From a virus, in IMG/VR virus record IMGVR_UViG_3300018080_002191, positions 1 to 25,927 of that record: a stretch of DNA of 25,927 nucleotides; one strand, written 5' to 3'. The notes under the pieces are model-generated. The model worked only from the letters and a program-made list of their open reading frames with translations. It had not been told where the DNA came from and searched no databases. How positions within the stretch are numbered: the stretch's first letter is position 1; each line of letters begins with the position of its first letter. This document shows, one piece after another, positions 1-25,927 of this stretch. A program made the translations under genes and the position numbers.

Positions 1-1
1 C

Positions 2-367
2 CTGACTGAACAAGGCTGTAAAGCAAACGTCACCCTTGCAAGCAGTGGGATAGCTAAACTTGAAGAACATGGCGCAACTGGCTTTGCATACATGCGGGAT
101 GAGGAGTTTGATAGAGTGGTCAGGTGTTGCGGTTGCCCTAATGCAGCGTTAATTAACCCTTCGAACCCGTATGTTCAATGTATGTTGCAGGAGTGGTGTA
201 AAGCCATAAAACACCACATCATGAATGATTTAATGTTCGCTGAAACAGAGGAAGAGGTGGTTAATGCCAGGAAGAAACACGGCATACGACGCAACACACA
301 AGGAGAAAAACAGAGAGGCAAAAAACCTGTTGACAAAGGCGAAAACAATCATTACAATAAGCCTTAA
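2..367 (+). CDS. Partial plus-strand gene of unknown function (5' end off window)
   Basis: The frame is open from base 2, at least 30 codons upstream of the first ATG at 92, so this is probably the 3' part of a longer gene whose start lies off the left edge. The visible 121 residues contain a Cys cluster (CCGC then C and W/C further on) around residues 40-60 of the visible part. The last 40 residues are rich in Lys, Arg, Asn and Gln and probably disordered. I do not recognise the family. It is the only supported plus-strand gene and converges on the long minus-strand block. A strong intrinsic terminator lies about 60 bases after its stop. An overlapping +1 ORF (264-395) with a good ribosome binding site also exists, so a second short overlapping gene or a frame error near the end is possible. 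Confidence 0.6.
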   Translation: MTEQGCKANVTLASSGIAKLEEHGATGFAYMRDEEFDRVVRCCGCPNAALINPSNPYVQCMLQEWCKAIKHHIMNDLMFAETEEEVVNARKKHGIRRNTQGEKQRGKKPVDKGENNHYNKP

Positions 368-428
368 AAGTTTTCTGCATTTCCTATCCACTTGATGCAG
401 GAAACGCCATTGTTCTCTCCTTTTATCT

Positions 429-479
429 AAGCCCTAAACCAATGAGTATTTTATGATTCAAAGGTTTAGGGCTTTTTCT
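429..479 (+). terminator. Intrinsic terminator after the plus-strand gene
   Basis: A perfect 12-bp stem (AAGCCCTAAACC at 429-440 with GGTTTAGGGCTT at 463-474) encloses a 22-base loop and is followed by a T-rich run on the plus strand. Read on the minus strand the stem is followed by an A-rich sequence, so it should work mainly for the plus-strand gene ending at 367. It could also act as a roadblock between convergent transcripts. Confidence 0.8.
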
Positions 480-573
480 TTATCTTTTATTCAGTGTTTC
501 TGGTTTATTTGATTTTTGTTCATTGTTTGAATCCTTTATTAATGTTTTATTATATTTATGTGGATTTTCCCAT

Positions 574-825
574 TCAGTTAAATAACGCATCATATAACGC
601 CTTCTGCACTAAATGATACGGACTTAACATCCTCCTATGATCTTCCACTCTTCCAATCCTCCAGACGCCTGGAGTTCCGTAATATTTACCGGAGTGCAGC
701 AAATTAACAGCATAATTACTTCTCTCAGTGGTTCCGGTGCCGTCATTCACTATTTCAGCTCTACCTATTTCTCGCGCCTTTTTCTCGTCGCCTAGAGGCC
801 AAAGCTCTATTTTAACAACAACCAT
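574..825 (-). CDS. Small conserved-type phage protein, unknown function
   Basis: This 83-residue protein has a predicted beta-rich first half (VVVKIELWPLGD, then AEIVNDGTGT) and a helical C-terminus (SPYHLVQKALYDAL). From memory, proteins with the same pattern (IELWP.GD...EIGRAEI.NDGTGT...GVWR.GRV..) recur as uncharacterised small proteins in phage genomes; I cannot assign a role. The ATG at 825 has a good ribosome binding site (AAAGGA about 7 bases upstream). It starts just after the stop of the preceding gene, so the two are probably co-transcribed. It is the last gene of the minus-strand block before the convergent terminator. Confidence 0.75.
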   Translation of the reverse strand: MVVVKIELWPLGDEKKAREIGRAEIVNDGTGTTERSNYAVNLLHSGKYYGTPGVWRIGRVEDHRRMLSPYHLVQKALYDALFN

Positions 826-826
826 T

Positions 827-1288
827 TTATTTTCCTTTCTTTGTTTTATTCTCTTTCTGCTTTACAGGAGTGAACCTTACACTCTCCTTCTTACCCTTTG
901 TTACAGTTGTCCCCTTTTCATAGGCTCTCTCAATCACGTTGGCTTTCACCCCTTGCAGCATCAACTCCTCCTTCACTGTTGTATTATTCACTCTCACAGT
1001 GTCTCTGGGAGGGGTTATTGAAAGGGACCCAATGTTGCTTTTAACCTTCTCTGCACCAGTGATGTCCTTAATAGCTATAATCTCATCATTTACCTCATCA
1101 ATCTGGGCCTTAATCGCGTCTTGCTGAGCTTTCAGGGTTGCCCTGCTGTACAATGCCTCTTTTAGCATTTTAACCAGATCTGCATCCACCTCAGCCAATT
1201 TAAATGCATCATCCTGCACTGTAATCAGGTCTGGGGTTGTTATTTCATTGCCTTTTTTGTCTAAAACCTTGATTGTCTGTTTACTCAT
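827..1288 (-). CDS. Coiled-coil phage protein, unknown function
   Basis: The 153-residue product has a long helical, probably coiled-coil stretch (about residues 33-78). It is followed by a beta-strand segment (NIGSLSITPPRDTVRVN, about 85-101), a short helix and a very basic tail (last 20 residues mostly Lys, Thr, Gln, Asn). The layout of coiled coil plus small beta ladder resembles phage Gp157-type proteins, but the sequence match is too loose to claim membership. The start has a near-perfect Shine-Dalgarno (AAGGAGG, about 10 bases from ATG) and overlaps the upstream gene stop by 4 bases (ATGA), indicating translational coupling. Confidence 0.75.
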   Translation of the reverse strand: MSKQTIKVLDKKGNEITTPDLITVQDDAFKLAEVDADLVKMLKEALYSRATLKAQQDAIKAQIDEVNDEIIAIKDITGAEKVKSNIGSLSITPPRDTVRVNNTTVKEELMLQGVKANVIERAYEKGTTVTKGKKESVRFTPVKQKENKTKKGK

Positions 1289-1452
1289 TGTTTAGTTGCC
1301 TCCTTAATTAGTTGTTCTTTTTCATGCTTTAAACGTTGAATCCTTTTCCGAATTGTGGCCTTTTGCCTTTGAGTCAGGGAGGATTCATTTCTTGCTATAA
1401 ACAATTGCCAGTATGTGGGGTCACGATTGTACTTGAGAGGGGGAAGTTCCAT
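1285..1452 (-). CDS. Small basic helical protein, unknown function
   Basis: This encodes a 55-residue protein starting METLPPL-like (MELPPLKYNRDPTYWQ) with a strongly basic helical second half (RQKATIRKRIQRLKHEKEQLIKEA). The frame also opens upstream to a TTG at 1500, but that TTG has no Shine-Dalgarno. The ATG at 1452 is preceded by GAGGA about 8 bases upstream, so I take 1452 as the start. The stop overlaps the start of the next gene (ATGA). The helix could bind nucleic acid or dimerise; this is only composition-based inference. Confidence 0.6.
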   Translation of the reverse strand: MELPPLKYNRDPTYWQLFIARNESSLTQRQKATIRKRIQRLKHEKEQLIKEATKQ

Positions 1453-1666
1453 GGTTGTGTTCCTCACGTTATTAATACTAGTATGCTCTCTTCTTGCCAA
1501 AAACCATAGTCTCTAGAGCTAACCAGCTAGGACATGGCGTATACTCGGAGACTGGGAGACTCGGAGTCTTGGGCATTCAGGGTATTGCAATTTTTATGCC
1601 AAGTAGCTTCGCTACAGTTCACCACAGTTCGCTACAATTCACTATAATGAAGTTTTTTCTTAAACA
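1453..1666. repeat. Repeat-rich intergenic interval with 8-bp and 10-bp tandem repeats
   Basis: No convincing gene lies between the lipoprotein stop and the small gene downstream. The interval holds three tandem copies of an octamer (ACTCGGAG, ACTGGGAG, ACTCGGAG at 1543-1566). It also holds about four tandem copies of a 10-base unit at 1601-1640 (AAGTAGCTTC, GCTACAGTTC, ACCACAGTTC, GCTACAATTC). A short perfect hairpin GTAGC-TTC-GCTAC spans 1603-1615. Such low-complexity repeats occur nowhere else that I noticed in the window. They suggest replication slippage or a recombination scar at the border of the lipoprotein gene. Confidence 0.75.
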
Positions 1667-2776
1667 TTATTCATTCAATATATAATAGTGTGTTGTTTCA
1701 GTCTCGTAATATTTAATGTAAGGGTAACGGACTCCAACCATAATTGAAGTAGATGCGGAATCGGGGTAGGCATTTACTTTAAAAACGTACTTGTCAATCT
1801 GACCGTAATCGGGTGGAGGATCAGGACACTCTCCCCAATCTCTCATAGACGTGTTGTCATAAGGGTCTTCGGTGTGAGTAGCTATAATTTCATCTGTGTC
1901 TCTGTGTTCAGCAATATGCGCCCACTTTGTGCAGGTTAAACGACTCGCATATGACGCTTGACCGGTAAGATCTTGATCAACTACAGTTGTGAGCAAAACG
2001 TGCCTCTCTTTAAGAGCGTTACCGTCGGCAAAAAACTCGACATTCATCCAGCAACCATCCTGATAAGTTTCTGAGCTTGTTATCCCACAACAATATGGAA
2101 AGGAATCCGTCCATTCAGACATTACCATTAACCCTACATCAAACCTTGGGTAATAGATACCGCCTCCCCAAAACACACTGTACTCGTCAACAGTAGGCGA
2201 AATGTCGTCTTCGATTATTAAACTGAGTCCCGGTTGCCCTCTGTATGAATCACCTATCGGAACTATCTGGTGTTGATTTAACTCTAAGACAGCGTGTCCT
2301 CCATCTGGATTGACTTGAGCACGACTATTTTCATAATTAGGGACTCCAGAAGAGATATAGCCGCCAGCATAGCACCGCACTTTGTAATTTCCGAGTACTG
2401 AAACATCTATATAGTCAGGTTCAGAGGACCAATTAAGCGATGAGCAGTTTACATTCCATTCCGTTCCGTCGAACTTTTTAACAAATTTAATTGCAGTAGT
2501 TGAATCATCCTGGCTTCCATTAAGCACTCTAGCTTTGATTGTAGTCGTCTCGCTTACCCAGATAGGTGAAAGGTATTGATAATCTGATGTTGTAGGTGTT
2601 GAACCATCTATAGTATAATAAATAGTACCTGATGAATTTGGGTTACTAATGTCGAGTCGCATGTATTTAATAAATACATTGTTGCCGTAGGTTTTGTACG
2701 TTGTAATATTCGGTGGGTTAAGTTGACACCCAAAAAACAATAATGCCATTAAAGTTGTCAAAAATAATCTTTTCAT
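1667..2776 (-). CDS. Predicted lipoprotein with chitobiase-C-terminal-like domain
   Basis: The 369-residue protein has a lipoprotein signal: basic start (MKR), a hydrophobic core (LFLTTLMALLF) and a lipobox LFFGC, with Cys17 as the expected lipidated residue. Residues about 43-100 resemble the Ig-like domain found at the C-terminus of chitobiase/hexosaminidase (GTIYYTIDGSTPTTSDYQY, then strands with TTIKARVLNG). The rest, rich in Tyr, Trp, Cys and Asp, is unrecognised. A good Shine-Dalgarno (AAGGAG, 6-7 bases) precedes ATG 2776. It sits after the replication genes, flanked by a tandem-repeat interval, which fits an accessory 'moron' gene expressed at the host surface. A role in superinfection exclusion or altered surface properties is plausible but only inferred. 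Confidence 0.75.
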   Translation of the reverse strand: MKRLFLTTLMALLFFGCQLNPPNITTYKTYGNNVFIKYMRLDISNPNSSGTIYYTIDGSTPTTSDYQYLSPIWVSETTTIKARVLNGSQDDSTTAIKFVKKFDGTEWNVNCSSLNWSSEPDYIDVSVLGNYKVRCYAGGYISSGVPNYENSRAQVNPDGGHAVLELNQHQIVPIGDSYRGQPGLSLIIEDDISPTVDEYSVFWGGGIYYPRFDVGLMVMSEWTDSFPYCCGITSSETYQDGCWMNVEFFADGNALKERHVLLTTVVDQDLTGQASYASRLTCTKWAHIAEHRDTDEIIATHTEDPYDNTSMRDWGECPDPPPDYGQIDKYVFKVNAYPDSASTSIMVGVRYPYIKYYETETTHYYILNE

Positions 2777-2829
2777 TTTTTTCTCCTTGTTTGATTGTTA
2801 ATCGTTCGTTTAATAACTCATTTAATTGT

Positions 2830-3228
2830 TTACTTTTGCTTATTTTCCCAATTGCCCAATTCAATAATCAAGTCGACTTCATGCTTGATTTTATTTAAAT
2901 CTTTCAGCCCTCCACCTCCATCTAAATCATAGCGCAACACCCTCTTAATAATGTCAGCTTTGTGAAAGGGGATGTCGTTTGCGTGGAAGAACTCAAAGGG
3001 TTGAATCTTGAAACCTCTGTAATGTGAACCACCAATTTGCGTTTTTAAAGCGCTATCCCCTTCCTCTTCCACAGTACTGTCCATTCTCTCCCTCTGATCT
3101 ACAACAAAGCGGGAACAAGTACGTACGTCTGTGTGTACCTTGCACCCGTTTCCGCGTGTTTCTGTGCGCAAAACACAATCCTCATCAAGACATTCGTGCT
3201 TCGTTACTGTGTCGCTAAGTTTTTCCAT
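2830..3228 (-). CDS. DUF3310 family protein with Cys-rich N-terminal extension
   Basis: Residues about 66-125 match the DUF3310 pattern common in phages: GGSHY, FKIQPFEFFHAND, F..ADIIKRVLRYD, then DLNKIKHEVDLIIEL. Members are often listed near nucleotide metabolism or replication genes, but the biochemical role is not settled. The first 65 residues are an extension with four cysteines (C13, C18, C29, C38) plus His11 and His32, which could bind a metal. Start and polymerase stop overlap by one base (TAATG), and GGAGG lies about 10 bases upstream of ATG, so it is coupled to the polymerase and should be made together with it. Confidence 0.8.
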   Translation of the reverse strand: MEKLSDTVTKHECLDEDCVLRTETRGNGCKVHTDVRTCSRFVVDQRERMDSTVEEEGDSALKTQIGGSHYRGFKIQPFEFFHANDIPFHKADIIKRVLRYDLDGGGGLKDLNKIKHEVDLIIELGNWENKQK

Positions 3229-4733
3229 TATTCAAAATCCTCCATCTCTCCCCAGTTAAAACCAATTTTAGGATCTACAGGCGTCTCAATCGGAAACCCT
3301 GCAACTCCTTCCATAATCTCTCTTTGTTCCTTAATAATCCTGTCTACATGCCTTTCATCAATCTCTGCAATCAAATCATCATGCACTTGAAACAGGGGCG
3401 AATACTCAATCCCTTCTTTGCGCGACGCTCTATACCAGGGAACCATCTTTCCCATAGCCAATTTCATAACGCCTTGAGCACCCATCTGGATTGGAGCATT
3501 GCACGCTTGCCGTAACGCCTCAGCAACAATGTAAGAACTCTCCCATTTAACAGCTTCAACATAACGCCTCCTGCCCCAGATGTCTTGAACATACCCATTA
3601 CGCCTTGCAAACGCCTCAACACCCTGCATGTATTTCTTAACGCCCTTATACACATCAAACCAGGAATTGATTAGCCCCTCACAGGCTTTAACAGACCACT
3701 CATTTTCACTTGCACCTCCTTGGATTAAAGCTGCTCGTAACCCTTCTGCCTGGATGCCGTAGAGAATGCCAAACCCAACCCTTTTTGCGGGATACCTGTG
3801 CTTCATGTCGTCCAGCCTGCTTACTGGAATGCCAAACATCCTGCTTGCTGTCTGGGCGTGAATGTCCAAGCCCTTCTGGAACACCTCCATTAAAACAGGG
3901 TCTTGAGAAGCAACTGCGGCAACCCTCATTTCAATTTGAGAATAGTCCATAGAGGCAAGCATACAGCCATCCTTTGCTACAAAACCCTTTCTTATTTGCT
4001 TACCCTCTTTGGTGCGTGTAGGAATGGCCATAATGTTAGGGTTTGCTGCACTCATTCTACCAGTATCTGTTGCAGTTATACGCATGTTTGGGTAAATCCT
4101 GCCATCCTTTTTGACCAGTGTCGGCAACACTTCAGTATACGTGTTGTGCAGTTTGCCGAACTGCCTCCACTGTTCAATCAATTCAACAACCGGGTGAGCG
4201 TTCTTCAGGAAGGCGAGAGTTTTTGCGTCAGTACTAAAACCTTTTTTAGTTCTCTTTACAGGGGTAAGATTCAACTCATAAAACAGCAAGTCTTGAACCT
4301 GGTCACTGCTTCCAGGGTTGATTAACTTGTTTGCGCTGTACTCAGCGATTTGTTGTTGCAGAGACTCCATCTTTTCTTTAAACATGTAGGATAGAGACTT
4401 GAAGTGTTCAACGTTCACCTGCACTCCAGCTTTCTGCATGTCGTGGACCATAATCATTGCATCATTGTCTATCTGCCACACTGCAGGAAGAGAGCACTCG
4501 CGCCCACTGTCTCTGTAGTGTCCTCCTCTACCTCTAGTTTCCACACCTAGCATTTTGAGTCTCCTATATATTGACATGTTAGTACGGTTAAAGGCTTTGG
4601 CTATCTTGCTGGTTAACCATCCTTTGTTTGCATAAAGATCAACTACTGCGGAATTAGGGTCATCGTACCCAAGAGTGTAGGCTATTTGTAAAGCTTCTTC
4701 CTTGTCATTCCAGGACAGAGTTTTGACTGGCAT
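3228..4733 (-). CDS. polA: Family A DNA polymerase core with N-terminal HTH-like domain
   Basis: The 501-residue protein is the polymerase part of a PolA-type enzyme. Visible motifs: TDTGR (222-226), motif A DYSQIEMR with Asp263, motif B R313-x3-K317-x3-F321-x3-Y325-G326, GRRR (387-390), and motif C HDD (451-453). Phe321 aligns with E. coli Phe762. Motif C has Asp where most PolA enzymes have Glu (HDE). There is no 5' nuclease and no proofreading domain; a separate exonuclease is encoded immediately upstream. Residues 1-70 instead look like a helix-turn-helix (TSKIAKAFNRTNMSIYRRLKMLGV at 41-64), unusual for PolA. The start overlaps the upstream stop (TAATG) with AGAGG upstream. It is likely the replicative polymerase of this phage. 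Confidence 0.93.
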   Translation of the reverse strand: MPVKTLSWNDKEEALQIAYTLGYDDPNSAVVDLYANKGWLTSKIAKAFNRTNMSIYRRLKMLGVETRGRGGHYRDSGRECSLPAVWQIDNDAMIMVHDMQKAGVQVNVEHFKSLSYMFKEKMESLQQQIAEYSANKLINPGSSDQVQDLLFYELNLTPVKRTKKGFSTDAKTLAFLKNAHPVVELIEQWRQFGKLHNTYTEVLPTLVKKDGRIYPNMRITATDTGRMSAANPNIMAIPTRTKEGKQIRKGFVAKDGCMLASMDYSQIEMRVAAVASQDPVLMEVFQKGLDIHAQTASRMFGIPVSRLDDMKHRYPAKRVGFGILYGIQAEGLRAALIQGGASENEWSVKACEGLINSWFDVYKGVKKYMQGVEAFARRNGYVQDIWGRRRYVEAVKWESSYIVAEALRQACNAPIQMGAQGVMKLAMGKMVPWYRASRKEGIEYSPLFQVHDDLIAEIDERHVDRIIKEQREIMEGVAGFPIETPVDPKIGFNWGEMEDFE

Positions 4734-6094
4734 TATTGTTCCAACCTCTCTTTCAATATATAATACAATTGATATGTAGCGTCAGCATCCTGGCAGGCAT
4801 AATTCAGTGCCGCGCCAAACTCTACCTCACTTAAATCACTCTCCACTAATTCACCAAACACAGCCTCAACTTCAAACTTCTCTTCCTTGTCTACGTTCTT
4901 ACTCCACCATTTAAACAAATCATAGACGCCATCATTTGTGTGTTTCTTGACTGCTTGCATTGTTTTCGAATGTAGTGAACGAGGCTTCTTCATCTTCCTC
5001 TCGCCTTTAACAATCACTTCATAAGGATCAGGTTTACTCCAAGGGTAATCAAAATTCAAGTAATCCAACAAATAATTAAGTGTTTTTTCAACTGTGTAAG
5101 GCGTTACTACTTCACTATATTCGCTCATCTTTAAGCCAAGATGCCTGTAAGCCAGACCCTTTAAGCCCTGTGGCTCTGTTTGAAGTAAGTATGCAGCAAT
5201 CATGGTATCCCAAACATTGACTGGAAATATTCCCATGTTCTCTAATACAGCAAGGTCAAATAACGCATTATGCATTATGGTTTTTATGTTTGGGTCCTGC
5301 ACTTTCATATTCACTAACTCTATAATTTTATAATTATCTGCTTTAACCATGTAACCCGTAGCGTCAGCGCAACTGAAGGTAAGACACCAGGGTTTATGCA
5401 AGTCCTTGTCACCAACCGTCTCAGTATCTATTGCTATAATGCTACTTTCCACAAAGCCTTCTGCGTTTAAAAGATCACTGCAAGTCTCAACAATCTCATA
5501 CTTCTTTTGTTTAGAGTCGAAACTTACTGGCTTGGTTTGGTTCCTGAAAACCCTGCCCACAGTCCTGAAGTCACTCGACACTTTATTAATCATTGAAGCG
5601 TTCTTTAGACCGTAGGCAGGGTGGTATACTGGCAAAACTGTCCTGAACTTTCCTTGAAACAGTCCAGCGTGCGGAACCCCATGAACAATATCCATGTTCA
5701 CATCACCAAGAAATACAGAAGTGCTGACCTTTCCTATTGTAACAATTACAGTAGGATCTACTAACTCTACCGTGTTGCGTAAATACTCAAAACAGGCACG
5801 CATCTCTTCTGGCAAAGGGTCACGGTTCCCTGGAGGTCTGCACTTCACGACATTATCAATGTAAACCATGTCGCGGTTCATTCTGTTTTGCTGGAGTAAT
5901 TGGTTGAGTTCCTTGCCTGCACTGCTGTGCCACTGTTTATAGTAAAAAGGAATACCGGACTTGTCTTCTCCAGATCCAGGACCCTCCCCTAAGAACAGTA
6001 TTCTGCAAGGTATGGGGCCAACACCGTTGACTATTCTGTTGCGGGTTCGGTGCAGTGCGCATTTAGTGCAGTTTTCAACAATCAATTCAGTCAT
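4733..6094 (-). CDS. Family 4 uracil-DNA glycosylase fused to DnaQ-like 3'-5' exonuclease
   Basis: The 453-residue protein joins two enzymes. Residues about 1-190 are a family 4 UDG: Fe-S ligand cysteines C9-x2-C12 and C85-x15-C101, motif GEGPGSGED (36-44), KCRPPGNRDP (84-93) and HPAY (158-161). A short insert (about YYKQWHS, 51-57) interrupts the usual PF-VG-x-AG segment. Residues about 215-453 are a PolA-type proofreading exonuclease: Exo I D223-T-E225, Exo II HN..FD (275-280), Exo III Y432-x3-D436. An Arg/Lys-rich insert lies near 360-385. The frame extends to an ATG at 6124, but ATG 6094 has GAGGAG about 10 bases upstream and avoids a 23-base overlap. It is coupled by TAATG to the polymerase, so it probably provides uracil surveillance and proofreading in trans. 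Confidence 0.9.
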   Translation of the reverse strand: MTELIVENCTKCALHRTRNRIVNGVGPIPCRILFLGEGPGSGEDKSGIPFYYKQWHSSAGKELNQLLQQNRMNRDMVYIDNVVKCRPPGNRDPLPEEMRACFEYLRNTVELVDPTVIVTIGKVSTSVFLGDVNMDIVHGVPHAGLFQGKFRTVLPVYHPAYGLKNASMINKVSSDFRTVGRVFRNQTKPVSFDSKQKKYEIVETCSDLLNAEGFVESSIIAIDTETVGDKDLHKPWCLTFSCADATGYMVKADNYKIIELVNMKVQDPNIKTIMHNALFDLAVLENMGIFPVNVWDTMIAAYLLQTEPQGLKGLAYRHLGLKMSEYSEVVTPYTVEKTLNYLLDYLNFDYPWSKPDPYEVIVKGERKMKKPRSLHSKTMQAVKKHTNDGVYDLFKWWSKNVDKEEKFEVEAVFGELVESDLSEVEFGAALNYACQDADATYQLYYILKERLEQ

Positions 6095-6101
6095 GAGTTG
6101 T

Positions 6102-6443
6102 TTACTCCTCTTGCTCCCATTCATAAATCTTCAACAGTAACCGCATTAAAACATTATCTCTTAACACAACACTTCCGCAATTGTGTGTACATTCATACAT
6201 GACCGCAGCAGGGTAGAAAGTAAGCCTAATGACCATAGGCACGGAGACAATTGAAGCGCTGTTGCAAAACCTGCCCTTTTGCAGCATGAAAAACCCTTCA
6301 ATGAACGCTGCCGCATCTGAGACTTTATGTCCCTCAACAGCAAACTCGTCCGTGTTAATGTCATACCGAATGTCTAAGTTCGGCAAGTCATCAAGAGGGT
6401 TTGTCGATTTAAATATAGGTGGGGAAGGCGTTGTCTTTGTCAT
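6102..6443 (-). CDS. Hypothetical protein, replication module
   Basis: This 113-residue protein is unrecognised. It has an extended Pro/Asn/Asp-rich start, a beta-strand region with SIVSVPMVIRLTFYPAAVMYE (longer segment at about 64-85), two cysteines in ECTHNC, and an acidic helical end (LLLKIYEWEQEE). The ATG at 6443 lies 7 bases after the upstream stop, and its Shine-Dalgarno is weak (GAGAG close to the start). Its stop codon lies in the ribosome binding region of the UDG-exonuclease gene. Position suggests an accessory factor of replication or repair, but nothing in the sequence proves it. Confidence 0.65.
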   Translation of the reverse strand: MTKTTPSPPIFKSTNPLDDLPNLDIRYDINTDEFAVEGHKVSDAAAFIEGFFMLQKGRFCNSASIVSVPMVIRLTFYPAAVMYECTHNCGSVVLRDNVLMRLLLKIYEWEQEE

Positions 6444-6450
6444 AGGACTC

Positions 6451-6681
6451 TCACACTAACCCTTTATCTTTTGCAAGCCACATAGGAATGAGTATTGATT
6501 GCTCCTCTGCATCAATTTCGACTACTCGACTTTTAGGAATCCATATCTCAGTCCCGTCAAAATTAAACAAATAAGCACCTTCTGTCTGGTGCACTATAAT
6601 GTCGTAATGGACGGTTATTTCATCCTCGCCACCATCAAAACCTTCAAGGTAGTACTCAAAATTTTCTCTAAATAGTCCCAT
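6451..6681 (-). CDS. Small acidic hypothetical protein
   Basis: The 76-residue product starts MGLFRENFEYYLEGFDGG and continues as predicted beta strands (ITVHYDIIVHQ, AYLFNFDGTEIWIPKS, RVVEIDAEEQSILIP), suggesting a small beta-barrel or SH3-like fold. I do not recognise a family. The frame opens at ATG 6690, but that codon sits directly on a GGGGGAG sequence. The second ATG (6681) has the same sequence at normal spacing (9 bases), so I prefer it. It overlaps the end of the ERCC4-type nuclease gene by 14 bases, which indicates coupled expression. Confidence 0.65.
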   Translation of the reverse strand: MGLFRENFEYYLEGFDGGEDEITVHYDIIVHQTEGAYLFNFDGTEIWIPKSRVVEIDAEEQSILIPMWLAKDKGLV

Positions 6682-7456
6682 CGTTTTCATCTCCCCCGTG
6701 CATTAAAACGTTTAAAAGTTTAACTGCACTAGCCTTACTGAACCCGTGCAGCTCAGCAATGTCCTCAACAGGTGCAGTGACTAACTCCTGCATTGTCTTA
6801 AACCTCTCACTCAACACTTTACTTTTCTTTTCCCCTAAATCCGGCACTCCCATAAGCATCATTTGCAGCGTGCTAGGTTTCTGGAAATTAAGTAACCCTG
6901 CACGTCTTGGTTCTTTTGGTTTTTGTAATTGTTTATGGGAGGAGTGTTTGTTGAAATCCTTTTGCCACCATAGGTATGTATCTCTAAGCCATGAAACACT
7001 TTGGCTTTGATTAGGCGTGCGCCAGAACAGCACGGTGCAGTTATACTCTAAAGCCGCATTAATGGTTATCGAATTTGCGAAGTTGTTAATTTGCCGACTA
7101 GTTACAGCCTTGCCACTGAAATCGAGGTCCACAGGCCCTTTTCTTTTCTTGTCAAACCGAATGAGTTTATTGGTTAATGGTGCTTCCTTCCAAATGCCTT
7201 CCAGCAGTATATAAACAATGTCGTAATGCTTTAGTAACCCACTCAATTGATGACCTGAGAGCCTGCCACTGTGCATAGAGTCAATAAAGTCTGGAATTGT
7301 TTTCCTCTCTACCCCAATGCTGTATGTCTTGTTGCCTCGACCGTTACCAATAAAGGCAAAGTCTGCAAACTCTAAACGAGACAATTCACAAGTTGTCAAC
7401 TTGGATAGCTTGGGGTAGAACTCTTTGCTGCCTTTTCTGTCGTCTATAAGAATCAT
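6668..7456 (-). CDS. ERCC4-type nuclease with C-terminal helix-hairpin-helix domain
   Basis: The 262-residue protein looks like a small phage relative of the XPF/MUS81 nucleases. The core has DDR at 5-7 and the diagnostic GVERKTIPDF at 48-57 (V-E-R-K-x3-D). The C-terminal 60 residues form a tandem HhH region (MGVPDLGEKKSKVLSERF at about 202-219, then ELHGFSKASAVKLLNVL at 235-251) that in this family binds branched DNA. It is expected to cut branched or flap recombination intermediates. The frame extends to 7519, but ATG 7456 has GGAGAG upstream and forms an ATGA overlap with the methyltransferase stop, so I use it. Neighbours (Sak4-like ATPase, PD-(D/E)XK nuclease) support a recombination role. 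Confidence 0.88.
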   Translation of the reverse strand: MILIDDRKGSKEFYPKLSKLTTCELSRLEFADFAFIGNGRGNKTYSIGVERKTIPDFIDSMHSGRLSGHQLSGLLKHYDIVYILLEGIWKEAPLTNKLIRFDKKRKGPVDLDFSGKAVTSRQINNFANSITINAALEYNCTVLFWRTPNQSQSVSWLRDTYLWWQKDFNKHSSHKQLQKPKEPRRAGLLNFQKPSTLQMMLMGVPDLGEKKSKVLSERFKTMQELVTAPVEDIAELHGFSKASAVKLLNVLMHGGDENDGTI

Positions 7457-7965
7457 GTAAGTTTTCTCTCCACTATCGCTATAGTGCAATGCTGTGCTCC
7501 ACCGTGAGCAAACACGCAAAGCTTATCTAAGTAATAACCTCGTTTCTTACCCATAAACGCAGAGTGATAACCAAAAGAAATAATCCTTGCCGTAGGCTCT
7601 ACAATGTGGACTATCTCATCAGCAACTAGTTTAAACCTGCTATTCAGATTACCGTTATACATCTCCATGGATTTTCTATAAGAGTACGGAGGATCAAGAA
7701 TAACGGTATCAAACCTGTAATCCATTTCACTTTGCCACCACTTAATGAAATCCAGGGCGTCAAGGTGAAAGTCCGCCGACATGCTTTCGTCAACGTCGTT
7801 TCTAACCTCATCCACAGAGAGGTGCGTTTTTCCAGCAAAGAGGTTCAGCACTAAACCGTCACAGTTAAGCTCTACCCATTCACGCATTTTAGAAACTTCA
7901 AACGTGTAACGTTTAAGGGAAGTGTTCACCAACTCTAATGTAGGTTTTTTGACGAGAGTACTCAT
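7453..7965 (-). CDS. DNA methyltransferase, DPPY (N6-adenine type)
   Basis: This 170-residue class I SAM-dependent enzyme has the SAM loop LNLFAGKT (40-47) and catalytic DPPY (91-94), followed by RKSMEMYNGN. That order and DPPY motif are typical of N6-adenine (or N4-cytosine) methyltransferases. It is short and has no visible target recognition domain, as in many compact phage enzymes. No restriction endonuclease gene accompanies it, so a role in protecting phage DNA from host restriction is the likeliest; modification of RNA cannot be excluded. It is coupled on both sides by ATGA overlaps (upstream Sak4-like gene, downstream ERCC4-type nuclease) and has AAGGAG about 11 bases before ATG. Confidence 0.8.
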   Translation of the reverse strand: MSTLVKKPTLELVNTSLKRYTFEVSKMREWVELNCDGLVLNLFAGKTHLSVDEVRNDVDESMSADFHLDALDFIKWWQSEMDYRFDTVILDPPYSYRKSMEMYNGNLNSRFKLVADEIVHIVEPTARIISFGYHSAFMGKKRGYYLDKLCVFAHGGAQHCTIAIVERKLT

Positions 7966-8696
7966 TCAAGCACAATCTCCTTCAATGTCTCAAAATTACA
8001 GTCGCTGCCCACTAACTCAAACCCTACCAAGTCAGGATTATGCCTGCACTCTTCAATACAAACAGCAAACTCACCAGGATAGTCATCGTCATCCATTGGG
8101 TATCTGTACACAACTACACTAACCTGTACAAGGAAAGGCACCTTGCTGAAACCAGCAAACTCATAATCATCCGTCTTCTTATCGTTTACGTATTTAGGCT
8201 TGCGCTTATGTATAAATATAACGCTTTTGTCTTTGTAATCGAAAGCCTCTCTGATTAATTTAGCGAACTCAAAATTAACTGGTTCGTAATAGTGAGGCAT
8301 TACTTTAGATAGCTTTTCTAACTTAGCCAGCCTTATAACCTCCCATGCCTCAGTCTTAGTATCAACAGTAACCACATCAACAGATGGACTGCTAAGTGCA
8401 GCACGATATGAGGCTTTGTATTCATTCCACACCTTTTCAGCCTCTTCTACATTTTGCGGAGTCTTTATGTCTTTGAATGCCGTAACACTGTTCTTGAACT
8501 TATGTATAACACCTTCATGGCCAACATCTAGACTAATGTATGCAGTTCTGCCAGCCGCTGTCAAAGAGAAGTGCGTCTTCCCCTGTTTCTCCAAACCACT
8601 AATGGAAGCGATCAACCTTTGATTTACAGTAAAGTCCGGTTCCGTAAAACCTGCACGTTTTAAATCGGGTGAGAGTTTGTTGGTTGTGTTGCTCAT
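7962..8696 (-). CDS. Sak4-like AAA ATPase (RecA-fold recombination protein)
   Basis: The 244-residue protein has a Walker A motif GLEKQGKT (34-41), a preceding ISGLEK strand-turn, and a Walker B-like strand VDVVTVDTKTE (106-116). This layout fits the phage Sak4/AAA_24 family, short RecA-fold proteins that promote single-strand annealing together with an SSB. The frame begins at TTG 8702 two codons earlier, but ATG 8696 has AGGAGG about 10 bases upstream and is preferred. The gene sits between the ssDNA-binding candidate/nuclease pair and the methyltransferase/ERCC4 nuclease, a typical phage recombination arrangement. A 280-base gap with a large inverted repeat lies directly upstream. Confidence 0.82.
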   Translation of the reverse strand: MSNTTNKLSPDLKRAGFTEPDFTVNQRLIASISGLEKQGKTHFSLTAAGRTAYISLDVGHEGVIHKFKNSVTAFKDIKTPQNVEEAEKVWNEYKASYRAALSSPSVDVVTVDTKTEAWEVIRLAKLEKLSKVMPHYYEPVNFEFAKLIREAFDYKDKSVIFIHKRKPKYVNDKKTDDYEFAGFSKVPFLVQVSVVVYRYPMDDDDYPGEFAVCIEECRHNPDLVGFELVGSDCNFETLKEIVLE

Positions 8697-8788
8697 TGCC
8701 AAATTTCCTCCTTTCTATTTGTTGTTTGAACTATCTCTGGATTGTTTTTAAAACCTTCTGTCGCCTCTTTCCCCCACTTCTTGCAAAC
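8693..8788 (-). pseudogene. Possible gene remnant: open frame without a start, upstream of Sak4-like gene
   Basis: A 31-codon stretch with no ATG, GTG or TTG start, bounded by TAA at 8789-8791, reads VCKKWGKEATEGFKNN and onward, then ends in a TGA that overlaps the Sak4-like ATG (ATGA), just like the real genes around it. Part of it (GKEATEGFKNN) is echoed as GKEAAEDFKNN on the opposite strand at 8928-8960. The normal coupling and the repeated peptide suggest the decayed tail of a former gene, but a chance open frame is possible. Confidence 0.3.
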
Positions 8789-8959
8789 TTACTTGACTTA
8801 AATACTTAAAAGCTCTTGAAAAACTACTAGTATCTTTTTATCCTTGTTTATTTCTCATTCTTAATAGGCGCACACCTCCTTGACTGTGGGTTAATAAAGG
8901 AATCTGTTTCTACATTCCACACGTACAGGGAAAGAGGCGGCAGAGGACTTTAAAAACAA
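8742..8959. repeat. Long imperfect inverted repeat, 32-bp arms
   Basis: Arms at 8742-8773 and 8928-8959 match at 28 of 32 positions as inverted copies (for example TTGTTTTTAAA and GCCTCTTTCCC blocks), separated by 154 bases. Two of the four mismatches become G-U pairs in minus-strand RNA but not in plus-strand RNA. The interval has no complete gene. It lies in the replication module, between nuclease and Sak4-like genes. It could be a replication origin, a structured leader controlling the downstream genes, or the scar of an inverted duplication. Confidence 0.8.
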
Positions 8960-8976
8960 CCTACACGAACTGCATG

Positions 8977-9591
8977 TCAAATATTAAACATACCTTTCTC
9001 TTTTGCATGGTTATAGATCATTGCCCAGTTCTCTTCAATCTCTTCCCACTCAAAATTGAACCATCCAATCCTATATATAGGTCCTGAACCTTTATAGTCC
9101 CCGTTCACGTAGATAATTCGCATTATACAGCAAGTTATCTCCATCTCATACAACCCGCTGATCATACGCAAGTAACTCTTAATCTGCGTCATGTATTTCC
9201 AGTCATCGCGGGGGTGGGAACGGGTGCTTTTCCAAGTTAACTTATACTCCTCCAAACACAGGTCCTGTGGAGTAGCTAACAAAGGCGACTCGGCAACAAC
9301 ATTATCATAATCATTAATACCGTCAGGACTGCCCACAATGTTTTGAAACTCAACTTCCTCAATCCTGTGTGCAGATCTCTCAGAGTATATGTATGAAAGC
9401 AGATCTTCCCACACAAAGCCTAAATCCATTGTGAGGTAGCGATCCTGGAAGCCTTTACCCTTGTATTCAGTTCCCAAATCCTTTTGAATAGATTGCATAA
9501 CGTCAGTCAAGTGAGGTTTACCTGGAGTATTTGAGCGAGGCAAGCCTGATCCAATTGGGACGTAAGGGGTGTTTATTAGTTGGCATTTCAT
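8977..9591 (-). CDS. PD-(D/E)XK nuclease (RecB/Cas4/YqaJ-like)
   Basis: The 204-residue protein carries the full set of restriction-fold residues in order: E62 (FVWEDLL), D90 (VGSPDGI), E115-x-K117 (LEEYKLTW), and the Q136-x3-Y140 motif (QIKSY) seen in RecB-family nucleases. It is expected to be a Mg-dependent DNA exonuclease, likely the 5'-3' resection enzyme paired with the Sak4-like annealing ATPase and the ssDNA-binding candidate. There is no obvious Cys cluster for the Fe-S site of Cas4. The start overlaps the upstream zinc-protein stop by 4 bases (ATGA). The 274 bases downstream of its stop hold the inverted repeat. Confidence 0.85.
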   Translation of the reverse strand: MKCQLINTPYVPIGSGLPRSNTPGKPHLTDVMQSIQKDLGTEYKGKGFQDRYLTMDLGFVWEDLLSYIYSERSAHRIEEVEFQNIVGSPDGINDYDNVVAESPLLATPQDLCLEEYKLTWKSTRSHPRDDWKYMTQIKSYLRMISGLYEMEITCCIMRIIYVNGDYKGSGPIYRIGWFNFEWEEIEENWAMIYNHAKEKGMFNI

Positions 9592-9764
9592 GATTTTTGG
9601 TATTCCCAGTCTTTGGTTTTTAGGTGTTCAAAACACTTTTTGCATATGTGTAAACCGCTGTTTTTCGGGTTGTGGAATGTGTGTTTTTCTAACCCTCTTA
9701 CGTCGCAGTGTACAAAGTTCGACTCCCCGCAGCAATCACAGTCGTAGTCTATGTTTTGAGACAT
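9588..9764 (-). CDS. Small zinc-binding protein (58 residues)
   Basis: This short ORF encodes MSQNIDYDCDCCGES and onward, 58 residues with a C9-x2-C12 knuckle (plus C11 and C20) and a second C41-x2-C44 knuckle (HICKKC), the pattern of a small zinc ribbon or treble clef. Histidines at 19, 28, 31 and 39 could also coordinate. A strong Shine-Dalgarno GGAGGAG lies 8 bases before ATG 9764, and the stop overlaps the nuclease start (ATGA), so it is almost certainly a real gene. It may be a nuclease partner or DNA-binding adaptor; this is inference from coupling only. Confidence 0.8.
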   Translation of the reverse strand: MSQNIDYDCDCCGESNFVHCDVRGLEKHTFHNPKNSGLHICKKCFEHLKTKDWEYQKS

Positions 9765-9798
9765 GTTTGCATCTCCTCCTATATTACGTTCTGTTGTA

Positions 9799-9836
9799 AG
9801 TGGTGGAGGCTTTAAGTAACGCTTACCTCCACCACT
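9799..9836. other. Strong intergenic hairpin without T-tract
   Basis: A perfect 11-bp stem, AGTGGTGGAGG (9799-9809) with CCTCCACCACT (9826-9836), encloses a 16-base loop that can itself form AAG/CTT pairs. Neither strand shows a T-run after it, so it is not a classic intrinsic terminator. It lies between the ssDNA-binding candidate and the zinc-protein gene, where it could stabilise the upstream mRNA, attenuate transcription, or separate expression levels. No gene is visible in 9765-9900. Confidence 0.7.
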
Positions 9837-9900
9837 CTAATAAAGCGACAAGGTGTTCTTGTAAATCCTGGCGCAGTTGTTACAGTAGTTGGTTAATCGC

Positions 9901-10716
9901 TTAATTCAACACCATAACACCCTCGTCGCTGTCAATACTCCAACCGTCTGCATCTGCACCAGAGAGTTTCTTAGCTGCGAGAACAATCTTAACTCTGTCA
10001 GCAGCACCTAGGCTATCATCGGCACCGGCTTTTTCTTTGACTGCTCCTGCAACGTCGGCGATATTCAACGTGCCTTCATTTTCGGCAAGCAATTCGAGAA
10101 TCATATCTGTGGCCTGTACATCATAGTCGCCACCCTTCTTTGCTGCAGCTTTCTTACCTGCTGCCTTCTTACTTGCGGTTTTCTTGCCGGCGCCTTTTGG
10201 TTTTCCAGCAGGAGCTGACTTGGCAGGTTTGTTGTCTTCCGGCAGTTTAAGCAATTCACCAACCTCAAGCACTGTAGGATCGTACTCTTTGGTTCCGTCT
10301 TTGCTTTTGCGCTTACGTGCGGTAGGTCTGGTGTCCGGTTTCCTGACCATACGTGTTTGCAGGTTCTCCAACTCAGTCACATCATCCCCAAGCCTGTCTT
10401 CCGGGAAACCAACATTGAGCAAAGAAGTCAACAGGATACCAAAGTTGGTATTCTTGTTTGGTGCTTCCTCAGTTCCGACTTTGATGGCGCTCTTGCCGTC
10501 ATCGGATGGTTGCCAGTTTTCAGGAGATCCAATTTTGAAGTACTGTGTGCTGATCTCATCCTCGTATTCGAAATCAACCTTCAGCGCACAAACTGAAGCA
10601 CTCTTACCTGCATAATCAAACAATTCAACGGTCACGTTCTTCCAATTTACGACAACATTGTCAAGCATCGCCGCGCCGCCGCCTTCATTCATTTCATTTG
10701 GATTCAAAAAACCCAT
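9901..10716 (-). CDS. Putative single-stranded DNA-binding protein with Lys/Ala-rich linker
   Basis: The 271-residue protein has three parts. Residues 1-125 are a beta-rich domain (NVVVNWKNVTVELFDYAG, ALKVDFEYED, QYFKIGSP, then NTNFGILLTSLL and LENLQTRMVRKPD), resembling phage ssDNA-binding proteins near recombination genes. Residues about 160-196 are a linker of repeated AGKK/ASKKAAGKK units like histone H1 tails. Residues about 199-271 look like a winged helix (TDMILELLAENEGTLNIADVAGAV...). It has an excellent Shine-Dalgarno (AAGGAGG) and sits between helicase and nuclease, where Sak4-like proteins usually have their SSB partner. The SSB call is from context and general shape, not a clear family match. 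Confidence 0.55.
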   Translation of the reverse strand: MGFLNPNEMNEGGGAAMLDNVVVNWKNVTVELFDYAGKSASVCALKVDFEYEDEISTQYFKIGSPENWQPSDDGKSAIKVGTEEAPNKNTNFGILLTSLLNVGFPEDRLGDDVTELENLQTRMVRKPDTRPTARKRKSKDGTKEYDPTVLEVGELLKLPEDNKPAKSAPAGKPKGAGKKTASKKAAGKKAAAKKGGDYDVQATDMILELLAENEGTLNIADVAGAVKEKAGADDSLGAADRVKIVLAAKKLSGADADGWSIDSDEGVMVLN

Positions 10717-10773
10717 AGTGTTTTCCTCCTTAAAGGTTTAGTTAATCGTCCTTCATTTCTCTTTCCATGAGTG

Positions 10774-12363
10774 TCAGAGGCTGACAGGCTTGCCTACCAG
10801 CCCCGACACCCGAATCGCCTCCAGGAACCATTCCTGGGCGAAATGTCTATACTTGTGCAAAAACCAGTTATTCAATGTATTATCCAGTATGAAATTCTCG
10901 CACCAGTCATCTTTGGCTCTGATTCCCCGACCACACATTTGCTGCAGTGTAACCATAGCTATGTAAGGACTGTACTCCTTGTCGTCCTTACACCTTGCCT
11001 TCATGATGTTACTCCTTGTATCTGGGTACGGCACTTTAACCAGTATCTGATACCGGCAATCATCATATGGAAAATCATAACCTGTTGTAACCGATGGGGA
11101 AAGCAACACTACTGGGGGCTGTCCCTTGATGTAATCATCAATCACCTCCTCTATATTTTTTGTAGCATGAGTTAGCATTAAGTCTCTATGCCTTGAGTGT
11201 TTTATTATTTCGTTACGGCGTGCGTAGCTAACAGAGTGTATAATTCCACGCCTATCAAGCCTTGGGCCAATAATGCTATCGATGCGTTGCACTACATATT
11301 TAAACTGTTCCGGGGTTGTTCGGCTGTTTAACTGAAGGGTTGGAACACACGTCAACCATCTGCTCTCTACTGGAAAAGTGTGCGGGTAATTCAAAAACAT
11401 GCAATCTTCTACAGGATCTAAACCGAGAAGCGTCATTGTCTTTTCATTTATAGTAGCTGAAACGGCGATGATGTTTTGTGAGCCTTTGAACAAACACCTC
11501 TCAACGTAAGGACTAGGCCACAGTGGAGTGAATGTTACAAGAAACTCACCGTGGTCAATTTCCCACTGCCCTTCACAGGTGGCAATAGTGTTTAGCGCAT
11601 CCTGGTACTTGCGTAAAGCTCCTAACTGTTTTAATACTTCCCTGCCGCCGTGCGTCTTTGTTATCTTACTGCTTAAAAACTTGATGTGTTCACTTAACTC
11701 CTTCTTGTTTGCCTCACTAAACAGTTTCCACTGGCTCACAGACATTTTTCTGATTTGATCTTTTGGCGGCAACCACTCCTTTAGGGCTTTACTATTCACG
11801 GAAATCTCTGCTTTAAGGAAGTCGCTGACTATGTCAGGAAGCAAATGACCTTCATCACAGATTAGAGTCTTGAAAGAGTTGCGCACTAGAGGACTACCGT
11901 TCTTGATGGAGTAAAGGTAGAAGGCGTAATTGGTTACAACAACCTCTGCATTACTTGCCGCTTTCAACGCATCATAAAAGTGACAACCTCTATCTTTGTA
12001 TTGGCACTTGTACCCGTAACCGCAAGGAGCATTGTCGCAACGCCAGTTTCCCTCCATGAGTTTGCATTTATAGTTGTTCTTCCCTCTAACATCTACCGCA
12101 CCGATGGATTTAAAGTCTCGTATCAACTGGCTTTGCAGACCTTTATTGCTTGTCAGGATTACTGTTCTGCCACCGTTGATAATGCCGCAAGCCATGTACA
12201 CTAGGGATTTTCCAAAACCTGTAGGAGATGCCAACACAGTAACACGCTTTTCATTTTCTAACGTGTTCTCTATTGCATGTACCTGGTTTTCACGCCAATC
12301 TGGGAATTTTGAGACAGGAAATCCGAACTCCTGCGGTGCAGGAAAATCTGTATTTGTGTTCAT
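10774..12363 (-). CDS. XPD/DinG-type superfamily 2 DNA helicase
   Basis: The 529-residue helicase has Walker A SPTGFGKS (46-53), a Walker B DEGH (170-173, a DExH variant), VVVTNYAFYL (141-150), and C-terminal motif VI Q475-x2-GRGIR (475-482) followed by ILDNTLNNWF. Five cysteines between motifs I and II (C100, C109, C114, C120, C127) match the place of the 4Fe-4S cluster in XPD and DinG enzymes. Such helicases unwind 5'-3' and handle D-loops, flaps or R-loops. AGAGGT lies about 10 bases before the ATG. It opens the replication/recombination block after the RHH-like gene and probably serves as the phage's replication or repair helicase. Confidence 0.88.
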   Translation of the reverse strand: MNTNTDFPAPQEFGFPVSKFPDWRENQVHAIENTLENEKRVTVLASPTGFGKSLVYMACGIINGGRTVILTSNKGLQSQLIRDFKSIGAVDVRGKNNYKCKLMEGNWRCDNAPCGYGYKCQYKDRGCHFYDALKAASNAEVVVTNYAFYLYSIKNGSPLVRNSFKTLICDEGHLLPDIVSDFLKAEISVNSKALKEWLPPKDQIRKMSVSQWKLFSEANKKELSEHIKFLSSKITKTHGGREVLKQLGALRKYQDALNTIATCEGQWEIDHGEFLVTFTPLWPSPYVERCLFKGSQNIIAVSATINEKTMTLLGLDPVEDCMFLNYPHTFPVESRWLTCVPTLQLNSRTTPEQFKYVVQRIDSIIGPRLDRRGIIHSVSYARRNEIIKHSRHRDLMLTHATKNIEEVIDDYIKGQPPVVLLSPSVTTGYDFPYDDCRYQILVKVPYPDTRSNIMKARCKDDKEYSPYIAMVTLQQMCGRGIRAKDDWCENFILDNTLNNWFLHKYRHFAQEWFLEAIRVSGLVGKPVSL

Positions 12364-12423
12364 GGTAGTGGTTACCTCTGAGCTTATGTTTTTTGTTTTG
12401 TGTTTTAGTTGTTTAAGTGTTCT

Positions 12424-12975
12424 TTACTCTTCCATTGTCATCGGATTAAACGATGCCTTCTCCCCTTTCATTAAATGTCCATACAAATGTTGCATCTTCT
12501 CTAAATACTTCGTTTTCCAAAACCCGTCAGGCATTTTATTCAGCGCGTGGTATATTTTAAGAACCAGTGCTGTAGCCTGCTGCTCATCCTTATTATCTAA
12601 ATGTCTCCTCACGTTATGCTGCAACCTGTCAAACACATCAACAAAGCTTTGGTGCCTGTCATCATCGTCCATCATGTGCATAACAGCGTGTATTTGCCCT
12701 AACTCACTTGGGAACGATTCCTGGTTTTCTAAGTGCTCATATAAGAACACCAATGCGTGCCTGTACAGTGCAGTCTTACCCTTATATGGAAACTTTCCTG
12801 AATCCACTATGATTGATGCTTGTTTGGCTAAAGCAGGTGGAACATAGAACTGTATTCTCGACTGGTGGCCTTGCTGGTCTCGACTGGGGATGTTGTAGTA
12901 CTTATCATCTACCTTAACATCCTCACTCGACTTACTGCTTGCCAAACTAAGTAACCCTTTTTTTCCCTTGCTCAT
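12424..12975 (-). CDS. Predicted ribbon-helix-helix-like DNA-binding protein
   Basis: Residues about 40-82 of this 183-residue protein (RIQFYVPPALAKQASIIVDS, then FPYKGKTALYRHALVFLYEHL) fit the ribbon-helix-helix plan: a short strand beginning with basic/hydrophobic residues, then two amphipathic helices. The rest is helical with an acidic stretch (MMDDDDRHQ) and no recognised domain. AAGGA precedes the ATG. It is the first gene after the tail module and before the replication module, a position suited to a regulator of the downstream operon. The DNA-binding call is moderate; a structural search of the first 90 residues would settle it. Confidence 0.55.
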   Translation of the reverse strand: MSKGKKGLLSLASSKSSEDVKVDDKYYNIPSRDQQGHQSRIQFYVPPALAKQASIIVDSGKFPYKGKTALYRHALVFLYEHLENQESFPSELGQIHAVMHMMDDDDRHQSFVDVFDRLQHNVRRHLDNKDEQQATALVLKIYHALNKMPDGFWKTKYLEKMQHLYGHLMKGEKASFNPMTMEE

Positions 12976-13033
12976 AGTGTTTTATTCCTTGTTACTCTGT
13001 TTAATGGTTGCTTCAAACACCTATACTATTATG

Positions 13034-14716
13034 CTAATCTACCCAATCAATAATGCCGTCGTCCTCATCCAACCAGTCTACATAATCATCATCTATCCAG
13101 AAAGATGCAGCGGCAGCGGTTACGGATGTTTCCTCATCATCTCCAGCATCTGCTGCAGTGCTTATTTTCCACAACTTCAGCTTTATACCTCGCTTATGCA
13201 CTTCCCTGCTCAATACAATACAGCTAATATCTACCCACCCTCTAGTGCTGCCCTCAACACTGATACCTTCTTTAGTTGTGACGTTAATCACGTCGAATTC
13301 ACTTATGTTGTGAGCAATGTAAAAAGGAATCGTTGTAGAGATTAAGTCATGTCTAAACGCGAAAACATTCAAATACTGAATGACGTACGCCTCAACGCTC
13401 CCCTCGTCCTGTATATCCTGAAGGTTGATTTCCTTTTGTGGTCTGGACCCATATTTCTGGTAGGAATCGTTGCAGGTGTCATTGTTATGCCTGTTGAATA
13501 CTTTCGTCTTGTTGAATTTTCTGGTAACGAAATCGTAAGCATAGTTTAACTCAATGTCATTGGTCACGAGGTCAAAGTCCGTTTTCTCTATTTTGACTTC
13601 ACCGATTGCAACATTGTTTAAGTTAACGTATTTATTAACCGGACCATCTGTGTTGAATGTTATACAACCAAGTTTGCCGTTAGGTTGGACCCTTCTCGCA
13701 CAGAAACACTGACGGAACAACCTATCTAACACGTCCACCAGTTCAGCCTTAGAATTAATGCACGTTGAAAACTTAAACCCTTTGCGCAAAGCCACTGCGG
13801 TAGCCAGGCTAGCATTATCTGCGTCAATAGGGCTGTGCTCATCTATAAGGTATTTAGCTATTTCAGCGGGGTGTGTCAGCAACTGTGACGAAGTTCCAGA
13901 AAGGTCTTCACCCACAATGCCATCAATGGTGGCACTCAAAGGCTCAAGGTCTGTATGGTCGGTTGTGAAGTCGAATAATGTGCATACACTGCCTTCACCG
14001 TCTGTGGTTATCTCCATATCATAATTCGCAGGGTCTCTAACGTCACCATCCTTTTCATAAACGTCCACAGTACCTGCAGTATAGTCTGCATTAGTCGAGG
14101 AAACGTAACCTTTGGACACTAAATATTTATACCCAGACGTGTCTACAGGTAACAACGCAACCTTGCTATCCAGCCACTTCCCAAACACATACGGTTGCGG
14201 CAATCCTGCAACGCTACCCTGCCCGTCGCTGTCTGTCCTATGGTTGCTGTATGTATCGCTGTTTATATTCTTGTCCGGTATCCTGTCCAAGTACTTGATT
14301 TTCTCAATGCAATCAACAACATACTCTTTAGTATTATGGTAACGTTTGTTAAAGGCACCTACGAACAAAACCCCGTTACTCTCGACATCTGAAAAGTCAG
14401 CGCCTTCTGCAAATAAATAAATTGTAACAGTGCCGCCATCTAACTCACTGTCTCTTTCATAATCCTGCAACCTTGCGTCATTGCTCAATTTAAGCATGAC
14501 TGCACCAATGCTGTACCTAAACTGACTTAAGTTGAACACTGTTTTAACCTTGATCTCGTTAAGTATTCCTGGAATGTAGAGTTCATCACTAGATGCCGCA
14601 ATAGCTGTATCCGAGTTGGTGTAGCGCAAAGTTATACCGTCCAGTTCCATTTTCACAAGGAAATGAATTTTCGCATTTTCATTCTTCTGTTTAAATACTT
14701 GAACGAGTGTTGCCAC
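13034..14716 (-). CDS. Tail hub / tail tip protein
   Basis: The 560-residue protein follows the tape measure and tail-tip genes. Its N-terminus (IHFLVKMELDGITLRYTN) and central segment GLPQPYVFGKW...VDTSGYKYLV (about 171-200) match a pattern I know from siphovirus tail hub proteins (G.P.P.V.G, then a short strand and YLV). That supports a baseplate-hub or tail-tip role. The C-terminus is highly acidic with regularly spaced Trp (FWIDDDYVDWLDEDDG then DWVD). The start is GTG at 14716, with AAGGAG five bases upstream; no ATG competes. No hydrolase motif is visible. Confidence 0.7.
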   Translation of the reverse strand: MATLVQVFKQKNENAKIHFLVKMELDGITLRYTNSDTAIAASSDELYIPGILNEIKVKTVFNLSQFRYSIGAVMLKLSNDARLQDYERDSELDGGTVTIYLFAEGADFSDVESNGVLFVGAFNKRYHNTKEYVVDCIEKIKYLDRIPDKNINSDTYSNHRTDSDGQGSVAGLPQPYVFGKWLDSKVALLPVDTSGYKYLVSKGYVSSTNADYTAGTVDVYEKDGDVRDPANYDMEITTDGEGSVCTLFDFTTDHTDLEPLSATIDGIVGEDLSGTSSQLLTHPAEIAKYLIDEHSPIDADNASLATAVALRKGFKFSTCINSKAELVDVLDRLFRQCFCARRVQPNGKLGCITFNTDGPVNKYVNLNNVAIGEVKIEKTDFDLVTNDIELNYAYDFVTRKFNKTKVFNRHNNDTCNDSYQKYGSRPQKEINLQDIQDEGSVEAYVIQYLNVFAFRHDLISTTIPFYIAHNISEFDVINVTTKEGISVEGSTRGWVDISCIVLSREVHKRGIKLKLWKISTAADAGDDEETSVTAAAASFWIDDDYVDWLDEDDGIIDWVD

Positions 14717-14741
14717 CTTAACTCCTTAAATGCTTAGTTGC

Positions 14742-17357
14742 CTAATTATAGTCCTTATCGCCTTCAATCTCTTCAAACGTCAAGCCGTTGACCCTGAAAC
14801 CGCCATCATAAACGTGCGTAGTCTTGATCCCACTAGTCAAATAAGTCAGGTACAAATAATCAATGTCTTCATCGTCCGGTATAATAACAACTGGCCTTCC
14901 TTGACACGCGACAAGCACATTCAAAACCTGGTTCCGGGTAACCTTGCTGAAATTCCATCGCAGGTTTAACGTTTTCTTTGGACTGCCGGTAATGACAGGG
15001 TTTAATGCGTTGTAAGGTGTCTTGTTCATTGCGACGTTCATGCCCACATTTTCGGCATAGTTGAATGACCATCCCCTGTTCAACGTTGTCATGATACCTG
15101 CAATTACCGTCCCTATCTTGAAATACCCTTCATAAGTATCCTGACTATCTATAACAATTCTCGCAAACCTGTAAGCTGACCTGGCGGAAAACGTAGTGAA
15201 AGAATTCGGGCTGTATATAATAACTGAGTCATCGACTGCAATATTAGCGCCTTCACCACCCTCAAGCAACACACCGTCACCCCGGTTATCTATTATCTTA
15301 TATACATTTCCAACTTCAGAACCGCTAGTTATTCTCGCGTAACACCCTTTCAATTCACCTGGGGACCAATTAGTCCCTATCGCAACATCATATATCCAGG
15401 GAATGTCTGCAACAGAAACAGTGCAATAGTCCTTTATGAAGCTTATGCTAGTCGTAGCTGCAGGACTGCCCCAACTGTCCGTTGCGTTCATTTCAAAATC
15501 GCCTGACATCCAGTTACAGTTAAAGAACGCGACAATGTCTACGTTGAACACATTGCCTGAACCAGCATCCAACACAATGTACCTCGCTGAACCGTCAGTC
15601 TCACTCCTCCAATGTATGCTAGGTTTCGGAATAAATATATTAGCTATACCGTACTGGAAAGCGGCATCAAATGTAAAAATGTCTCCATCGATTCCGCCAT
15701 TTCCCAACCATTGAACATCCACTCCATTACTTATTCTCTGTTTTGTCCCATCGATTGGTACAGGAATGTCATTAACTCCAGCACTAAAAACCTCAAGTAT
15801 GCCACGCCTGCAAACATCCACTGTATTGTTAGTTGTGTCCGCATACGCACACAAGACTTCCATACCTTTCCACAGAGTCAGGTTCGGATACCGGATGTCG
15901 GCACTGCCTTCAGACTTGAGGGTTAAAGGGGAGCCACTAGTAAAACTGTCTCCATTGTCCGTAGAAAGCGTCAACTCTATAATATTGTCAGTGGACAGTT
16001 TGGTTGCTGCACAGTATACATTACCGTCAACGTCCACGAACAACCTAGGCTCGGAGTAGTTGGTTGCCGAATAATCTACAACATCTATAGCACTTCCAAA
16101 TGTTACGCCACCATTAGTGGATTTCTTTAGTTTCACCTCAAAGGATGAAGCACTGTCCTCATCCGTCCTGTACGCTACCAGTATGTCACCATTTGCAGCC
16201 TGAGCTATTGTAGGCTGGTCTTGATCGTTTGTGTCTGCAGCAACTGTTATAGGGTCTCCAAAATTAAATCCGTCAGAGGCTGAAGCTAAGAACAAGTAGA
16301 CTTCATTGTTTGATGCGTGTTCAGCAACAATCGCAATTCTACCATCAGCTAACTGCATACCGTCGCCAATGTAGTAAGCGGAATCGAATAGACCCGTCCT
16401 CTCAGCCCACGTTGCTCCGTCATCGTCGCTGTAAATAACCCTATTGCCATAAAGTCCACAGTATAGCCGCCCGGTGTTCAGCGTTATTACAAACTTTATA
16501 GCGTAAGAGTCTCCTATACCAGTGTCAACTTTAGACCAGGAGAAATCACTTTTGTTGTAAGTGGCGCAATACGTAGCAGATTCACTGTCATCAATATACA
16601 TTACAACAATATCGCCTGAAAGAGTTGTAGTTATAGCGGGGCTTGCATACGTAGCGTGGTTGTCATCATGGACCTCCTGATCCCCAATCCAGTTTGCATA
16701 GTTCAGAGGGTCGCGACCTAAATAAGTAGTACCGTCATTGTGTGTCGCTTTATATGTTGCGTCGCCCAAATCGCCGGAACCAGTCACCTCTAACTTAAAC
16801 TCTCGCGTGCTGATTGGAATGGTCACTGTGAACGTTATACCGCTACCTATTTGTACACTAAACGCAGCGTGAGTGAATGTTCCAGTGCTTTGCGCAAAAT
16901 CTGTAACCGTTTTTTCTTCACCATTTGCAGAACCGCTCGTGATACGCATGGTTGCGCCAATGAAAAAGTCGTCACCAAATATGTCAAAATCAGAACAGAT
17001 TGTTGTAGTGCCGTCTCCTGCACCTGCACTGTCTGTAGTGCTGCTGTATGCTTCATCTGCAGCAGTCCCTGTAGTCTGAACTGTAAGATCTCCTGTGTTG
17101 CTTACGTCTGCTACAGGTTTAGTAGCGTAAGGGCCTTCCTGTTCCGAAACACTACTAATGTAGTCACTGTTTAAAACATTCTCTGTGAGAATTACTTGAT
17201 CGCCCATACTGTAATTTTCCTGGTAAGTGTTATTGTATATTGTCTCTTCTGTACACGAAGAGATTAACAAAAACGTTATTACTGTGATGAATACAGATTT
17301 AAAGTTCTTATGCCGTCCTGTGATTGTTTCACTGGACGCCTGCTTCTGTGGTTTCAA
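14742..17357 (-). CDS. Tail protein with sialidase-like beta-propeller and lipoprotein-type N-terminus
   Basis: The 871-residue protein has Asp-box repeats S-x-D-x-G-x-T-W at about 310-317, 413-420 and 465-472 and a weaker one near 359-366, spaced like blades of a sialidase/BNR propeller (about 235-515). Two copies of a RITSGS module flank it (about 137-165 and 675-701). The C-terminal 130 residues resemble siphovirus distal-tail proteins. It probably binds or cleaves host surface glycan. The frame starts at TTG 17357, overlapping the tape measure end by 29 bases, with a perfect AGGAGG 8-9 bases upstream. Residues 1-35 then form a lipoprotein signal (SVFITVITFLLISSC, Cys35). ATG 17207 (MGDQ..., residue 51, AGGA 10 bases upstream) would give a form without it. 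I favour TTG on Shine-Dalgarno strength. Confidence 0.75.
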   Translation of the reverse strand: MKPQKQASSETITGRHKNFKSVFITVITFLLISSCTEETIYNNTYQENYSMGDQVILTENVLNSDYISSVSEQEGPYATKPVADVSNTGDLTVQTTGTAADEAYSSTTDSAGAGDGTTTICSDFDIFGDDFFIGATMRITSGSANGEEKTVTDFAQSTGTFTHAAFSVQIGSGITFTVTIPISTREFKLEVTGSGDLGDATYKATHNDGTTYLGRDPLNYANWIGDQEVHDDNHATYASPAITTTLSGDIVVMYIDDSESATYCATYNKSDFSWSKVDTGIGDSYAIKFVITLNTGRLYCGLYGNRVIYSDDDGATWAERTGLFDSAYYIGDGMQLADGRIAIVAEHASNNEVYLFLASASDGFNFGDPITVAADTNDQDQPTIAQAANGDILVAYRTDEDSASSFEVKLKKSTNGGVTFGSAIDVVDYSATNYSEPRLFVDVDGNVYCAATKLSTDNIIELTLSTDNGDSFTSGSPLTLKSEGSADIRYPNLTLWKGMEVLCAYADTTNNTVDVCRRGILEVFSAGVNDIPVPIDGTKQRISNGVDVQWLGNGGIDGDIFTFDAAFQYGIANIFIPKPSIHWRSETDGSARYIVLDAGSGNVFNVDIVAFFNCNWMSGDFEMNATDSWGSPAATTSISFIKDYCTVSVADIPWIYDVAIGTNWSPGELKGCYARITSGSEVGNVYKIIDNRGDGVLLEGGEGANIAVDDSVIIYSPNSFTTFSARSAYRFARIVIDSQDTYEGYFKIGTVIAGIMTTLNRGWSFNYAENVGMNVAMNKTPYNALNPVITGSPKKTLNLRWNFSKVTRNQVLNVLVACQGRPVVIIPDDEDIDYLYLTYLTSGIKTTHVYDGGFRVNGLTFEEIEGDKDYN

Positions 17358-20301
17358 TTAGATTTACCTCCTGTCCCTCTTTCAACACGTTGCTTTCCTG
17401 TATTTTGCGCATTAACCACTCTAGTGGATCGTCGTCTGCAATCAATTCTGGGTTGAAGTATACGTTGATTACTCCGCTACCTGTCAGTTGTGCATCCTGA
17501 ACTCCAAGCAGGGACTCAAGATCCTCTTCACCAGCAAACCCAACACCTAGAGTGCCTTGTAATCCTAAAGTAGTTGCAGATAGAATGTCGAATATAGGTT
17601 CCATATCCTTAAGAGTTTGATCTACACCAGAGAGTATAGAAGGAATTCCGGCACTGACACTTTCCCAATCAACCACGCCACCAGAAGTGCTAGCCTCAAT
17701 CAACCCAGAGAGCTTACCAAACATTTGCTCTATTGGTCCTTGAATCGCGGCGGATTGGATGAAAGCATCTACGATACCAGCAAGAGTGGCGTCATATATT
17801 GCCTGCTTGAACCTGTCCTCGAATGAACCGAAATCTTGAGCAGTCAAGGCGTCGATCATTGCCGTCTGTATGCCGCCAGTAGCTGAACCTGCCATCTTCT
17901 CAAACCTGTCAGCAAAGCTCTGCAATTGTTCCTCTGTAGGCAGTATAGGGACTGTGAAATCCACTCCAGCTATAGTTCCAGATATTTCTTGCAGGGGCCA
18001 AAACTCTTCTAAGGCATCTATAAACGCAATCTCAAAGCTTTTCTCAGTGATGTAGGTTAGTTTTTCAGACCAGATGCTTAATAACTGGTTTGGATCAGTA
18101 CCTTCAACAGCCATCATTATACCTTTTTCTAATGCCCTGTTTTCAAGGTTTTCGATAACCTTTCCTTGAAGTATTGAAGGCAGTGCGTTAATACTATTTA
18201 CCAGTTGCTCCTCTATCGCACCTTGAATTTCCGCCATAGGTTGCTGCAATTGAGGGCTGGCCCACTGGTACAAAGGAGTGTGTTCACCTCCAGCAATAGT
18301 GATTAAATCTACTAAATCTGCAGGTCTTCCAGTTGTTAGCATTGGCTTTGATTCTTTGCCTACACCAAGCAAATCATTTATTGCGTCTCCAGCACCAAAA
18401 GCGTCTGCAATAAGTGCTGCTGCACCAATACCCATTCCAATCGGGTTACCGGACATAAGACCCACAGTTCCAACTGTGCCTAGTATGCTACTTCCAGTAT
18501 CGCCCTCAAACATTGAATTAACAGTGTATGCTGCTGCCATGAACGGTGCAGCTTTAACTAGTAGAGCACCAGCGTATGTTCCAAACCCCATTGCAGCATC
18601 TTTGATGACTTCACTTCCAAGCGCAGCACCAGCGACACTAAAGCCTAGAGCACTTCCTATGCCTTGTAGTAAACCTGAACCTACACCTCGAATGATGCCT
18701 TGCAACCCGATAAACTCCATGGCTATTTTGGCAACAGTGTCTGCTGCAACTCTTATCATTGAGTTGCCTAACGCTTTCCAGATGTCATTGATGTTCTCGA
18801 ACTGGTGAACTAAACTGTCATACAAAACATCGCTAAAGGTTTGCTCCACTGTAGTTGCTGCGTACTCGCCTTGCTCGATGAAATAGTTAGACCACCTTTG
18901 TACATCTGCCTCTTGCCTGGTTACATCAACTACAGCCATAGGTCGCATCAAGTATTCAAATGGTTGAGCACCCATTGCGACATCTTCAGGATGAGCTACT
19001 ACCATATCACTTATGTCATCCATCGCTTTCTTGACACCTTCAAGGTTTGTTTTGTTCTTCTCTATTTGTGTGTTGTATTCTTCATAGAGTTTAGTTAAAT
19101 CCTTAATTGCGTCCTCAAAAGGCCCGACATCTTTAACTGTCCCTTTAATACCTTTACCAACCTTTTTAAACAGTTTCTCGTAATCACTGAAGAACTTGTC
19201 CATGTATGGATCTTTGCGCAAACCCTTCCACCAGTCCGAGAAACTTTTCTTTACCTTGTTGAAATACTGAGCTATCTTGCCTGCCTCTTTTTCGCCCGGT
19301 GCGTCCTCTTTCATACGTTCGAATGCATATTTAAGCGGATTGTCTAACATTTCACGCGCCTGGGCAGCAGTCTTGTATGCAATCTGCAAGGCCTTAAAGA
19401 AGTAAATTATGCTAGTTGTAGCATTTTTAATGTCAGGAGTTAACAACTTAACGGCTTTAGTAAGCGAAACAACCGTTTCAGTGAAAAGGTCAAGAGCGCC
19501 AGATTTGCCTATAGCTACACGCAACTCATCTACTGCAGTCCTGAACCTGTTGATTTCTGCCTGTGCCGTATGTGCAGCTTTCATTGCTCTCTCTTCGCTC
19601 ATTTGAACAAAGTAAACACCCATAGCACGAGCAAACCTGGTGGCGCTGATCTCACCTTTACGCATTGCATCGTCCAGTTCTCCAACAGACATTTTAAGAG
19701 ACTTGGCTATTTTCACTACGGCACCGGGTAAGTGCTGACCCATCTGCTTACGTGCTTCCTCTGCCTGTACCCTGTTTTTACCTAAAACTTGTGCTGTAGC
19801 AAGGAACACAGAGTTTGCCTGAGAAGCCGTAAGCTGTGCTGCTGCGATCTCGTAACTTAGACCTTTAAACAAGTCACGAGTCTCCTTAACACTTAAACCT
19901 ATTTCACGAGCACCGGCACTAACACGAGCGTAGTTAGTAATCTGATCACGCAACACCAGACCTAGCTTCTCGCTTTCCTGTCGCAAGAAATTCAGATCAT
20001 TAGCTGCCTGCTTTGCACTACCTGAAGCATTCTCTAGTGCTTTCTCCATCCGCTCAAAGTATATTGCGGTCTCGAACACCTTTGTAACCTGAGATGCAGC
20101 TTCGTGCAAACCTACATAGGCAGCGGTGAACGCAACAACCCGTTTTGTAACCTGTAATAAATACTGGTCAAAACGCTTCATGTTCGCATTGCTTCGTCTA
20201 GCAAAACCCTCAATGTTCCTCTCAGTACGCCTTAACTTGCTGTCTACGTTGAGAGCGTCTGCTCTGATCCTTATTACTATGTCGCCTGCGTTGTGTGTCA
20301 T
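17329..20301 (-). CDS. Tape measure protein
   Basis: The 990-residue protein is the tail-length ruler. Residues about 60-300 match the lambda-family tape measure N-terminal domain; the QVLGKNRVQAEEARKQMGQH stretch (171-190) followed by LPGAV, a helix and a GEISA segment is diagnostic. Long helical regions with hydrophobic, Gly/Ala-rich patches (about 540-680) follow, as usual for proteins that cross the membrane during DNA entry. At the usual ruler scale of about 0.15 nm per residue, this predicts a tail near 150 nm. The ATG at 20301 lies four bases after the T-like stop and has a poor Shine-Dalgarno, so translation may depend on the upstream pair. No lysozyme or peptidase domain is seen. Confidence 0.93.
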   Translation of the reverse strand: MTHNAGDIVIRIRADALNVDSKLRRTERNIEGFARRSNANMKRFDQYLLQVTKRVVAFTAAYVGLHEAASQVTKVFETAIYFERMEKALENASGSAKQAANDLNFLRQESEKLGLVLRDQITNYARVSAGAREIGLSVKETRDLFKGLSYEIAAAQLTASQANSVFLATAQVLGKNRVQAEEARKQMGQHLPGAVVKIAKSLKMSVGELDDAMRKGEISATRFARAMGVYFVQMSEERAMKAAHTAQAEINRFRTAVDELRVAIGKSGALDLFTETVVSLTKAVKLLTPDIKNATTSIIYFFKALQIAYKTAAQAREMLDNPLKYAFERMKEDAPGEKEAGKIAQYFNKVKKSFSDWWKGLRKDPYMDKFFSDYEKLFKKVGKGIKGTVKDVGPFEDAIKDLTKLYEEYNTQIEKNKTNLEGVKKAMDDISDMVVAHPEDVAMGAQPFEYLMRPMAVVDVTRQEADVQRWSNYFIEQGEYAATTVEQTFSDVLYDSLVHQFENINDIWKALGNSMIRVAADTVAKIAMEFIGLQGIIRGVGSGLLQGIGSALGFSVAGAALGSEVIKDAAMGFGTYAGALLVKAAPFMAAAYTVNSMFEGDTGSSILGTVGTVGLMSGNPIGMGIGAAALIADAFGAGDAINDLLGVGKESKPMLTTGRPADLVDLITIAGGEHTPLYQWASPQLQQPMAEIQGAIEEQLVNSINALPSILQGKVIENLENRALEKGIMMAVEGTDPNQLLSIWSEKLTYITEKSFEIAFIDALEEFWPLQEISGTIAGVDFTVPILPTEEQLQSFADRFEKMAGSATGGIQTAMIDALTAQDFGSFEDRFKQAIYDATLAGIVDAFIQSAAIQGPIEQMFGKLSGLIEASTSGGVVDWESVSAGIPSILSGVDQTLKDMEPIFDILSATTLGLQGTLGVGFAGEEDLESLLGVQDAQLTGSGVINVYFNPELIADDDPLEWLMRKIQESNVLKEGQEVNLIETTEAGVQ

Positions 20302-20304
20302 GGT

Positions 20305-20709
20305 TTATTTCTTTACCGGTTTAGTGCTTTGTTCTTTGCTGACATTGCTTGCTCCAGCATTTTCTGCTTTAAGCTTCTCCCTTTCCTGTTTTGCTTTAGC
20401 GTGCATTGCTTTCTTTGCTTTTTTCCTTCGCTCCTCTTCCCTGTAAGCCTTGTTGTGCATTCTTGCAATCATTTTGAACGCTTCAACTTGGTCCGTCGGC
20501 TTTTGAGCTTTTTTACGTTTCGGTATGAAGTCCTCCGCTTTCTTTGGTCGACTGCCTTTTTTGCTGTAGATGTTGTAAAGCGCTGCAGTTGTAGACGCGC
20601 CAACATAGTGATCAATTTCATGACCGTACGGATGTAGATTGTCATAAGCCATATAATAATCAATTTCACTTTTAGGTCTTTCCAAGACTTCATAAAACCA
20701 CTTCCCCAA
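20305..20709 (-). CDS. Tail assembly chaperone T part (minus-one frame of G)
   Basis: The frame is open from 20826 to the stop at 20305, overlapping the end of G by about 70 bases in the minus-one frame. The text upstream of the first start codon (TTG 20709) already reads as T-like protein (NPRKAFCLKLSIVLGKWFYE), continuing with EIDYYMAYDNLHPYGHEID. That matches the pattern of siphovirus GT extensions (LG..., E..., W/Y-x-AY...LEP.G). The TTG has no ribosome binding site, so expression as a G-T fusion by frameshifting is more likely than independent initiation. The C-terminal 80 residues are Lys/Arg-rich and helical. It would chaperone the tape measure during tail assembly. Confidence 0.75.
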   Translation of the reverse strand: MGKWFYEVLERPKSEIDYYMAYDNLHPYGHEIDHYVGASTTAALYNIYSKKGSRPKKAEDFIPKRKKAQKPTDQVEAFKMIARMHNKAYREEERRKKAKKAMHAKAKQEREKLKAENAGASNVSKEQSTKPVKK

Positions 20710-20740
20710 GACGATAGAAAGTTTTAAGCAGAATGCTTTC

Positions 20741-20757
20741 CTGGGGTTTTCCCTCAG
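20741..20757 (-). promoter_or_regulatory. Hairpin enclosing the G stop codon (candidate frameshift element)
   Basis: Minus-strand RNA can form CTGaGGG-AAAA-CCCCAG, six base pairs with one bulged A; the TGA that ends G lies inside the stem. It falls exactly where the minus-one shift into the T frame must happen (between 20826 and 20756). No X-XXY-YYZ heptamer in G phase is present upstream, so the mechanism remains open. Confidence 0.45.
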
Positions 20758-21161
20758 TCCTGTTCTGCTGCTCCCACTGCGTCGAGGTTGTAACCGTTCA
20801 GCTCGAAGCAGGTCTCTGTTATACGTTTAAGTACTGCAGTTGGCCACTGTGCGATTTGCGCAAGATCGTCTTCAGTGAACATCCTATGCATGGTTTCACT
20901 GTTCACGATACTTTTTTGCGCAAGGACGACTTTGAAGTCATAACCAGCTAACTTATCCTTAAGAGATTTCGGTTTGGTGATGGCTTTCTGTACGACAGTG
21001 AATTCTTTGTCAGGGAGTTCCTTTACCATTACGAAAAGTTTCTCGCCGCCTTCATTGCTTTCATCGTTGTTTTCTTCGCCTTCAATCAATTCCGACACAT
21101 CCACAATGTCTGTCCTTGCCGCTCTTGCTGCTAAGAGTTTTTCTCTGTCTATAAAATTCAT
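20754..21161 (-). CDS. Tail assembly chaperone G part
   Basis: The 135-residue protein begins MNFIDREKLLAARAARTDIV and contains an acidic stretch (EGEENNDESNEGGE) and a C-terminal helix ending ELNGYNLDAVGAAEQD, the profile of lambda-G-like chaperones (I..C..LNG...). The frame opens further to 21263, but that part overlaps the upstream glycosyltransferase gene. ATG 21161 has AAGGAGG about 12 bases upstream, so it is the start. It lies directly before the T-like frame and the tape measure gene, the canonical order. Free G and G-T fusion together should coat the tape measure protein. Confidence 0.78.
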   Translation of the reverse strand: MNFIDREKLLAARAARTDIVDVSELIEGEENNDESNEGGEKLFVMVKELPDKEFTVVQKAITKPKSLKDKLAGYDFKVVLAQKSIVNSETMHRMFTEDDLAQIAQWPTAVLKRITETCFELNGYNLDAVGAAEQD

Positions 21162-21186
21162 GTTTGGTGTTTTCCTCCTTAGATGG

Positions 21187-21858
21187 TTAGTTATGGTGTT
21201 TATGTGTCCGCATCCACTCCTTTTTATAATAACAGTAGTGCTGGATTTTGGACCTCGCTTCAAAAAATGTTGAGTTTTTTATTTGTTTATTTCCGTGGTT
21301 GGGCAATGCGCAACCTCTGTAATTCGGGCTTGAATAAGACATTCCTGGAACATATTTGAACATTTTGCAGTGTTTACTGCGTGGGTATTTAGGTGCTTTC
21401 GTGTGGCCCGGTTCGCTTGGGCAGAGCACCATGTTGTAATCAAATAACGCAAAATATGACTCACTTTCGCTGAAATCTAATATGTCTTGAACTATTGCGT
21501 TGGGTTCGAAGCATTCATCTTCATCGGGAGTGAGGAGGATGTCTGGACCATTGGTGTCAGAAGAGTTGTTAAAGTAATAACCTAAAGTCTCTTGAAGTAG
21601 CTCATCCCGCCAGGTGTGTCTGTCCCATTTTGAGACACCCTTAAAAACACGTATCCTTTTTTCCCGTGTAAACATTTCCTGGGTATCTGTGAACAACAAC
21701 TCAGAACCATTCAAGGTATCTAAACGCAAAATTAAAACATCAATATAGAAGGACATACGCCCAATCATTGACACTGCCATGGGGAATCTGTTTATTGCCA
21801 TCATCCCTGCAATGTTTAAATGTTTTAATCTCGGATCTTTGGGTAAGAATGTTGACAT
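21187..21858 (-). CDS. Glycosyltransferase-like protein with DEDE motif
   Basis: The 223-residue protein resembles short GT2-like enzymes that carry a PDEDE metal motif at 111-115 (ILLTPDEDECFEP), preceded by WDRHTWRDELLQETL (78-92), the usual position of the nucleotide-binding 'W/R...R' segment. The C-terminus (KIQHYCYYKKEWMRTHKHH) matches the 'HY.YK..E' ending common in this family. It probably transfers a sugar to a phage or host glycan acceptor. The sequence is missing much of a standard N-terminal Rossmann half, so it may be a minimal enzyme. It begins four bases after the preceding stop with only a weak ribosome binding site (GGGAT). Confidence 0.6.
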   Translation of the reverse strand: MSTFLPKDPRLKHLNIAGMMAINRFPMAVSMIGRMSFYIDVLILRLDTLNGSELLFTDTQEMFTREKRIRVFKGVSKWDRHTWRDELLQETLGYYFNNSSDTNGPDILLTPDEDECFEPNAIVQDILDFSESESYFALFDYNMVLCPSEPGHTKAPKYPRSKHCKMFKYVPGMSYSSPNYRGCALPNHGNKQIKNSTFFEARSKIQHYCYYKKEWMRTHKHHN

Positions 21859-21861
21859 GTT

Positions 21862-22434
21862 TTAGATAATCCCGTGTTTTTTGTATTTTTTAATGTTGTA
21901 TTCACACTCTTCAGGGTGGATGTTTAATGTCGGTTTGTTGTGTTTGTGTGGTTTTTCAGTGTTGTGAAAGTCATAAGTCTCTAATTTCTCAGATCCTTCC
22001 AGCAACATGTCCCTAAATTCTTTATCAGATGTGTCCGGCTTCAAAGTTACCATAGGAAAATCTGGCTCAAAGTCAAAGTCATAACCCTCTCCGTGTTCAC
22101 CTACACTCTCTGAGTACTCCGCCCAGATGCAGATTAACTCCGATTCATCGTCTCTCTTTTCAGAATGGTCCACTCCTCCTTGCCAACTTTCATGATTAAA
22201 CGGGTTTCTAAACCCTTCCATCTTAATTTTAGCTGTTGCAGCGAGGTTTCCTCTGAGAATATGTTCCACCGTACGTTGCACAGTCTCACGTGTAACCATC
22301 TCATCAACCTGCACTTCCGTGTCGAAATACAGCATCCGCAGAAAGAGCAAAATATCGCCAGTATTCCCTAACTGACGGGCAGTTTCAAAAATATCCCTCA
22401 AAAGGTCTCTGTAAGTGTACTGCTGTATTGCCAT
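21862..22434 (-). CDS. Acidic protein of unknown function in glycan cassette
   Basis: The 191-residue protein starts MAIQQYTYRDLLRDIFETAR, helical for about 70 residues, then becomes acidic (EGYDFDFEPDFP) and ends in a His/Lys-rich tail (EKPHKHNKPTLNIH...KKYKKHG). I recognise no domain. The frame reaches ATG 22461, but ATG 22434 has GGGAGGAAAGGA just upstream and is preferred. It is sandwiched between two glycosyltransferase genes, so it may serve the same pathway, but it could equally be an unrelated structural or assembly protein of the neighbouring virion module. Confidence 0.65.
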   Translation of the reverse strand: MAIQQYTYRDLLRDIFETARQLGNTGDILLFLRMLYFDTEVQVDEMVTRETVQRTVEHILRGNLAATAKIKMEGFRNPFNHESWQGGVDHSEKRDDESELICIWAEYSESVGEHGEGYDFDFEPDFPMVTLKPDTSDKEFRDMLLEGSEKLETYDFHNTEKPHKHNKPTLNIHPEECEYNIKKYKKHGII

Positions 22435-22447
22435 TTTCCTTTCCTCC

Positions 22448-23404
22448 CTATCTCCTATCATCCATGGTTCCGTCTACAATCCCAGCACCCAATCCCATAT
22501 ATATTCCAAAGTCACGCCAGGTCTTAATCTCTCCTCTCCGTTTATACAAACCTTTTGCATGGCAGATCACCGGGGCATCCCTCAACTGAAGCCTCCCGTT
22601 TATCACAACCTTCGGTGTCTTATTGTTTATAAAGTAGTTGTATTTGATGCTCGGTTTGTTACCGCCGCACTTAATCAATCTTACAACAATATCAGAGTTT
22701 TTGCAAGAGAGAGTGTAATCTCCTGTTCTCATCCAGGAAAGGCCCCTGCAGGTATTTAACAAAAGGTTGGTGTTTCCCTGATCACTAAGGATTGGGTTGC
22801 TGGTTGTGTAAGTGAGTAATTCCTCAATAAAATCAATGTATTTGTTGCCCTGGTAGAATTGAACGCCACAGTTAATCAACTCAAATCTGTATTTATTTGG
22901 GTCATCTTCAACATTGACGGGTCCGGGGAATATGTTCTTTAAAGTCAGGCACACATCCCAGGAATCATTAAAGATGTCGTGTGTATCGAAACAGTTGGTG
23001 AAAAAAGCGTCAGCATCCAAATAAATCAACCTTTCACACCCCTGTAGCATTTTAACCATTATGGCTTTTTGCAGAGAGGAACGAGTTATTGCAGCTCTCT
23101 CTTTTGTATTTCCAGGTTTGGCGAGTTCGGTATCAGGCAAATCTGCAAACATATTAGGTTCAGGGTCAAGGATATCAGCAAAATTGGACAGTCTCTGTAC
23201 CTGATCATTGGTGAGGCCGAGATCCATAATGTAATAATCGGTGAATACATTGTTTAGGTAACCCATTCGCCTAACAGTTTGCGCCTGATACCGAACGAAC
23301 GGATAGGCAAGGCTATCGGCTAAAGTGCAGATAGCAATCCGTTGTGGAGACGGTTGTTTTGGTTTGTCCGGATTTTTTATTATTTGGTATTGTTGTTTTT
23401 TCAT
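22448..23404 (-). CDS. GT8-like glycosyltransferase
   Basis: The 318-residue protein has the GT-A layout: an N-terminal strand AICTLAD (24-30), DxD-type D130-A-D132 in RLIYLDADAFF, then INCGVQFYQ (177-185), SDQGNTN (207-213) and a late H282-A-K-G285, as in GT8-type enzymes that use nucleotide sugars with Mn/Mg. It should transfer a sugar with retention of configuration; the donor and acceptor are not predictable. The first 20 residues are a Lys/Gln/Pro-rich extension. The start has only a weak A-rich leader. It follows the GT4-type gene by 40 bases and is likely in the same operon. Confidence 0.8.
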   Translation of the reverse strand: MKKQQYQIIKNPDKPKQPSPQRIAICTLADSLAYPFVRYQAQTVRRMGYLNNVFTDYYIMDLGLTNDQVQRLSNFADILDPEPNMFADLPDTELAKPGNTKERAAITRSSLQKAIMVKMLQGCERLIYLDADAFFTNCFDTHDIFNDSWDVCLTLKNIFPGPVNVEDDPNKYRFELINCGVQFYQGNKYIDFIEELLTYTTSNPILSDQGNTNLLLNTCRGLSWMRTGDYTLSCKNSDIVVRLIKCGGNKPSIKYNYFINNKTPKVVINGRLQLRDAPVICHAKGLYKRRGEIKTWRDFGIYMGLGAGIVDGTMDDRR

Positions 23405-23444
23405 TTTTTAACTTTTTAATCAGTTAGCGTCTCTTAGAAGTACC

Positions 23445-24497
23445 TCAAACCTTACTCTCCACCAACTCGATCAACTCTCTGGCAATCTTTGCAGGGTGAA
23501 ATTGTTTGGTCGCATGATTAAAGCAATCTGCAGGATCTAAGCCGTACGTTGCACTCTCTGCGCACGCAATCACGTCTAAATAATCCTCGTCCGTGGCGTC
23601 AACAGGCAGCACATACCCAGTCTCATCATCACGCACATATTCAGGCATACAACCATTAGCGTTTGTAATCATTGGAGTACCTGAAAACGCACACTCTATT
23701 GCAAACGTGCTTCCCATTTCAGGGCAATCTATAGGGTAGAGTGCAGCAAACGCTGAACATATCTCTACCGCTTTCTGTTCTCCATAAACTGCGCCCGTGT
23801 ACGTGACTGGAGCATTATATTCTGAAATTAAATAAAGAAGCCTCTCATGCGCTTTACGTCCTTCATCTCCCCACGGTCCTACAACATTTAAAGGCTTCCC
23901 TGAAAGAGCTGATAGCCTTATTGCGCGTTCGAGACCCTTCTCCTTGAAGGCTCTGGTTAAGTTAGACATGAATATCATGTAGTTGTTCTTCTTTTCCTTG
24001 TACCTGGTTTCATCCAGTAAAGTCGTTTGGTGTATCACAGGCCAGTTTTGACCATAGTGACGGTTGCCATGATTGCTGTTAGTGAAATAGTGCACACCCT
24101 CACGTATGAAACCTTTGTATTTGTACCCTACGACCCTACTAAACATCGGCACTGGAAAGTCAGCAATATCTGGAGGCACCAAGGAAGGATGTTCGCAAAT
24201 AATCGCTGTAGGGTTTAAGGACAGCGCGTACCTGTATGCCTCACTTCTGTATATAGAGCGATCTGGCGGAGAGAAGACTTCATGCACGTTTGCTACATTT
24301 TCTGTAGTGCGGCTACCTGTACGCCCTATAATGTGGAATTCATGAGTTGTGTTGTAGCCTGTTTCGTTTGCATGTTTTATTACGCTTTCCCAGAAACGGG
24401 ATGCTCCACCGTAGTTTGCAAGCTTGCCTTCGTTTGCATAAGGGAAGGGTGATTTGTGTCCACAGATTACTGCTATTTTAGTTACAGGTTTACTCAT
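23445..24497 (-). CDS. GT4-type glycosyltransferase (GT-B fold)
   Basis: The 350-residue enzyme shows the GT-B/GT4 C-terminal signature: MSNLTRAFKEKGLERAI (177-193), LNVVGPWGDEG (203-213), PVTYTGAVYGEQKA (230-243) and the E260-x7-E268 pair in PEMGSTFAIE with SGTPMI after it, the retaining GT4 donor-binding residues. The N-terminal half (GGASRFWESVI) fits acceptor binding. The frame opens two Met codons earlier (24515), but ATG 24497 has AAGGA eight bases upstream and lies just past the preceding stop, so I choose it. In context it would build the same glycan as the GT8-like and GT2-like enzymes nearby. Confidence 0.85.
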   Translation of the reverse strand: MSKPVTKIAVICGHKSPFPYANEGKLANYGGASRFWESVIKHANETGYNTTHEFHIIGRTGSRTTENVANVHEVFSPPDRSIYRSEAYRYALSLNPTAIICEHPSLVPPDIADFPVPMFSRVVGYKYKGFIREGVHYFTNSNHGNRHYGQNWPVIHQTTLLDETRYKEKKNNYMIFMSNLTRAFKEKGLERAIRLSALSGKPLNVVGPWGDEGRKAHERLLYLISEYNAPVTYTGAVYGEQKAVEICSAFAALYPIDCPEMGSTFAIECAFSGTPMITNANGCMPEYVRDDETGYVLPVDATDEDYLDVIACAESATYGLDPADCFNHATKQFHPAKIARELIELVESKV

Positions 24498-24502
24498 CAC
24501 TT

Positions 24503-24703
24503 TCATCCTTTGCATTTTATTTTTATGCGATTTAGTATAGTCCGCTCTCTTTCATCTTCTGTGTTCGTAATCTGCAAATCTCTGTCCAGGTGTATGTTAT
24601 GGACCTCTGCACCCGTTCTTCTCTCAAACAGGCCGATAGATAGGCGAATGTTCGTAATTAATCGGTCCATTGGAGTCTTGTTGGTTTTAGGTTTTTCGTT
24701 CAT
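24503..24703 (-). CDS. Small hypothetical protein
   Basis: The 66-residue protein starts MNEKPKTNKTPMDRLITNIR and is charged throughout, with a probable helix in residues 10-30 and an acidic-basic end (EDERERTILNRIKIKCKG). I recognise no family. AGGTG lies four to five bases before ATG 24703. Its stop overlaps the ribosome binding region of the GT4-type gene (AAAGGATGA), so translation of the two is likely linked. Function unknown. Confidence 0.6.
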   Translation of the reverse strand: MNEKPKTNKTPMDRLITNIRLSIGLFERRTGAEVHNIHLDRDLQITNTEDERERTILNRIKIKCKG

Positions 24704-24720
24704 GTTTCACCTGCCTCTCT

Positions 24721-24813
24721 TTACCTATATTGTGTAGGACTCATAACCAGCTCGTACTCAACAGTTCCACAAATCTCACACACGCGTTTCTGGAAATGTA
24801 GTTCTCTCCTCAT
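24721..24813 (-). CDS. Tiny CxxC protein (30 residues)
   Basis: This ORF encodes MRRELHFQKRVCEICGTVEY and ten more residues, with one Cys-x2-Cys knuckle (C12-C15), half of a zinc ribbon. A very strong Shine-Dalgarno AAGGAGGAG sits five bases before ATG 24813, and it fits snugly between the deacetylase stop (24834) and the next gene start (24703), so a real gene is likely despite its size. It could dimerise around one metal ion. Function unknown. Confidence 0.55.
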   Translation of the reverse strand: MRRELHFQKRVCEICGTVEYELVMSPTQYR

Positions 24814-24833
24814 TGTTCTCCTCCTTAACTTCT

Positions 24834-25469
24834 TTAACCCTTCGCGCTAAAAAACTCATAAGGGTACTCAATCATCGCGTAATTCTTGTTCAGCTTATAC
24901 ACTTTCTCTGCTATACACTTCTTCAATTCCACAGTTTCTTTACTTAACTTATAATACAGTGTAGCTTTCAACCTTAGCTCAAGAGGTATATGCCCCCGTA
25001 TTAACTCGTGCTTCCAGTCAGCTCTAGCCTTTGCCCAGGAGTACATGTGGTGAGAAGGCTTCAAACCTACTCGCGGCAAACCAACAAAGCCAGCATGTTT
25101 GTGTTTCCGTATTGTTTTATTTGCCGCAATTGCTTTATGTTGCTCGTGAAAATCAATGTCTCCATCCAAGTGGTGCGTTATGAGATATCTTGCTTTAGAG
25201 TTCCTTACGACGTCTGCAACAACCTCCGTGTCTATTTCAGCGAGTGTTCTGGTGTCCCTGTTCTTGAATAACGGAAGCATAAGGTTAAAGTAATGTGTTG
25301 CGCCAAGCAATTGGCAGGACCTCTCAAATGCTCTATTCCAGAACGTCCCTTTGTCAGTTACGCAACACACGGTTATTTTATGTCCGTTTTCTGTCCCCTG
25401 TTTAATAAATCCGCCACAAGAAAGTAGTTCGTCATCTGGGTGCGCTGTAATGATTAAGTACTCAGACAT
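24834..25469 (-). CDS. PIG-L family deacetylase
   Basis: The 211-residue protein has the hallmark AHPDDE at 9-14 (metal-binding H10, D13 and catalytic D12) and a second motif THHLDGDIDFHEQH (98-111) supplying the remaining His/Asp ligands. PIG-L/LmbE enzymes remove acetyl groups from N-acetylglucosamine-type sugars with zinc. The frame reaches 25523, but ATG 25469 has GGGAGG five bases upstream and gives the usual short N-terminus of the family, MSEYLIITAHPDDE. With the sulfotransferase and glycosyltransferases beside it, it probably trims an amino sugar in the same glycan pathway. The target could be a virion-attached or a host-surface sugar. Confidence 0.88.
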   Translation of the reverse strand: MSEYLIITAHPDDELLSCGGFIKQGTENGHKITVCCVTDKGTFWNRAFERSCQLLGATHYFNLMLPLFKNRDTRTLAEIDTEVVADVVRNSKARYLITHHLDGDIDFHEQHKAIAANKTIRKHKHAGFVGLPRVGLKPSHHMYSWAKARADWKHELIRGHIPLELRLKATLYYKLSKETVELKKCIAEKVYKLNKNYAMIEYPYEFFSAKG

Positions 25470-25491
25470 GGAAACCTCCCGCACACAACTC

Positions 25492-25927
25492 TTAAGGTTT
25501 TGGAAATGCATCTCTATCTTCATTGAAGGCTATATTTCCTATTTTAAACCTATCCGGTTTTTCCGTCGGTTTGCCGATAACGCCGTTATACTTTGGAACC
25601 CACAGTTTAGAGAGTTCCTTCATTATTAATGGGATGGGCTTTTTCACATTGAACCAGGAGCACAGAAATTTCACAGTCTTCTCAAACTCGTAAGAGAGTT
25701 CATCGTAATGGATTACTATTTTCTTAGTCTCATCTTTAACCATTGCGAAGTTGCTGTACCAGTGCTTCTTTGTCGGGAAATACCCATCGTCGCCTTTAGT
25801 ATTCCAGCCTATAAGCGTATCTTGTTGACTGCGATCAAGGAATATGAATTTCGCGTCAGGGAAGATTTTAAGCCAGACTGGAAAGGTTATACAAGTGCGA
25901 GGGTCCTTGAGCGCCCACTGCATTCCG
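25492..25927 (-). CDS. Sulfotransferase-like protein (5' end off window)
   Basis: The frame is open to the right edge, so the N-terminus with the PAPS 5'-phosphosulfate loop is not visible. The visible C-terminal 144 residues carry WALKDPRTCITFPVWLKIFP then AKFIFLDRSQQD (the 3'-phosphate binding R...-like strand-turn of sulfotransferases) and HYDELSYEFEKTVKFLCSWF, matching the family's late 'Y E.L...P...l..l..FL' segment. It would transfer sulfate from PAPS to a sugar or other acceptor. It lies 22 bases before the deacetylase start. Family call is moderate because half the protein is missing. Confidence 0.68.
   Translation of the reverse strand, partial: GMQWALKDPRTCITFPVWLKIFPDAKFIFLDRSQQDTLIGWNTKGDDGYFPTKKHWYSNFAMVKDETKKIVIHYDELSYEFEKTVKFLCSWFNVKKPIPLIMKELSKLWVPKYNGVIGKPTEKPDRFKIGNIAFNEDRDAFPKP

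Follow-up and report, generated by a model that had tools for sequence, protein, structure and literature searches.

A family 4 uracil-DNA glycosylase and a proofreading exonuclease encoded apart from their PolA polymerase: a probable two-gene form of a phage replicase

Why does a viral genome carry a uracil-DNA glycosylase (UDG) and a proofreading exonuclease in one gene and a DNA polymerase lacking an exonuclease in the next? This question is raised by a window of 25,927 nt, i.e. the whole stretch of DNA analysed here, which comes from one metagenomic virus record (IMGVR_UViG_3300018080_002191). Our best explanation, to which we give a probability of about 0.72, is a two-gene UDG4–exonuclease/PolA replicase that was broken at the linker and whose halves form a two-subunit enzyme with an active UDG. 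The basis of this reading is drawn from sequence, namely the domains with their active-site residues, the order of the genes, the homology with fused chains and the place of the window among fused relatives.

The UDG4–exonuclease gene occupies 4733–6094 on the minus strand, and the span proposed in an earlier note on this DNA is correct. The open reading frame (ORF) itself covers 463 codons at 4733–6124 (minus), a region with stop codons throughout the plus strand. The product has 453 aa if translated from the ATG at 6094 and 463 aa if translated from that at 6124; the ATG at 6094 appears the likelier start because AAGAGGAG sits directly upstream of it. Residue numbers of this protein refer to the 463-aa version throughout. 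At the TAATG junction (4731–4735, minus), the stop codon of this gene and the start codon of the polymerase gene overlap by one base, the local letters being ...CAA TAATG CCA, and a purine-rich stretch precedes the second ATG.

The UDG half (residues 15–196; 5537–6082, minus) matches Pfam PF03167 with E = 1e-25, far above chance level, and passes the NCBIfam cut-off for family 4 UDGs (TIGR00758, 140.4 bits versus 125.3). Its Fe-S cysteines Cys19, Cys22, Cys95 and Cys111 have aligned counterparts in 1ui0 and 1vk2, motif A reads GEGPGSGED and motif B reads HPAY, in agreement with the family 4 pattern of GE(A/G)PG and HP. Thus the cysteines and motifs from which the earlier note had assigned the protein to family 4 hold up against TIGR00758, the alignment and our motif table. 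The motif table also contains E47, E53, F60, N91 and H168, all kept in the window, five positions which we take, partly from the Thermus thermophilus structure, to belong to the UDG pocket. All 33 aligned sequences share the four cysteines, E53 and H168, and the predicted structure of this half has the UDG fold, superposing on 1ui0 with Z = 27.5 and an rmsd of 1.4 over 178 residues. UdgX, the covalent uracil-DNA binder, was ruled out as an identity of the domain, which has GEGPG instead of the GEQPG of UdgX (motif A definitions for family 4, UdgX and the GINPG of family 2 Mug/TDG are from PMC10359453) and scores 66.9 bits with TIGR03914, below its cut-off of 189.95. A short insert after the PF motif, also pointed out earlier, is real: YYKQWHS (5924–5944, minus) makes this site, PFYYKQWHSSAG, five residues longer than PFVGRAG. 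In a table of 92 UDG rows the insert is unique to the window, all others that reach this site lacking it, and the model is of lower confidence there (block pLDDT 79). Lying beside the pocket phenylalanine, it could alter UDG activity. Judged by residues and model together, the window UDG is probably an active glycosylase.

The exonuclease motifs follow in the same frame, as the earlier note had claimed. The PolA-type 3′–5′ exonuclease domain (residues 206–463; 4736–5509, minus) matches PF01612 with E = 1e-21, and the residues of Exo I (D233/E235), Exo II (D290) and Exo III (Y442/D446) are each invariant in 33 sequences. Its model has the expected fold, superposing on residues 324–518 of the Klenow fragment (1kfs) with Z = 21.3 and an rmsd of 2.6 over 176 residues. 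For the whole UDG–exonuclease protein, the AlphaFold2 model built from the 33-sequence alignment has a pLDDT of 93 and a pTM of 0.86, a value that for a two-domain protein is no proof of fixed domain packing.

The downstream gene (3228–4733, minus) encodes a PolA polymerase of 501 aa without an exonuclease domain, so that the polymerase core is indeed a separate gene in a second ORF, and the TAATG junction to a polymerase lacking its own exonuclease is as the earlier note described it. The core, comprising thumb, palm and fingers (3231–4475, minus), matches PF00476 with E = 3e-104 and the Bst polymerase fragment in Foldseek with E = 9e-34; Taq polymerase was also matched, and D263, R313, K317 and D452 of the polymerase are invariant in 33 sequences. 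The polymerase model has an overall pLDDT of 85.8 and pTM of 0.80, with a good core and low confidence at residues 30–79. Absent from the earlier note are about 85 extra residues at the N-terminus (4479–4733, minus). This extension resembles a helix-turn-helix (HTH) domain weakly (HTH_23, E = 3e-4, 20.8 bits, which is below the Pfam cut-off of 24.6) and also shows a weak likeness to the N-terminal part of an HNH endonuclease family (phrog_7545, E = 0.037). No relative of it was found in the phages or viral contigs searched, only marginal matches were obtained among solved structures, and none of the other polymerases collected for domain sorting carries it.

The three domains in this order are known from other phages. 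According to the earlier note, UDG4, the exonuclease and the PolA core are usually separate proteins or a joined exonuclease–polymerase, and many well-described phages with the UDG–exonuclease order would make the protein unremarkable; the single chains of SPO1 gp31, PaBG/Lupandier, 9qhs and environmental phages leave the premise unsupported and make the order itself unremarkable, with only the break before the polymerase being uncommon. PaBG and the phages grouped with it were described in 2020 as having UDG, exonuclease and polymerase united in a single DNA polymerase I (PMC7412058). The three domains and their order in the window are those of gp205 of PaBG and of the ‘Lupandier’ jumbo phages, and the PaBG UDG was modelled on 1ui0 (PMC7412058), which is also the best match of the window UDG; however, the PaBG/Lupandier enzyme is one chain, whereas the window has two genes and an N-terminal polymerase extension. 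Bacillus phage SPO1 gp31 likewise has a UDG-like domain, exonuclease and polymerase in this order, but it is the single product of a gene with an intron and has lost the UDG cysteines and most motif residues, which are intact in the window. A profile of the UDG–exonuclease relatives matches residues 13–335 of the family-A DNA polymerase of phiLo (PDB 9qhs) with E = 5e-23, and Foldseek matches this structure over 473 columns. The phiLo enzyme is one chain of 1142 residues, and its domain arrangement may differ from that of the window since the overall superposition is weak (TMq 0.34, rmsd 16.4); it is absent among the 50 structural-alignment matches listed, and the relation rests on the Foldseek and profile matches. 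The stand-alone T. thermophilus UDG (1ui0) has the same fold, four cysteines and motifs A and B as the window UDG, but not the insert after PF. The window thus has the homologous domains of the UDG–exonuclease–PolA type in order, but on two ORFs rather than on one polypeptide.

To estimate how often the two-gene form occurs, relatives in viral contigs were recovered with alignment queries. Single-sequence queries were insufficient, as the window UDG–exonuclease protein found no match in the viral contigs and the window polymerase found one locus; in scans of viral contigs with these two proteins we found no near-identical second copy of the window. The IMG/VR scan with a polymerase alignment confirmed 188 loci, of which the best 80 were kept, and domain sorting covered 79 of them (L037–L115), counted as contigs of which some are near-identical. 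UDG and polymerase share one ORF in 64 of these 79 loci, including L038, in which the UDG is interrupted, and L045, which is the same contig as L018. UDG–exonuclease stands apart from the polymerase in one (L095), UDG stands apart from exonuclease–polymerase in two (L047 and L068), and a UDG ORF was undetected in 12, among them L054, which is cut by the contig end. In L047 (785–1468) and L068 (118–786) the UDG forms its own ORF before an exonuclease–polymerase ORF, which places the break at the other linker, and in L068 a frameshift is possible because the two ORFs overlap.

Counting all scans, a split like that of the window occurs in four other contigs (L012, L019, L020 and L095). In every split case the halves lie within about 2 kb; other genes stand between them in L019, L020 and L095, and in the window they overlap by one base. 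Stand-alone UDGs were seen in phage contigs L021, L030 and L035. Among GenBank phages, 73 records match the window protein, and many of the matches, those of SPO1 gp31 and PMBT14 included, span UDG and exonuclease within an annotated DNA polymerase; long matches among predicted viral structures include the polymerases of SP-15, Porthos and EFLK1. In bacterial and archaeal genomes, a three-row alignment query gave no UDG–exonuclease match among the best 80 loci, where only residues up to about 230, i.e. the UDG part, were matched. The UDG–exonuclease–PolA order is already known, and its two-gene version is rare. Moreover, a UDG within a replicative polymerase, known from a handful of phages, is common in environmental phages according to these scans.

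Does the UDG act as an enzyme in this family? The table of 92 UDG rows includes 73 fused and 5 split proteins. All four cysteines and the E/E/F/N/H set are kept in 43 of the 73 fused rows and in 5 of 5 split rows, whereas part of this set is missing in 30 of the 73 fused rows. Besides SPO1 gp31, the incomplete ones include L018, with GQNPG as motif A, PMBT14-type chains with GDNPN, and a group around L042 and L044 with AEAPG or AESPG and a leucine replacing the phenylalanine. In addition, the polymerase ORFs of L027, L028, L031, L036 and L055 contain UDGs that lack the Fe-S cysteines and keep GEAP and the histidine, and the fused UDG of L029 (1502–4054) has the family 2 Mug/TDG motif GINPG (PMC10359453) and yet four cysteines. 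By these residues, fused UDGs appear to span a range from intact to decayed, with the window UDG among the intact ones; glycosylase residues are kept in most of the environmental phage chains scanned. The 30 incomplete fused rows and the loss in SPO1 suggest that the UDG as an enzyme is dispensable in some members.

Such decay is what would be expected if the UDG domain were an inactive structural or uracil-binding relic serving the polymerase by its fold only, and in the window the insert adjoins the pocket. Nevertheless, every residue checked is intact in the window, in the four other split proteins and in 43 of the 73 fused rows, and the window protein passes the family 4 cut-off and has a model that superposes on a family 4 UDG of known structure with an rmsd of 1.4, so we consider a relic unlikely for the window. 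It is more doubtful still that the UDG–exonuclease has become an independent repair enzyme no longer bound to the polymerase. This idea would account for a separate protein in the window and four other contigs, for the intervening genes in L019, L020 and L095, and for the stand-alone UDGs of phage contigs; but the halves stay close together in all split cases, with the one-base overlap in the window, and the polymerase core itself lacks an exonuclease, while no second exonuclease was recognised among the other replication genes of the window that were scanned. The two-subunit replicase with an active UDG is the reading that we carry forward.

How, then, did the gene become two? Both window halves align end to end with the fused chain of L005 (33% and 34% identity); the point where they join is the exonuclease–polymerase linker. 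A polymerase tree of 74 rows places the window in a group of 24 rows, 22 of which are fused, although this group is not strongly supported (SH-aLRT 93); L019, L020 and L095 group together elsewhere (96), and L012 is placed at a distance. A single clade of the window, L019, L020 and L012 was rejected (AU p = 7e-5, in a smaller tree without L095), whereas one of the window, L019, L020 and L095 was not (AU p = 0.126). These trees, like the bit scores, rest on automatic alignments. Because the window sits inside a mostly fused clade, fission at the exonuclease–polymerase linker is the most likely origin of its gene pair, and we infer fission as opposed to re-fusion in the relatives. The split of L012, judged by these alignments, is separate from that of the window. 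Some relatives may have become fused again later, since the window branch is weakly supported and a single split clade was not rejected, and the history may comprise one fission, several fissions, or fission plus re-fusion.

The agent of the break may have been a homing endonuclease, as HNH genes abut the L095 polymerase and interrupt the L038 UDG. An HNH gene would have landed in the linker, split the gene and later been lost, with the HTH remaining as the polymerase extension; this scenario addresses the origin of the split and does not conflict with the two-subunit explanation. In split L095, an HNH gene (5450–5959; phrog_1872, E = 1e-26) that overlaps the polymerase ORF lies between the halves, together with an endonuclease VII-like ORF (3867–4379; phrog_1035, E = 3e-9). 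In L038, an HNH gene (4830–5219; phrog_2255, E = 3e-14) cuts the UDG domain in two. The weak resemblance of the window extension to an HNH family points the same way, and phage nrdA and topoisomerase genes are split by homing endonucleases, T4 mobE overlapping nrdA by the same UAAUGA (PMC2988022). However, the window junction itself holds no endonuclease gene, the searches detected no relative of the extension, the L095 nuclease could not be aligned with it, the ORFs scanned between the L019 halves included no recognisable nuclease, and the gp43 split of phage 25 may or may not predate its nuclease (PMC2988022). On balance we regard a homing origin as a tentative proposal, somewhat more doubtful than probable. 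A sequencing or assembly error in the metagenomic contig is very improbable. Such an error might be suspected with a single virus record and no near-identical second copy, but the same split occurs in other contigs, and the polymerase ORF begins at an ATG of its own, preceded by a purine-rich stretch, and carries the additional residues; a one-base frameshift would not create an ATG and an extension of ∼85 residues. As a separate observation, the two nuclease ORFs between the L095 halves lie within 3867–5962 of that contig, with the end of the HNH gene overlapping the polymerase ORF.

Since most relatives make the three domains as one chain, a trans-acting complex, which the earlier note had proposed, is the most natural reading of the two window genes. 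In the two-subunit replicase, an ancestral UDG4–exonuclease–PolA gene would have been broken between exonuclease and polymerase, and both products would probably be translated from one message through the TAATG overlap. The UDG–exonuclease and the extended polymerase would then probably assemble into a two-subunit enzyme, in which the exonuclease would proofread for the polymerase in trans and the UDG would probably remove uracil at the fork. A direct hand-over from uracil excision to the exonuclease is speculative. Somewhat further, it is conceivable, though improbable in our view, that the freed UDG–exonuclease serves as a uracil-triggered proofreading subunit in trans, which would find and excise uracil near the primer end, degrade the strand back and work at its own stoichiometry, perhaps recruited through the HTH extension of the polymerase.

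Split phage replication enzymes that reassemble have been described, namely Aeh1 NrdA and gp43A/B of phage 25 (PMC2988022). Aeh1 nrdA, with mobE, and gp43A/B of Aeromonas phage 25 resemble the window in that an essential replication enzyme comes from at least two genes, and the UAAUGA overlap of mobE is similar to the window junction (PMC2988022); the OM43 phages MEP401/402, with a split PolA (PMC10580990), likewise have a multi-gene replication enzyme. Unlike the window, these splits affect other enzymes or break inside the polymerase domain, and no UDG is described in them. The papers searched contained no functional work on such a UDG domain of a replicative polymerase. The natural split yields two small proteins, with which a role of the glycosylase at the fork can be tested more readily than with a large chain.

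The surrounding genes belong to a recurrent neighbourhood. An ERCC4 nuclease gene with an HhH domain (6668–7456, minus) and a Sak4-like ATPase gene (7962–8702, minus; phrog_124, E = 5e-8) are usual neighbours of the UDG–exonuclease–polymerase gene in relatives, with homologues in 49 and 63, respectively, of the 67 other loci with a match to at least one of nine window genes. Polymerase, Sak4-like and ERCC4-HhH genes look like a shared replication and recombination module; a connection of the neighbours with abasic-site processing is speculative. A DNA methyltransferase-like gene (7453–7965, minus; phrog_11619, E = 1e-34) separates the ERCC4 gene from the Sak4-like one. A link of the UDG to thymine modification was considered and dropped, as no PF00303 or dUTPase match was obtained in nine IMG/VR records whose chains are fused or split; because these records may be partial, the missing matches prove no absence. 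Thymidylate synthase-type genes do lie near the UDG–exonuclease–polymerase chain in SPO1, PMBT14 and ctfzr933. Elsewhere in the window, at 22448–25923 (minus), matches to glycosyltransferase 8 (weak), glycosyltransferase group 1, PIG-L deacetylase and sulfotransferase (weak) follow in a row.
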